Shown here: in pieces, positions 1 through 64,000 of the stretch | How positions within the stretch are numbered: position 1 is the stretch's first letter | Layout of the letters: each line of letters begins with the position of its first letter | Assembly (NCBI GenBank): GCA_947497295.1 | Contig: CANMFU010000001.1 | Location: forward strand, 1,054,001-1,118,000 | Direction of reading: 5' to 3' | Source: an uncultured Roseovarius sp. | GTDB lineage: Bacteria > Pseudomonadota > Alphaproteobacteria > Rhodobacterales > Rhodobacteraceae | DNA length: 64,000 nt | Position numbers and translations under genes: made by a program | Notes under the pieces: model-generated | The model's input: only the letters and a program-made list of their open reading frames with translations | What the model was told of the DNA's origin: nothing | Database searches by the model: none

Positions 1-223
1 TTGATGTCATCACCGTGCGCACGGCGCGGTCAGACACCCGGCCCAGATCGGACAGAAGGCGGATCACCAGATCGCGGTCCGTCAGAATTCCAACAGGCAT
101 GCCGTCCTTGCAGACGGGCAGCGCGCCGATATCGCGGTCGGCCATCAGCGCCGCTGCCGCCCGAATGGAGGTGCTGGGCCCGATGACTGTGACGCGCGTC
201 TGCATAATCTGACTGACCAACAT
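1..223 (-). CDS. CBS-domain protein, C-terminus cut by window edge
   Basis: About 74 residues are visible, starting MLVSQIMQTRVTVIGPSTSI. This is the usual beginning of a CBS domain, followed by the LMADRDIGALPVCKDG and GILTDRDLV stretches typical of CBS repeats. CBS pairs generally bind adenosine nucleotides and act as energy-state sensors; that is family knowledge, and the ligand here is unknown. The ATG at 221-223 is preceded by a strong AAGGAGG ribosome binding site. The gene lies 49 nt downstream of atpG on the same strand, so it probably belongs to the arc-atp transcription unit. The second CBS half and any fused domain lie outside the window. Confidence 0.85.
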   Translation of the reverse strand, partial: MLVSQIMQTRVTVIGPSTSIRAAAALMADRDIGALPVCKDGMPVGILTDRDLVIRLLSDLGRVSDRAVRTVMTS

Positions 224-272
224 AGTCCCTCCTTGCATGGCCGTGCGCTGAATTGATGTCGTCCGCGGCATG

Positions 273-1181
273 CTAATGGTCTTGTCCTTCTTTACGCTTT
301 TGCCGCTTTGCGCGGCCTTTCAGCGCCTCGAATCCGGTGATGACATCCAGTAATTCTGTCGTGATCTCGCTTTGACGCACCGATCGGGTTTCCGCCTTCA
401 ATTCTTCCAAATTTTCGTCCACTGACTGTTCGGCCTGCTGCATGCGCGCAAGGCGCGCGGCGTTTTCTGTCACCAGCGCCTCGGCGGCGGCGCGGTAGAG
501 CGTGGCAAAAACCAGATTGCGGACCAGCGCCGCCAGCATGTCCTGCGGCGGCATCGGAACCTGCGGCAGGCTGCGCGACTCCCACGGCTGGTGCGCCAGC
601 GCCGCCAGCATTTCGGGGTCAAGCGGCAGCAGCGCCTGCGCTACCGGCGCGTGGGTGCCATGGGCGCCGCGCTGGGTGTAAATCAGCGCCGCCGCCAGAT
701 CGCCGGTCCGCGAGCGTGCCCGCATCTGGTCCAGCCGCGTGACCAGCTGGCCCGCCAGCCGGATCAACCCATCCGTGTTGGCAGGCGGCAAAAGCGTGAC
801 AGCAGGCGTAATCCCCTCGCCGTCCAGCGCATCCTGCATCTGCGCGCCGACGCAGATGATCTGCGCGATGGCTGCAAACGGGTGACGCCCCACTTCGCGC
901 GCCAGCAATTCGTTGTAGTTGCCGCACAGGCCATGATCCGAGCCCATCACGATCAGCACGCGCTGCGGGTTCTCCGCCCGGCCCTGTTCCAGCGCGCCGT
1001 GGCAGCGCAGGAACGCGTGCAGCCCGTCCAGCACCGTATCGCGCCAGACGTCTATCGCCTCGGCGGCGCGCTCGTACGGGGCGGCGTTGATGGCCGACAT
1101 CGTCTTCATCGTGCGGACGATGCTGCGGATACTTTGCATCGTGTCCGTGCGCCGGGTCAGCCGCTCAAGCGTCTGGGCCAT
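273..1181 (-). CDS. atpG: N-ATPase gamma subunit
   Basis: Central rotor stalk of a rotary ATPase, linking the alpha3beta3 head to the c-ring. The 302-residue product begins [18 protein letters not shown], followed by the conserved [15 protein letters not shown] coiled-coil helix, and ends with the matching long C-terminal helix ([15 protein letters not shown]). The start at 1181 was chosen because AGGGAGG lies 6 nt upstream; upstream in-frame codons lack a site and would add residues not seen in the family. It overlaps the end of atpA by 17 nt. It is the last subunit gene of the atpDCQRBEFAG order that defines N-ATPases. Confidence 0.93.
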
Positions 1182-2673
1182 GGCCTGCCTCCCTGAGTGC
1201 GGCGCCTGCGGCATCGATGATGCGGGTACGATCAGCATCTTGCAGACCTGCGCCAGAAGCGACGAGGTCCGCCGTCAGACTGTCATTTGCCCGGATCTCT
1301 TGACGGATCGCGTCCATCGCAGCGGCGGTTTCGCCCTCGCTCAGATCGTCCAGCAGCCCGTCCATTGCGGCCAGCAGGATGGCCAGCTGCGCGTCTGCCG
1401 CCATCGGATCACGCTCGGGCTGGCGCAGGGCGGCGCGCACGGCGGCGCCGCGCGCCAGCCGCGCGCGGGTGTCCTCGTCCAGCCGGGTGCCAAAGCGTGC
1501 GAACTCCTCCAGCTCCTCAAATTGCGACAGGGTCACGCGCAGGTTGCCCGCCACCTCGCGGAACGCGCGCGCCTGCGCCTTACCGCCGACGCGGCTGACC
1601 GACACGCCCAGGTCGACGGCCGGGAACTGGTTGCGCCGCACCAGCCGCGGCGACAGGTAGATCTGCCCGTCGGTGATCGAAATCAGGTTCGTCGGGATAT
1701 AGGCCGACAGGTTTTCCGCCTGCGTCTCAACCACCGGCAGCGCGGTGATGGACCCGCCCCCGGCATGATCGGCAAACTGCCCGGCCCGCTCCAGTAGGCG
1801 GGCATGTACGTAAAAGATATCGCCCGGAAACGCTTCGCGCCCCGGCGGGCGGCGCAAGAGCAGCGACAGCTCGCGATAGGAATGGGCGTGATGTGTCAGA
1901 TCGTCGAGGATTAGAACCACATCGCTGCCATCGCTGGCCAGTTCCTCCGCCATCGACATGGCGGCGTAAGGCGCGACATAGCTGAGGCCAGGCGCCTCTT
2001 CGTCGCCGGCGGCGATGATGATGGTGCGCTCTATCATTCCGCCATCGCGGATCGCGCCGATCACCTTGGCTACCGCATCGCCGCGCTGGCCAATCGCGCA
2101 ATAGACGCACAACACGCCGGTATTTTTCTGGTTCAGAATCGTGTCGACCGCGATTGAGGTCTTGCCGGTTTGGCGGTCCCCGATGATCAGCTCGCGCTGG
2201 CCCAGCCCGACCGGCACGGCGGCGTCTATCGCCTTCAGCCCCGTCGCCAGCGGACGAGCCACCGGCGCGCGGCTGAGGATATCGGGCGCCTCCATCTCAA
2301 TCGGGCGGGTCTTGCCGGTGTCCAGCAGCGCGCCACCGTCACGCGGGCGACCCAGCGCATCAACCGTGCGGCCCAAGAGCGCGCGGCCCACCGGCACCGC
2401 CACCACCCGGCCCGTCCGGCGTACATCGCTGCCCGGCACCACATGGCCCGCCTGCCCCAGCAGAACCACGCCCAATTGCTCCTCTTCCAGATCGAACACC
2501 ACGCCCATCAGGCCCGCGCCGAAATCCAGCATCTCATCCACCAGCGCGCGGGCAAGACCGGTGACAATGGCGATGCCGTCGCCAACCTCGCTCACCTGCC
2601 CGATCTCGCTGAGTTCGGGTTCGGGCGCGGGCGCGTCCAGCAGGGTTTGCAGCAGGGTCATGTCATGCGGCAT
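1165..2673 (-). CDS. atpA: N-ATPase alpha subunit
   Basis: Non-catalytic nucleotide-binding subunit of the N1 head (about 502 aa). The Walker A motif GDRQTGKT is at residues 165-172, the beta-barrel domain precedes it, and [29 protein letters not shown] is the conserved central segment (here quoted only to identify it: key words ILDDLT and RPPGREA). The ATG at 2673 overlaps the end of atpF by 11 nt; a second in-frame ATG four codons later (2661) is also possible. The N-terminus is short compared with ordinary F-type alpha chains, which need a longer N-terminus to dock the delta subunit. That fits the absence of a delta gene from this operon. Confidence 0.93.
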
Positions 2674-3421
2674 CCGGCACCCCGCGCGCCTTGTGCGCGT
2701 CCTCCAGTATGGCTTGCAGCCCGTCTGTATAGCTGGCCACGGTCCAGCCCAGCTGTGCGCCACCGACGCGCAGGCTGAGGCCCGGCGATTGCGCCGTGTC
2801 AGTTTCAAACTGCACGTCAATGTGCGGCAATGCCTCGCGTATTTGCTGCGCCAGCTGTTTTTGCAGCGCTTCGGGCAAGGCGTCTTGCGTGGTCACGATG
2901 GCCTCATGGCTTGCCCCTGCCGCCTCGGCCAGATCGCCTGCCATGGCGGGCAGGCGTCCGGCGGCGCGGGCGACGATGCGTTCCTCCAGGGTTTCGCCCG
3001 CCAGATCATTCAGCGCCTTGCGCAGCAGCGCCACCAGCGCCGAGGCGCCGCGCAACTCCAGGTCGGCGGCAAAGCGGCGCGCCTCGTCCTTTCGCGCCGC
3101 CTCGCGCGCGGCCTGCTCGGCTTCCAGCCGCTCGCGTGCGCCGGACAGAAGCGCATCACGCTCGGCCTCGGCCTCATCGCGGACCTCGGCCAGCACGCCT
3201 TCGCGGCCCGCCTTCAGGCGGGCAATCTCGGCCTCGTGGCGCGCCTCGGCCTCCTCGGCTTGCGCGCGGATGCCCGCGGCCTCGCTCATGCGCTGGGTGA
3301 TCTGCGCCTCGCGCGCGTCAATCCCGTCCAGAATGGGCCGGTAGAGAAACCGCCTGAGCAGCCAGACCAGCACCAGAAAGTTGGCGATCTGCGCGGCAAC
3401 CGTGATCCAGTCGATCGACAT
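2663..3421 (-). CDS. atpF: N-ATPase b subunit (peripheral stalk)
   Basis: The 252-residue product has one N-terminal membrane helix ([20 protein letters not shown]), a long charged coiled coil rich in Ala, Glu and Arg (residues about 30-160), and a C-terminal globular part. Ordinary b subunits are about 160 aa. The extra C-terminal region resembles the delta-like extension known for N-ATPase b subunits and may replace the missing delta subunit; that role is inferred from the family. It lies between atpE (2-nt gap) and atpA (11-nt overlap), so translation is probably coupled. Confidence 0.9.
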
Positions 3422-3423
3422 TT

Positions 3424-3720
3424 TCAGCTACCTGCCCCGGCCTGAACCGCCTCAAGCGCGGCGTTCCAGAACGGGTTGGCAAACAGCAGGATCATCGCGA
3501 CGACGAAACAGTAGATGGCGGTGGATTCGATCATCGCAAGGCTGACAAACAGCGTGCGCGACAAGGTGGCGCCCGCGTCAGGCTGCTGCGCGATGGCGCT
3601 GAGGGCGGCGGCCGCCGCGCGCCCCTCGCCCAAGGCAGGGCCAAGCGCGCCGAAGGCAACGGTCAGCCCGGCGGTAAAGATCGACACCGAGGCGATGATG
3701 GCAAGATAGAGTTCGGTCAT
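3424..3720 (-). CDS. atpE: N-ATPase c subunit (rotor ring), two-carboxylate type
   Basis: A 98-residue hairpin of two membrane helices. The ion-binding residues can be read directly: Glu65-Ser66-Thr67 and Tyr70 in helix 2, and Glu32 in helix 1 (GPALGEGRAA). These positions coincide with the Ilyobacter Na+-binding set Gln32/Glu65/Ser66/Thr67/Tyr70, but Gln32 is replaced by Glu. The set of ligands argues for Na+ capability. However, the related Burkholderia N-ATPase ring was reported to be H+-specific, so the coupling ion cannot be settled from sequence. The gene overlaps atpB by 4 nt (ATGA). Confidence 0.94.
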   Translation of the reverse strand: MTELYLAIIASVSIFTAGLTVAFGALGPALGEGRAAAAALSAIAQQPDAGATLSRTLFVSLAMIESTAIYCFVVAMILLFANPFWNAALEAVQAGAGS

Positions 3721-4409
3721 GTCTGCTCCTTTGCAGTGGGTGCATCCGGCGCTGCGGTGGCCGATGAGATGTAAACGGTGGCCAGAATGGCAAAGATATA
3801 GGCCTGAATGACCCCGGTCAGCAGGCCCAGCATGTCCATCACGACCGGGAAGAAAAACGGCGCGACACCCAGAAGGATCGCAGCGATCACCGCGCCGCTC
3901 ATTACGTTGCCATAAAGGCGGATCGCCAGCGATATGCCGCGCGATGCCTCGCCGATGATGTTGAAGGGCAGCATGATGATATTCGGCTCCATGTAGCTGT
4001 GCAGATAACCGCCCAGCCCCCGACTGCCGATGCCGAACAGCGGCACCGCGACAAGCACCGCCAGCGCAAGGCCGGCCGTGGTGGATAGCGACGCGGTCGG
4101 CGCCTGCCAGCCAGGCACAATGGCCAGCATGTTGGACGTGATGATGAACAAAAACAGCGTGCCCGAGAAATACAGCAGGCGACGGTCGGGCTGCGCGCTG
4201 ATCTCATCGATCTGCCCCTGAATGGTCAGCACGATCGCCTCCAGCACCGTGCGCCAGCGGTTGGGCGGCACATCGGGGCGCAGGTTCCATGTGATGATCA
4301 TCGAGGCACCCGTCAGGATCGCCATCACCGCCCAGGTAAAGACGATGGTGGCATTCACGCCATAGCCTGCGATGGTAAACAGGATCATCTCGTCAGGGGT
4401 CAATTGCAT
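3717..4409 (-). CDS. atpB: N-ATPase a subunit (ion channel stator)
   Basis: A multi-pass membrane protein of 230 aa that carries the ion half-channels next to the c-ring. The essential stator arginine is in the conserved LAIRLYGNVMSG segment of the penultimate helices. The start at 4409 (MQLTPDEMILF) is supported by GGAGGGAGG upstream, and the reading frame overlaps the end of atpR by 17 nt. The order R-B-E is that of N-ATPase operons rather than the B-E-F-H-A-G-D-C order of ordinary F-ATPases. Confidence 0.92.
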   Translation of the reverse strand: MQLTPDEMILFTIAGYGVNATIVFTWAVMAILTGASMIITWNLRPDVPPNRWRTVLEAIVLTIQGQIDEISAQPDRRLLYFSGTLFLFIITSNMLAIVPGWQAPTASLSTTAGLALAVLVAVPLFGIGSRGLGGYLHSYMEPNIIMLPFNIIGEASRGISLAIRLYGNVMSGAVIAAILLGVAPFFFPVVMDMLGLLTGVIQAYIFAILATVYISSATAAPDAPTAKEQT

Positions 4410-4704
4410 GCCGGCCTCCCTCCATGTCGTTCGGGCGCATCGCTGCCACAAGGAAGAAGCGCACGATCATAAATGCGGCGGCAAATCCCACCAGCGCGGC
4501 CACGCCCAGTTGCGCAATGCCCCAGCCCGCCGCCAGCAGCAGCGCGATACGGATGGCCGACGACGCCAGCAGGATGGACCCGGCCCGGCGGCGCTGCAGC
4601 GCCAGCCGTACCCCCCAGGCAAGCCCCGCAAAATAAAGCGCGCCTGCGCCGGTCCCCGCCATCAGACCCAGCGCGAACGCGGTCCAATCCACATCCCAGA
4701 TCAT
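4393..4704 (-). CDS. atpR: N-ATPase accessory membrane protein AtpR
   Basis: A 103-residue protein with three predicted membrane helices (about residues 7-30, 42-62 and 65-88). Its position between atpQ and atpB and the charged residues inside helices (for example Arg45, Arg51 and Arg81) match AtpR, a subunit found only in N-ATPase operons and proposed to help assemble the c-ring. The assignment rests mainly on synteny and topology. It overlaps atpQ by 4 nt and atpB by 17 nt. Confidence 0.85.
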   Translation of the reverse strand: MIWDVDWTAFALGLMAGTGAGALYFAGLAWGVRLALQRRRAGSILLASSAIRIALLLAAGWGIAQLGVAALVGFAAAFMIVRFFLVAAMRPNDMEGGRHAIDP

Positions 4705-4978
4705 TCGCCCTTCTCCTTTTCAATCCACGCCCAGGCGAGCGCCGCGCCAATGACAACCCCGCCAAGGATCAGCGCGATGGTCCACGAAAAATCCTGCGGA
4801 TAGGCCCGGTCCAGCCAGAGGCCCAGAAACGTACCCGCAACGGTCGGCACGGCGACGGACCAGCCGATCACCCCAAAGACGCCGATGCCGCGCAGCGGGC
4901 TGGGGCCGGGATTATCCCGCGCCGCTTGCTTGCGCGCGGCGCTGCGGCCAATCGGGCCGGTATCCTTGCGTTTTTCGC

Positions 4979-4982
<4 letters not shown>
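4701..4982 (-). CDS. atpQ: N-ATPase AtpQ (AtpI-like small membrane protein)
   Basis: A 93-residue protein with a basic cytoplasmic N-terminus (residues 1-30) and two membrane helices: about 33-53 (GVFGVIGWSVAVPTVAGTF) and 66-86. The GxWLDR turn after helix 1 is the signature of the AtpI / F0F1-ATPase gene 1 family. In N-ATPase operons this position is called AtpQ; proposed roles are assembly of the rotor ring or Mg2+ handling. It overlaps both neighbours by 4 nt, which implies coupled translation. Confidence 0.87.
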
Positions 4983-6792
<1,810 letters not shown>

Positions 6793-6816
6793 TCAGCCCG
6801 CTGACAGATCGTAATA

Positions 6817-6827
6817 GGAACGGTTCC
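6817..6827. promoter_or_regulatory. 11-bp palindrome in the arcC-atpD gap
   Basis: GGAACGGTTCC is a perfect inverted repeat of five bases around one central base, placed 28 nt before the atpD start. It is too tight to form a stable hairpin, so if it is functional it would be a protein site. It may be chance. No regulator can be assigned. Confidence 0.25.
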
Positions 6828-6853
6828 GCGCGCATTGAAGCCTTGGAGAAATG

Positions 6854-7777
6854 TCATGCCGCGTCTCCCTTGCATGCCTGAATTCTGGTCCCGGCCTGCC
6901 CGGCCAGGATCTGCGCCGCCCCGGCCAGCCGTCCGATGCCAGCCATGCCGCCGCTACCTGCGAACTGGACAGCTGCCGCAACCTTGGGCTGCATTGAGCC
7001 TGCGGGCAAGTCCAGTTTCAAGGCATCCTCGGGGTTGATATCGCCGATCTCAGCCTGCTTATCGGTGCCGAAATCCGTCATAACGGCAGGCACATCCGTC
7101 AGCAAAAGCAGCGCATCGGCGCCCAGCTCCTGCGCCAGAAGGGCGCTGGCGGCGTCCTTGTCGATCACCGCCTCGATGCCCGACAGGCTACCATCCTTGC
7201 CGCGCAGGACGGGGATGCCGCCGCCGCCGGTGCAGATGACGATGACGTTTTGATCCAGCAGCAGTTTCAGCACGCGGATATCGGGGATTTCCATCGGCTT
7301 TGGCGACGCCACGACGCGGCGCCATTTGTCGCCGTCCTGTGCGATGGTCCAGCCTGCCGCCCTGGCGCGCGCCTCGGCCTCTTCGCGCGCGTACACCGGG
7401 CCGATGAACTTGGTCGGGTTCTGAAATGCCGGGTCGGTGGCATCGACCACCACCTGCGTCAGCAGCGTGGCGACCGGGCGGGAATGATCCAGCACATTTT
7501 CCAGCTCCTGCTCGATCATGTAGCCGATCATGCCGCCGGTTTCAGCCCCCAAAACGTCCAGCGGATAGGCCTCGTCAGGTTTGTAGGCCGCGCCTTGCAG
7601 CGCCAGCAGCCCGACCTGCGGGCCGTTGCCGTGGGTGATGACCAGATCATGGCCCGCGCGCACGATTTCGGCCAGCGACGTGGCGGCAATGCGCGCATTT
7701 GCGCGCTGGTTTTCGGCCGTCAAAGGCTGTCCGCGTTCCAGCAACGCATTGCCGCCAAGGGCTGCAACGACCAGCAT
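6854..7777 (-). CDS. arcC: Carbamate kinase
   Basis: Last step of the arginine deiminase pathway: carbamoyl phosphate + ADP gives ATP + NH3 + CO2. The 307-residue product has the ALGGNALL N-terminus, the GNGPQVG motif at residues 50-56 and the GGGGIPV segment of the amino-acid-kinase fold. It follows arcB by 3 nt and precedes the N-ATPase genes. It therefore makes ATP, the substrate of the pump encoded next to it, without respiration. Confidence 0.96.
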
Positions 7778-7780
7778 AGT

Positions 7781-8782
7781 CTAGCCCCCCAATGTGGCGA
7801 CAAGGACCGCCTTGATCGTGTGCATCCGGTTTTCGGCCTGATCGAACACGATGGACGCGGGGCTTTCAAAAACCTCCTCGGTAACCTCCATCGCCTCAAT
7901 GCCGAACTGGCCCTCAATATCTTTGCCAACATCAGTGTCGGTGTTGTGGAAGGCCGGCAGGCAATGCATGAATTTGGCGCGCGGATTGCCCGTTTTCCCC
8001 ATGACGCCCGCATTGACCTGATAGGGCATCAATAGCTCGATCCGCTCGGCCCATTTGTCCTTGCTCTCGCCCATCGACACCCAGACGTCGGTATAGACGA
8101 AATCGACGCCTTTTACGGCCTCATCCACATCTTCCGTAATAACGATGCGCGCGCCGGTTTCTTCCGCAACTTTATGCGCCTCATCCTGAATCGCCTGCTC
8201 GGGCCAAAGCGATTTGGGCGCGCAGAGGCGCACATCCATGCCCATCTTGGCCCCGCCGATCAGCAGGCTGTCGCCCATGTTGTTGCCCGCATCCCCCATG
8301 AAGCAATACGCGACCTCGCGAAGCGGTTTTTCGCCGTGTTCCTGCATTGTCAGGAAGTCGGCCAGAATTTGCGTTGGGTGAAATTCGTCCGTCAGTCCAT
8401 TATAGACCGGCACGCCGGACCATTCTGCCAGCTCCTCGACGATTTTCTGGCCAAAGCCGCGATATTCGATCGCATCATACACCCGGCCCAGAACGCGCGC
8501 GGTGTCCTTGACCGTTTCCTTGCCGCCGATATGGGTGCCGGAGGGGCCAAGATAGGTGACCGTCGCGCCCTGATCATGCGCCGCCACCTCGAACCCGACG
8601 CGCGTGCGCGTGCTGTCCTTCTCGAAGATCAGCGCGATTTCCTTGCCTTTCAGAGTCTCGACCTCGGTGCCGGCGTATTTGGCGGATTTGAGGTCTGCGG
8701 ACAGCTTCAGCAGAAACCCGATTTCAGCAGGGGTAAAGTCGCGCAGGGTCAGGAAGCTGCGGTTTTTCAGGTTGAAAGCCAT
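7781..8782 (-). CDS. arcB: Catabolic ornithine carbamoyltransferase
   Basis: Converts citrulline + phosphate to ornithine + carbamoyl phosphate. The 333-aa product has the carbamoyl phosphate motif STRTR at residues 57-61, FHPTQ in the middle and HCLPAF near residue 270. The length and the placement between arcA and arcC indicate the catabolic enzyme rather than biosynthetic ArgF. The ATG is preceded by AAAGGAGTT. The gap to arcA is 14 nt. Confidence 0.95.
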
Positions 8783-8796
8783 TTCGGTAACTCCTT

Positions 8797-10026
8797 TTAA
8801 ACCGCATCACGGATGGTCGGGCAGGACATGCAGCGGCTGCCGCCCCTGCCCCGGCCCAGCTCGGCGCCCGGCATTTCGATCACGTCTATGCCTTCCGCGC
8901 GCAGCGCGGCATTGGTGTCATCATTGCGGTCGTAGCCCATCACCACACCGGGGCGCAGCGCCAGCACGTTGTTGCCGTCGTTCCACTGCTCGCGCGATTG
9001 CTCGAACGGGTTGTCGCCGCCGGTATCGACGACGTTCAATTTCTTGAAGGCCATTACATCGGCCACAACGTCGAACATCGGGCGTTTGTCGTGGCGCATA
9101 TCCAAGGGCTTGCCGCCCTCGCCGGGATGTAGATCATAGCAGGTCATCTCATCGGCCACGTCCTTGAAGCTGGTGACAACGTCGCCGCCGCAAAAGGTGA
9201 ACACCGTGTCCAGATGCATCGCGGCGCGTGATTTGGGCATCTGGCAGGCAATGACACGTTCCGCCCGGCCCTGCTCAAACAGCGCCTGCGCCAGAAGGCC
9301 CACGGCTTGGGGTGATGTGCGCTCGCCCATGCCGACCAGAACGACGCCGTTGCCGACCGGCATCTGGTCGCCGCCCTCCAGCGTGGCAAGGCCGTAATCC
9401 TTGAGCGGATCGCCCCAGATCACCTCGACCTGTCCCTTGAATTTGGGATGGTAATTATAGATCGCGGCGGTCAGCAGCGTTTCAGGCCTGCGCGCCTGCC
9501 AATACATCGGGTTCAGCGTGACGCCGCCATAGATCCAGGCCGAATTGTCGCGGGTAAACAGGAAGTTGGGCAAGGGCGGCAGGATAAAGCCATGCTTGCC
9601 CAGATAGGCACCGAACATGCCGGTCGCCTCGAACGGCACATCGTTCACGGTCAGCCCGCCGATCAGCCATTTCGACAGCTCCGTGCCGGGCAGCGCATCC
9701 ATCCACTCGCGCAGCTCGCGGCGCATGCCGACGCCAACATGAATGGCGGCAATGCGGTGGTCCAGAACCCATTTGCGCGCCTCGGGGATTTCCATCGTCT
9801 CGGCCAGCAACGCGCCGGTTTCCAACACCTCGACGCCCTCATCGGTCATCGCCTGGGCAAAGGCATCGTGGTCCTTCTGGCCCTGCTTGACCCAGAACAC
9901 ATCGTCAAACAGCAGATCCTCGCAATTGTCCGGTGTCAGGCGGCGATGGGCCAGACCGGGACGGCAGATGATCACCTGACGCAGTTTGCCGGACTCAGAA
10001 TGAACGCCAAGCTTATGATCGGTCAT
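8797..10026 (-). CDS. arcA: Arginine deiminase
   Basis: Hydrolyses arginine to citrulline and ammonia. The 409-aa product has the N-terminal [12 protein letters not shown], the FTRDNSAWI segment, HLDTVFTF with the catalytic His/Asp region, and the nucleophile Cys399 in SRCMSCP close to the C-terminus, corresponding to Cys406 of the Pseudomonas enzyme. All catalytic landmarks are present. It is second in the arc operon, 15 nt after the transporter gene. Confidence 0.96.
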
Positions 10027-10041
10027 GGTATTTTCCTTGTC

Positions 10042-11490
10042 TCAGAGAATGGCGGCGATGCTGATCGCCACCGTGATCAGAATGGTGAGCAGCACCAGCA
10101 GCGGCCAGATAAAGGCCAGCCAGCGGTCATAGGATACGCGGCCAATCGCCAGCCCGCCGATCACCACTGCAAAGGTCGGGTTGATCAGGTTCACAAGGCC
10201 GTTGGCCGACTGATAGGCTGTCACCACCAGATCGCGGCCCACATCCGCAAAATCCGCCAGCGGCGCGAGGATGGGCATCGACAGGACTGCAAGGCCCGAC
10301 GATGACGGCACGAGAAAGCTCATCCCCGCCTCGATCCAGAACATCAGGTTGATAAAGGCCAACTCGCCCACGCCGGCCAAAGTCTGCTCGGCGCTGTGCA
10401 GGATGGTGTCGGCGATCATGCCCTGCTCCATGATGACAACGATGCCGCGCGCCAGTCCGATGACCAGCGCCACGCCCAGAAGGTCGCGCGCGCCGTCGAC
10501 GAAACTGCCGGTCAGGCGCTTCTCGCCCATGCGGGCGATCACGCCGGTGACAATGGCGGCGCCCAGAAACAGCGCGCCCATTCGGGCCATCCACCAGCCC
10601 TGACTGGCCACACCCCAGATCATCACGGCAAAGGTCGCCGCAAAGAGGATCAGCACCAGTTTTTGCGTGCCGGACAGCACGTCATCCACCTCGCCCTCCT
10701 TGGCGGCCTGAAGGAACAGACGTTTGTGCGCCTCGGCCTGATGCGCCACGACCGAGCAGGACGGATCGGCCTTGACCCGTTTGGCATAGCGCATGACGTA
10801 GGCCGCGCAGAGGGCAAGGCCCGCGACCAGCAGGATCAGTCGCAGCACGATACCGTCGGTAAAGGGGATGCCTGCCGCATCGGACGCAATGACCGTTGCA
10901 AATGGATTGATCGTCGACCCCAGAACGCCAATGCCGGCGCCAATCAGTATGACCGCGACACCAGTGACGGCGTCATAGCCTGCGGCGATCATCACGGGGA
11001 TCAAAATGGCATAAAACGCCAGTGTTTCCTCGGCCATGCCGTAAGTCGTGCCGCCAAGCGCAAAGACCGCCATCAGGATCGGAATCATCCAGATCTCGCG
11101 CCCTTTCATGCGGGTCATGGCTGCCCTGATGCCGGTATCAACGGCGCCCGTGGCGTTCACGACACCCAGAAAACCGCCCAAAAACAGCACGAACAGCGCA
11201 ACGTCGATCGCGTTGGCGGAATAGCTGTCGGGATCATAGAACCCGGCAATAGGCGCCAGCATCACATCGACAAAGCCCTGCGGATTGCGCTCGACCAGCG
11301 CGTAACTGCCTGCAACGGCAACTTCACGATCCAAAGCGGCATCCATCACACGTTCGTATTGGCCGGCGGGGATGATCCACGTCAGTGCTGCGATCAGGAT
11401 GATCAACGCAGAGAGGATCGTGTAGGCCGTCGGAAAACGCGACTCGAGCGCTTGTTCGTCGTCAGGCGGCAGGTTGGAATCCAAGGGCAT
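10042..11490 (-). CDS. YfcC-family antiporter, probable arginine/ornithine exchanger
   Basis: A 482-aa integral membrane protein with about 12 helices and the family segments WIIPAGQY, GGTTYGMAEETLAFY and LVPSSSGLAVLSMPI. YfcC/DcuC-like carriers are annotated as C4-dicarboxylate carriers, but members inside arginine deiminase operons are usually taken to exchange arginine for ornithine (the ArcD role). That substrate is inferred from context. It is the first gene of the run. Its ATG has AAGGAAG 8 nt upstream, and the region before it is shared with the divergent baeRF gene. Confidence 0.85.
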   Translation of the reverse strand: MPLDSNLPPDDEQALESRFPTAYTILSALIILIAALTWIIPAGQYERVMDAALDREVAVAGSYALVERNPQGFVDVMLAPIAGFYDPDSYSANAIDVALFVLFLGGFLGVVNATGAVDTGIRAAMTRMKGREIWMIPILMAVFALGGTTYGMAEETLAFYAILIPVMIAAGYDAVTGVAVILIGAGIGVLGSTINPFATVIASDAAGIPFTDGIVLRLILLVAGLALCAAYVMRYAKRVKADPSCSVVAHQAEAHKRLFLQAAKEGEVDDVLSGTQKLVLILFAATFAVMIWGVASQGWWMARMGALFLGAAIVTGVIARMGEKRLTGSFVDGARDLLGVALVIGLARGIVVIMEQGMIADTILHSAEQTLAGVGELAFINLMFWIEAGMSFLVPSSSGLAVLSMPILAPLADFADVGRDLVVTAYQSANGLVNLINPTFAVVIGGLAIGRVSYDRWLAFIWPLLVLLTILITVAISIAAIL

Positions 11491-11612
11491 GGTGCAAGCT
11501 TCCTTTCGCGATTCGTGGCGCTCTGGAACACGGCGTTACATCCCCGCAAGGGTCAAAACAGGGGCTGTGCCAGTGACGACCATCAACCTGCGACGGGGGA
11601 ATTTTCTTATCA

Positions 11613-11626
11613 TTAACATGGGTCAA
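11613..11626. promoter_or_regulatory. FNR-like box between the arc-atp operon and the baeRF gene
   Basis: TTAACATGGGTCAA matches the FNR/CRP-fold pattern TTGAY-N4-RTCAA with one deviation in the left arm. Its centre lies 129 nt from the arc-operon start codon and 124 nt from the baeRF start. For the plus strand, a TAGGTA hexamer at 11649-11654 would place the site at -41.5, the standard activating position. No convincing -10 was found at the matching place on the minus strand. Anaerobic control of arginine deiminase operons by FNR-type proteins is well known; control here is inferred. Confidence 0.5.
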
Positions 11627-11743
11627 TGGCGCCGGGCCGGGCAGCGCATAGGTATGGACATGCCCGCGCGCTTGCGATGCTGCCCAATTTCGGGGCTGCG
11701 TTGCAGTCTGCGTGTCTCGGCCGGCAATTCAGGAGACTTCCAA

Positions 11744-12862
11744 GTGCTATACATTGAGACCCCGACGCTGAAACAAATCAGTGCGCTGACGCAGACACGC
11801 TCGGATGCGTGTGTATCAATCTACCTCAAGACGACGCCTCTGACCCATGACATTGGCCGGGCTCGCACCAACCTTGGCAATCTGACGCGCACCGCCATCG
11901 GTCAGCTGGAAGAGGCCGGGCTGCCCAAGCGGCGGATCTGGCTGCTGGAGGAACATCTGGGCATCCTGATGGAGGATGACGATTTCTGGGAACATCAGGC
12001 CAGCAGTCTTGCCATTCTGGTTACGCCGGAGCGAATACAGACCTTTCGCCTCGCCAATGAATTGCATGATATGGTCGAGGTTTCGGACCGTTTCCATCTC
12101 AAACCACTGCTGCGCGCGGCAACCTTTGCACATGTCGCGTATGTTCTGGCCGTTTCGGAAAATGACGTGCGTCTGGTCGAAATGTCGGCAGACATGCCTG
12201 CGCGCGAAATCAGGGTGCCGAACATGCCAAAGGATGCGGCCAGCGCCGTGGGCAAGAAATCCATCAACGAGTCGGGTTCAGGCCGCCGCATTCAGGGGCT
12301 TGAGGGGCAGAAGGTGCGCCTTGGACAATACATCCGCAAGATCGACGCGGCGCTGCGCCCAATCCTGAAAGGCACAGACACGCCCGTTATTCTGGCCTCG
12401 ACCCTGCCGGTCGATGCGCTGTTCCGGTCGCTGACAGCGCTGCCGCTGCTGCCGCAAACTATTGAGACCAGCCCCGACCAGCTAAGCCCGGCTGAGTTGG
12501 CCGAAGCAGCGCGTCCGGTGCTGGATGCGCAGTATGAAAGCCAGATCAAGGAGTTCCACGACCTGTTTGACCAGCGCCGCGGCCAGAACCGCACCACAAC
12601 GGACGTATCGGATGCCGCGCGCGCATCTACCTTTGGCGGCATCGACACCCTGCTGGTGGATTTCGATTCCGTGACAATCGGCACCGTCGATGACGAAACC
12701 GGCGCTGTGGCGTTTGCGGAGCAGGAAAGCGCGTCCAGCTATGGCATCATTGACGAAATCGCAGGACGCGCCATGCGCAGCGGCGCGCGTGTCATGGCGG
12801 TCCGCAAGGCCGATATTCCGGGCGACAAGGATCTGGCTGCGATCCTGCGCTATTCGATTTGA
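11744..12862 (+). CDS. baeRF-family protein (bacterial eRF1-like)
   Basis: A 372-aa soluble protein. The order of segments (ACVSIYLKT near the start, a middle region with LLEEHLGILMEDDDFWEHQ and LAILVTPERI, then YVLAVSENDVRLVEM, and a C-terminal part with GIDTLLVDFDSV) resembles the bacterial homologues of archaeo-eukaryotic release factor eRF1. These are proposed to act in ribosome rescue or stress survival, but their function is not established. The GTG at 11744 was chosen because AGGAGA lies 7 nt upstream; the frame stays open further upstream but without a site. It is divergent from the arc-atp operon and followed by a clean terminator. Confidence 0.75.
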   Translation: MLYIETPTLKQISALTQTRSDACVSIYLKTTPLTHDIGRARTNLGNLTRTAIGQLEEAGLPKRRIWLLEEHLGILMEDDDFWEHQASSLAILVTPERIQTFRLANELHDMVEVSDRFHLKPLLRAATFAHVAYVLAVSENDVRLVEMSADMPAREIRVPNMPKDAASAVGKKSINESGSGRRIQGLEGQKVRLGQYIRKIDAALRPILKGTDTPVILASTLPVDALFRSLTALPLLPQTIETSPDQLSPAELAEAARPVLDAQYESQIKEFHDLFDQRRGQNRTTTDVSDAARASTFGGIDTLLVDFDSVTIGTVDDETGAVAFAEQESASSYGIIDEIAGRAMRSGARVMAVRKADIPGDKDLAAILRYSI

Positions 12863-12884
12863 GGCGAGCAAAAACAATGATTTT

Positions 12885-12912
12885 GGGCGGTCACAGCGGG
12901 CCGCCCTTTTTT
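12885..12912 (+). terminator. Rho-independent terminator of the baeRF gene
   Basis: A GGGCGG/CCGCCC stem with a 10-nt loop is followed by six T residues, beginning 22 nt after the stop codon. It isolates the baeRF gene as a single-gene transcript. Confidence 0.85.
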
Positions 12913-12964
12913 GCGGCTACGCTACCGCCGACCCTTCAGCATGAAGTATTTTGCGCGGATCAAG

Positions 12965-13000
12965 GTTCGCAATGTGCAGCACCTGCAAAATTGCGCGAAC
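12965..13000. repeat. Nested inverted repeat in the 283-nt gap after the baeRF gene
   Basis: The outer arms GTTCGCAAT and ATTGCGCGAAC (one extra base pair position bulged) enclose a perfect inner hairpin TGCAG-CAC-CTGCA. No T-tract follows on either strand, so it is not an ordinary terminator. The rest of the gap (12913-13145) shows only a weak CAGCCCC/GGGGCTG hairpin near 13100 and no credible gene. Confidence 0.45.
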
Positions 13001-13145
13001 TGATGCGGCCGACCACGACAGACGCATAGTTGCGGGCGCGCTGCGGGCCTAAACACTACCGTTCCCGGAACCACCAAGTGTAGCCAGCCAGCCTTACGTC
13101 CAGCCCCGCCTTTGGGGGCTGAACGACAGTTTCAACCTGAGCGGA

Positions 13146-14252
13146 TCAACCCATCATACCGCCAGCCTCGCCCAAGCTGTCATAATGCCGTTTGAGGCGT
13201 TGCAGTGCGATCCGCAGGACGATCTTGCCGGACCGCGCTGACCAGCCCATGCGCTGCTCCGCACGCTCCAGCCCCTCAAGATGGCAGCAGCAGCGCAGGG
13301 CGATATCGCCAAGTCCTGGACCTAGATCATGCAGCGCGCCCTCGACCCGGCGACGCGCCGCCTCGAACCCGCGGGCATGGCCGCCGGTGCCGCCGCCACC
13401 GCCCGGTGTGGTCAGAAAGCGGCTCCAGTCCTGAGTGACGCGCGGACCCATTTGTGACAGCTCGAAATCCTCGCGCAGACGCTCGCCGGCGCGGACCAGA
13501 TCATTTGGGATAAACTGCGCACCGTCGCGTCCCTTGCGGCGCGCAAGCGCAATCAGCGGGCTTTCTGCAACGCTATAGCGCGGGCGTTTCGGCGCCTCTT
13601 CATCGGTTGCGTTCGTTCCCGCCGCTACAAACGGTGCCTGCGCATCGGTAAATCCGGAGGCTAAATTTTCAGCTTCAGCCAGCATCGCGGATAAAGTGGC
13701 GCGGCCAACCTTGGTGATGTGATACCGCGCTACGCGCCCCGGCGCATCGCATGCGATCCAGCCTTTTAGCGCCATCGCCTCGGCCACAGGTCTGTCAACG
13801 ACAGCTGTGCGTGTCGGATCGCCCTCGTCGCCGTCGCGCACGACCACAGCCTTGTCCATCTGCGCCGCAACGGCCAGAACCGCGCCCTGTTCGCACAGGC
13901 GGCGCAGGATTCGCAGCGCCTGGGCGCGCAACTGGGCTTCGGTCACTTCGGTGACGTTATCTTTGATGGTCGTGGACGTCATGGCAGTCTCCTGATGATT
14001 GGAGCCGGCCTTTTCTCGCGGAGCGACGCGGCATCCGAGACGGCGCAACGCCTCATCGACCATCGGATCGTCACGGCGGGCCTCGTATGCGCGGATCCGG
14101 CGCAGCACCGTTGAGGCATGACAGCCGCTGGCCCGTGCCAGGGCCCGTATGGACGAGCCCTGTTCGGTATGGGCGAGATATAGCATCGCCCCCTGCGGCA
14201 CCCAGGACGGCATAATGCGCGCGCCGCTGGCGTCTGTTCCCCGATCCAACAT
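13146..14252 (-). CDS. DUF6456 helix-turn-helix protein
   Basis: A 368-aa protein. The N-terminal 60 residues hold a helix-turn-helix (SSIRALARASGCHASTVLRR). A middle winged-helix-like section (about 100-190) contains AEAMALKGWIACD and YHITKVGRATL. The C-terminal section (about 225-368) matches DUF6456 as I recall it (PLIALARRKG, ERLREDFELSQMG, then a cysteine-rich IALRCCCHLEGLERAEQRMGW). It is probably a DNA-binding regulator, but targets are unknown. The ATG at 14252 was chosen over a GTG two codons earlier because AAGGG is correctly spaced only for the ATG. It is divergent from the DUF6477 gene. Confidence 0.7.
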   Translation of the reverse strand: MLDRGTDASGARIMPSWVPQGAMLYLAHTEQGSSIRALARASGCHASTVLRRIRAYEARRDDPMVDEALRRLGCRVAPREKAGSNHQETAMTSTTIKDNVTEVTEAQLRAQALRILRRLCEQGAVLAVAAQMDKAVVVRDGDEGDPTRTAVVDRPVAEAMALKGWIACDAPGRVARYHITKVGRATLSAMLAEAENLASGFTDAQAPFVAAGTNATDEEAPKRPRYSVAESPLIALARRKGRDGAQFIPNDLVRAGERLREDFELSQMGPRVTQDWSRFLTTPGGGGGTGGHARGFEAARRRVEGALHDLGPGLGDIALRCCCHLEGLERAEQRMGWSARSGKIVLRIALQRLKRHYDSLGEAGGMMG

Positions 14253-14366
14253 ATTCACCCTTCTTTACCTTAAGCGCGGCCGTTGTTCCCGGCGGATTGA
14301 CCCCGGGCGCCGCTGGTTTTCCACAGACTTGTCCCCGTCTTTGGGTGCAACCTATGTGAGAAAAAG

Positions 14367-14381
14367 TTACCGGTCCGTTAA
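14367..14381. promoter_or_regulatory. Near-consensus CtrA box between the DUF6456 and DUF6477 genes
   Basis: TTAC-N7-TTAA differs by one base from the CtrA full site TTAA-N7-TTAA. It lies in the divergent 263-nt region, which also holds two direct copies of TGTAAAC at 14383 and 14415. CtrA is encoded in this window. Binding is inferred only from the match. Confidence 0.3.
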
Positions 14382-14515
14382 TTGTAAACGTGTCGTCAAC
14401 AATGGTTTCGAATGTGTAAACAAACAGAAACACCAGCGCCCGGTGACTCCGCCAATTGCGCAACGCCCGCCAAAGTTGTGCCATGAAAAGGCTGCAATTC
14501 AGATTGGAGACTGCT

Positions 14516-14806
14516 GTGAAAGATATCCTGAAAGCCCTCGACAGCCTGCGCCGGCCTCGCCTTTTGATCCGTGCTGCGCGGATTGGTGCCGCCGAGTATC
14601 GCCGCGATTCGCATTTGCGTCGGCACTTGGGCTACGGCGCACTGCCGCGCAGCGCCGCAGCGCTGGCACGTCTTGTTGAAATGGAGGAGGAACTGAATGA
14701 ACAGCGGCACAGCGATCGCACGCGGTATTCCGCAACGCGCCATGTTGAGATCCTAATCGCCATGATGGGCGAGGCGCGGATTCTGCGCGGCAGTCACGCG
14801 GCCTAA
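14516..14806 (+). CDS. DUF6477 family protein
   Basis: A small 96-aa protein of unknown function that begins (V/M)KDILKALDSLRRPRLLIRA and continues with YRRDSHLRRHLGYG and a charged helix ending in LIAMMGEARILRG. It is basic and predicted helical, with no membrane segment. The GTG at 14516 is preceded by TTGGAGA at 5-nt spacing; the open frame upstream has no ribosome site. As I know it, the family is confined to Rhodobacterales. The stop codon lies within a strong hairpin. Confidence 0.75.
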   Translation: MKDILKALDSLRRPRLLIRAARIGAAEYRRDSHLRRHLGYGALPRSAAALARLVEMEEELNEQRHSDRTRYSATRHVEILIAMMGEARILRGSHAA

Positions 14807-14820
14807 GATCAGGCCGCGTG
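14795..14820. terminator. 10-bp hairpin across the DUF6477 stop codon
   Basis: CACGCGGCCT and AGGCCGCGTG pair perfectly around a 6-nt loop that contains the last bases of the DUF6477 stop codon. It lacks a T-tract. It lies 12 nt beyond the convergent mttB-like stop, so it may help end that transcript. Confidence 0.45.
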
Positions 14821-14831
14821 AGCAGTTAGCT

Positions 14832-16376
14832 TCAGACGAAGGCGTCAGGCATTGACGCCTTCTTTTTTGCGACAAATTCGTCCAGCGCATCGGTGATGCC
14901 CTGGTCCAGCGAGGGGCGCTGATAGGTGTCCAGCATCCGGTGCATCCGCAGGTTAGCCAGTGTCATGGTATCGCGCGCACCCTCCTCGTCCCATGTCTCG
15001 AACGGTTTGTAATCCAGCAGCTCGGTGCGCCAGAACGCATCCTTGAAATTGGCCTGCGTATGGGCGCAGCCCAGGTAATGTCCGCCCGGCCCGACCTCGC
15101 GGATGGCATCCATCGCCTGCCCGTTCTCGTCATGGCTCACGCCTCGCGCCATGTTGTGCAGAACGCCCAGCTGGTCGGCATCCATCACGAATTTCTCAAA
15201 GCCCGCGACCAATCCGCCCTCCAGCCAGCCGCAGCTATGCAGCATGAAATTGACGCCGCCCATCAGCACCGCATTCAGCGTATGCGCCGATTCGTAGGCC
15301 GCCTGCGCATCTGGCAGTTTCGATCCACACAGCGCCCCACCCGACCGAAAGGGCAGGTTCATCCGCCGCGCCAGTTGCCCCGCGCCATAGAGGATATGGC
15401 TGGCCTCGGGCGTGCCGAAGGTGGGCGCGCCCGAGTTCATGTCGATCGACGTCACGAACGCCCCAAAGATCACCGGCGCACCGGGGCGGATCAGCTGGCT
15501 GTAGGCGACACCGGCCAGCACTTCGGCCAGAACCTGCGTCAGCGTGCCAATCACCGAAACCGGCGCCATCGCGCCCCCCACGATGAAGGGCGAGATGATG
15601 CACGCCTGATTGTTGGCGGCATACACCTCCAGCGCGCCCATCATCACATCGTCAAACGTCAGCGGCGAGTTGACGTTGATCAGCGACGTCATCACCGTAT
15701 TGTCCTGTACGAACTGCTCGCCGAACAGGATCCCGCACATATCCACGCTGTCCTGCGCACGGCTAGGATCGGTGACGGATCCCATGAAGGGTTTATCTGA
15801 CAGCGTCATATGGGCGTGGAGCATATCCAGATGCCGCTTGTTCACCGGAATATCTGTCGGCTCGCACACCGTGCCGCCCGACATGTGCAGCCATTTGGAC
15901 ATATAGCCCAGCTTCACGAATTTGCGGAAATCGTCCATCGTCGCGTAACGCCGCCCGCCTTCCATGTCGCGCACGAAGGGGGGGCCGTAAACCGGGGCGG
16001 TGACCAGTGTATTGCCGCCGATCTCGACGTTGCGTTCGGGATTGCGGGCGTGCTGGGTATAGCGGCTGGGCGCGGTCTCGCACAGCTTGCGGGCAAGCCC
16101 GCGGGGGATGCGCACGCGCTCGCCGTCGATCTCGGCGCCGGCCTCGCGCCAGCGCTCCAGCGCCTTGGGGTTGTCGACGACGTTGACGCCGATCTCGGCC
16201 AGAACCGTCTCGGCGTTTGCCTCGATGATCTCCAGCGCCTCTTCGCTCAGCATGTTGTAGACAGGGATATTGCGCTCAATGTATTTGGCCGTGTCCATGC
16301 TGACAGCCGTACGTTCGGCCCGGCGTGCTGCGCCGCCGCCACCCCGTGCGCGCCGTGGCGCCTCAACTTCTGCCAT
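14832..16376 (-). CDS. MttB-family corrinoid-dependent methyltransferase, no pyrrolysine
   Basis: A 514-aa protein of the trimethylamine methyltransferase superfamily, with GYMSKWLHMSGGTVCEPTDI, the TIM-barrel core and the GPGGHYLGCAHTQANF segment. The frame runs without an internal TAG, so no pyrrolysine is used. Such members act on quaternary amines (for example glycine betaine or related substrates) rather than trimethylamine; the substrate here is unknown. No corrinoid protein or MtbA-like partner is encoded nearby. The N-terminus is basic and glycine-rich (residues 1-25), and a shorter start at the internal MDTAKYIERN is possible. Confidence 0.85.
   Translation of the reverse strand: MAEVEAPRRARGGGGAARRAERTAVSMDTAKYIERNIPVYNMLSEEALEIIEANAETVLAEIGVNVVDNPKALERWREAGAEIDGERVRIPRGLARKLCETAPSRYTQHARNPERNVEIGGNTLVTAPVYGPPFVRDMEGGRRYATMDDFRKFVKLGYMSKWLHMSGGTVCEPTDIPVNKRHLDMLHAHMTLSDKPFMGSVTDPSRAQDSVDMCGILFGEQFVQDNTVMTSLINVNSPLTFDDVMMGALEVYAANNQACIISPFIVGGAMAPVSVIGTLTQVLAEVLAGVAYSQLIRPGAPVIFGAFVTSIDMNSGAPTFGTPEASHILYGAGQLARRMNLPFRSGGALCGSKLPDAQAAYESAHTLNAVLMGGVNFMLHSCGWLEGGLVAGFEKFVMDADQLGVLHNMARGVSHDENGQAMDAIREVGPGGHYLGCAHTQANFKDAFWRTELLDYKPFETWDEEGARDTMTLANLRMHRMLDTYQRPSLDQGITDALDEFVAKKKASMPDAFV
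14838..14868 (+). terminator. Rho-independent terminator inside the end of the convergent methyltransferase gene
   Basis: GAAGGCGTC-N7-GACGCCTTC followed by TTTTTT is a textbook terminator for the plus-strand DUF6477 transcript. It is antisense to the last dozen codons of the MttB-family gene (the KKKASMPDAF end), so the two functions share the same bases. Confidence 0.85.
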
Positions 16377-16443
16377 GAGATATGCCCCTTTGGAATTGTG
16401 CCGGGCCCGCTACCGGGCCAATTGATGCGCCTTCCATACCGCA

Positions 16444-16463
16444 GCGCCGGTGCACGCCGGCGC
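16444..16463. repeat. Hairpin in the divergent mttB-like/guaA promoter region
   Basis: GCGCCGG-TGCACG-CCGGCGC forms a perfect 7-bp stem. The 166-nt region between the two divergent genes also holds a 6-bp GGCCCG/CGGGCC repeat. No known riboswitch pattern was recognised. Confidence 0.35.
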
Positions 16464-16542
16464 CGATTTGCGCCACTTGAGGGGGGAAAGCGACATGGCC
16501 GTCCCTCTTGCGCAAATCCGCAGCGCGTCCTACTAGGCGTGC

Positions 16543-18105
16543 ATGACCGAAATACAGCATGAACGCCTTCTTATCATCGACTTTGGCAGCCAGGTAACGC
16601 AGCTTATTGCGCGCCGCCTGCGCGAGCTGGACGTCTATTGCGAAATCCACCCGTTTCAGAAGGTAACAGACGCCTTTCTGGACGACATGGCCCCCCGTGC
16701 CATCATCCTTTCAGGCGGCCCGGCCAGCGTCATCGACGATGGATCACCCCGGCCGCCGAACAAGGTATTCAAAATGGGGGTGCCTGTCCTTGGCATTTGC
16801 TATGGCCAACAGGTGATGATGCACATGCTGGGCGGCCGCGTGGAGCGCGGCGACGGCACCGCTGAATTCGGCCGCGCCTATGTCACGCCGACCGAGACAC
16901 GCATTGATCTGCTCAACGGATGGTTCCTGGAGCAGCGCGAGCAGGTCTGGATGAGCCATGGCGATCATGTTGCCGCCATCGCCCCCGGTTTCGACATCTA
17001 CGGCACCTCGCCCGGCGCGCCCTTTGCCGTGACCGCCGATCTGGAGCGCCGGTTCTACGCCGTGCAATTTCACCCCGAGGTGCATCATACCCCGAACGGC
17101 AAGACTTTTTTCCAAAACTTCATTCAGGACGCTGGATTCACCGGCGACTGGACGATGGCCGCCTACCGCGAAGAGGCTGTGCGCCATATCCGCGAACAGG
17201 TAGGCGATAAACAGGTGATCTGCGGGCTTTCGGGCGGTGTCGATTCAAGCGTGGCGGCGGTGCTGATTCACGAGGCGATCGGCGACCAATTGACCTGCGT
17301 CTTTGTCGACCACGGCCTGCTGCGTCAAGGTGAGGCCGACGAGGTCGTCAGCATGTTCCGCGACCACTACAACATCCCGCTGATCCACGCGGATGAGGCG
17401 GATCTGTTTCTAGGTGAGCTTGACGGCGTAAGTGACCCGGAAACAAAGAGAAAGATCATTGGCCGCCTGTTCATCGACGTATTTCAGAAATACGCGAACA
17501 GCATCGAAGGCGCCGAATTTCTGGCCCAGGGTACGCTCTATCCCGATGTGATTGAATCGGTCAGCTTCTCCGGCGGTCCGTCAGTGACGATCAAATCCCA
17601 TCACAACGTCGGCGGCCTGCCCGAGAAGATGGGGCTCAAGCTGATCGAGCCGCTGCGCGAGCTGTTCAAGGACGAGGTCCGCGCGCTGGGCATGGAGCTG
17701 GGTCTGCCTGCCAGTTTCATCGGGCGCCACCCCTTCCCCGGTCCCGGCCTTGCCATCCGCTGCCCCGGCGAGATCACCCGCGAAAAGCTGGACATTCTGC
17801 GCAAGGCTGACGCCGTCTATATCGACCAGATTCGCAAGCACGGCCTTTATGACGAGATCTGGCAGGCCTTCGTCGCGATTCTGCCTGTGCGCACCGTCGG
17901 CGTCATGGGCGACAGTCGCACCTATGATTTCGCCTGCGCCCTGCGCGCCGTGAATTCAGTTGATGGCATGACCGCCGATTACTATCCGTTTTCCCATGAA
18001 TTTCTGGGCGAAACGGCCACTAGAATCATCAACGAGGTGCGCGGAATCAACCGTGTGACCTACGACATCACCAGCAAACCGCCGGGCACCATCGAATGGG
18101 AGTGA
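16543..18105 (+). CDS. guaA: GMP synthase (glutamine-hydrolysing)
   Basis: Converts XMP to GMP. The class I glutamine amidotransferase domain (residues about 8-200) has the nucleophile Cys86 in LGICYGQQ and the HPEVHHT triad segment. The ATP-pyrophosphatase domain follows with SGGVDSSV near residue 230, then the C-terminal dimerisation domain ending in PPGTIEWE. The length of 520 aa is normal for the family. The ATG at 16543 gives the usual N-terminus. Confidence 0.97.
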
Positions 18106-18159
18106 GCGTTTAACGCCACCTCAGCAGCCAGGCATCCGAGGCAATTTTCGAGGCCGACC

Positions 18160-19020
18160 ATGCTTTATCCTGACGCTGACACTTGGCGCTGCGCGCCCGA
18201 AAAGCACGTGCTGTTCTACGGCATGTCAGGGCTGGGCAAGACCCATCTGTCGAATGTGCTGCGCGCCTCCGGTGGCTGGTTTCACTACTCGATCGATTAC
18301 CGGATCGGCACACGCTACATGAACGAGTTGATTGCCGACAATGCCAAGGCGCACGCAATGCAAGTGCCGTTCCTGCGTGATCTGCTCTTGTCGGATTCGA
18401 TCTATATCGGATCGAATATCACCTTCAATAATCTGGCCCCGGTCTCGACCTATCTGGGAAAACCGGGCGCCGTGGCCCAGGGTGGCATGCCCATCGACGA
18501 ATATCGCACCCGGCAGGATCAGTTCCGCCGCGCCGAAATCGCCGCGCTTCAGGACACCGGATATTTCATTGACCGTGCCCGGCGTCTTTACGGCTATCCC
18601 AATTTCATCTGCGACACCGGAGGATCGATCTGCGAGTGGGTGGACGGCACCGATCCGGACGACCCGCTGCTGACCGAGTTGTCCCGCCAATGCCTTCTTG
18701 TTGGGCTGCAAGGCAGCGAGGCGCATACCGCCGAGTTGATCCGCCGCTTTGACCGGGCTCCCAAACCTATGGCCTACCAGCCAGAATTTCTGACGGGCGC
18801 ATGGGAAGAATATCTATTCGAAAACAACTGCGTGGAGGCGGATGTTAATCCTGACAGTTTCATCCGCTGGACGTATGCGCGCGCGCTCGCGCACCGTAAA
18901 CCGCGCTACGAGGCTATGGCGCCATGGGGCGTGACCCTGACTCCGGATGACGTGGCGCACATCACCGATGCGGCCAGTTTCACCGACGTAATCGCGAACG
19001 CTATTGAGCGCGTCACATAA
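18160..19020 (+). CDS. P-loop ATPase of unknown function
   Basis: A 286-aa soluble protein with a clear Walker A motif GMSGLGKTHL at residues 21-30. It continues with HYSIDYRIGTRYMNEL, a TYLGKPG segment, and FICDTGGSICEWVDG, whose Asp may coordinate Mg2+. I do not recognise a characterised family. Similar genes are commonly labelled simply ATPase in Rhodobacteraceae. It sits between guaA and metA on the same strand, 42 nt before metA, and may share its transcript. The product may be a small-molecule or protein kinase-like enzyme, but nothing in the sequence settles that. Confidence 0.6.
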   Translation: MLYPDADTWRCAPEKHVLFYGMSGLGKTHLSNVLRASGGWFHYSIDYRIGTRYMNELIADNAKAHAMQVPFLRDLLLSDSIYIGSNITFNNLAPVSTYLGKPGAVAQGGMPIDEYRTRQDQFRRAEIAALQDTGYFIDRARRLYGYPNFICDTGGSICEWVDGTDPDDPLLTELSRQCLLVGLQGSEAHTAELIRRFDRAPKPMAYQPEFLTGAWEEYLFENNCVEADVNPDSFIRWTYARALAHRKPRYEAMAPWGVTLTPDDVAHITDAASFTDVIANAIERVT

Positions 19021-19062
19021 AACCATATCTAACAGCCTCAACAATCCACGGACCTGATCCTT

Positions 19063-19986
19063 ATGCCCATCAAGATCCCAGCCAACCTGCCGGCCTACGA
19101 CGTGCTCACGCGCGAGGGCGTCATGGTCATGGACGAGGATCAGGCGGCAACGCAGGACATTCGCCCGCTGCGCATCGGTCTGCTGAATCTGATGCCAAAG
19201 AAGATCCAGACCGAAAATCAGTTCGCCCGGCTGATCGGTGCGACCCCGCTCCAGATTGATCTGAGCCTGATCCGTATGACCGAACATCAGGCGCGCAATA
19301 CGGCTGCCGACCACATGGAGAGCTTTTATCGATCCTTCGCAGAAGTGCATGAAACTGATGAGAAGTTTGACGGCATCATCATCACAGGCGCGCCGATTGA
19401 ACATCTGGATTTCGAGGACGTCACCTATTGGGATGAAATGCGCCGCGTGTTTGATTGGACCCAGAGCCACGTGCATTCCACATTTGGCGTGTGCTGGGGC
19501 GGCATGGCGATGATCAATCACCTCCACGGTGTCAAAAAGCATATTCTGGACGCCAAGGCCTTTGGCTGTTTCCGTCACGATAACATGAATCCGGCTTCGC
19601 CATATCTGCGCGGCTTTTCAGATGATATGGTCGTGCCGGTCAGCCGCTGGACCGAGATGCGCAAGGCAGAGATCGACGCGGTACCGGGGCTTGAAACGCT
19701 TCTGCACAGCGCCGAGGTCGGCCCCTGTCTGGTCGAAGATCAGGCGCATCGCGCGCTCTATGTCTTTAACCATTTCGAATATGACAGTGATACGCTGAAA
19801 CAGGAATACGATCGCGATATCGCCAGCGGAACGCCGATCAACGTGCCGTGTAATTATTATCCCGGCGACGATCCGACCCAAGCGCCGCGCAACCGCTGGC
19901 GCAGCCATGCGCATCTGCTTTATGGCAACTGGATCTCGGAAATTTACCAGACAACCCCCTACGACATCACAGCAATCGGCACATGA
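19063..19986 (+). CDS. metA: Homoserine O-acyltransferase (MetA), predicted acetyltransferase
   Basis: Activates homoserine for methionine synthesis. The 307-aa MetA fold has the nucleophile Cys144 in [10 protein letters not shown] and the C-terminal NHFEYD segment. The residue known to decide acyl-CoA choice (Glu111 in the Bacillus cereus enzyme, Gly in succinyltransferases) is Glu113 here, in [10 protein letters not shown]. This predicts acetyl-CoA, despite the usual succinyltransferase label. No SAM-II riboswitch was found in the short gap upstream. It is followed after 4 nt by an alpha/beta hydrolase gene. Confidence 0.92.
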
Positions 19987-19990
19987 CAGA

Positions 19991-20938
19991 GTGCGTAGAG
20001 CCTTGATATATCTCACCTTTGCAATTGTCATCTGTGTCGCTATCGTTCAAATCACCGCATTCATGCGCGAGGCGCAGGCGGTCCGCGATTTTCCCCCCGA
20101 GGGACGGTTGTTGAACGTCACCGGACGGCAGGTGCATGCGGTTGTCATGGGAACCGGCCCCGATCTGGTGCTGATTCATGGCGCCAGTGGCAACACCCGT
20201 GACATGACGTTTTCATTGGCTCCCCGACTGGCCAAACGGTACCGGGTGATTGTTTTTGACCGGCCCGGGCTGGGCTATACCGAGAGGTTGAACAGCACAG
20301 GCGCGACGCTGTTGCAGCAGGCCACGCTCCTGCGCGCCGCCGCGCAGCAATTGGGCGCAAGGCGGCCTATCGTAATGGGTCAAAGCTACGGCGGGGCCGT
20401 TGCGCTGGCATGGGCTGCGCATTACCCCGATGATGTGGCCGCGCTGATCCCCGTTGCCGCTGCGTCAAACCCTTGGGACACACCTCTCAGCACGTTCTAC
20501 CGCGTCACGTCATCGCGATTGGGCCAGGTGTTATTGGTGCCACTTATCACCGCTTTTGTTCCAAAATCTGTGGTCGAGACTGCCGTTGAGGCCGTCTTTG
20601 ATCCGCAAAATGCGCCTCATGGCTATGCGGAGCATGTCGGCGCTGCGTTGACACTACGCCGCGTGTCCTTGCGCGCCAATGCTGATCAAAGGGCGAATAT
20701 ACTGAGCGAAATCGAAGGCCTGTTATCCCTGTACGGTAACATCACTGCCCCAACCGAGATTGTGCACGGCACCGCCGATACCACGGTCGGCCTTCAAATC
20801 CACTCGGCCAAGCTCGTCGAACAGATCAAGGGCGCCACTCTGACCCCGCTGCCGGGAATCGGCCATATGGCGCATCATTCGGCGCAGGACGGCGTAGTCG
20901 CGGCCATTGATCGCGCCGCACGCCGCTCCGGACTTTAG
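19991..20938 (+). CDS. Alpha/beta hydrolase with N-terminal membrane anchor
   Basis: A 315-aa protein. One membrane helix (residues about 4-24) precedes an alpha/beta-hydrolase domain with oxyanion-loop HGASGNTRD, nucleophile elbow GQSYGG (Ser132) and the catalytic His in GIGHMAHHS. The substrate is unknown. The GTG at 19991 begins right after the metA stop and gives a sensible anchor; a TTG at 20003 is an alternative. Neither has a strong ribosome site, so translation may be coupled to metA. Confidence 0.8.
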   Translation: MRRALIYLTFAIVICVAIVQITAFMREAQAVRDFPPEGRLLNVTGRQVHAVVMGTGPDLVLIHGASGNTRDMTFSLAPRLAKRYRVIVFDRPGLGYTERLNSTGATLLQQATLLRAAAQQLGARRPIVMGQSYGGAVALAWAAHYPDDVAALIPVAAASNPWDTPLSTFYRVTSSRLGQVLLVPLITAFVPKSVVETAVEAVFDPQNAPHGYAEHVGAALTLRRVSLRANADQRANILSEIEGLLSLYGNITAPTEIVHGTADTTVGLQIHSAKLVEQIKGATLTPLPGIGHMAHHSAQDGVVAAIDRAARRSGL

Positions 20939-21010
20939 CACTGCGATTGCACCGATGGTCGCGCCGGCCCATACTGCATGCACAAGCGGGCCCAGAAGGA
21001 ATTGCAGCAG

Positions 21011-21898
21011 ATGACCCTTCCCTTTGATGGCGCGATCAGCGCGTTCTTTCAGCATGGCGCCCCTGACGCCATCCGCGAGGCGATTCGTGCTGCGGGCAAA
21101 CGTCATATTCTAGGCGATGATTACCCTTATTCCAAACGAATGGACCGCGAGCCCTATGAAGCCAGATTGACCGCCATGCAGATCGAACTGGTCAAGATGC
21201 AATCCTGGGCGCAGGCCTCGGGCGCGCGCATAGCTGTTGTCTTTGAAGGTCGCGACGCCGCCGGAAAAGGAGGAACTATCAAGCGCTTGACAGAGCATCT
21301 TAATCCCCGTGGCGCGCATGTCGTCGCCCTGCCGAAGCCTTCAGAAATCGAACGGACTCAGTGGTATTTTCAACGCTACATAAGCCACCTGCCCGCAGCT
21401 GGCGAGATCGTCTGCTATGATCGCAGCTGGTACAACCGCGGCGTTGTGGAAACGGTATTCGATTTTTGCAGCGATACAGAACGCGAATTGTTCTTCGATC
21501 AGGCCCCTGCATTCGAAAAGATGTTGGTTCAGGATGGCATAATCCTGATCAAGATCTGGCTGAACGTCGGCCGCGCAGAACAGCTGCGCCGGATGCTGGG
21601 CCGCGAGGGCGACCCGCTGAAGCAATGGAAACTCAGCTGGATAGATGTCGAGGGGTTAAAGAAGTGGGATGAATACTCTGCCGCGATCACCAGCACGCTG
21701 GAGCGCACACACAGCGTTCACGCGCCTTGGACCATTATCCGCTCAGACGATAAACGCCGCGCGCGTCTTGCCGTTATTCGCAGGGTTCTGAGCGCCGTGC
21801 CATACGACACCAAGGATGCAGGCGCTATCGGGGAGGTCGATTCGTCCATCAGCGCAGGCCTCGAAATCTGGACCCCCGCCGAGGGCGCGGATGTCTAA
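21011..21898 (+). CDS. ppk2: Polyphosphate kinase 2
   Basis: Transfers phosphate between polyphosphate and nucleotides. The 295-aa single-domain enzyme has Walker [10 protein letters not shown] at residues 80-88, [13 protein letters not shown] (Walker B and lid region) and KIWLNV. The acidic residue just before the P-loop (FEGRD) is typical of class I PPK2, which usually favours nucleoside diphosphates. The ATG at 21011 has AGAAGGA upstream at acceptable spacing. The last bases overlap the TetR gene, so the two are co-translated. Confidence 0.93.
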
Positions 21899-22505
21899 AC
21901 GAGGCTATCACCACGGCAATTTGCGTCAGGCGCTGGTCGAGGCGGCCCTGAAGCTGATCGAGGCAAAAGGCCCGGCAGGGTTCACCCTTTCCGAGGCGGC
22001 CAAGCAGGCCGGCGTTACCCCTGCCGCCGTCTATCGCCACTTTGCCGGCCGCGATGATCTGATCGCCGAGGCCGCGTTGCAAGGCTACGAGATGTTCGCC
22101 GCGCTGATGGATTTTGCTTATCGCTCGGGCCAGCCCTCGGCATTGGCCGCGTTCGAGGCGACGGGACGCGCCTATCTGGCCTTCGCGCGCAAGCATCCGG
22201 GCCATTACATCGCGATGTTCGAAAGCGGCATTTCGGTCAATCGCACGCCCGAACTGGCCGCCGCCGCCCTCGCCGCGCGCGCCGTGCTGGAGGAGGCGGC
22301 CAAGCAACTGTCGGAGCATATCCCGCCCGAAAACCGGCCCCCCGCCGCGATGTTTTCCGCCCATATCTGGGCGATGAGCCACGGCGTGGTCGAGCTTTTC
22401 GCGCGCGGCGCGCCCGGCAGCGCCAGCCCCTTCGCGCCTGAGGATCTGCTGGAGAGCGGGATCGGAATTTATCTGCGGGGGCTGGGGCTGCTGCCGATCG
22501 AGTGA
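21891..22505 (+). CDS. TetR/AcrR-family regulator
   Basis: A 204-aa protein. The N-terminal TetR helix-turn-helix (residues about 8-55, [23 protein letters not shown]) is followed by an all-helical ligand domain (WHG-type, [17 protein letters not shown]). It overlaps ppk2 by 8 nt, so it probably responds to or controls the same transcript. The effector is unknown. The stop codon directly abuts the stop of the convergent acyltransferase gene. Confidence 0.9.
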
Positions 22506-24500
22506 TCAGCGGGGCGCGAGAACCGCCTCGACAAAGGGCGTCATGGCAAGCGCGCCATTGACCGACAAATGATTGCTGTCGGTGTAAAGCACATCTCCAT
22601 CACGAAGCCAGACATACTGGTCTCCTTCCACGAAATAATCCAGAAGCCGGATCACCTCGACGCCGGTCTCCTCGGCAACTTCGTTCAGCACGCGGCGCGC
22701 CGGTTCCTGAAGCGCGTCGCTTCGCGTGCGGCTGACATAACTGTCGCGAAACATCTGGCGGCTTGTCTCGTCGTCCACACGCAAAAGGATCGCGCGCGCC
22801 ACGGTTTCATTGGCGCGGACCCACTGCAGAGGCACTTCTTCGACCAAGACAACGCGAATGCCTGCATCCCGATAGAATGCGATCGTTGCCTTCAATGCCT
22901 GCTCCAGGCCGGCCTGACGTTCAGCCGTACTCATAAAGCGCGCCCCCGGGGTCGGGCTGAGGGCGTGCGACATCCGGTCACTTTCGAACTCTCCCGATAC
23001 ATAGAGGCTCCAGCGACCCGCCAGAACAACCGTCTCGACGCCCTTTTTGATCACCTCACGCGCCGCTGACTGAGCAAAATCGTGGCATTCCAAGGCCGGC
23101 GCGTCACCCTTTACGCGATAAACCCCGAGCAGCGGCGGGCACGCACCGGTGGCGCCAAGCAGGACCGTCACGCCGCGCGCCTCTGGCAACGTTGCGAAAG
23201 CGGGTGACAAGCTCCAAGCATGGCTATCACCCATCACGGCAAGCTTATGCGTTTCTTCTTCTGCCGGGAAAACGGTGCAAAAGGGGCGATCAACCCCATC
23301 CGCTTCGCCATCTTTGCAACTGGCATCGACCTCGTAATTGGTAAGACCTTCGTAGAGGGCGGTCAGATAGCCCGGCGTGGCCTCTTTCACTCGGGAGGGA
23401 AAGCCGCCATTTTCATCCCCGACAAAGCCGAAACCGGCGATGGCTGCGATACTCGCTGCGCTTGCAGTCAACATGCCGCGGCGCCGGGGTAGCAACGTTC
23501 GCCGACGAAACGGAGCCTCGACATAGCGGACGGTCAGCCAAGCCAGCACCAGCGTCGCGACCGCAAGCGCCGACATCAGCCACAGGGACGGCTCACTCAG
23601 ACTGCGTATACGCGCGAAGGCAAAGAGTGGCTGATGCCAAAGATAGGCGCTGTAGCTGAGAATCCCCATTACCACCATCGGGCGCACACTCAGCAGCCGG
23701 GCCGTCCATGTCGCCGTATCAGCGAAAAGGATGATCAGCATCGACCCGACGACCGGCAAGAGCGTGTAGACCGACGGAAACGGCGTGTCAGACGTGTACA
23801 GCACGATGCTCGCCACAATCATCGCAAGTCCTGCAAGGGCCAGCACATCATTGCTCATCTGTGGGCGGCGAAAAAGGATTGCGGCGCAGATCGAGCCAGC
23901 CAAAATTTCCCATAGCCGCGAGAAGGTGAAGTAGAAATTCTCGGACGGATAGTTGCGCGAGCCCCATTCGGCCACTGCCAGCGACAGCGCGGCGAGGATC
24001 AGGAAAACGGCAAGGAACCGCCGCCGCACAAACGCGCCCAGCGGCAGAAGGACGAGGGGGAACAGCATGTAATACTGCTCTTCTACCGCAAGGCTCCATG
24101 TATGCAGAAGCGGACGAAAGCCTGAAGCGATATCGTAATAGCCGGAGTTTTCCAGAAAATGCACGTTCGATATAAACAGCGCCGCGAAGGCCTGGCTGCG
24201 GGCGTAATCCTCGAACTGTTCAGGCGAGATCCAGCGCCACGCGAAGGGAATGGTGCACACCATGACGAAAAAGAGCGCCGGAAGGATGCGCCGCGCGCGC
24301 CGCTCGTAGAAGCCAAGCAGCGAATAAGTACCGGCCTCGCGGTCTGAGATGAGGATCGTCGTAATCAGATAGCCGCTGATTACGAAAAAAACGTCCACGC
24401 CCACGTAACCACCTGAAAAAACGGAAAAACCTGCATGAAACAGAATGACCGGAACGACGGCAACGGCGCGCAATCCGTCTATTTCGGGGCGATATCGCAT
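22506..24500 (-). CDS. OafA/YrhL-type acyltransferase with C-terminal SGNH domain
   Basis: A 664-aa protein. Residues about 5-340 form the acyltransferase-3 membrane domain (start RYRPEIDGLRAVAVVPVILFHAG, SGYLITTILI, then a SLAVEEQYYMLFPL motif). The C-terminal 270 residues are an SGNH esterase-like domain with the GDSHAWS block and DSNHLS catalytic pair. Such proteins O-acetylate lipopolysaccharide O-antigen, peptidoglycan or exopolysaccharide; the target here is unknown. No glycosyltransferase cluster is adjacent. There is no gap to the convergent tetR gene. Confidence 0.88.
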   Translation of the reverse strand: MRYRPEIDGLRAVAVVPVILFHAGFSVFSGGYVGVDVFFVISGYLITTILISDREAGTYSLLGFYERRARRILPALFFVMVCTIPFAWRWISPEQFEDYARSQAFAALFISNVHFLENSGYYDIASGFRPLLHTWSLAVEEQYYMLFPLVLLPLGAFVRRRFLAVFLILAALSLAVAEWGSRNYPSENFYFTFSRLWEILAGSICAAILFRRPQMSNDVLALAGLAMIVASIVLYTSDTPFPSVYTLLPVVGSMLIILFADTATWTARLLSVRPMVVMGILSYSAYLWHQPLFAFARIRSLSEPSLWLMSALAVATLVLAWLTVRYVEAPFRRRTLLPRRRGMLTASAASIAAIAGFGFVGDENGGFPSRVKEATPGYLTALYEGLTNYEVDASCKDGEADGVDRPFCTVFPAEEETHKLAVMGDSHAWSLSPAFATLPEARGVTVLLGATGACPPLLGVYRVKGDAPALECHDFAQSAAREVIKKGVETVVLAGRWSLYVSGEFESDRMSHALSPTPGARFMSTAERQAGLEQALKATIAFYRDAGIRVVLVEEVPLQWVRANETVARAILLRVDDETSRQMFRDSYVSRTRSDALQEPARRVLNEVAEETGVEVIRLLDYFVEGDQYVWLRDGDVLYTDSNHLSVNGALAMTPFVEAVLAPR

Positions 24501-24549
24501 GGGAATTCTCGAATGTGGGGGACTGTCTCAGCGTCCCTGCCGGACGGAA

Positions 24550-24580
24550 AAGGGCGCCGCGGGTATTCCGCCGCGCCCTT
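24550..24580 (-). terminator. Terminator of the rplM-rpsI operon
   Basis: Arms AAGGGCGC/GCGCCCTT and GCGG/CCGC, with one mismatched C pair and a 5-nt loop, form a long hairpin 23 nt after the rpsI stop. On the minus strand it runs into TTTTCC. Confidence 0.75.
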
Positions 24581-24603
24581 CGATGTCATGCTCGTCCAGC
24601 CAA

Positions 24604-25086
24604 TTAGCGCTTGGAGAACTGGAAGCTCTTGCGGGCCTTGGCACGTCCGTATTTCTTACGCTCGACAACGCGGCTGTCACGCGTCAGGAAACCTGCCGCT
24701 TTCAGCGCGCCGCGCAGAGAGGGATCATACAGCTGCAGCGCCTTCGAGATGCCGTGCTTGACCGCGCCGGCCTGACCCGAAAGGCCCCCGCCGACAACGG
24801 TTGCCATCACGTCAAACTGGTCCTCGGTGCCCGAAATGGTGAACGGCTGGCGCAGGATCATCTGCAGAACCGGGCGCGCGAAATACACCTTCATTTCCTT
24901 GCCGTTCACGACAACCTTGCCCGAGCCAGGCTTGATCCAGACACGGGCAACCGCATCCTTGCGCTTGCCTGTGGCATAGGCGCGGCCCAACTCGTCACGA
25001 ACCGGCTCGCGGGGTGTTTCTTCGACCTGTGCAGTGCCCGATGCGATTGATTCAAGGTCCTGCAATGTGTTGATTTCGTCAGACAT
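24604..25086 (-). CDS. rpsI: Ribosomal protein S9 (uS9)
   Basis: A 160-aa small-subunit protein. It has an N-terminal extension of about 30 residues ([20 protein letters not shown]), then [39 protein letters not shown] and the conserved basic tail ending in KSFQFSKR, which reaches the tRNA sites. The extension is common in alphaproteobacteria. The ATG overlaps the rplM stop by one base (TGATG). Confidence 0.97.
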
Positions 25087-25550
25087 CAGTGAGCCACCCG
25101 CGTATTCTTGGAGTTCATGGATTTGACGTCCAGCACCTCGGGGCTTTGCGCCTCGTGGGGATGCTCGGCGCCTGCGTAGACGCGCAGATTGGTCATCTGC
25201 GTGCGGCTCAGACGGTTGCCCGGCAGCATGCGCTTGACCGCCTGCATTACGACGCGCTCGGGGTACTTGCCCTCAAGGATCTCGCCCGTAGTGCGCGACT
25301 TGATGCCGCCCGGATGGCCGGTGTGCCAGTAGTTCGGTTTGTCACGCTTCTTGCCGGTCAGCTGGACCTTGTCGGCATTGATGACGATAACGTTGTCACC
25401 CATGTCCATATGGGGCGTAAAGCTGGCCTTGTGCTTGCCGCGCAGGCGCATGGCGATGATCGACGCAAGACGGCCAAGAACAACGCCTTCGGCGTCGATC
25501 ATGATCCATTTCTTGTCGATATCTGCTGGTGTCGCAGAGAATGTCTTCAT
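25086..25550 (-). CDS. rplM: Ribosomal protein L13 (uL13)
   Basis: A 154-aa large-subunit protein with [36 protein letters not shown] and [12 protein letters not shown], the usual blocks. The ATG at 25550 is preceded by AGGAGAA (rc of atcaggaga at the start). It is first in the two-gene rplM-rpsI operon, with its own promoter about 65 nt upstream. Confidence 0.97.
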
Positions 25551-25613
25551 ATCAGGAGAACCCTATTTTGCCGGTTTGGGACGGCGCTATGCCTGCCCGG
25601 TGGTGATGGGCGG

Positions 25614-25641
25614 GTTATATAGGCTGGCGGCGCCGCGTCAA
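25614..25641 (-). promoter_or_regulatory. Sigma-70-type promoter for rplM-rpsI
   Basis: On the minus strand, TTGACG (25641-25636) and TATAAC (25619-25614) are separated by 16 nt, close to consensus. Transcription would start near 25607, giving a leader of about 55-60 nt before the rplM ATG. Confidence 0.7.
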
Positions 25642-25689
25642 TCCACGTTTTCGGCAATTAGTATAGCAATTACAGATAGTTAAAAATTA

Positions 25690-25703
25690 GGTATCTAGAT
25701 ACC
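25690..25703. promoter_or_regulatory. Perfect 14-bp palindrome upstream of the rplM promoter
   Basis: GGTATCTAGATACC is fully self-complementary with no spacer. It lies about 50 nt upstream of the -35 box of rplM and 42 nt beyond the thioesterase stop codon, in an A/T-rich stretch. It looks like a dimeric protein site, but the regulator is unknown. Confidence 0.4.
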
Positions 25704-25745
25704 CCAAAGACCTGAAGCTAAACTGCATGGTTCTGCCCCACAATA

Positions 25746-26174
25746 TCACGCCTGCCGCATGGGCGGGATCGAATAGGTCATGCTGGCCCGGGCCACGGGC
25801 GCCTCGGATCCGTCAGAGTACATCAACGCATCGCCCACTGCCAGAACGCGCCCCAGTTTGAGCAGACGCACTTTCGCCACCACATCAGCATCTGCTGCCG
25901 GCTTGCGCATGAAATCGAGGCTACAATTCGTCGTCACCGCCAGCGCTTGAGGCCCGATCATGGCCAGCACCGCCAGATAGACCCCGACATCGGCCAGCGC
26001 AAAGATCGCCGGGCCCGCGACGGTGCCACCGGGTCGCAGGTGACGGTCCGTCACATTCAGGCGCAGGGTCAGGTGCATTGGGGCCACGGCATCCACCGTG
26101 AAATCATCGGCGAGCTGCGGAAACTGCGCAACCATGAAAGCCTCCAGATCTGCGACCGACATCTTCAACGTCAT
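25746..26174 (-). CDS. PaaI-family thioesterase (hotdog fold)
   Basis: A 142-aa single hotdog domain, including LNVTDRHLRPGGTVAGPAIFALADVGVYLAVL, the central helix region of the PaaI type, with GGTVAGP and ADVGVY as key words. It probably hydrolyses acyl- or aryl-CoA. The ATG has GAGGAGGAAAG just upstream. It is divergent from an enoyl-CoA hydratase-like gene, so both may handle related CoA esters; the substrate is not predictable. Confidence 0.85.
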   Translation of the reverse strand: MTLKMSVADLEAFMVAQFPQLADDFTVDAVAPMHLTLRLNVTDRHLRPGGTVAGPAIFALADVGVYLAVLAMIGPQALAVTTNCSLDFMRKPAADADVVAKVRLLKLGRVLAVGDALMYSDGSEAPVARASMTYSIPPMRQA

Positions 26175-26232
26175 GCTTTCCTCCTCGCTTTAGTACCGCT
26201 ACACATGACCGTAACAGCAAAGGAGTGACAAG

Positions 26233-27018
26233 ATGGCATTGATCGAGCGCAGCGATACTGGCCCAGTGGCCCGGCTTACCCTCAACAATCCCGAGCGACT
26301 GAACGCGCTCAGCGATGAGATGCTGGCCGCGTTGACAGATCATCTGTCCGCACTTGCCGAGGATACACAGATCCGTGCCGTCGTGCTGGCTGGCGCGGGC
26401 AAGGTTTTCTGCGCCGGCCATGACCTGAAAGAGATGACAGCAGGCCGCAATGCCGACGATAACGGGCGCGCCTTTTTCAGCGATCTGTTCAACCGCTGCG
26501 CCGCCGCGATGCTGGCCATCCGGGCCCTGCCCCAACCTGTGATTGCCGAAGTGCATGGCATTGCCACCGCTGCCGGTTGCCAGCTGGTCGCGTCCTGCGA
26601 CATGGCCGTTGCGGCGGAAGGCACAAAGTTTGGCGTGAACGGAGTCAATATCGGGCTGTTTTGCTCCACCCCGGCAGTGCCGCTCAGCCGTAATCTCTCG
26701 CGCAAGCACGCATTCGAGATGCTCTCCACTGGCGCCTTCATCGACGCGGCCCGTGCGGAAGAGCTGGGCCTGATCAATCGGGCCGTACCCGCAGACGCCC
26801 TGACCGACCAGACGATGAAACTGGCCAATACAGTCGCCGCCAAGCTGGGCACCGCCGTGCGCATCGGCAAGGCGGCTTTTTACGAGCAGGCCGAGCTGCC
26901 TCTGGAACAAGCATATGTCTACGCCGGCGCCGCGATGACCGAAAACACGATGCTCGAAGACACAGCCGAAGGGATTGCGGCATTTTTAGGGAAGCGGTCG
27001 CCGAACTGGTCACAATAA
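26233..27018 (+). CDS. ECHDC3-like crotonase-fold protein lacking hydratase glutamates
   Basis: A 261-aa crotonase-fold protein with the CoA/oxyanion segment FCAGHDLKEM. The motif EVHGIATAAGCQLVASCDMA and the following GVNIGLFCSTPAV closely resemble ECHDC3. The two glutamates of classical enoyl-CoA hydratase (rat 144 and 164) align with Gln117 and Gly137, so normal hydration of enoyl-CoA is unlikely. The product may be an isomerase, hydrolase or binding protein. The ATG has AAGGAGTG 7 nt upstream. It is divergent from the thioesterase gene. Confidence 0.85.
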   Translation: MALIERSDTGPVARLTLNNPERLNALSDEMLAALTDHLSALAEDTQIRAVVLAGAGKVFCAGHDLKEMTAGRNADDNGRAFFSDLFNRCAAAMLAIRALPQPVIAEVHGIATAAGCQLVASCDMAVAAEGTKFGVNGVNIGLFCSTPAVPLSRNLSRKHAFEMLSTGAFIDAARAEELGLINRAVPADALTDQTMKLANTVAAKLGTAVRIGKAAFYEQAELPLEQAYVYAGAAMTENTMLEDTAEGIAAFLGKRSPNWSQ

Positions 27019-27376
27019 CCCCCCGCAAATCGGACTAACGCAAAAAACGATGGATTCTGTTTCCAAGACTTCTTCATTTGCCTGAAATACTTGGAATTGT
27101 TTCCTGAATCTTGCCCCGAGCTTTTAACGCTTGCCGTTTTTTCGCCGCAATCCGTCGCTTTTTTTCTTCCCAACAGCGTCTTTCAAAACTAATGTAAACG
27201 TAGAATTCGGGTCGCCGCAGTCACCGTCATGTCCCTCCAAGCCAGCTTCTCACTGGCCACCGACTTGGCTGACGCGGCGACCCGAATTAGTTCCCTCTCT
27301 GAACTCACTGGGATGGTGATCACGGCGGCGTCCCCGGCCCTTTCCAAAGGGTCAATGATGCACTATCTGCCGCGCT
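27019..27376. other. 358-nt intergenic region, A/T-rich, with several hairpins and no gene
   Basis: No credible coding frame or tRNA was found. It contains an inverted repeat TTCCAAG (27061) / CTTGGAA (27090) with TTCA/TGAA inside, several T-rich tracts near 27130-27170, the long nested hairpin at 27204-27288, then AGTTC/GAACT at 27289-27305 and CCCTTT/AAAGGG near 27341. It probably includes the trmFO promoter. trmFO itself has no clear ribosome binding site. Confidence 0.6.
27204..27288. ncRNA. Candidate structured RNA or palindromic element upstream of trmFO
   Basis: Perfect 15-base arms, AATTCGGGTCGCCGC (27204-27218) and GCGGCGACCCGAATT (27274-27288), continue after one bulged A into GTCA/TGAC (27220-27223 with 27270-27273), making 19 bp. 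Inside are CCAAG/CTTGG (27237-27241 with 27264-27268) and CCAG/CTGG (27242-27245 with 27253-27256), a three-tier nested hairpin of 85 nt. It matches no riboswitch or sRNA family I know. It could be a small RNA, a trmFO leader element or a miniature inverted-repeat element. Strand is undecided. Confidence 0.4.
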
Positions 27377-28723
27377 ATGACACAGACACTCAATATCGTT
27401 GGTGGCGGCATGGCCGGGGCCGAAGCAGCATGGCAGGCAGCCTATATGGGCGTGCAAGTCGTGATCCATGAAATGCGTCCCCAGACTGGTACTTTCGCCC
27501 ATCGAACCGGCGATCTGGCGGAAATGGTCTGCTCCAATTCCTTTCGTTCGGATGACGACGAACAGAACGCCGTCGGTCTACTACATTGGGAAATGCGTGC
27601 TGCCAACGGCCTGATCATGCAGATGGCGGACAAGCATCGCCTGCCGGCGGGCGGCGCGCTGGCAGTTGACCGCGATCCCTTTGCCGCATCGGTCACAGCG
27701 GCCCTGCGCGCTCATCCGAATATCTCGATTTCCGGCGTCGAGATTACGGACCTGCCCAATGACGGCCAATGGATCATCGCCACAGGCCCACTTACCTCTG
27801 CTGCGTTGGGACGGGCCATCGCGGCCCGGACCGGCGCCGATGCGCTCGCGTTTTTTGATGCGATTGCCCCGATTGTACATCACGATAGCATCGACATGTC
27901 CCGTGCATGGATGCAATCGCGCTATGACAAGGGCGATACCGAAGAGGAGCGCACAGCCTATCTGAACTGCCCGATGGACCGCGAAACCTACGATGCGTTC
28001 ATCGATGCGCTGCTGGCCGCCGAAAAGACCGAATTTCACGAGGGGGAAACCGCCGGCTATTTCGACGGCTGCCTTCCGATTGAAGTCATGGCCGAGCGGG
28101 GCCGCGAAACCCTACGCCACGGCCCGATGAAACCGGTCGGTCTGACCAACCCACACCAGCCAGAAATCAAGCCGTGGGCAGTGGTCCAGCTCCGCCGCGA
28201 CAATGCGTTAGGAACGCTCTATAACATTGTGGGATTTCAAACTAAAATGAAATACGGCGCACAGGCTGACGTGCTCCGCATGATCCCCGGTTTAGACAAC
28301 GCGCGCTTTGCGCGTCTGGGCGGCATCCACCGCAATACCTTCCTGAATTCACCCACCTTGCTGGACGACCAAATGCGCTGGCGGGCGCATCCGCATATCC
28401 GCTTTGCGGGCCAGATCACAGGCGTCGAGGGCTATGTTGAATCCGCCGCGATGGGCCTTTTGGCTGGGCGGCTGGCCGCGTCTGAACTGCTGGGCCGACC
28501 TTTATCCAGCCCGCCGCAAGACAGCGCCATGGGCGCGCTCATCCACCATATTACTGGCGGCGCCGAAGCAAAAACATTCCAGCCGATGAACATCAATTTT
28601 GGCCTTTTTCGACCTGTCGACGGGCTCAAGGGCGGGCGGCGCGGGCGCACCGACCGGTACAGGGCCTACACGGACCGGGCCAAGTCAGCCTGGCGGGACT
28701 GGCTCGATAACTGCGCTGCTTAA
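27377..28723 (+). CDS. trmFO: Folate- and FAD-dependent tRNA (uracil-54-C5) methyltransferase
   Basis: Makes ribothymidine 54 in tRNA using methylenetetrahydrofolate. The 448-aa flavoprotein has the N-terminal dinucleotide motif [23 protein letters not shown] with Cys52, the [18 protein letters not shown] catalytic segment and the C-terminal [10 protein letters not shown]. Alphaproteobacteria that lack TrmA use this enzyme. The ATG at 27377 gives the family N-terminus, although no ribosome site is evident. Confidence 0.95.
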
Positions 28724-28763
28724 TGCTTCAGGTTAGCTCACGACCAAATGGCTTTGATGTAAA

Positions 28764-29642
28764 ATGAATTTTTTGACAAGATTCGCTCCGTCGCCAACCG
28801 GCCCACTACATCTGGGCCACGCGTACTCTGCACTTCTGGCGCACGATCTGGCCGTAGCGCAAAAAGGAACATTTTTGCTGCGCATCGAAGATATCGACCA
28901 ATCGCGCAGCCGCACTGAGTGGGAAACGCAAATTCTGGACGATCTCGACTGGCTCGGCTGTTCTTGGCCGCTTCCCGTAATGCGCCAGTCAACTCGAAAG
29001 GAAATATACCAAACGGCCCTGGTAGCGCTTTGGCGCCGTGGTCTGCTCTATCCTTGCAGCTGCACCCGACGCGACATCGTCGCTGCGGCCGCCGCCCCCC
29101 AGGAGGGCGCACCATTAACGGGTCCGGACGGCACTATATACCCTGGATCCTGTCGCCCGAAAACGCCGACGTCTCCTATAGCCCCCCTTCCACCGACAGG
29201 CGCAGCGCTGCGCCTTGATATGCGCGCGGCCCAAGACGCGCTTGCCGACAGTCCACTCACATTTCTCGAAACGGGCATCCCGACCAATGGCCGCCCAAGG
29301 ACAATCAGCACTACGTGGATTGAAGTCCATTCGTCCATCGGCGACATCGTCCTTGCCCGCCCAGCCATGGGTACATCTTATCACCTGTCGGTCGTGTTGG
29401 ATGATGCGGCACAGGGCATCACGCTGGTTCCGCGCGGCGCCGATCTGTTTGACGCGACGGTGATCCATGTCATTCTTCAGCGCCTGCTGGACCTGCCCAC
29501 GCCCACCTATCATCATCACCGCCTGATCCGCGACGAGGACGGAAAACGGCTGGCGAAACGCGACGATGCGCGTGCCATCGAAAAGTATCGCGGTGACGGC
29601 GCGACACCGCAGGACATCCGCAGGATGCTGTCACTGACCTAG
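28764..29642 (+). CDS. gluQ: Glutamyl-Q tRNA(Asp) synthetase
   Basis: Attaches glutamate to queuosine 34 of tRNA-Asp. The 292-aa GluRS-like catalytic core without an anticodon-binding domain has the HIGH motif as HLGH in FAPSPTGPLHLGHAYSAL, zinc-ligand cysteines in YPCSCTRRD and YPGSCR, and KRLAKRD as the KMSKS equivalent. It lies 40 nt downstream of trmFO, so two tRNA-modification enzymes probably share a transcript. Confidence 0.93.
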   Translation: MNFLTRFAPSPTGPLHLGHAYSALLAHDLAVAQKGTFLLRIEDIDQSRSRTEWETQILDDLDWLGCSWPLPVMRQSTRKEIYQTALVALWRRGLLYPCSCTRRDIVAAAAAPQEGAPLTGPDGTIYPGSCRPKTPTSPIAPLPPTGAALRLDMRAAQDALADSPLTFLETGIPTNGRPRTISTTWIEVHSSIGDIVLARPAMGTSYHLSVVLDDAAQGITLVPRGADLFDATVIHVILQRLLDLPTPTYHHHRLIRDEDGKRLAKRDDARAIEKYRGDGATPQDIRRMLSLT

Positions 29643-29778
29643 ATACCAGTTCAATTGATCTCGGTTCGAGCATCTGGCCCGTCGCCGTGACGCCGAAGCG
29701 GCTGTACGCTCGGTCATCTGACACGCCGCGCTCCCGAAATCCTGACATCAACGCTTTTTGGCAGAACGTCCAATATCC

Positions 29779-30141
29779 TTACTCTACCATCGGCGCCATC
29801 GTAACGGTCTCCTTACCGTCCGCTACAAGTGTGTAGAAACAACTGCGCCTGTTCGTGTGGCAGGCAGGCCCGATCTGTTCAATCTTCAGCAACAGGCAAT
29901 CGCGGTCGCAATCGACGCGGAACTCAACCAGCGACTGCACATGACCCGACGTCTCTCCTTTGATCCACAAGGCTTGACGCGAACGCGACCAGTAGGTGAC
30001 GCGCCCGGTGTCCAGCGTATGTGCGACAGACTCGGCGTTCATCCATGCCATCATCAGCACCTCGCCAGATACGGCATCCTGTGCAATTGCCGGGATCAGT
30101 CCTGCCTCATTATACATCAAGCTGGCGGGATCAAAGCGCAT
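29779..30141 (-). CDS. hisI: Phosphoribosyl-AMP cyclohydrolase
   Basis: Third step of histidine synthesis. The 120-aa single-domain enzyme has [38 protein letters not shown] and the metal-binding [13 protein letters not shown]. The start at 30141 (MRFDPASL) was chosen for the AAAGGAAAA site 7 nt upstream; earlier in-frame codons have none. There is no HisE fusion, so PRA-PH activity must come from another gene. It is divergent from the scaffold gene, with 67 nt between. Confidence 0.95.
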
Positions 30142-30208
30142 GCGGATTTTCCTTTTGCATCTGGCAACTCGCGCCTTATCTAAGGACCAAGCGAGCGAAG
30201 GACCAGCC

Positions 30209-30646
30209 ATGACTGCCAATACCGACATGATCAAACTCTATTCATCGCGCATCTTGGCGCTTGCCGCTGACATCCCACGTCACGAACGGCTGGAGGCGCC
30301 CGGCGCCACAGTTCAGCGGCGCGCACCGCTGTGCGGATCCACAGTGACGATTGACCTGACCTGTCAGGATGGCAAGGTGACCGCGTTTGGCCAGGACGTC
30401 AAAGCCTGTGCCTTGGGCCAAGCTGCGGCCAGCGTTGTGGGCGCCCATATCGTTGGTTGCACCGGCGCTCAGATACGCGCGGCACGCGATGCATTGAAAC
30501 TGATGCTGACCGAGGACGGCCCTGCTCCGCCCGCACCGTTTGACGGGCTTGAAGTGCTGCGCCCCGCGCAGGATTATAAAAACCGGCACGCGTCAATCAT
30601 GCTGGCCCTTGATGCAGCGGTTGAGGCGAGCGAGGCTGCCTGTTGA
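30209..30646 (+). CDS. IscU/NifU-N-like iron-sulfur scaffold, third cysteine missing
   Basis: A 145-aa protein of the NifU_N fold. Two scaffold cysteines are in place: Cys42 in PLCGS and Cys67 in [12 protein letters not shown]. The position of the third cysteine (HCS in IscU) is Ala128 in RHASIML. A cysteine is the last residue (Cys145). It may assist cluster assembly or zinc binding rather than act as a full scaffold. The ATG has GAAGGA 6 nt upstream. It is not in an isc or suf operon. Confidence 0.82.
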
Positions 30647-30654
30647 CGCCTGAA

Positions 30655-30692
30655 CAAAAAAGACGCCGCACATCCTGTTGGGGATGGCGGCG
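30655..30692 (-). terminator. Rho-independent terminator, minus strand
   Basis: CGCCGC-A-CATCC and GGATG-GCGGCG pair around a 6-nt loop. On the minus strand the hairpin is followed by GTCTTTTTTGTT. It would end the transcript of the 43-aa gene and possibly of recG. It lies 8 nt after the plus-strand scaffold stop and may also slow that transcript. Confidence 0.8.
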
Positions 30693-30858
30693 CAAGGATG
30701 CGTATTTCCATAAGGGACCCTGTTCGCATATTCCGAAGGTTTAAGGGCAAACCCCGGCGCGACTTGCGACAGGCAGTGTCAGTCGCTGGGCATCACGTTT
30801 GGGGACGATGTATGCATCACACGAACAGGTATGGAATATCGCAGGCAGAAACTGTTGA

Positions 30859-30990
30859 TCAGAACCCCTGAACAAATCCGGGCAGGTAAAGACAGCCCAT
30901 CAACATCACCATCAAAGCGGCGGCGCCAATTGCATCGCCCAAAAGCGTCTCGTGCGAGCGGGCGGCGGCGGTCTTGATCTGATGTATCAT
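30859..30990 (-). CDS. 43-aa small protein with a hydrophobic helix
   Basis: The frame encodes MIHQIKTAAARSHETLLGDA followed by a hydrophobic stretch (AIGAAALMVMLMGCLYLPGF) and ends VQGF. The ATG is preceded by AGGAGGGA at 6-nt spacing, one of the strongest ribosome sites in the window, which is the main argument that it is real. It probably spans or lies on the membrane. It sits 101 nt downstream of recG and has a terminator further on. Its function is unknown. Confidence 0.72.
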   Translation of the reverse strand: MIHQIKTAAARSHETLLGDAIGAAALMVMLMGCLYLPGFVQGF

Positions 30991-31091
30991 TTTGGCTCCC
31001 TCCTGAATTTTGTTGCCCCTTTGTTCTCATTTCGTAAACGCTTTGTAAAGAACTTTATGGGAACATTGAGGGTTAATTCAGGAAGAAATCT

Positions 31092-35532
<4,441 letters not shown>

Positions 35533-35617
35533 GCAGGTGAGCAAATGTAGATCACGCCGATAGTGTGTGCGTCAAACCGATCCGCCCTTGGGACAATGCT
35601 ATTTTGTTTACGCCGTC

Positions 35618-36334
35618 TTAGGCGCCGACTGCCAGTCGCTGCTCTTCCAGCTCGGACGGTTCGGGATCGCGCAGGACATAGCCGCGGCCCCAGACTGTTT
35701 CAATATGGCTGTCACCGCCGGTTGCCTCGCTCAGCTTCTTACGCAGCTTGCAAATGAAGACATCGATGATTTTCAGCTCAGGTTCATCCATGCCGCCATA
35801 TAGGTGATTCAGAAACATCTCCTTGGTAAGCGTTGTCCCCTTCCGCAGGCTCAGCAATTCCAGCATCTGATATTCCTTGCCCGTCAGATGCACCGTCTTG
35901 CCGCCGACTTCGACCGTCTTGGCATCCAGATTGACGTGGATCTTGCCTGTCCGGATAACCGATTGGGAATGGCCTTTGGAGCGACGGATGATGGCGTGGA
36001 TCCGCGCAACCAGTTCCTCGCGGTGGAACGGTTTGGTCAAATAATCATCGGCGCCAAACCCGAACCCCTTGATTTTGCTTTCGGTATCGTCGGCCCCCGA
36101 CAGGATCAAAATCGGCGTTTCGATCCGCGCAAGGCGTAACTGACGCAACACATCATGTCCGGTCATATCCGGCAGCCCAAGATCCAGAAGGATCAAATCG
36201 TAGTCATAGAGCTTGGCCAGATCGATCCCTTCCTCACCAAACTCCGTCGTATAGACGTTGAGATTGGCATGGGTCAGCATCAGTTCGATGCTTTTTGATG
36301 TCGTGGGATCGTCTTCAACCAGAAGGATTCGCAT
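35618..36334 (-). CDS. ctrA: Cell-cycle response regulator CtrA
   Basis: Master regulator of cell cycle, motility and, in Rhodobacterales, gene transfer agent and flagellar genes. The 238-aa protein has a receiver domain with phospho-acceptor Asp51 in [10 protein letters not shown] and a C-terminal OmpR-type winged helix ([28 protein letters not shown]). The start at 36334 ([10 protein letters not shown]) is supported by CGGAGAA 6 nt upstream. A near-perfect CtrA box lies 53 nt upstream, so autoregulation is likely. Confidence 0.96.
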
Positions 36335-36367
36335 TCGCTTTTCTCCGCAAGTAGGACCTGTTCGCAC

Positions 36368-36401
36368 CCAATTTGACTAAAATTGGTTAACTACAAGTTA
36401 C
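36368..36401. promoter_or_regulatory. CtrA-type box and adjoining palindrome in the ctrA promoter
   Basis: CCAATTT-GACTA-AAATTGG (36368-36386) is a perfect 7-bp inverted repeat. Immediately after it, TTAA-CTACAAG-TTAC (36387-36401) matches the CtrA site TTAA-N7-TTAA except for the last base. Both lie in the 94-nt gap between sciP and ctrA. The palindrome has no recognised owner. Confidence 0.5.
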
Positions 36402-36428
36402 CGTAAGCGAACATTTAGCGAATTCAAC

Positions 36429-36707
36429 CTAAAGTTGTCTATAATTCTTCAAGGCAGTCGCTTTCAACGCTTCTTCCCCGTGCAATGACACAGCGCGCAC
36501 CCATTCTGAAAACTCTTCCTCACTCAAATGATACCTTGTGCAGGCTTCGTCTTGGGAAATCAGCCCGTAGAGCACGCCGCGCACGACCGCCAGTTTGCGC
36601 GACGCCACCCAGCGCGTCGTGGTCACCGATGGCAAATCGGCCTGCGTCATCGTCTGCCCGTCCGGCAGCTTCACGGCGCGCACCCCTTCGATTTTTCTCA
36701 GATACAT
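36429..36707 (-). CDS. sciP: CtrA inhibitor SciP (DUF1153)
   Basis: A 92-aa helix-turn-helix protein that in Caulobacter binds CtrA-controlled promoters and blocks CtrA activation. Diagnostic segments are VKLPDGQTMTQADLP, TTTRWVASRKLAVV and the helix-turn-helix ISQDEACTRYHLSEEEF. The ATG at 36707 has GAGGG upstream at 8 nt and gives the family N-terminus MYLRKIEG. Its position directly before ctrA on the same strand may keep the activator and its antagonist in step. Confidence 0.93.
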   Translation of the reverse strand: MYLRKIEGVRAVKLPDGQTMTQADLPSVTTTRWVASRKLAVVRGVLYGLISQDEACTRYHLSEEEFSEWVRAVSLHGEEALKATALKNYRQL

Positions 36708-36867
36708 CGTCCAAACCCTCATTACATCGAAGGCCACGATGCAGGGTGCGTTGTTAACGCCTCCTGAAATCGCGACGGCAAAGTACCTAGGATTTAGCTA
36801 AACCGTTTTGCGTTTCCCGGGCATCGCACCTATATCACGGGAACGCATTTGCATAACGGATACGCTC

Positions 36868-38013
36868 ATGGCCCTTGATACCGCCCCCCGACTGAATTCG
36901 CTCGGCTTTTCCAAGCCGGAAGCGCAGACGCGCGTCGTAGTCGCCATGTCGGGCGGCGTTGACAGTTCGGTCGTGGCCGCACAACTGGCCGAAGAGGGTT
37001 ATGACGTGGTTGGAGTCACCTTGCAGCTTTATGATCATGGTGCCGCTCTGGCGAAAAAAGGCGCCTGCTGCGCGGGCCTTGATATTCACGACGCGCGCCG
37101 AGTGGCCGAAGAAATGGGGTTTCCGCACTACGTTCTAGACTACGAGAACGTCTTTAAAGAAGCTGTGATCGACGAATTTGCAGACAGCTATCTGGCCGGC
37201 GCTACGCCAGTCCCGTGCATCCGCTGCAACGAGAGGGTCAAGTTCAAGGATTTGCTACAAACCGCCCGCGATCTGGACGCCGACTGCATGGCGACCGGGC
37301 ACTACATCCAACGTAAAACGGGCAGCCACGGCCCTGAATTGCACTCGGCGGCCGATGCGAACCGCGATCAGTCGTATTTTCTGTTTTCCACCACCCCCGA
37401 GCAGCTGGACTACCTGCGATTCCCGCTGGGCCATCTACCGTCCAAGGACGCCACCCGCGCGTTGGCCGCGAAATACGGGCTGAGCGTGGCCGACAAGCCC
37501 GACAGTCAGGATATATGCTTTGTTCCCAACGGAAATTATGCCGCAGTCATCGAAAAACTGCGCCCCGGCGCTGCCGAGCCGGGCGAGATCGTAGATCATG
37601 AGGGCCGTGTTCTGGGCCAGCATAACGGCGTGCTTCACTACACGGTCGGCCAGCGCCGCGGACTGGGCATTGGCGGCCTGGAGACGCCGCTTTACGTGGT
37701 GAAACTGGACGTCGACGCGCGGCAAGTCATTGTTGGACCAAAGGAAATGCTGAGCACCGCCATCGTCCCTGTGCGCGAGATCAACTGGCTGGGCGATGAT
37801 GCATTTGACGCCGTCCCCGAACGGCACATGTCGGTCAAGGTACGCTCCACCCGCGCCCCGCGCGAGGCGATCGTGCGCCCCTTGTCGCCCACCACTGCTG
37901 AGGTGGAATTGCTGACGCCCGAGGAGGGCGTTGCGCCCGGTCAGGCCTGCGTGTTCTATGAAACCAGTGGTAGTCGCATCTTGGGCGGTGGCTGGATCGG
38001 GCGCGGATACTGA
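36868..38013 (+). CDS. mnmA: tRNA-specific 2-thiouridylase MnmA
   Basis: Thiolates U34 of tRNA-Lys, -Glu and -Gln. The 381-aa protein has the PP-loop SGGVDS at residues 28-33, the nucleophilic Cys in [13 protein letters not shown], the sulfur-carrying Cys in [11 protein letters not shown], and the C-terminal beta domain with [14 protein letters not shown]. The ATG at 36868 has only a weak site (GGATACGCTC). It is convergent with lpxB. Confidence 0.96.
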
Positions 38014-38018
38014 CACAC

Positions 38019-38034
38019 GTATCGGTCACGATAC
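38019..38034. terminator. Short hairpin between convergent mnmA and lpxB
   Basis: GTATCG-GTCA-CGATAC is a perfect 6-bp stem in the 31-nt gap between the two stop codons. On the plus strand TTGCGCGTTTT follows, so it may end mnmA transcripts. It lacks a full T-tract. Confidence 0.4.
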
Positions 38035-38044
38035 TTGCGCGTTT

Positions 38045-39199
38045 TCAGCTGGTTAAGCCTTTCATTACCGCACGCGCAGCGCGCAGCCCCGGCGCCTCTC
38101 CGCCCTTGCCAAGCCGCTGCATCGTCAGCTGCATCGCCTCAAGCTGCGCTTCCGGCGCCTCCAGCATCTTCAGCACCGCCGCCGCGATTTCAGGCGGATT
38201 ACAATGTTTGCCATTGCATTCGGGTATGATGCGGCTCTCGCTCACCAAGTTCACTAATGTCAGCGTGTCGATCTTGAGCATTGCGGCGATGATCTGGCGG
38301 CTGACCCAGCTGACATCATACGCGATCACCATAGGCGTCTGGCTGGCTGCGAGTTCCAGCGAGACGGTGCCAGAGGCCGCCAAAGCACCCATTGCAGCTC
38401 CGAAAGAGCACATCTTTTCATGCTTATACGCGTCACTCTTCATGTTCGTCGGATCAATGACAACAGGCGGTACCGGCCAGTCCGCCACAACGCCGCGCAG
38501 CAACGGCGCGACATGCGCCGTGGTCGGAACGACCAGCCGCAGAGCCGGATGCCGGGCCAGCACAGGCGCAAGCGCCCGGCCAAAGATCGGACCCAGCCGG
38601 GCCACCTCGCCCCTGCGCGAACCGGGCAATACCATTAAGATCGGCGCATCGCCCAGATCGTGGCGGGCACGAAAATTGTCGATGTCGGTGGCGCTTGCCT
38701 GCGGCTCTGCCACGACAGGATGACCGACAAAGTCGCACTCCATGCCGGCAGCCTGCATATACGGCGGCTCGAACGGCAGAAGGGCCAGAACGTGGTCGAT
38801 CACCTTGGCCATCCTGGCTGCACGCCCTGCCCGCCACGCCCAGACCGACGGCGCAACATAGTGGACCGTGCGAACATCGCGGCGCGCCTTGACCAATGCC
38901 GCCACGCGCAAGGAAAAATCAGGGCTGTCGATGGTGATCAGGACATCGGCACCACTGCCCAGCACGGCCTCGGCGGTCTGGCGGATTCGGCGCTTCAGAT
39001 GGCGGTATTTCGGCAGCACCTCGGTGATTCCCATGACGCTCAGCTCGTCCATAGGGAACAGGCTTTCCAGCCCCTCGGCTTGCATCAATGCGCCGCCGAC
39101 GCCATGAAACTCAACATCGGTCAGCTGCTTGAGCCCCGCCATCAATGCCGCTCCCAGCCGGTCGCCAGATGCCTCACCGGCAAGGATGAAGACCTTCAT
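38045..39199 (-). CDS. lpxB: Lipid A disaccharide synthase
   Basis: Joins UDP-diacylglucosamine and lipid X. The 384-aa GT19 enzyme has AGEASGDRLGAALM at the N-terminus, DSPDFSLRVAAL, the YVAPSVWAWRAGR motif and LPGSRRGEV. It is the last gene of the envelope cluster and overlaps lpxI by 4 nt. Confidence 0.96.
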   Translation of the reverse strand: MKVFILAGEASGDRLGAALMAGLKQLTDVEFHGVGGALMQAEGLESLFPMDELSVMGITEVLPKYRHLKRRIRQTAEAVLGSGADVLITIDSPDFSLRVAALVKARRDVRTVHYVAPSVWAWRAGRAARMAKVIDHVLALLPFEPPYMQAAGMECDFVGHPVVAEPQASATDIDNFRARHDLGDAPILMVLPGSRRGEVARLGPIFGRALAPVLARHPALRLVVPTTAHVAPLLRGVVADWPVPPVVIDPTNMKSDAYKHEKMCSFGAAMGALAASGTVSLELAASQTPMVIAYDVSWVSRQIIAAMLKIDTLTLVNLVSESRIIPECNGKHCNPPEIAAAVLKMLEAPEAQLEAMQLTMQRLGKGGEAPGLRAARAVMKGLTS

Positions 39200-40005
39200 G
39201 CAAAATCCCGAGAAATCAAAAATATTCCACGTTTCTCTGCCATAGAAAGCGTTTCGGCGCGTTGCATCACGACAACCTTGCCCGCCGCGATCACCATCCC
39301 AGCAAGACCCGCATCAGCCACTGCGTTTACCGTATTGGGCCCAACTGTCGGCATGTCGATGCGCAGATCCTGTCCCAGCTTTGGCGCCTTGACGTAAACG
39401 CCGCGTTGGCCACGACGCAGGGCATCAGGCGCCAGCGCGACATAAGCAAGAAGTGCATCGGTGCCCTGCACCGTCTCGATTCCCAGACATTGACCGCCCG
39501 CCACGACGCAGCCTTGGCCGATATCCAGCGGCGAAATCGCAGTCAGAATGTGCGCTGCGCGCGCGGCATCTGCCAAATCTCCCGTCGACGGCGCAGGCCC
39601 CGCCGTCAACCCCGCCTCGGCGGTCAGGCCCGGCAGCAATTCGTGCGCACCCAACACGGTCAATCCTTGCTCTTCGAACATGGAAATCACGAAACGAAGC
39701 AGCGCATCGTCGCCCTGCGGTATCGCAGCCATCAGGCCGGGCGCAAGGCGCGTCATCTCGGCATCGAATTCGGCCGGATTCAGCGTGGGCCGCGTCAGCG
39801 TCCCGGCGAACACCATTTTGGTGACACCGGCGTCCGTCATGGCCGCAAATAATGCGCCGATCTGTTCCAGCGGAAATTCCTGAGCTGTCTGCGTCAATTC
39901 GCTGGGCACACCGCGCAACGTAAAATGCAGTGCCTCGGGATGCGCGCGCGCCAGTAAGACGGGCAATGCGCCGCCGCAGGCAAGGATGGCAAGACGCCCC
40001 TCCAC
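39196..40005 (-). CDS. lpxI: UDP-2,3-diacylglucosamine pyrophosphatase LpxI
   Basis: Hydrolyses UDP-2,3-diacylglucosamine to lipid X. The 269-aa protein belongs to the LpxI (DUF1009) family, which replaces LpxH in alphaproteobacteria: GRLAILACGGALP, FAGTLTRP, LLPGLTAEAG and the C-terminal DMPTVGPNTVNAVADAGL with a predicted catalytic Asp. It lies between lpxA (3-nt gap) and lpxB (4-nt overlap), exactly where this step is needed. Confidence 0.94.
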   Translation of the reverse strand: MEGRLAILACGGALPVLLARAHPEALHFTLRGVPSELTQTAQEFPLEQIGALFAAMTDAGVTKMVFAGTLTRPTLNPAEFDAEMTRLAPGLMAAIPQGDDALLRFVISMFEEQGLTVLGAHELLPGLTAEAGLTAGPAPSTGDLADAARAAHILTAISPLDIGQGCVVAGGQCLGIETVQGTDALLAYVALAPDALRRGQRGVYVKAPKLGQDLRIDMPTVGPNTVNAVADAGLAGMVIAAGKVVVMQRAETLSMAEKRGIFLISRDFA

Positions 40006-40008
40006 GGC

Positions 40009-40803
40009 TCAACCCTGTCCCGGTGTCAAGAATGAGCGGTCGCTGGCGCCTGTTACAAACTCGACGATATGCGCCACAAAATCGCTATCCGTTTCCGCGC
40101 CCATACGCCGTGCGCGCTCCTGAAAGGTGCCCTCGCCCTGCGCAAGCATCTGAAACGCCGCTCGCAAAGCGGTGATATCCGCCCGGCCCACGCCGCGCCG
40201 TTTCAGCCCAACCAGATTCAGGCCGTCCAGAACCCCACGCGGCGCCTGCACCAAACCGTAGGGAATCACGTCATTCGTGACCATGGTCACAGCGCCGACA
40301 ATGGCGCCGCGCCCGATCCGCACGAATTGATGCACGCCAGAGAGGCCCCCGATGATCACGTCATCCTCGACCACGCAATGCCCGGCCAGCGCGGCATTAT
40401 TAACCACGATGACGCGGTTGCCGACCCGAACGTCATGCGCGACATGGCAGCCTGCCATCAGCAGACAATCATCGCCGACCTGCGTCAGGCCGCCACCACC
40501 GGCCGTGCCGGTATTTATCGTTACATGTTCGCGGATTCGCGCGCGCGCGCCTATTTCAAGCCGAGTCTTTTCGCCCTGAAATTTCAAGTCCTGCGGAATT
40601 TCCCCAATGCAGGCAAAGGAATAGATCGTGCTGTCTGCACCAATAGAGGTGTCGCCCGTCACCACGACATGACTTTTCAGCGTCACACCGTCGCCCAGCT
40701 TTACATCAGGGCCGACATGGCAAAACGGGCCGATCACGCAGCCCGCGCCGATCTGCGCGCCTTCCTCAATGATGGCGCCGGGATGGATGCCGCTGCTGTT
40801 CAT
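40009..40803 (-). CDS. lpxA: UDP-N-acetylglucosamine acyltransferase
   Basis: First step of lipid A synthesis. The 264-aa left-handed beta helix is built of hexapeptide repeats ([20 protein letters not shown] onward), with the catalytic His segment in [11 protein letters not shown] and [13 protein letters not shown]. The start MNSSGIHPG at 40803 overlaps the fabZ stop by 4 nt. Confidence 0.96.
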
Positions 40804-41273
40804 CCCGCCTTGGCTCCGCCCAGATCCATCATCGCGGTAAACGATGCCTCGCATGCCATCTCGCCATCCACCGTGGCCACACCCGCAAATTTCCAGACCT
40901 TTCCGCCGGGCTTGCCGCGCTGGGTGGTCAGTCGCATCTCCAGGACATCACCGGGCACGACCATTCGGCGGAATTTGCAGCCATCAATGGCCATGAAATA
41001 GACCAGCATGTTCTTGTCCTGCATCTCCAGCGCCGTCCCGACCATGACTGCGGCGGTCTGAGCCATCGCTTCGATGATCGTGACGCCGGGCATGATGGGT
41101 TTGCCGGGAAAATGGCCCTGAAAATGCGGCTCGTTCATGGTCACATTCTTAATGCCGGTGGCTGACTGGTACCCGTCAATGTCGCGCACTTTATCCACCA
41201 GCAAAAACGGATAGCGATGGGGAATCAGCCGCTGAATCATGTGAATATCGGCCGTTTGCAGCGTCTGTGTCAT
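40800..41273 (-). CDS. fabZ: 3-hydroxyacyl-ACP dehydratase FabZ
   Basis: Dehydrates 3-hydroxyacyl-ACP in fatty acid elongation. The 157-aa hotdog protein has [13 protein letters not shown] and the catalytic [18 protein letters not shown]. The ATG at 41273 has AAAGGA 5 nt upstream. FabZ competes with LpxA for hydroxyacyl-ACP, so placing them in one operon balances phospholipid and lipid A synthesis. Confidence 0.96.
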
Positions 41274-41400
41274 CTGTATCCTTTCAGGCGCCGCGCGGAC
41301 GCTGTTTGTTCCGGGCGGCTGCACGGACAACCGGCAGAGCGCAGCCAAAGCCAAGTTGCACAAATCTGTAGCAATTCACCCAGCGCGGAGCAAGGCACCG

Positions 41401-42087
41401 TCAATCAGCCGGTGGCGTATCGTCAACGGTGTCCGAGGTGTCGCCGTCAGGCGCCGCCATCTCAGGCAGCGTGGCTTCGCCTTCGTCTGTGGTCAGGTCT
41501 GATCCGTCTCCGACGGTCTCATCGATGCGCGTGATGGCCAGATCCGTAATGTCTATGGCGTCGGAGCGCAGCAGCACTTGGCGGTTATCCAGAATGATAT
41601 TCCCCCCGGTCTCGCGCATGATCTGAACAAGAATCGGTTCGGCCATACGCATCAGCGATAGCGGTGCAATCTCGCGGCCGCGTTCCAGATCGCGAGCCTT
41701 GCGTTCATTTTCCTGCCGGATCGACCGAACTTTGGCGTCAAATGCATCCGCCTCGGTGCGAAACTGTTTTGGTGTCATGTCCGCGCGCGCGTCCGTCAGC
41801 GATTGCTCTTCGGCTCGTAATTCGGATTCCAACTCGCGGTTGTTGGCAATCAGGCGGTCGCGCTCGGCCTCGTATTGTTTGGTCAGGCGGCGACCCACCA
41901 TTGTCCCCATAAACAATCTTTCGGGGTCCAACGTCAGGATCTGGCTCTGCACCGTGCCAATATCCTGTGCCTGCGCTGCGCCACTGACCGATATTAGTCC
42001 TGCCCCGACCAATCCCGGCGCAAAAACAAGGGCCAGCGCACCCATCAATGCGCTGGCCCTTGCTGTTCCTGCCGCCGTCTCGCGCAT
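41401..42087 (-). CDS. ompH: Skp/OmpH-family periplasmic chaperone
   Basis: Holds outer-membrane proteins for BamA. The 228-aa protein has a signal sequence (residues about 1-40, cleaved after AAQAQ), an N-terminal strand with ILTLDPERLF, and a long charged coiled coil from about residue 65 to 140 (TKQYEAERDRLIANNRELES). An acidic C-terminal tail follows (GDTSDTVDDTPPAD), which is unusual for Skp and typical of Rhodobacterales. Its ATG overlaps the bamA stop by one base. Confidence 0.88.
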   Translation of the reverse strand: MRETAAGTARASALMGALALVFAPGLVGAGLISVSGAAQAQDIGTVQSQILTLDPERLFMGTMVGRRLTKQYEAERDRLIANNRELESELRAEEQSLTDARADMTPKQFRTEADAFDAKVRSIRQENERKARDLERGREIAPLSLMRMAEPILVQIMRETGGNIILDNRQVLLRSDAIDITDLAITRIDETVGDGSDLTTDEGEATLPEMAAPDGDTSDTVDDTPPAD

Positions 42088-44414
42088 CAAAAGGTCGAAG
42101 CGATGGACACGTCAAAGGACTGCGTTTTATCGCCAGTCTCTTTCTGGAGGGCCTGCGAAAAGTTGAACCGCAGCGGGCCAAAGGGTGATGTCCAGATCAA
42201 AGACAGGCCGATCGCCGAGCGTGGTTCGAAATCGACTGAGGAGGTCGGGCCAGTGGCGCCGAACGTGTCCACATCCCAGATGCTGCCGACGTCCAGAAAC
42301 GCGCCGCCAGTCAGGCCATATTCCTCGGGTAGCCCGAGCGGGAATTCCGCGTCCAGTTTAAGCGCGGCAAAGTAGTTACCGCCCAGCTGTTCCGTGCCCT
42401 CCAACGGCCCGATGCCGTTCGGCTCGAACCCGCGGATGATTTGACCGGCATACCGGTCAACCGCGCGGCTATCGGTACTGCCGGTAAAGTTCAGCGCACC
42501 CGCCTCAAGTGTGGCGCGCAGCGTCACTTCTTCGTTCAGAACCCTGGTCTGTGCGATCGCGCGTGCCGACGTCTGAATATATTCTTGGTCGCCGCCAAGG
42601 CCATAAAAATCCTGGCCAAAGGACAGCAACACACCGGCATTGGGGTTCAGTCCGGTGCGGCGGGTATCGTAGGTGTAATTATAACCTACGCCGCTCTCGT
42701 ATTCGCCGCCCCGCAGGGTTTCATTCGTCAAAATACCGCTGGTGCCAAGGTACTTATCCATGTCCTTGTAGCCAGCTGTATAACTGAACTGCAGGCGCCC
42801 GTTTTCACTGACCGGGAAGGTCAGGCTGGGACGGAAACGCCCGATTGTCGTATCATAAAGCGCGAAGTCACCGGTCGTTTCGATCAGCGAGAATTCCAGC
42901 CCAAAGGCCACATCGCGGCTGAGGAAGGCGGGCTCGACAAAGTTGATGTTATAGTTTGCCCGGTCGGCACTGGCGGCAATCTGCGCCGACAGACGTTGAC
43001 CGCGTCCAAGGAAGTTACGCTCGGCAAATCCGATGGAGAAACCGATACCCGAGTTGGTTGAATAGGACGCACCAAAGGACAGCGATCCTGTGCTTTTCTC
43101 TTCTACATCTACATCAACGACGACTTGATCGGGGCGCGATCCCTCGCGCGCGTCGACTTCGGCGGTCTCAAAGAAATCGAGCGCACGGATACGTTCGGCC
43201 GCCTGGCGGATTTCGCGCGGGTTGAACGGATCACCCTCTACCGTGTCGAACTGGCGGCGAATGACCCGGTCCAGTGTTGTTGTGTTACCCTCAATATCAA
43301 TTCGCTCGACAAAGATACGCGGACCGCGGACCAGGGCAAACTCGACGTCCAGCGATAGATCCCGGTCGTTGCGCGTGATGCGCGGCTCGACGCGCAGGAA
43401 ATCCACACCGTTGCGGACGCCCAGGCGTTCCATACGGGCAATCGAATTCTCAACCTTGGCAGGCGAGTAAATCTCGCCCGGCTTGACGTTAAGCGCTGCC
43501 TGATACTCGGCCGCGTTCGCACCGGGCAATTCGCTGACCGTGGTAACGCGGCCAAATCGGAATTGCTGACCTTCCTGAATGTTGAAGGTGATAAAGTATG
43601 TGTCGCGCTCGCGCGCCAGTTCGGCGTTGACGCCGGTCACGCGAAAATCGACATAGCCACGCGCCGAATAGAAGTCGGCCAACACCTGTTTGTCGAACTC
43701 GATCCGATCCTCGACAAACGTGTCACGGTTGATGATCGCACGCAAAAGACCGGCCTGCTTGGAGCCGACGACGCGGCGCAGACGCCCGTCCGAATAGGCG
43801 CGGTTGCCAACGAAACTGACGCGCTGCACTTCGATCTTCTTGCCCTCGAAAATTTCGAACACCAGATCGACGCGGTTGTCGCTGCGGCGGATCACCTTGG
43901 GACTGACGCGCGCGGCGCTGCGGCCCGTCTCGGCGTAAGCGCTGACAATGGCGGCGGCGTCGCGTTCCGCCTTGGCAGGATTGAACACCTGCCGCGGTGC
44001 GCTCTCGACGATGCCGGACAGATCCTCGTCCTTGATCTTGGAGTTGCCCTCAAAGGCGATCTTGGAAATGGTCGGATATTCTATGACCTTGATTTCCAAC
44101 GTATTCCCGCTCGGATTGATTGAAACCTCTTCGAAAAGGCCACTGGCAAGGATTCGCTGATAGGCGTCGTTCAATTCAGCCGCCGACACAGCCTGACCAC
44201 GTCCGATACCCGCGTATGTCAGGATTGTTCCCGCCTCAATCCGCTGGTTCCCGGCGATGGCAACATCCGTAAAGCGGTAAGATTGAGCCTGTGAAGGCAG
44301 CGGCGCCACTGAAAACGCAAGTGAGAGAAGGCACGCAGTGCCTAGACCAGCCTTGGCCCGCTGGAATGCCGAAGAGCGAGTGCGCGATGCGCGCAGAAAT
44401 TTCGGATGATTCAT
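42087..44414 (-). CDS. bamA: Outer membrane protein assembly factor BamA
   Basis: Folds beta-barrel proteins into the outer membrane. The product of about 775 aa has a signal peptide (cut near PLPSQAQS), five POTRA domains (YRFTDVAIAGNQRIEAG to about residue 430) and a C-terminal Omp85 barrel ending SIASTF with the terminal Phe. The ATG at 44414 (MNHPKF) places the signal peptide normally; an upstream ATG at 44447 would add 11 residues, and neither has a clear ribosome site. Confidence 0.94.
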   Translation of the reverse strand: MNHPKFLRASRTRSSAFQRAKAGLGTACLLSLAFSVAPLPSQAQSYRFTDVAIAGNQRIEAGTILTYAGIGRGQAVSAAELNDAYQRILASGLFEEVSINPSGNTLEIKVIEYPTISKIAFEGNSKIKDEDLSGIVESAPRQVFNPAKAERDAAAIVSAYAETGRSAARVSPKVIRRSDNRVDLVFEIFEGKKIEVQRVSFVGNRAYSDGRLRRVVGSKQAGLLRAIINRDTFVEDRIEFDKQVLADFYSARGYVDFRVTGVNAELARERDTYFITFNIQEGQQFRFGRVTTVSELPGANAAEYQAALNVKPGEIYSPAKVENSIARMERLGVRNGVDFLRVEPRITRNDRDLSLDVEFALVRGPRIFVERIDIEGNTTTLDRVIRRQFDTVEGDPFNPREIRQAAERIRALDFFETAEVDAREGSRPDQVVVDVDVEEKSTGSLSFGASYSTNSGIGFSIGFAERNFLGRGQRLSAQIAASADRANYNINFVEPAFLSRDVAFGLEFSLIETTGDFALYDTTIGRFRPSLTFPVSENGRLQFSYTAGYKDMDKYLGTSGILTNETLRGGEYESGVGYNYTYDTRRTGLNPNAGVLLSFGQDFYGLGGDQEYIQTSARAIAQTRVLNEEVTLRATLEAGALNFTGSTDSRAVDRYAGQIIRGFEPNGIGPLEGTEQLGGNYFAALKLDAEFPLGLPEEYGLTGGAFLDVGSIWDVDTFGATGPTSSVDFEPRSAIGLSLIWTSPFGPLRFNFSQALQKETGDKTQSFDVSIASTF

Positions 44415-44555
44415 AATTCCAACCCAGTCAGACAAGCCAATATGCATGTTCAGTAACGGGTCGCGTTGGCCTTGTCAAAACGCCAGTTTCATCAAATTCC
44501 AACGTGTAGCAGCAATGCCCAACCGGCGCGGATCGGTCAGCCCCTTTGGCCCAGC

Positions 44556-44681
44556 TTAGATTGAGGCGAGATAGGCAGCAGCAAACAGCGCCAGAGCAAT
44601 CGCTCCGGGAAACAGCAGTCGATCCGAATTGACATCAATCAGTACGCACATGCCGCGAAGTCCGTCTGAAACATAACGCAT
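44556..44681 (-). CDS. 41-aa small membrane protein between rseP and bamA
   Basis: The frame encodes MRYVSDGLRGMCVLIDVNSD followed by a hydrophobic segment (RLLFPGAIALALFAAAYLAS) and stops after Ile. The ATG has GAGGAGA at 7-nt spacing. It lies in the gap between rseP and bamA, on the same strand as both. Its function is unknown. The strong ribosome site and a single membrane helix make it a likely real gene, perhaps associated with the envelope machinery encoded around it. Confidence 0.65.
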   Translation of the reverse strand: MRYVSDGLRGMCVLIDVNSDRLLFPGAIALALFAAAYLASI

Positions 44682-44760
44682 TGGTCGGTCTCCTCGCCAG
44701 TGGGGATGCGCCTTGATGGCACGCCCCGTCGCGCGGAGTTATGACTGTGCAATGTGGCGC

Positions 44761-44810
44761 GATTTGGCACAAAATTGTGGCAAGATCCGGGCAGGCATGG
44801 CCCCTGCCCG
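44761..44810. other. Two adjacent inverted repeats downstream of rseP
   Basis: TTGGCACAA-AA-TTGTGGCAA (one mismatched pair, 44764-44783), flanked by GAT/ATC, is followed at once by CGGGCAGG-N7-CCTGCCCG (44788-44810). They lie 60-110 nt after the rseP stop on the minus strand. The G/C stem could end rseP transcripts, but no T-tract follows. Confidence 0.35.
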
Positions 44811-44870
44811 CCATTTCGGATGGCATGACCGTTTTGCGCTATATCTTGGGGTCGGCAGGCGCCCGCCCAA

Positions 44871-46241
44871 TCATGGGCACCAGATATCGTTGAACAATGC
44901 GAACAACATCAGACCCAGAATCAGCGTCAGACCGATAGTCATCATGACCCGCAGCGCGCCGTCACTGGGCGGTTTGCGGAACACGGCTTCATAAGCGTAA
45001 AACACCAGATGCCCGCCATCCAATACCGGGATGGGGAAAAGGTTCAACAGGCCAACAGCCGTCGACAGAACCGCGATGAACCAGATGAAATTCTCGGCCC
45101 CTTGGCTGGCCATCGCGCCCGAAGTTTGTGCAATGCCCAAAGGCCCCGACATGTTGCAACTGCTGATCGCGCCCGTGATCATGTGATACAGCCCCGAAAT
45201 CGAGCTGGCCGCGACCGCGTAGGTTTGCCGCACGCCGCCTTCGAGCGCCTCCAGAGGGCCGACCCTCACGGTGCCCGGCTCGAACGCCCAACCGCCCGCA
45301 ATGCCGATGCGCCATTGCGTCTGGAAACCGCCATTCTCTTGGGGCTCGTCGGTGCGGCGCGGTGTCAGGCTGAGCTGCTCCTGGACGCCTTCCCGCCAGA
45401 CATCCAGCCGCAAGGGGGCGCCATTGGACGCCTCGACAATCTCCTTGAGTTGGGTGAAGGACGAAATCGATGTGCCGTTCACTGCGGAAATGACATCACC
45501 CACCTCGATACCCGCACGATATGCAGCCGATTGCGGCACTAATGCTGTCACGATAGGTGGCAGCGGGTGCGGCCCGGGCACCGTCATTTGCCGGTCATCG
45601 CGCTGCACGCGATAGTCCATAACCTGCTGGTCCGGTAGCGCCGAGGTGAACGTATCAAACGCGCCGCGATCCTGGTAACCGGGCATTTGCGTGCCTGCGA
45701 TATCCAGAACGGTGTCGCCGGGTTTCAGAGAAATCCCTTCTGCGGGCAAGGGTCTGAGCGATCCCACCTGAAGCGGCTCGGCCATCTTGCCCTGTGCCAG
45801 AATCACGCCGCCAAAGATCGCGATCGACAGAATGAAATTGAATACCGGTCCCGCCGCCACCGTCGCGCTACGCGCCCAAAGAGGCGCGCCATGCATCGTC
45901 TGGCGCAGCCGTTCAGGCGGAGTTGCCGCCATCGCGGCACTATCCTTGCCGCTGGCCGCGTCAGCGTCGCCCAGAAACTTGACATATCCGCCAAACGGCA
46001 GTGCCGCCACTTGCCACCTCGTGCCGTGCTTGTCTACGCGGCTGAACAGCACCGGCCCAAATCCCAGCGAGAACACCTCCGCCTTGATGCCCGACCAGCG
46101 GCCGACGATATAATGCCCGTATTCATGGATTGCGACGATGACCGACAAGGCAACGACAAAGGCGGCAAACACGCCAAGGGCGCTGCCAAATTGCGGGAGA
46201 ATCGCTGAAATATCCAAAAACTGTCCTATTCTGCCTTTCAT
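44871..46241 (-). CDS. rseP: Site-2 zinc metalloprotease RseP
   Basis: Intramembrane protease that releases anti-sigma factors and clears signal peptides. The protein of about 456 aa has the HExxH site in VAIHEYGHYIVG (residues 39-43), two central PDZ domains (GISLKPGDTVLDIAG and YRAGIEVGDVISAVNG) and the second zinc ligand in FPIPVLDGGHL. The ATG at 46241 lacks a good site. A TTG at 46220 with AGGAC upstream and a start LDISAILPQ closer to relatives may be the true start. Confidence 0.93.
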   Translation of the reverse strand: MKGRIGQFLDISAILPQFGSALGVFAAFVVALSVIVAIHEYGHYIVGRWSGIKAEVFSLGFGPVLFSRVDKHGTRWQVAALPFGGYVKFLGDADAASGKDSAAMAATPPERLRQTMHGAPLWARSATVAAGPVFNFILSIAIFGGVILAQGKMAEPLQVGSLRPLPAEGISLKPGDTVLDIAGTQMPGYQDRGAFDTFTSALPDQQVMDYRVQRDDRQMTVPGPHPLPPIVTALVPQSAAYRAGIEVGDVISAVNGTSISSFTQLKEIVEASNGAPLRLDVWREGVQEQLSLTPRRTDEPQENGGFQTQWRIGIAGGWAFEPGTVRVGPLEALEGGVRQTYAVAASSISGLYHMITGAISSCNMSGPLGIAQTSGAMASQGAENFIWFIAVLSTAVGLLNLFPIPVLDGGHLVFYAYEAVFRKPPSDGALRVMMTIGLTLILGLMLFALFNDIWCP

Positions 46242-46258
46242 CGCACCGCCGATCCGCC

Positions 46259-47428
46259 TCAGGCGGCGATCAGGCGATCCATCTGTTGCCGTGTAAGGTG
46301 GTCGCAGCGGCGCACGCTTTCAAGCGTGATCTCGCCTGGCTCGATCTGGGCCTGCGCATCGCACAAGCCATGGTCGAGCGTTCGGGCGACCAGCGCGCTC
46401 ATCTCAAGAAATCCGATATGTCCGGCGATGAAGTGGTCCAGCGCGCGCTCCTTGGCCGCGTTAAAAATGGCGCCGGAATGGCCTCCTGCCGCCATCACCT
46501 GCCACGCCAGTGCCAGCGCTGGATACCGCGCCGGATCGGGCAGGGCAAAATCCAGACGTCCGATGGCAGAAAGATCCAGCCGCGCCACGGGAAGGTGACG
46601 GCGGTCCGGCCAGTTCAATGCAAACCCGATTGCATGCCGCATATCGGGCGGGCCAACATGCGCCATCAGCGCGCCGTCGCGAAACCCTACCAACGCATGC
46701 ACAGTGCTTTGAGGATGTACAAGAACCTCGATCTGCTCCGGTTCAAGCCCGAAAAATTCCTTGGCCTCAATAACTTCAAGTGCCTTGTTAAACATTGAGG
46801 CTGAATCGATCGTGATGCGCTGGCCCATGTCCCAATTGGGATGTGTCGACGCCTCATCGACGCCGACATGCGCCAGGTCATCGAGAGGCCGGTCGCGAAA
46901 GGCCCCGCCAGAGGCCGTGATGATCACCCGTTCAATCGCCGCGCGATCCTCGCCGGTCAAGGCCTGAAAAATGGCCGAATGTTCGCTGTCCACCGGCAGG
47001 ATGTGCGCACCATGGCGCGCCGCCGTGGCAAGCAGCAGCGGTCCCGCGGTAACCAGCGATTCCTTGTTGGCGAGCGCCAGAGTGCCGCCCTGCTCCAGCG
47101 CTGCTAGTCCGGGCGCAAGGCCCGCTACACCGACGATGGCCGACATGGTCCAGTCCGCCGGGCGCTGCGCGGCCTCGATCAGTGCGTCCTCTCCCGCCGC
47201 TACCGCAACATCACTGCCCGACAGGGCCGACCGCAGATCAGTCAGCAGTTCAAGATGGGCCGTTACGGCCAGTTCTGCACGAAATTCGCGCGCATCGTCA
47301 GCCAGTTGCGCGATATTGCGCCCGCCGGTCAGCGCCACAACCTGAAATTCATCCGGCGCGCGCCGGATCAGATCCAGCGTGTTCTGGCCGATAGACCCCG
47401 TCGCACCCAGAATAGTGACACGCCTCAT
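46259..47428 (-). CDS. dxr: 1-deoxy-D-xylulose 5-phosphate reductoisomerase
   Basis: Committed step of the MEP isoprenoid pathway, feeding UppS and the ubiquinone side chain. The 389-aa protein has NADPH motif ILGATGSIGQNTL, the substrate-binding ITASGGAFRD loop, PVDSEHSAIFQ and the C-terminal helical domain. The start at 47428 overlaps the cdsA stop by 4 nt. Fosmidomycin-target residues around GGAF and DSEHS are intact. Confidence 0.96.
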   Translation of the reverse strand: MRRVTILGATGSIGQNTLDLIRRAPDEFQVVALTGGRNIAQLADDAREFRAELAVTAHLELLTDLRSALSGSDVAVAAGEDALIEAAQRPADWTMSAIVGVAGLAPGLAALEQGGTLALANKESLVTAGPLLLATAARHGAHILPVDSEHSAIFQALTGEDRAAIERVIITASGGAFRDRPLDDLAHVGVDEASTHPNWDMGQRITIDSASMFNKALEVIEAKEFFGLEPEQIEVLVHPQSTVHALVGFRDGALMAHVGPPDMRHAIGFALNWPDRRHLPVARLDLSAIGRLDFALPDPARYPALALAWQVMAAGGHSGAIFNAAKERALDHFIAGHIGFLEMSALVARTLDHGLCDAQAQIEPGEITLESVRRCDHLTRQQMDRLIAA

Positions 47429-48207
47429 ACCAGCCCCGGCAGGATCCCGAAGAGCCACAGTGCCCCCACCAGCAGCATCGCGCCCAGCATCGCATCAAAC
47501 CGGTCCAGAACACCGCCATGACCAGGAATCAGGTTCGAGCTGTCCTTCACTCCAACCCGGCGCTTGATCCAGCTTTCCCAGATATCGCCCGCCTGCCCGG
47601 TGACAGCCACCAGAGCCGACATCAACATCAGCTGCGCCCCAACGCCGAGATAGAGGCCAAAACCAAGTCCCATCACAGCGCCGGCCAGCCAGCCGGCAGC
47701 GGTGCCCGACCACGTCTTTTTGGGGCTGATCGCAGGCCAGAATTTCGGCCCACCTATTGCACGGCCGGCGAAATATCCCGCAACATCAACCGACACTACA
47801 ACGCAGATTACCCAAAGGGTCCACGCCAGCCCGGCATCGACGCGCAGCAGCGCCGCAGTGTAGCAAGCCAACAGAATACACGCGCCATAGACGCCCAATA
47901 AAACCCGGCGCTCGGACAGTTGCCACGCGCCGAAACCCGCAACAAACGCCAGCCCCGGCAGCGCAAGCCACAGCGGCAGCGCCCATGCCACGGCCAGCGC
48001 CAGCCCCGCGATCACTCCCATGCCCGGAGCCCATGCATCGCCGCCCAGCATGCGCGACAGCTCCCATATCATTGCGCCGCCAATCACCCAAAGTGCGGCA
48101 GCAAAGATCATGCCCCCTGACCAGAGCAGGACGATTCCCGCGACGATCATCACCGCCGCTGAGATCAACCTTGCATTCAAATCGTTCCAGCGTGCTGGCA
48201 GGCTCAT
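47425..48207 (-). CDS. cdsA: Phosphatidate cytidylyltransferase
   Basis: Makes CDP-diacylglycerol, the precursor of all phospholipids. The 260-aa multi-pass membrane protein has the C-terminal CdsA signature around KKTWSGTAAGWLAGAVMG and RRVGVKDSSNLIPGHGGVLDR (key residues D, S, PGHGG, DR). It overlaps both uppS and dxr by 4 nt. Confidence 0.94.
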   Translation of the reverse strand: MSLPARWNDLNARLISAAVMIVAGIVLLWSGGMIFAAALWVIGGAMIWELSRMLGGDAWAPGMGVIAGLALAVAWALPLWLALPGLAFVAGFGAWQLSERRVLLGVYGACILLACYTAALLRVDAGLAWTLWVICVVVSVDVAGYFAGRAIGGPKFWPAISPKKTWSGTAAGWLAGAVMGLGFGLYLGVGAQLMLMSALVAVTGQAGDIWESWIKRRVGVKDSSNLIPGHGGVLDRFDAMLGAMLLVGALWLFGILPGLV

Positions 48208-48965
48208 GGTTTGGCTCCTCCAAATCGGCGGTCGCGTCCACCATATCCCGATACGATTCCGGCAAAGATGTCCTTGGTGAAATCAGGCCAGAGTGTATCG
48301 ACGAATTCATATTCCGCATAGGCAGACTGCCATAGCAGAAAATTTGATATCCGTGCCTCTCCGGAGGTGCGGATGACCAAATCGGGATCAGGTAAAACCT
48401 TTGTATCCAAATACTTTGTCAGCGTTTCCTCATCCACGTCAGCCGGGTCAAGCCGACCTGCGGCAACGTCTTCGGCCAAATGTTTGATGGCGCGGCTCAC
48501 CTCATCACGGCTGCCATAGTTCAGCGCGATGGTCAGGTGGACACGGTCATTGCCCTCGGTAATTGTTTCCAGCTCATCCATCAGGCAAATAAGCTTGGCG
48601 TCCAGGCGCATGCGGTCGCCAATGAACCGAACACGCACGCCTTCATCACGCAGTGCGCGCGTCTCCTTTGAGATGTAGCGGCGGAAAAGACTCATCAGGC
48701 CGGCAACTTCGGTCTGTGTACGCTTCCAGTTTTCGGTGGAAAAAGCGAACACAGTCAGGTACTTGACCCGCAGGTCGGGACAGGCATTGACGATCTCGCG
48801 CACTCGTTTGGCACCGGCGTGATGGCCAAAAAGACGTGGCCGCCCGCGCGCCTGCGCCCAGCGGCCGTTGCCGTCCATGATCACGGCCACATGACGCGGG
48901 CCTTGCTGCGCCTCAGGGCTTGGCGTCGCCGCCTCTGCGCTGTCTGTGACCTTGCGCCGGAACAT
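48204..48965 (-). CDS. uppS: Undecaprenyl diphosphate synthase
   Basis: Makes the C55 lipid carrier for peptidoglycan and polysaccharides. The 253-aa cis-prenyltransferase has VAVIMDGNGRWAQARG with the catalytic Asp, FAFSTENW, and the C-terminal PDLVIRTSGEARISNFLLWQ motif. The ATG at 48965 was chosen to follow frr directly (1-nt gap) and gives an N-terminal extension of about 24 residues (MFRRKVTDSAEAATPSPEAQ) that is poorly conserved. Confidence 0.95.
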   Translation of the reverse strand: MFRRKVTDSAEAATPSPEAQQGPRHVAVIMDGNGRWAQARGRPRLFGHHAGAKRVREIVNACPDLRVKYLTVFAFSTENWKRTQTEVAGLMSLFRRYISKETRALRDEGVRVRFIGDRMRLDAKLICLMDELETITEGNDRVHLTIALNYGSRDEVSRAIKHLAEDVAAGRLDPADVDEETLTKYLDTKVLPDPDLVIRTSGEARISNFLLWQSAYAEYEFVDTLWPDFTKDIFAGIVSGYGGRDRRFGGAKP

Positions 48966-48966
48966 C

Positions 48967-49530
48967 TCAGACCTGCATGATCTCGGCTTGCTTTGTCTCC
49001 AAAGAGTCGTCCACACGGGCGATAAAGCGGTTGGTTAGGTCCTGAACCTCGGTCTCCCAGAATTTCTGGTCGTCCTCGGACATACCGTCATTCTTGCCCT
49101 TCTTGATCTGGTCCATCCCGTCGCGGCGCACGTTGCGCACCGCAACGCGGGCATTTTCGGCGTATTGAGAGGCAACCTTGGTCAGATCGCGGCGGCGCTC
49201 TTCGTTCAGCTCGGGGATAGGCAGCATGATGATGGTGCCATTCATCTGAGGATTGATCCCCAACCCGCTGTTACGAATTGCTTTTTCAACCTTGTTGACG
49301 AGCCCTTTGTCCCAGACGTTAATCGTCACCATACGCGGCTCGGGGACGTTGACTGTGCCGACCTGATTGATCGGTGTCATCTGACCATAGGCGTCCACCA
49401 TCACCGGCTCAAGGATCGACGCGCTGGCACGCCCGGTGCGCAGGGACGCAAATTCTGTCCTGAGCGACGCGATTGCGCCTTCCATTCGCCTTTCCAGATC
49501 GGCTGTGTCGATTTCGATATCATCTGCCAT
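48967..49530 (-). CDS. frr: Ribosome recycling factor
   Basis: Splits post-termination ribosomes with EF-G. The 187-aa protein has [18 protein letters not shown], the hinge [14 protein letters not shown] and the [27 protein letters not shown] helix signature (key residues RRD, NVRRD). The ATG at 49530 has AGAGGAAG at 7 nt. It lies 50 nt after pyrH. Confidence 0.97.
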
Positions 49531-49580
49531 AGTCAAACTTCCTCTGCGGTCTGCCCTTTGCACTTTGGGTGCAATCTGCG

Positions 49581-50312
49581 TCAGTCATGGACAATTGTAT
49601 AGGTGCCTTCCCCAGCCAGAATGCCGCGAAAGCCCCCCGGCTCGTCCAGGCTAAACACGATGATCGGCAGGTTGTTGTCACGCGCCAGTGCGATGGCGCT
49701 CGCATCCATCACCTTGAGATGCTTGGCCAGTACATCGTCATAGCTGATCTGGTCATAGCGCACGGCATCCGCGTTTGTCACCGGATCCTTGTCATAGACG
49801 CCATCCACTTTGGTGCCCTTCAGGATCGCCTCGCAGGCCATTTCATTGGCGCGCAGCGTTGCGGCGGTGTCGGTGGTGAAATAAGGGTTGCCGGTGCCAG
49901 CAGCAAAGATGCAGACCCGCTTTTTCTCCAGATGGCGCACGGCACGGCGGCGGATGTATGGTTCGGCCACTTCGTCCATACGGATGGCAGAAATCACGCG
50001 GCAAAACACGCCCAGCTCTTCCAATGCGCTCTGCATTGCGAGCGCGTTCATCACGGTCGCCAGCATGCCCATGTAATCGGCCGTTGTCCGCTCCATCCCC
50101 TGCGCAGATCCTTGCAATCCGCGAAAGATGTTGCCGCCGCCGATCACCATGCAGATCTCAACGCCCATGTCGTGAACGACCTTAACTTCGCGTGCGATCC
50201 GCTCGACGGTGGGCGGGTGCAGGCCGTAGGCTGTGTCGCCCATCAGCGCCTCCCCCGAGATTTTCAACATCACGCGCCGAAAGGTCGTCTTGGGGGTGTT
50301 GCTGTCGGGCAT
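49581..50312 (-). CDS. pyrH: UMP kinase
   Basis: Phosphorylates UMP. The 243-aa amino-acid-kinase-fold enzyme has [13 protein letters not shown], the GGGNIFRG loop and [13 protein letters not shown] (as [18 protein letters not shown], key residues [10 protein letters not shown]). The start at 50312 is supported by AAGGAG upstream. It is the first gene of the envelope cluster, divergent from miaA. rpsB and tsf, often found before pyrH, are not adjacent here. Confidence 0.97.
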
Positions 50313-50457
50313 AGGAGACTCCTTGCATGTCTGGCGCGCAAAATGTCGCAAATGGCAGCAGAGTTCAATCTCTTAAACCGCGATTTTGCTGCATCGCAGC
50401 AATCATATGGCAGCGCGCCCCCTCGCCCTTGGCGCCGCGCCGCGCTAAAACGCTGTC

Positions 50458-51342
50458 ATGCTGGAACATCTGACCATATCACGCACCGCGCCCGTTCTGA
50501 TCGCCGGTCCAACCGCATCGGGCAAATCCGCGCTTGCGCTGAGCATTGCCGAGCGTCTGGGCGGTGTTGTCATCAATGCCGACTCGATGCAGGTTTTCGC
50601 CGGATGGCGCATCCTGACTGCCCGCCCGAGCCCTGCAGATGAGGAGCGCGCGCCCCATGCGCTGTATGGGCATGTTGCGCAGCAAGCTGATTATTCGGTC
50701 GGACATTGGCTGCGCGATGTCGCCCCGTTCCTTGAGGCGGGCGCGCGGCCCATCATTGTCGGCGGCACCGGGCTGTACTTCTCGGCCCTTACCGAAGGGC
50801 TGGCCGATATCCCGCCAACCCCCGCCGCCATCCGGGCCGAGGCTGACGCGCTGCGCACCGGCGGCGCACTGGACAGGATGACAGATGCGCTGGACCCAGC
50901 GACCCGCGAGCGCACAGATCTGCGCAACCCGATGCGTGTGCAGCGTGCTTGGGAGGTGCAACAGGCCACCGGGCGCGGACTGGCCAGCTGGCAGGATGCA
51001 ACGCCACCGCCATTGCTGCCGCTGGCGCGCGCACATGCACTGCTGCTGGATGCAGATACCGACTGGCTGAACGCGCGGATCGCCGACAGGCTGGGCGCGA
51101 TGCTGGAGGCCGGCGCGCTGGACGAAGTGCACGCCAACATGTCCCATCTGGACGCAGGGCATCCCAGCGCCAAGGCCATTGGCGCGCCCGAGCTTGCCGC
51201 CCATCTGCGCGGCGAGCTCACCTTGACCGCCGCGCAGGAGGCGGCGACAATCGCGACGCGCCAATTTGCAAAACGCCAGCGAACATGGTTTCGCGCCAGA
51301 ATGCGTGATTGGCAGCGCTTGAATGTGCCTGAGATCGGCTGA
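50458..51342 (+). CDS. miaA: tRNA dimethylallyltransferase
   Basis: Adds dimethylallyl to A37 of tRNAs that read UNN codons. The 294-aa protein has the P-loop GPTASGKS at residues 17-24, the [17 protein letters not shown] segment, [11 protein letters not shown] and [12 protein letters not shown] near the C-terminus. The ATG at 50458 has no strong ribosome site. It begins 145 nt upstream of, and divergent from, pyrH. Confidence 0.95.
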
Positions 51343-51426
51343 ATTTCACTTATCCCATATTTTTCGATTTTAAACGGCCTCAAAGGCGCAGTATCTTGCC
51401 GCATTAGCACCATAAGGCCGATTGCC

Positions 51427-52215
51427 GTGATCACTGCGCCCCAAATCATGACCATTGCGCAATGGGCGCACGGCGCCCCTTGGCGTCTGACTCTGCCGCA
51501 CAGCCAGCCGCATCATGCGCTGATCTGGATCACGCGCGGGCAGGCGCGCGCGACGGTCGGCGGGCTACGCCGCGGCGTGGGCGCGCATAATGCGCTGGCT
51601 GTGCCGACCGGTACGTTGTTTTCGCTGGATATCGGGCCGGGCTGCTACGGTCAGGTCTGCCTCATACCTCCCGGCGGCCCTGCCCTCATGCCGGACGAGC
51701 CTGAACATCTGCGCATCCGCGAGGTGCAGGCGCAGTCCGAGCTGACGTCTCTGCTGGACTCGATGATGCGCGAAAACAGCCAGCAGCGCCCCTTCGCGGA
51801 CGAGGCGGCGCAGGCGTTGGCGATCATGGTTACCGTCTGGCTGCGCCGCGCACTGATCGGCCAAGAGCCCGGCCCGAGGCCAACAGCGGCCCAGCGGCTG
51901 GTTGTCGCCTACGCTGCGCTGGTCGAGCAGAACCATGCTACCGGACAGCCGATGGCCTCCTATGCCCGTGACTTGGGCGTCACGCCCACGCATCTGGGCC
52001 GCAGTTGCAAGGCGTGTTGCGGGCTGACAGCTGCTGATTTGCTGGTGCAGCGCATCCTGCACGCCGCCCGCGAGCAGCTGGAGGATGGAGCGGACGCGAT
52101 TCGCCACGTTGCGGCGCAGCTGGGATTCGGCAGTGCCGCCTATTTCTCGCGCTTCATTCAGGCCCATACTGGCCTTAGCCCGTCCGCCCTGCGGCGCAAG
52201 GCACAGGCTGTGTGA
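51427..52215 (+). CDS. AraC-family transcriptional regulator
   Basis: A 262-aa protein. The N-terminal part is cupin-like (HHALIWITRGQARATVGG, VGAHNALAVPTGTLFSLDIG). The C-terminal 100 residues are the AraC double helix-turn-helix (ASYARDLGVTPTHLGRSCKA and IRHVAAQLGFGSAAYFSRFI, ending in the GLSPSALRR block). The GTG at 51427 has TAAGG upstream at 9 nt; an ATG eight codons later is possible. The target and effector are unknown. It is convergent with the lytic transglycosylase gene. Confidence 0.9.
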   Translation: MITAPQIMTIAQWAHGAPWRLTLPHSQPHHALIWITRGQARATVGGLRRGVGAHNALAVPTGTLFSLDIGPGCYGQVCLIPPGGPALMPDEPEHLRIREVQAQSELTSLLDSMMRENSQQRPFADEAAQALAIMVTVWLRRALIGQEPGPRPTAAQRLVVAYAALVEQNHATGQPMASYARDLGVTPTHLGRSCKACCGLTAADLLVQRILHAAREQLEDGADAIRHVAAQLGFGSAAYFSRFIQAHTGLSPSALRRKAQAV

Positions 52216-52223
52216 GGCGCGGG

Positions 52224-52817
52224 TTAACTGCCCCAGATAACGCGAACGTAATTGGTTGTTTCCTGATACGGCGGCACATCACCATATTTCTTCACCGCCC
52301 CCGGACCGGCGTTATAAGCAGCCAGCGCCAGCCGCCACGATCCAAATTCGCGGAACTGCATGGCCAAATAGCGCGCGCCACCTTCCAGATTTTGCTGGGG
52401 GTCATGCGGATCAACCCGCAAAATCGCCGCCGTGCCGGGCATCAGCTGCGCAAGGCCAATCGCGCCTTTATGCGACAGCGCCGCCGGCTTCCAGCCGCTT
52501 TCCTGCTGGATCAGACGCAGAAACAAATCCTCGGGCACGGAATATTTACGCGCCGCCGCCTTGGCCAGATTCAGGAATTCACCGCGATAGGCACCTGTAT
52601 ACGCCTTTGCGCTGCCCCATTTGGTGGGCGTGTTGATGCGGTCAGGTTGCAAGCGTATCGACGCCTTGTACTGCGAGGCGGCGCGATTATCCAGAACACT
52701 GATCTGGGATTTGAACTGCGTGCCGCGGCTCTTGGTTGACAGAACTTCGGCCTGCACCCCTTGCGTCACTAAAACGGTCGTCGCGAGCGTCAATGCCGTG
52801 CAATAGAATCGCTTCAT
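52224..52817 (-). CDS. Lytic transglycosylase, SLT domain
   Basis: Cleaves peptidoglycan in the periplasm. The 197-aa protein has a signal peptide ([20 protein letters not shown], cut after VQA), a linker, and a C-terminal SLT domain with the catalytic Glu106 in [10 protein letters not shown], the [15 protein letters not shown] block and [11 protein letters not shown]. The ATG at 52817 fits the signal peptide; an ATG at 52841 would add eight residues. The protein is short, so it is probably a stand-alone MltE/Slt-like enzyme. Confidence 0.9.
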
Positions 52818-52994
52818 ATGAATATCCAGGTTCGGTTCCAATGATCTCGGGGTAACCGATTCCGTTCACCATTTCCAGCTTTGCGCGTGCACTGCGCCCT
52901 CAATCTTGGCCTGTTTGGTTATTTTAGGCTGGCATTAACGTGGTTCAGGTGATGTAACACGAGGCAAATTCCAAGCCCTATCAGGAGAGATCGA

Positions 52995-53495
52995 ATGGCC
53001 GGGTCGGTTAACAAAGTCATCATTATCGGCAATCTGGGCCGCGACCCCGAGGTGCGCACGTTCCAGAATGGCGGCAAAGTCTGCAACTTGCGAATCGCCA
53101 CGTCCGAAAACTGGAAGGATAAAACCACCGGCGAGCGGCGCGAGAAAACCGAGTGGCATTCAGTTGCGATCTTTAACGAGGGCCTGGTGCGGATCGCCGA
53201 ACAGTATCTGCGCAAAGGCTCCAAGGTTTACATTGAAGGTCAGCTTCAGACCCGCAAATGGCAAGATCAATCCGGTCAGGACCGCTACTCGACCGAGGTG
53301 GTACTTCAGGGATTCAACGGCAATCTCACCATGCTCGACGGCCGTAGCGAAGGTGGTGGCGGCGGCGGCTACCCGGGTGGCGGCGGTAGCGGTGGGGGTG
53401 GATATGAAGGCCCGGACGACCGCGGCGGGCCATCGTCGGGCGGTAGCGGAGGCAGCGCGCCTTCGCGTGATTTCGATGATGAAATTCCGTTCTGA
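52995..53495 (+). CDS. ssb: Single-stranded DNA-binding protein
   Basis: A 166-aa protein with the OB fold ([37 protein letters not shown]), a glycine-rich linker from about residue 117 to 158, and the acidic tip DFDDEIPF that recruits replication and repair partners. The ATG at 52995 has AGGAGAG 6 nt upstream. It is followed by a strong hairpin and slyX. Confidence 0.97.
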
Positions 53496-53525
53496 GCGCG
53501 TCGCAGGCAAAACCTCATTTTGCTC

Positions 53526-53554
53526 AATGGCGTAAAGTACGGCTTTACGCCATT
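53526..53554 (+). terminator. 12-bp perfect hairpin after ssb
   Basis: AATGGCGTAAAG-TACGG-CTTTACGCCATT is a perfect 12-bp stem with a 5-nt loop, extended by TGC/GCA beyond a small internal loop. It starts 31 nt after the ssb stop. It lacks a T-tract, so it may protect the mRNA 3' end or work with Rho rather than act as an intrinsic terminator. Confidence 0.55.
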
Positions 53555-53687
53555 TGCAAGTTCAAGATCTTATAGCAGCCCTATCGATTCCCCGGACCGC
53601 TCGTGAAAAATCCACACGAAAGTCCGAGGCAGCGTGCCAATGTGCGATCAGCTTGACGCTGGTCTGCTCCGACGTCAAAAGCAGCGC

Positions 53688-53882
53688 ATGGATAAATTCG
53701 AAGAACAGATAGCCCATCTCATCCGCGCGGTTGACGATCTGTCGGACATCGTCGCACGGCAGGACAGTGAAATCACTGTCCTGAGCCGCCGTGTCGAAAT
53801 GCTTATGCGCCGCGAAGGTGAGCGCGAGGCCGACAGTGGCAGCGCTGTCACGCTGGGCAACGAGCGTCCCCCTCACTATTAA
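53688..53882 (+). CDS. slyX: SlyX family protein
   Basis: A 64-aa coiled-coil protein (MDKFEEQIAHLIRAVDDLSD, then DIVARQDSEITVLSRRVEMLM) ending in the conserved PPHY. SlyX proteins are common but their role is unknown. The ATG at 53688 gives the family length. The ribosome site is weak, and a frame extension upstream to 53634 has no support. It is convergent with dnaE. Confidence 0.85.
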   Translation: MDKFEEQIAHLIRAVDDLSDIVARQDSEITVLSRRVEMLMRREGEREADSGSAVTLGNERPPHY

Positions 53883-53919
53883 GCGCTTGATACTTTAAGC
53901 GAAAAATCTCCGCCCGGCC

Positions 53920-56900
53920 TCAGATGTCCTGCACATCCATCACGCCATCAAGGCTTTTGATCGCGCCTTTGATCTGTGGTGTCACCGGGTAATCGCGCCC
54001 CGCCGATAGTTCGACCTCGCCCGGTAGTCCGTCACCCATCAGGCAAAACCGGATAGGGCCGGGCCGCGCGGCGCGCGCCGCCTCTGCGGCGCCCTCCAAC
54101 ACACGTGCTACCGACGCAACAGCCGAGGGCGCGTCAACGAAAATCATCAACCCCAGACTGCCAGCATCCGCCACCACACCGTCAATAGGTGCCACAGCGC
54201 GCGCCAGCAGCTTGAGTTGCTCGGATTCCATTGTCGCCTCGACCGTCACGACCACCTGAGCGCCCGTGTCGATATGCTCGCGCGATTTCTCCAGCGTTTC
54301 CGAGAACATGACGACCTCGTAACCGCCCGTCGTATCGCTGAGCTGCACAAAGGCAAACCGATTGCCACGCGCCGATTTTCGCTCCTGACGGCCTGCCACG
54401 ATACCGGCCATCTTGACCACGCAAGGCGCGCGGGCAGCCAGGCTCGTCACCTCGTCCAGCGTCTTGACCTGCTTGCGCTTCAGCGCCGCCATGTAGTCGT
54501 CCAGCGGATGGCCGGACAGGTAAAACCCGACCGCCTTGAACTCCTCGGTCAGGCGCTCGGCAGGCAGCCAGTCATCCACCGGGGGCAGCCGCGGCTCTGG
54601 CAGATCTTCGCCTGCTTCGCCAAACAGAGACACCTGCGCCGAGTTCTTCTGGTCATGGATCGCCGCCGAGTAATTCATCAGCGGCTCGATCGCATCGAAC
54701 ACGCGGCGGCGGTTGCGGTCAATCTCATCGAACGCGCCCGAGCGGGCAAGCATCTCCATCGGACGCTTGCCGATCCGCTTGATATCTACGCGCCGCGCGA
54801 AGTCATACAGCGTGGCAAAGGGTTTACCGTCCCGTCCCGTAACAACCAGCTTCATCGCCTCGACACCGACATTTTTCAGCGCGCCCAAGCCATAGTGCAG
54901 CACGCGATCGCGCACCACAAATTGCGCGTCCGAACGGTTGACGCAGGGCGGCGCCCAAGGCAATTCCAGCCCTTTTTTCACCTCTTCAAAATAAACCGAC
55001 AATTTATCTGTCAGGTGAATATCGCAGTTCATCACCCCGGCCATGAACTCGGTCGGATGGTTCGCCTTCAGCCATGCGGTCTGGTAGCTGACCACCGCGT
55101 AGGCCGCTGCGTGGGATTTGTTGAAACCGTAATTGGCGAACTTATCCAGAAGGTTCCACACCTCCAGCGCTTTGGCGTCATCGACGCCGTTTTCCTTGGC
55201 GCCCTTGATGAATTTCGGCCGCTCCTCGTCCATTGCGGCCTGAATCTTCTTGCCCATCGCGCGGCGCAACAGGTCGGCGCCGCCCAGTGAATAGCCCGCC
55301 ATTTCCTGCGCGATCTGCATCACCTGTTCCTGGTAAACGATGATGCCCTGCGTCTCGTCCAGGATGTGGTCAATCGTCGGATGCAGCAGATCGCGGTCCG
55401 AGATCTCGTTCTTCACCTCGCAGAACTTCGGGATGTTCTCCATCGGGCCGGGCCGGTAGAGCGCGACCAACGCGATGATATCCTCGATGCAGTCCGGCTT
55501 CATCCGCTTGAGCGCATCCATCATGCCCGAGCTTTCCACCTGGAACACCGCAACGGTTTTCGCGCGTGCATAAAGCGCATATGCCTTGGCATCGTCCAAC
55601 GGGATCTGGCCGATATCATTCTCGGCGCCCTCGAACGGCTCGTAAATCGTGCTGCCATCGGCGGCAATGTGCAGATCGCGGCCCTCGCCGTGGATTTGGC
55701 TAATCGCGTTTTGGATCACAGTCAGGGTTTTCAGACCCAGAAAGTCGAACTTGACCAGCCCCGCTTGTTCGACCCACTTCATGTTGAACTGGGTCGCGGG
55801 CATGTCGCTGCGCGGATCCTGATAAAGCGGCACCAGCGCGTCCAAGGGGCGGTCCCCGATCACCACGCCCGCCGCGTGGGTCGATGCGTTGCGCAGCAGC
55901 CCCTCGACCTGCATGCCGTATTTCAGCAGCCGGTCGACGACCTCCTCATTGCGGGCCTCCTCGCGCAGGCGGTCCTCCTGAACCAGCGCCTGCTGAATGC
56001 TGACGGGTTTGACGCCCTCGACCGGGATCATTTTCGACAGGCGGTCCACCTGCCCGTAAGGCATCTGCAACACGCGGCCGATGTCGCGCACAGCGGCCTT
56101 GGACAGCAGCGCGCCGAAGGTGATGATCTGGCCCACGCGGTCGCGGCCATATTTCTCCTGCACATATTGGATCACCTCCTCGCGGCGATCCATGCAGAAG
56201 TCGATGTCGAAATCGGGCATACTGACCCGTTCGGGGTTAAGAAACCGCTCAAACAGAAGCGAATAGCGCAGCGGATCAAGGTCGGTGATGGTCAGCGCAT
56301 ACGCCACAAGGCTGCCGGCGCCCGAGCCGCGCCCCGGACCCACCGGAATATCGCGGTCCTTGGCCCATTTGATGAAATCGGCAACGATCAGGAAGTAGCC
56401 GGGAAAGCCCATGCCCTCGATGATGCCCAGCTCGAATTCCAGCCGCTTTTCATATTCTTCGACGCTGGTGGCATGCGGGATGACCTTCAGCCGCTCGGCC
56501 AGCCCCAGCTTGGCCTGGCGGCGCAACTCGTCCACCTCGTCATCGGCAAATTTAGGCAGGATCGGGTCGCGCCGGTAAGCGCCAAAGGCGCAGCGTTTGG
56601 CAATCTCGACCGTGTTTTCAATCGCCTCGGGCAGGTCGGCAAACAGCGTCGCCATTTCGCGCGGCGTCTTGAAATTATGCTGCGGCGTCAAGCGGCGACG
56701 CGGGGCGGACTGATCGACATAGGTGCCACCCGCAACGCAGAGCATCGCGTCATGCGCCTCGTACATCTCTGACTTCGGGAAATAGACGTCGTTTGTTGCC
56801 ACCAGCGGCAACTCCATCGCATAGGCCATTTCGACAAGGCCCCGCTCGCTTTGCTGTTCGGCCTCGGGCAGACCATCCTCGCCGGGGTGGCGCTGAAGCT

Positions 56901-57420
56901 CGACATAAAGGCGATCACCGTAGATTTCTGCCAGTTGCCGCATCAGCGCCTCGGCGGCGGGGCGCTGGCCAGCGCGCAGCAGGCGCCCAACGGGGCCGTC
57001 GGGACCGCCTGAGAGGCAAATCAGACCGCCAGCGTTTTCGGCCAGATCGGCGCGGGTGACGTGCGGCAGCGCGCCATCGCCGCGCAGGTAAAGGCACGAG
57101 TTGAGCTTCATCAGATGCTCGTAGCCCTGCTCGTTCTGCGCCAGCAGCACGATGGGCGCGGGCGGCGGCACCCTTTCCCCTGGCGCGACATCCACGTAAG
57201 CCAGATCAATCTGGCAGCCCATGATCGGCTGGATGCCGGCGCCTGCCGCCGAGACGGCAAATTCCAATGCGGCGAACATGTTGTTCGTGTCCGTCACCGC
57301 CACGGCGGGCATGTCAGCCTTGCGGCAGAGTTCCGGTAGGGATTTCAGGCGGATAGCCCCTTCAAGCAGGGAGTATTCGCTGTGAACGCGCAGATGAATG
57401 AATCGGGCTGGATTGGACAT
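53920..57420 (-). CDS. dnaE: DNA polymerase III alpha subunit
   Basis: The replicative polymerase, 1166 aa. The N-terminal PHP domain starts FIHLRVHSEYSLLEGAIRL, a palm domain carries the catalytic PDFDIDFCMDRREEVIQYV near residue 400 (key residues DFDID), then come fingers with PGRGSGAGSLVAYAL just before, a tandem HhH region, and an OB domain with APCVVKMAGIVAGRQE. The fold and length are of the DnaE1 type. Some PHP metal ligands (HSEYSLLEG) are present, so residual PHP activity is possible. Confidence 0.97.
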   Translation of the reverse strand: MSNPARFIHLRVHSEYSLLEGAIRLKSLPELCRKADMPAVAVTDTNNMFAALEFAVSAAGAGIQPIMGCQIDLAYVDVAPGERVPPPAPIVLLAQNEQGYEHLMKLNSCLYLRGDGALPHVTRADLAENAGGLICLSGGPDGPVGRLLRAGQRPAAEALMRQLAEIYGDRLYVELQRHPGEDGLPEAEQQSERGLVEMAYAMELPLVATNDVYFPKSEMYEAHDAMLCVAGGTYVDQSAPRRRLTPQHNFKTPREMATLFADLPEAIENTVEIAKRCAFGAYRRDPILPKFADDEVDELRRQAKLGLAERLKVIPHATSVEEYEKRLEFELGIIEGMGFPGYFLIVADFIKWAKDRDIPVGPGRGSGAGSLVAYALTITDLDPLRYSLLFERFLNPERVSMPDFDIDFCMDRREEVIQYVQEKYGRDRVGQIITFGALLSKAAVRDIGRVLQMPYGQVDRLSKMIPVEGVKPVSIQQALVQEDRLREEARNEEVVDRLLKYGMQVEGLLRNASTHAAGVVIGDRPLDALVPLYQDPRSDMPATQFNMKWVEQAGLVKFDFLGLKTLTVIQNAISQIHGEGRDLHIAADGSTIYEPFEGAENDIGQIPLDDAKAYALYARAKTVAVFQVESSGMMDALKRMKPDCIEDIIALVALYRPGPMENIPKFCEVKNEISDRDLLHPTIDHILDETQGIIVYQEQVMQIAQEMAGYSLGGADLLRRAMGKKIQAAMDEERPKFIKGAKENGVDDAKALEVWNLLDKFANYGFNKSHAAAYAVVSYQTAWLKANHPTEFMAGVMNCDIHLTDKLSVYFEEVKKGLELPWAPPCVNRSDAQFVVRDRVLHYGLGALKNVGVEAMKLVVTGRDGKPFATLYDFARRVDIKRIGKRPMEMLARSGAFDEIDRNRRRVFDAIEPLMNYSAAIHDQKNSAQVSLFGEAGEDLPEPRLPPVDDWLPAERLTEEFKAVGFYLSGHPLDDYMAALKRKQVKTLDEVTSLAARAPCVVKMAGIVAGRQERKSARGNRFAFVQLSDTTGGYEVVMFSETLEKSREHIDTGAQVVVTVEATMESEQLKLLARAVAPIDGVVADAGSLGLMIFVDAPSAVASVARVLEGAAEAARAARPGPIRFCLMGDGLPGEVELSAGRDYPVTPQIKGAIKSLDGVMDVQDI

Positions 57421-57480
57421 GGCGGCACTTTAGGCCAGAGACCCGCATGCCGCCAGAGGGCAATCCGCCCGGTCCCTGCG

Positions 57481-59145
57481 TCAGGCGCTGTAGGTCACCT
57501 GCCCCGCGCAGATCGTGACCATCGCGCGGGCCTTGTGAATTGCGTCCGGCGCGCAAGCCTCAAGGTCGCGGTCCATCACGACCACATCGCCCATCTGGCC
57601 CGGTGCCAGCTGCCCCTTGCGACCCTCGTTGAATTCAACCCATGCGTTGCCGCTGGTGTAGGAGGCCAGCGTGTCCATCAGGCTTTGCGGGCGCACGTCC
57701 CATGGCGCGCCGGGCTGTGCGGGCGCGATGGCGCATTGGATATTGCGCATGACATCCACCGGGATCACCGGCCAGTCGGTCGAGAAAATCACCGGCGCGC
57801 CGGTATCGCGGATGCGCTGCCACGCATAGGCGTAAGGGTACTGGTCGTCATGCAGCAGCGTACCCTGCGGAACCAGCGGGAAATAATCCCCCAGCGGCGA
57901 GTGGCGCGGCTGCAAGGACGCGACGGCACCCAGCGCATGGATGCGTGGCAGATCATCGGGATGGATCACTTCGATATGCTCGATCCGGTGGCGCGAATCG
58001 CGCGCACCATTCGCGCGGCGGGCCGCCTCGAACCCGTCCAGCGTGCAGCGCGTCGCCAGATCGCCGATGGAATGCACGCTGAGTTGCAGACCCATGGCAT
58101 CGGTGCGGATGCACGCCTCGTTGAAATGGGCCGGCTCGAACACCGGCTCGCCCACACGATCGGTGCCGGGATAGGGCCGCGTCATCATCGCAGTATGGGT
58201 GTCCAGCACGCCGTCCATGAACATCTTGACCCGGCCGGACCAGACGCGATCACCGCTATAGCGGCGATGCATTTCGGCGGCTTCCTCGAGCCGGTCCAGC
58301 GGGTCGTAATTTTTCAGATGAAACGGCACTTGCATGCGGCACTTCAGATCGCCCGCCGCGTCCAGATCGCTGAGCAGTTCAAGCTGATAGAAATTACCGT
58401 CCATATTGTGCATCGTGGTAATGCCGTGGCTGGCGGCATGGGCCAGTCCGCGCGCCAGCAGGCGGCGGTCGGCGGCGCGCTCGGCCTCGGTTGCGGGCGG
58501 CTCCGGCTCGGCGCCGGTGACATAGCCCAGCATATCGCGCCCGCCCGTGCGGCTGAGCTTCAACACTGGACCAAAGGCGCCGGTTTCCTGCAATTCGCCG
58601 GTGGCATTGCCGCCCGCTTCCATGACGATCACGCTGCCTTCTGGCACCGGGCCGCCGTGCAGCAGCCCCGCCTGCCGCAGCGCCATGGTATTGGCCCAAA
58701 GCGTATGAATATCCGGTGCCAGCAGCGCCAGCGGGCGGTCCGGCAGGATCGCGTCCAGATCGTGGCGCGTCGGGTTGCGCCCGTCCATCAGCCCGTATGC
58801 GGTGCTGGTGCCCAGAATCATCGGCTCGTTCGGGTTGTCGTCCGCGTAGGCGCGTATGGTCTGCGCGGCATCGCTTGCCGTCTCGACCCCCTCCATCGCC
58901 ATGAATTCCAGCGCGGCAGAACCTTGGAACAGATGCACATGACTGTCGATGAAACCGGGCAGGACCGTGCCGCCTGCGGCATCAATCACCTGTGCGCCCG
59001 GCGCCGCCAGATCGCGAATATCTGCTGTGCTGCCGACGGCCAGAACCAAGCCGCCCGCGAGCGCGACTGCCTCGGCGCGGGGGTGCTCGCTGTTCACCGT
59101 CAGAACCTTGCCATTCAGGATCACAAGATCCGCCTTGCCTGCCAT
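57481..59145 (-). CDS. YtcJ-like metal-dependent amidohydrolase
   Basis: A 554-aa protein of the amidohydrolase family 3. It has a first metal site in [15 protein letters not shown], a central TIM barrel with [21 protein letters not shown] and [10 protein letters not shown], and [10 protein letters not shown] near the C-terminus. The substrate is unknown; relatives hydrolyse amides, N-substituted formamides or imides. The ATG at 59145 has AAGGAGA 7 nt upstream. It is divergent from a polyamine-type transporter, which may supply its substrate; that link is only positional. Confidence 0.87.
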
Positions 59146-59351
59146 GCTCCGTCTCCTTGCCGTGGACATATGTTGCGCAGATTGCAGCACCGCTCGCGCC
59201 GGGTAAATACCTGTCCAGACATCAGCGGTCAGCAAAGGGGTATTTACCTTATCTGCGAGCGCAGCATAGGCTGACAGCTGAAGCGCGCGCCGGGAATCGA
59301 GTGTGCGGGCATAAAAATAGGCAGTTTACTGTCACAAGACAGGGGGATCGC

Positions 59352-60473
59352 ATGGCGACCCAATCAGCGACGGCACAGCCAAACGCGCATCACCAAATGG
59401 CAGCAACCACGCATGAGGTGATGATCCACGCCGAGGGCGTGACCAAGACATTCGGTCAGGGCAGCAGCCAGATCACCGCGCTGGACAACGTGACGGTGGA
59501 TATCCGCAAGAACGAGTTTTTCACTCTGCTCGGCCCGTCTGGCTGCGGCAAGACCACGCTTTTGCGGCTCATCGCCGGTTTCGATCTGCCCGACGCGGGC
59601 CAGATCCTGCTGGACGGACAGGAAATCGGCCACCTGCCGCCCTACAAGCGGCCCGTGAACACCGTTTTCCAATCCTACGCGCTGTTTCCGCATATGAGCG
59701 TGGCGCGCAACATCGGTTTTGGCCTTGAGATGCAGGGCCGCCCCAAATCCGAGATCAAGAACGCAACCGAAGAAATGCTGGCGCTGGTGCAGATGGAGCA
59801 TCTGGCGGGGCGCCGCACTGACCAGCTATCAGGCGGTCAGCAACAGCGCGTCGCGCTGGCCCGCGCACTGGCACCCCGCCCCAAGGTTCTGCTGCTGGAC
59901 GAGCCGCTGTCAGCGCTGGATCTGAAACTGCGCAAGGAAATGCAGATCGAGCTGAAGCGCCTTCAGGGCGAGACGGGCATCACCTTTGTCTTTGTCACCC
60001 ACGATCAGGAAGAGGCGCTGACCATGTCCGACCGGATCGCGGTCATGCAGGCGGGCCGCATCCTTCAGGTCGGCGGGCCGAAAGAGATCTACAACAATCC
60101 CGCTCGCCGGTTCGTTGCTGATTTCATTGGCGATATCAATATTCTGGACGGCGAACTTGATGCAAAAGGTGAACGCGTGATCTTGCCCGGAGGCGTGTCA
60201 ATCGGCGCGCTATTGCCCGAAGGTGCAGCGCGCACGGGCCACGTATCTGTTGCAATCCGCCCTGAGAACATGAACCTGACCGCGGCCGATGCGCCCGAGG
60301 CCGCGCTGACCGGGCGCGTGACCAATATCGTCTATTTCGGCGCGGGCCATAACGTGCATGTCGCGCTGGAGGGCGGAGGCGAAGTGCTGGTGCGCCGCGC
60401 GCAGACAGATGCGCAAATCGGCGCGCATGTGGGGCTGAGCGTGCCGGACGCCGTTCAGGTTCTGGTGGATTGA
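59352..60473 (+). CDS. potA: Spermidine/putrescine-type ABC transporter ATP-binding protein
   Basis: A 373-aa ATPase with Walker [10 protein letters not shown] near residue 64, the signature [15 protein letters not shown], Walker [13 protein letters not shown] and a C-terminal TOBE domain (residues about 290-373). It energises uptake with the PotB/C channels and PotD-like binding protein encoded next. The ATG at 59352 has AGGGGGA upstream, partly overlapped by a small CTGTC/GACAG hairpin at 59329-59342. The polyamine specificity is inferred from the family. Confidence 0.92.
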
Positions 60474-61420
60474 TGGCGGATCTCACCTCCTCCAGCGCGG
60501 GCGAACGTCTTGCCGAGGCGCGCCGCCAGACCAACGCTGCCGCGCGCCGCCGCCGCTGGCAGTTATTGTCGCCGGCGATCATCATCATCGCCGCGTTCGG
60601 GATTTTTCCGCTGACGATCACGCTGATTTATTCCTTCCTCAGCCCCGGTACCTATGGCGGCGTTCGGTGGGAATTTTCCACCAACGCCTATGTGCAGTTC
60701 CTGTTTGACCGGGATATTTTCGACGATACGCTGCAATTCTCCGCAACCTATCTCAGCATCTTTGGCCGCTCCATCGGGCTGGCCTTCGGCGCCACTGTCG
60801 GCGCGCTGCTGATCGGGTTTCCGACCGCGTATTTCATCGCCTCCAAACCGGCGAACCAGCGCAATCTGTGGCTGTTCCTGATCACCCTGCCATTCTGGGT
60901 CAACCTGCTGATCCGCACCTATGCGATTCTGCTGATCATCCGGGACGAGGGGATTGTGAACATCTCCCTGATGTGGACCGGCCTCATCGATCAGCCTATC
61001 GGCATGCTTTACACCGATTATGCGATCTTTGCCGGCCTGATCTACAGCTACCTGCCTTTCATGGTGCTGCCGCTCTATGCGTCACTGGAGAAGCTGGATT
61101 TCCGTCTGGTCGAGGCCGCGTACGACCTTTACGCCAGCCGGTTTCAAGTGCTGCGCCATGTTATCGTCCCGATGGCCAAGCCGGGCATCGTGGCGGGCTG
61201 TATCCTTGTCTTCATCCCCGCGCTGGGCGCCTATATCACGCCCGAATTGCTGGGAGGCGGCAAGGAGTTGATGATCGGCAACCTGATTGCGCTGCAATTT
61301 GGCGGCTCGCGCAACTGGCCGTTCGGGTCGGCTGCGGCGTTGATCCTGCTGGTCGTGGTGATGGTGTCGCTGATCGTTTACGTCCGGTACTCAGGCAAGG
61401 AGGGCAGCAATCATGGCTAA
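60473..61420 (+). CDS. potB: Polyamine-type ABC transporter permease PotB-like
   Basis: A 315-aa inner-membrane permease with six helices. Its EAA loop that docks on the ATPase is VEAAYDLYASRFQVLRHVIVP (key residues EAAYDLYAS). The N-terminus is charged. The ATG overlaps the potA stop (TGATG), so translation is coupled, and it overlaps potC by 8 nt. Residues of the six helices run from about 40 to 300. Confidence 0.92.
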   Translation: MADLTSSSAGERLAEARRQTNAAARRRRWQLLSPAIIIIAAFGIFPLTITLIYSFLSPGTYGGVRWEFSTNAYVQFLFDRDIFDDTLQFSATYLSIFGRSIGLAFGATVGALLIGFPTAYFIASKPANQRNLWLFLITLPFWVNLLIRTYAILLIIRDEGIVNISLMWTGLIDQPIGMLYTDYAIFAGLIYSYLPFMVLPLYASLEKLDFRLVEAAYDLYASRFQVLRHVIVPMAKPGIVAGCILVFIPALGAYITPELLGGGKELMIGNLIALQFGGSRNWPFGSAAALILLVVVMVSLIVYVRYSGKEGSNHG

Positions 61421-62276
61421 GCCCACCCAGACCCCTGCCACCGTGGCCAGTCCCGACCCCGTACCGCCGCGCCGCCGCCGGATGAAGGATCTGCGCAAGC
61501 AGCCCGGTTTTGACACGATCGCATGGATCTGCCTGTTCCTGCTTTATGCGCCGATTGCGGTGCTGATCATCTTTTCGTTCAACGACAACCGTTCAGTCGT
61601 GAAGTGGACCGAATTCAGCCTGCGCTGGTACAAGGCCGCGTTCGAAAACGAAGGCATCCGCAAGGCGACGCTGATCTCGCTGCAAGTGGCCGCCGTATCC
61701 ACAATCTTTGCCACCATATTTGCCACCATGGCCGCATTGGCCACAACGCGCGTGCGCGCTTTCAAGGGCCAGACGCTGGCCTATGCGGTGATCAACCAGC
61801 CGCTGATGGTGCCCGAAATCGTCACCGCCGTCTCGACCCTCGCGTTTTTCGGCATCATCAAGCAGGCCACAGGCATCAACGGGATCGGGTTTTTGATGCT
61901 GGCGCATACCGTATTCTGCATCCCGTTCGCCTATATGCCGATCCGCGCGCGGCTGGAGGATATGAACCTCTCGCTGGAACAGGCCGCCGCAGACCTCTAT
62001 GCGACCCCCATTCAGGTGTTCCGCAAGGTCACACTGCCGTTGATGGCGCCGGGGATCGTCGCGGGCGGAATGCTGGCCTTTGTGGTGTCGCTGGACGATG
62101 TTATCATCACGCTGCTGGTTGCCGGCCCCGGCGAAACGACGCTGCCGGTCTATATCCTCGGCCAGATCCGGCGCGGCATCACGCCAGAAATTAACGCCGT
62201 TTCAACCGTGCTGCTGGGTCTGTCAGTCGTGCTGGTCTCGATCTTTTTCCTGATAGGCAACAACAAGCGGACATAA
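61413..62276 (+). CDS. potC: Polyamine-type ABC transporter permease PotC-like
   Basis: A 287-aa inner-membrane permease. The EAA-type loop is in the LEDMNLSLEQAAADLYATPIQ region (key residues EQAAADLYATP), and the C-terminal DDVIITLLVAGP stretch is typical of PotC. The N-terminal 30 residues are proline- and arginine-rich. It pairs with PotB to form the channel. It is followed 38 nt later by the binding protein gene. Confidence 0.92.
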   Translation: MAKPTQTPATVASPDPVPPRRRRMKDLRKQPGFDTIAWICLFLLYAPIAVLIIFSFNDNRSVVKWTEFSLRWYKAAFENEGIRKATLISLQVAAVSTIFATIFATMAALATTRVRAFKGQTLAYAVINQPLMVPEIVTAVSTLAFFGIIKQATGINGIGFLMLAHTVFCIPFAYMPIRARLEDMNLSLEQAAADLYATPIQVFRKVTLPLMAPGIVAGGMLAFVVSLDDVIITLLVAGPGETTLPVYILGQIRRGITPEINAVSTVLLGLSVVLVSIFFLIGNNKRT

Positions 62277-62314
62277 AGCCCGCGATACATCAAACCAACC
62301 GGAGGACTGTCTTT

Positions 62315-63349
62315 ATGCGAAAATCCACTTCCACACTGGCCGCAAGCCTTGCAGCCGCCGTCGCCCTTGCGGGGCCGGCATCGGCCGAGGGCAAGCTGAA
62401 TATCTACAACTGGGGCAACTATACCAACCCCGAATTGATCGAGAAGTTCGAGAAGGAATTCAACGTCGAGGTCACGCAGGACGAATACGACAGCAATGAG
62501 ATCATGCTGGCGAAGGTGCGCGAAGGCAACAGCGGCTATGACATCGTCGTGCCTAGCGATTCCACCGTGCCGGTGATGATCGATCAGGGCCTGCTGGCCG
62601 AGATCAAGCCGAACGAGATGGAAAATTACGGCAACATGGATCCCCGCTGGATCGATGTCTATTGGGACGAGGGGCGCAACTACACCGTGCCATGGCTCTG
62701 GGGTACGACCGCGCTGACCGTCGATACCGCCGTTTACGATGGCGAGCTGGACAGCCTGTCGCTGCTGTTCGAGCCGCCGGAGGAGTTGCAGGGCCGCATC
62801 AACATGCTGAACGACATGGGCGAGGTGATCAACGCCGCGCTGCGCTACAAGGGCTATGATCGCTGCAACAGCAACACGGACGAGCTGCGCGACGTGACCG
62901 AGCTGATGATCAGCGCCAAACAGCATTGGCGCACCATGGATTACGCCACGATCGAGAAGCTGACTTCGGGCGATGTGGATGCCAGCCACAGCTATAACGG
63001 CGCTGCGATCCGCTCGCGCGACCAGCGCCCGACACTGCAATACGTTTATCCCAAGGAAGGGTTTACCGGCTGGATGGACAACGTTGCCGTCCTCGCGGAT
63101 GCGCCCAACATGGAAAACGCCAAGCTGTTCGTGAATTTTCTGATGGTCCCCGAGAATGCGGCGCTGCTGTCGAACTTTGCCCGCTATGCGAACGGCATCA
63201 CGGGTAGCGAGGAGTTCATGGATGACGATATCAGGGACGCGCCGGAAATCGTGCTGCCTGAGGGCGCGCCGACGCCTGATTTCGTTCGTCCCTGCCCGCA
63301 GGAAGTGACGGATATGTATAACCGCATCTGGACGAAGCTCAAGCAATAG
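62315..63349 (+). CDS. potD: Periplasmic polyamine-type substrate-binding protein PotD-like
   Basis: A 344-aa protein with a signal peptide (cleaved after GPASA, residues 1-24). The mature N-terminus is EGKLNIYNWGNYTNPELIEK, the typical start of PotD/PotF proteins. The VVPSD segment and DASHSYNGAA contribute to the binding cleft. The ATG has CGGAGGA upstream. The ligand could be putrescine, spermidine or a related cation; the exact residues cannot be judged without alignment. Confidence 0.92.
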   Translation: MRKSTSTLAASLAAAVALAGPASAEGKLNIYNWGNYTNPELIEKFEKEFNVEVTQDEYDSNEIMLAKVREGNSGYDIVVPSDSTVPVMIDQGLLAEIKPNEMENYGNMDPRWIDVYWDEGRNYTVPWLWGTTALTVDTAVYDGELDSLSLLFEPPEELQGRINMLNDMGEVINAALRYKGYDRCNSNTDELRDVTELMISAKQHWRTMDYATIEKLTSGDVDASHSYNGAAIRSRDQRPTLQYVYPKEGFTGWMDNVAVLADAPNMENAKLFVNFLMVPENAALLSNFARYANGITGSEEFMDDDIRDAPEIVLPEGAPTPDFVRPCPQEVTDMYNRIWTKLKQ

Positions 63350-63366
63350 GGCATTGCCTGTTCAGA

Positions 63367-63391
63367 CGGGGCGTGCAAAATGCGCGCCCCG
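63367..63391 (+). terminator. Hairpin after the PotD-like gene
   Basis: CGGGGCGTGC and GCGCGCCCCG pair (one G-T pair) around an AAAAT loop, 17 nt after the stop. CCGCTCTTTT follows, a weak T-run, so it may partly separate the transporter from the hydrolase gene. Confidence 0.5.
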
Positions 63392-63437
63392 CCGCTCTTT
63401 TCGAGCGCATCGCGCACATCCCGGAGGAAATCCACCC

Positions 63438-64000
63438 ATGTCAGTCCCCGCCGTCCCCGTCCCCGCGCCAATCCCGATGACCGCGCGCGAACAAGGCATC
63501 ATGGAAGGCTTCCCGCCGGCACCCGAGAAAATTCCCGGCCCCACGAACTGGGACATGCCGCCCTTCAACCGCTGGTCATTCCAGCACATACGCAACTTGT
63601 TCCCAACCACCGAGGTCCGCCGCGGCAGTGGCCCCGTGCGCGATCTGCCCTCCGCTCCGCAGGAGCGTCTGGGCGAGGTGACGTTCAAGGCAACAAGCGG
63701 CGAGATGACCACGATCGACAACTGGCTGGCCCATAGCTACACCGATGGATTCATGGTGATGAGCCGTGGCAAGGTCGTGTCAGAGCAGTATTTCAACGGC
63801 ATGGAGGGACATACCCCGCACCTGTCGCAATCGGTCGCCAAGTCAATTGTCGGCACGCTGGCCGGTGTTCTGCATGGCGAGGGCGCGCTGGATCTGCATG
63901 CCCCCATTCTGGATCTGATCCCCGAATTGGGCAAATCGGGCTATGCCGGCGCCACCGTGGGCCAGGTTCTGGACATGCGCAGCGGCACGCGGTTCACCGA
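63438..64000 (+). CDS. Serine hydrolase of the beta-lactamase/class C family, C-terminus cut by window edge
   Basis: 187 residues are visible, from ATG 63438 (GGAGGAAA 7 nt upstream) to the window end. The catalytic SxxK motif is SVAK at residues 132-135 in HLSQSVAKSIVG, followed by the LHAPILDLIPEL helix and TVGQVLDMRSGTRF, all typical of Pfam Beta-lactamase PF00144 enzymes. These include esterases, amidases and peptidases; resistance function is not implied. It has no signal peptide, so it is probably cytoplasmic. It lies downstream of the transporter on the same strand and may degrade an imported amide or ester. Confidence 0.88.
   Translation, partial: MSVPAVPVPAPIPMTAREQGIMEGFPPAPEKIPGPTNWDMPPFNRWSFQHIRNLFPTTEVRRGSGPVRDLPSAPQERLGEVTFKATSGEMTTIDNWLAHSYTDGFMVMSRGKVVSEQYFNGMEGHTPHLSQSVAKSIVGTLAGVLHGEGALDLHAPILDLIPELGKSGYAGATVGQVLDMRSGTRFT

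Follow-up and report, generated by a model that had tools for sequence, protein, structure and literature searches.

The 64,000-nt stretch of DNA analysed here (the window) carries an arginine deiminase (arc) operon followed on the same strand by a complete N-ATPase operon, and we consider it likely, with a probability of roughly two in three, that the combined locus represents an energy operon that is conserved and regulated by oxygen. Comparison with relatives supports the proposal of the initial annotation that this is a single functional module, as the pairing occurs in many genera and three arrangements, with tight or overlapping junctions and FNR-like boxes. The tie between arc and N-ATPase is nevertheless weaker than had been proposed: most N-ATPases lack an arc neighbour, and in some cases acetate kinase takes the place of arc. 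Judged from sequence, the pairing probably constitutes a genuine module for emergency energy supply, mostly of marine bacteria, in which the N-ATPase probably pumps sodium.

The arc and N-ATPase genes lie in one contiguous array

Frame analysis and profile searches placed yfcC-arcA-arcB-arcC-atpDCQRBEFAG-CBS on the minus strand of the window with every frame open, confirming the gene set and order of the initial annotation:

10042..11490, minus strand: yfcC, DcuC/YfcC-family carrier (PF03606, E 1e-117; PRK11588, 294.8 bits, below its cut-off of 500)
8797..10026, minus strand: arcA, arginine deiminase (PF02274, E 7e-118; PRK01388, 555.6 bits, above its cut-off of 414)
7781..8782, minus strand: arcB, ornithine carbamoyltransferase (PF00185, PF02729; TIGR00658, 419.8 bits, above its cut-off of 280.85)
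6854..7777, minus strand: arcC, carbamate kinase (TIGR00746, 377.1 bits, above its cut-off of 358.25)
6790..6853, minus strand: arcC-atpD junction, 64 nt, without a terminator-like site or an FNR-like box
5383..6789, minus strand: atpD, N-ATPase beta (TIGR03305, alternate F1F0 beta, 716.4 bits; cut-off 752)
4979..5386, minus strand: atpC, N-ATPase epsilon (PF02823; TIGR03166, 96.7 bits; cut-off 100.1)
4701..4982, minus strand: atpQ (TIGR02230, 92.3 bits, above its cut-off of 46.7)
4393..4704, minus strand: atpR, N-ATPase signature gene (PF12966, 39.9 bits, above its cut-off of 26)
3717..4409, minus strand: atpB, subunit a (TIGR03306, altF1_A, 286.4 bits; cut-off 302.1)
3424..3720, minus strand: atpE, subunit c, with Na+ motif (TIGR03322, 143.2 bits, above its cut-off of 130.85)
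2663..3421, minus strand: atpF, subunit b, 252 aa (PF00430, covering residues 8-136 only)
1165..2661, minus strand: atpA, N-ATPase alpha (PF00006, PF00306, PF02874)
273..1181, minus strand: atpG, gamma (PF00231, E 2e-44)
2..271, minus strand: CBS-domain gene, truncated by the window edge (PF00571, two stretches)

With open frames for ArcA, ArcB and ArcC and a carrier gene alongside, the arginine deiminase pathway is complete in the window. ArcC also exceeds the cut-off of PRK12354 (445 versus 361 bits), and ArcA falls slightly below that of TIGR01078 (477.1 versus 489.1 bits). From its family, YfcC is a probable arginine/ornithine antiporter; the PRK11588 model is titled 'putative basic amino acid antiporter YfcC'. 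Adjacent genes had been described as overlapping or separated by 3-64 nt. The overlaps are present (4-17 nt), but the gaps really span 1-64 nt, with 2 nt between atpE and atpF and 1 nt at both atpF-atpA and atpG-CBS for the starts chosen here. The CBS gene follows atpG on the same strand as described, but sits at 2-271 rather than within 273..11490; its uncut form (L087:9807-10271) encodes 154 aa with two CBS stretches.

The second rotary ATPase is of the N-type and is predicted to use sodium

The ATPase genes show the N-type order atpDCQRBEFAG, including atpR, an operon reportedly described by Dibrova et al. in 2010. As atpF and atpA are only 1 nt apart, no atpH frame fits between them, and there is no separate delta gene; AtpF has a long C-terminal extension beyond its PF00430 match. 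For AtpD, the alternate-type model TIGR03305 beats the canonical TIGR01039 (567.8 bits) by 149 bits, yet the score stays below the curated TIGR03305 cut-off. In a tree with canonical AtpD as outgroup, the window AtpD groups with alternate-type subunits. The genome also encodes a canonical F-ATPase: an additional alpha gene and beta gene lie at G000:C1:192-195 kb, their products sharing 43% and 48% identity with the N-type ones, and a canonical subunit a lies at C2:125115.

AtpE of the window combines a glutamate in helix 1 with ESTAIY in helix 2, which together form the Na+ motif. This motif is present in all 50 aligned c-subunits of the 50-locus N-ATPase clade A (48 of 50 by the exact string [GA]EGR plus ESTAIY). 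ESTxxY is named in the accessible part of PMC9927469, and section 5 of PMC11738941, as far as available, states a complete-motif rule for Na+ specificity. The clade-A c-subunits are accordingly predicted to be Na+ specific. These residues bear on a different reading, that of an acid or pH module in which ArcA would supply ammonia and the N-ATPase would export protons. A proton-specific N-ATPase is on record (PMC5376962, in part), and a DUF308/HdeD-family gene separates arcC from atpD both in 7 of the 37 loci with the order arc>N-ATPase and on plasmid pRA02, where it is annotated 'HdeD family acid-resistance protein'. However, most arcC-atpD junctions lack an HdeD-type gene, the 50 of 50 clade-A c-subunits with E plus ESTxxY point to sodium, and the proton-specific Burkholderia enzyme lacks ESTxxY according to the accessible part of PMC9927469, making an acid module very improbable.

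The pairing recurs in many genera and exceeds chance

Relatives were compared in a 128-locus set in which loci with identical AtpD were merged; their genes were called by a small in-house gene finder, which also chose the start codons. The set is biased because 80 of its loci were collected through ArcA, and among these (the best 80 of 321 found) 41 show a complete or contig-end-truncated N-ATPase in the flank: 34 as arcABC>N-ATPase, 6 divergent and 1 as N-ATPase>arc. Culturable carriers of the fusion include Litorivita pollutaquae, Jannaschia rubra and Marinobacter. The flanks of the other 39, some on short contigs, hold none. Scored as such were L015, whose N-ATPase lies beyond the flank, and L066, with broken atpA/atpG pieces upstream of its arc operon.

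All 37 arc>N-ATPase loci studied belong to a single N-ATPase clade in the AtpD tree, with the divergent and N-ATPase>arc types in other clades, and the ArcA tree spreads the arc>N-ATPase arrangement across three ArcA lineages. Both trees were built by a quick method, the AtpD tree with a long-branch warning, and do not separate gain from loss. They suggest that arc and N-ATPase became associated at least two times and more likely three; the lower figure reflects that the arc>N-ATPase and divergent types sit in sister N-ATPase clades.

Among 295 genomes of the family sample, 57 have an N-ATPase, 37 have arcA and 21 have both, where chance would give about 7.1 (Fisher p 4e-8, uncorrected for kinship). 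The 57 N-ATPase genomes all encode canonical F-ATPase subunit a and so provide an internal control: of the 21 that also carry arcA, 11 have the N-ATPase no more than 20 kb from it, and 0 have the canonical F-ATPase that close. Because this control gives 0, the adjacency goes beyond chance. The possibility, raised in the initial annotation, that the adjacency is unique to one strain does not hold, given the many genera and three arrangements; recurrence across loci and the canonical control together rule out a one-strain accident. Rotary ATPases are reversible in principle, and the N-ATPase might instead be a Na+-driven ATP synthase, with arc just a second source of ATP. Yet a canonical F-ATPase subunit a accompanies the N-ATPase in 57 of 57 genomes, and N-ATPases are presumed to be ATP-driven pumps in the accessible part of PMC11738941; we give this reading hardly any credence.

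Junctions between arcC and atpD, and upstream boxes that suggest control by low oxygen

As initially annotated, no terminator was detected on the minus strand of the 64-nt arcC-atpD gap, and a search of this gap for an FNR-like box found none. A sigma-70 scan of positions 1-14000 was uninformative (1 site versus a shuffled mean of 3.0). The homologous junction measures at most 100 nt in 24 of the 37 arc>N-ATPase loci and exceeds 300 nt, with inserted genes, in 11. Eight loci show a 4-nt arcC-atpD overlap, which is provisional because the in-house gene finder picked the start codons; one of them, L174, begins with TTG.

Two candidate dyads, each weak alone, lie upstream of yfcC in the window:

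11613..11626, minus strand: candidate Crp/Fnr-type dyad TTGACCCATGTTAA, 3 mismatches to TTGAT-N4-ATCAA
11573..11586, minus strand: second candidate dyad TTGATGGTCGTCAC, 2 mismatches

In a MAFFT alignment, TTGACCCATGTTAA aligns with TTGATCCAGATCAA (L003) and TTGATCGGGGTTAA (L002), in a poorly conserved region. Across relatives, FNR-like boxes with at most one mismatch were found in 11/41 intergenic regions upstream of yfcC (1.14 sites per kb) and 19/62 upstream of atpD not preceded by arcC (1.03 per kb), the boxed loci L203, L204 and L207 being near-identical, compared with 37/576 other upstream (0.36 per kb) and 2/109 convergent regions (0.09 per kb). Densities were used because the control intergenics are shorter on average (189 versus 257-297 nt), and that upstream of yfcC or arcC-less atpD is about three times that of other upstream regions. 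No such box was present in the arcC-atpD gaps (0/4). Matches upstream of arcA (55/90 at up to two mismatches, 0 at up to one) were dropped and not counted because yfcC coding sequence makes up most of this stretch. The arc/N-ATPase pairing thus looks to be controlled by low oxygen.

In the mechanism we propose, a drop in oxygen would lead a Crp/Fnr-family regulator, suggested by the boxes, to activate the promoter upstream of yfcC. Arginine would be imported by YfcC, probably in exchange for ornithine as its family implies, and then broken down by ArcA, ArcB and ArcC along the established pathway, which yields ornithine, CO2, one ATP and two molecules of ammonia. The N-ATPase, presumably made from the same transcript and working in the pump direction, would use the arginine-derived ATP for export of what is probably Na+, which would maintain the ion gradient and dependent transport while respiration is stalled. 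The canonical F-ATPase is a separate locus, and the N-ATPase could swap its ATP supplier, with acetate kinase/phosphotransacetylase in place of, or besides, arc.

Island neighbours and the CBS gene

FNR-like boxes with at most one mismatch also precede phaC (6/17 upstream regions), so they are not specific to arc or N-ATPase genes. Shared regulation could exist without energetic coupling: arc and N-ATPase would be separate low-oxygen cassettes, neither requiring the other, gathered in a mobile island with PTA-AckA, PhaC, FabI, CBS and Crp/Fnr genes. The phaC boxes fit this reading, as does the recurrence of the same genes near N-ATPases whether arc is present or absent. At L179, on the same contig as L015, one stretch holds arc, Crp, CBS, PhaC, Pta, AckA and N-ATPase on both strands, and L187 keeps window-type neighbours (baeRF on one side, CBS and Crp on the other) with arc missing; the L187 genes beside CBS and Crp are presumably Mla-type. 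Moreover, the arc/N-ATPase block, minus the CBS gene, is carried on pRA02, which is typed as conjugative. Against an island, the 4-nt overlaps (8/37) and the constant arcC>atpD order exceed what it needs, and the pairing is seen in different clades and orientations. We regard the uncoupled island as unlikely, though as the most probable of the rival readings.

The idea of the CBS protein as a core component that senses the adenylate state and sets the pump lacks support. A CBS gene follows the operon within about 1.4 kb in a minority of clade-A loci, 11 of 50 (12 with a weaker match at L184), none of them in Marinobacter. A role as core regulator was dropped, and the gene appears to be accessory.

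Relation to known systems

Pseudomonas-type arcDABC operons begin with a carrier gene, followed by the genes for ArcA, ArcB and ArcC, and have anaerobic-regulator boxes upstream. The window shares the usual ArcA-ArcB-ArcC order and the leading carrier gene, and it has candidate boxes upstream, but its carrier belongs to the YfcC/DcuC family and nine rotary ATPase genes follow arcC. Fermenters such as streptococci have an F1F0-ATPase that works beside the arginine deiminase pathway and can pump ions with arginine-derived ATP, as proposed for the window. The enzyme used there is the housekeeping F-ATPase, encoded outside the arc operon, whereas that of the window is a second, horizontally spread ATPase encoded inside it.

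The window N-ATPase resembles those described in PMC5376962, PMC9927469, PMC11738941, PMC4154653 and PMC8620254, in their accessible parts, in gene order, AtpQ and AtpR, the lack of a separate delta gene, a canonical F-ATPase in the same genome and a Na+ or H+ motif in subunit c. Unlike those operons, which stand alone or have other neighbours, it makes up the distal part, about half, of an operon that begins with arc genes, and the accessible parts of these five papers make no mention of arginine deiminase genes. Within Rhodobacterales, Tn6097 of Paracoccus is a precedent for arginine deiminase genes on a mobile element, although the account in PMC3925955, as far as available, names no ATPase. 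Among the matches listed from openly licensed literature, partly accessible, none mentions an arc-N-ATPase fusion; an earlier mention elsewhere is possible.

Most N-ATPases lack arc, and some adjoin acetate kinase

A general tie between N-ATPase and arc was rejected, the pairing being a minority trait in the class and phylum samples. Among 385 genomes of the class sample, 30 have an AtpR match (one, G321, without N-ATPase genes at the match); full-length arcA occurs in 2 of these 30 and is adjacent only in the window's own genome. Thirteen further phylum genomes include 1 with arcA, at a distance of 200 kb. Neither kinase module lies within 10 kb in 33 of 58 N-ATPase loci of the family sample (3 unclassified) and no kinase module was found in 34 of 41 loci fetched from class and phylum (5 unclassified), the unclassified loci wanting a full AtpD call (L144, L179 and L181; L192, L201, L210, L215 and L217).

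In some relatives, acetate kinase/phosphotransacetylase genes adjoin the N-ATPase, replacing or accompanying arc. Within the 57 family genomes, N-ATPase and ackA lie within 20 kb of each other at 10 loci, versus 0 for the canonical F-ATPase. Four loci were assigned to this type by their pta, with no ackA in the stretch: L130 (pta 40% identical to the reference), L133, L150 and L188. Tentatively, and at less than even odds, the N-ATPases of these Proteobacteria might generally be dedicated consumers of substrate-level ATP under an oxygen-controlled principle of kinase plus ion pump. A second rotary ATPase, apart from oxidative phosphorylation, would then be coupled physically and regulatorily to either the carbamate kinase of arc or the acetate kinase of Pta-Ack.

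The cellular functions of N-ATPases, of which 1807 are known in ProAD (PMC11738941), are called 'largely unexplored' in the accessible part of PMC5376962. A genetic link to two substrate-level phosphorylation systems, in separate N-ATPase clades and absent for the canonical ATPase of the same genomes, bears on their purpose. If true, the kinase-plus-pump principle would explain why many cells have two rotary ATPases, and the link might account for the survival of respiring marine bacteria through brief periods of anoxia.

At one further locus, L214, yfcC and arcC adjoin another N-ATPase in a genome without arcA at E 1e-50. Their frames are short (194 and 240 aa), and these arc genes, to which we give little weight, may be a remnant.

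Gene arrangement in the window

The initial annotation described a single-strand run of arc and N-ATPase genes with no terminator between arcC and atpD. This description was borne out, as every frame of the block is open, strand and gene order agree, and no terminator-like site was found on the minus strand at the arcC-atpD junction of the window. Within the block, neighbouring genes overlap by 4-17 nt or are separated by 1-64 nt, with arcC-atpD as the widest gap.

Features in the window
2-11490, minus strand: yfcC-arcA-arcB-arcC-atpD-C-Q-R-B-E-F-A-G-CBS-domain gene, the last truncated by the window edge
11744-12862, plus strand: baeRF-family gene, upstream of and divergent from yfcC
14832-16376, minus strand: homologue of MttB-family trimethylamine methyltransferases (PF06253)

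In the extended version of this locus (L087), the CBS-domain gene is whole and a Crp/Fnr-family gene lies beyond it in the opposite orientation. The genome also encodes a second, canonical F-ATPase. Relatives of the baeRF-family gene occur near N-ATPases at four other loci (L003, L173, L186 and L187).

Recurrence of the arc/N-ATPase adjacency

The adjacency recurred across many genera: among the best 80 of 321 ArcA relatives, 41 loci carried an N-ATPase within the fetched flank. In 34 of these, arcABC precedes the N-ATPase on the same strand (arc>N; including L003, whose N-ATPase is cut by a contig end), six are divergent, and one has the N-ATPase first (N>arc). Among them are Rhodobacterales of many genera, ten Marinobacter, Martelella, Cohaesibacter and one Kiloniellaceae bacterium. 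An independent sample covered 295 genomes of the window's family, from 294 genera; 57 encoded an N-ATPase, 37 arcA and 21 both, compared to ~7.1 expected under independence (Fisher p 4e-8, not corrected for kinship). The N-ATPase lay <20 kb from arcA in 11 of the 21 genomes with both (<12 kb in 10); the canonical F-ATPase of the same 57 genomes was within 20 kb of arcA in none.

Among the 41 N-ATPase stretches retrieved in the class and phylum samples, a kinase partner was absent from 34; one had arcC, one had ackA and pta, and five were not classified. Full-length arcA was present in 2/30 class genomes with an AtpR match, adjacent in the window's only, and in one of 13 further phylum genomes, at 200 kb distance. 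On comparative evidence, the core of the earlier interpretation, a single functional arc/N-ATPase module, is probably right. Each part is already known; the searchable literature yielded no account of them combined.

Junctions and FNR-like boxes

The arcC-atpD junction measures ≤100 nt in 24 of 37 arc>N loci, including eight with a 4-nt overlap of the two genes, as expected for translational coupling. Junctions of >300 nt (11/37) each contain one or two same-strand genes, namely a DUF308/HdeD-type gene (in seven), a frame of 255-258 aa, or both. FabI is weakly matched by two of these frames, and the gene following arcC on a Roseovarius plasmid without N-ATPase is annotated as SDR oxidoreductase.

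Scanning intergenics at the same loci for FNR-like boxes (≤1 mismatch) revealed sites upstream of yfcC in 11/41 (1.14 per kb; in seven of these 41 regions the other flanking gene is a divergent atpD) and before atpD not preceded by arcC in 19/62 (1.03 per kb), compared to 37/576 other upstream (0.36 per kb) and 2/109 convergent intergenics (0.09 per kb). None of the four arcC-atpD gaps of testable length contained a box. This distribution fits a single low-oxygen promoter before yfcC in fused blocks and a separate one for atpD in unfused loci. The boxes are not unique to yfcC and atpD, as they also precede phaC (6/17 upstream regions), and the window's own candidates are imperfect. According to PMC5398030, the F0F1 clusters of Dinoroseobacter shibae are repressed through FnrL and DnrD, which fits a separate ATPase for anoxia and is silent on the N-type.

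Origins and predicted ion specificity

An AtpD tree, built from 128 N-ATPase loci and an outgroup, placed every one of the 37 arc>N loci in one clade of 50 (clade A; SH-aLRT 100), whose remaining 13 loci have acetate kinase or phosphotransacetylase nearby (six), arcC alone (one) or neither (six). A sister clade of 16 holds the six divergent pairings; the clade with the four N>arc pairings is distant. Because the arrangements sit in different AtpD clades, the trees indicate at least two associations, with three or more the likelier number given the orientations. In the ArcA tree, three of the four N>arc loci likewise belong to a distant lineage (L071 is the exception), and the arc>N loci split over three lineages of 15, 12 and 10. 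The trees fit either a single arc>N fusion with losses or several fusions.

All 50 clade-A c-subunits carry the helix 1 glutamate and ESTxxY in helix 2; at the four N>arc loci the motif reads ETTxxY. The complete-motif rule for ion specificity (PMC11738941, section 5) and the ESTxxY motif given in PMC9927469 predict Na+ specificity for the window's N-ATPase. Motif-based predictions can fail, as the Burkholderia N-ATPase, predicted by an earlier study to be Na+ selective, behaved as proton specific (PMC5376962); PMC9927469 describes this enzyme as lacking ESTxxY.

Other kinase partners and mobility

Some N-ATPases without arc adjoin another ATP-yielding kinase. Among 58 family-sample loci, 10 lie beside arcABC, one beside arcC alone, 11 beside ackA and/or pta, and 33 have neither partner within 10 kb; three were not classified. 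By genome coordinates, ackA (present in 53 of the 57 family genomes with an N-ATPase) lies <12 kb from 10/58 N-ATPase loci versus 0/57 canonical F-ATPase loci. One relative's locus (L179) unites arc, Crp, CBS, PhaC, Pta, AckA and N-ATPase in one stretch, and another (L187) has the window's neighbours with arc absent. The order yfcC-arcABC-hdeD-N-ATPase also occurs on pRA02, a Roseicitreum antarcticum plasmid of conjugative type, where a CBS gene is absent.

At L182 (5715-6656), a full-length arcC overlaps the atpD start; this genome gave no arcA match, so that ArcC may draw carbamoyl phosphate from another source, or the gene may be a remnant of an arc operon since lost. At L066 (4521-6219), a decayed N-ATPase survives as broken atpA and atpG frames, with an intact yfcC-arcABC downstream. 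Divergent-type N-ATPase operons at L019, L023, L027, L029 and L031 contain a Na+/H+ exchanger-family gene between atpQ and the gene for subunit a (PF00999 in L023). At L189, the genes at 3439-6393 resemble ubiT, ubiU and ubiV (oxygen-independent ubiquinone synthesis); the clade-A N-ATPase downstream of them has no arc genes beside it, and its atpD is preceded by a perfect FNR-like box.
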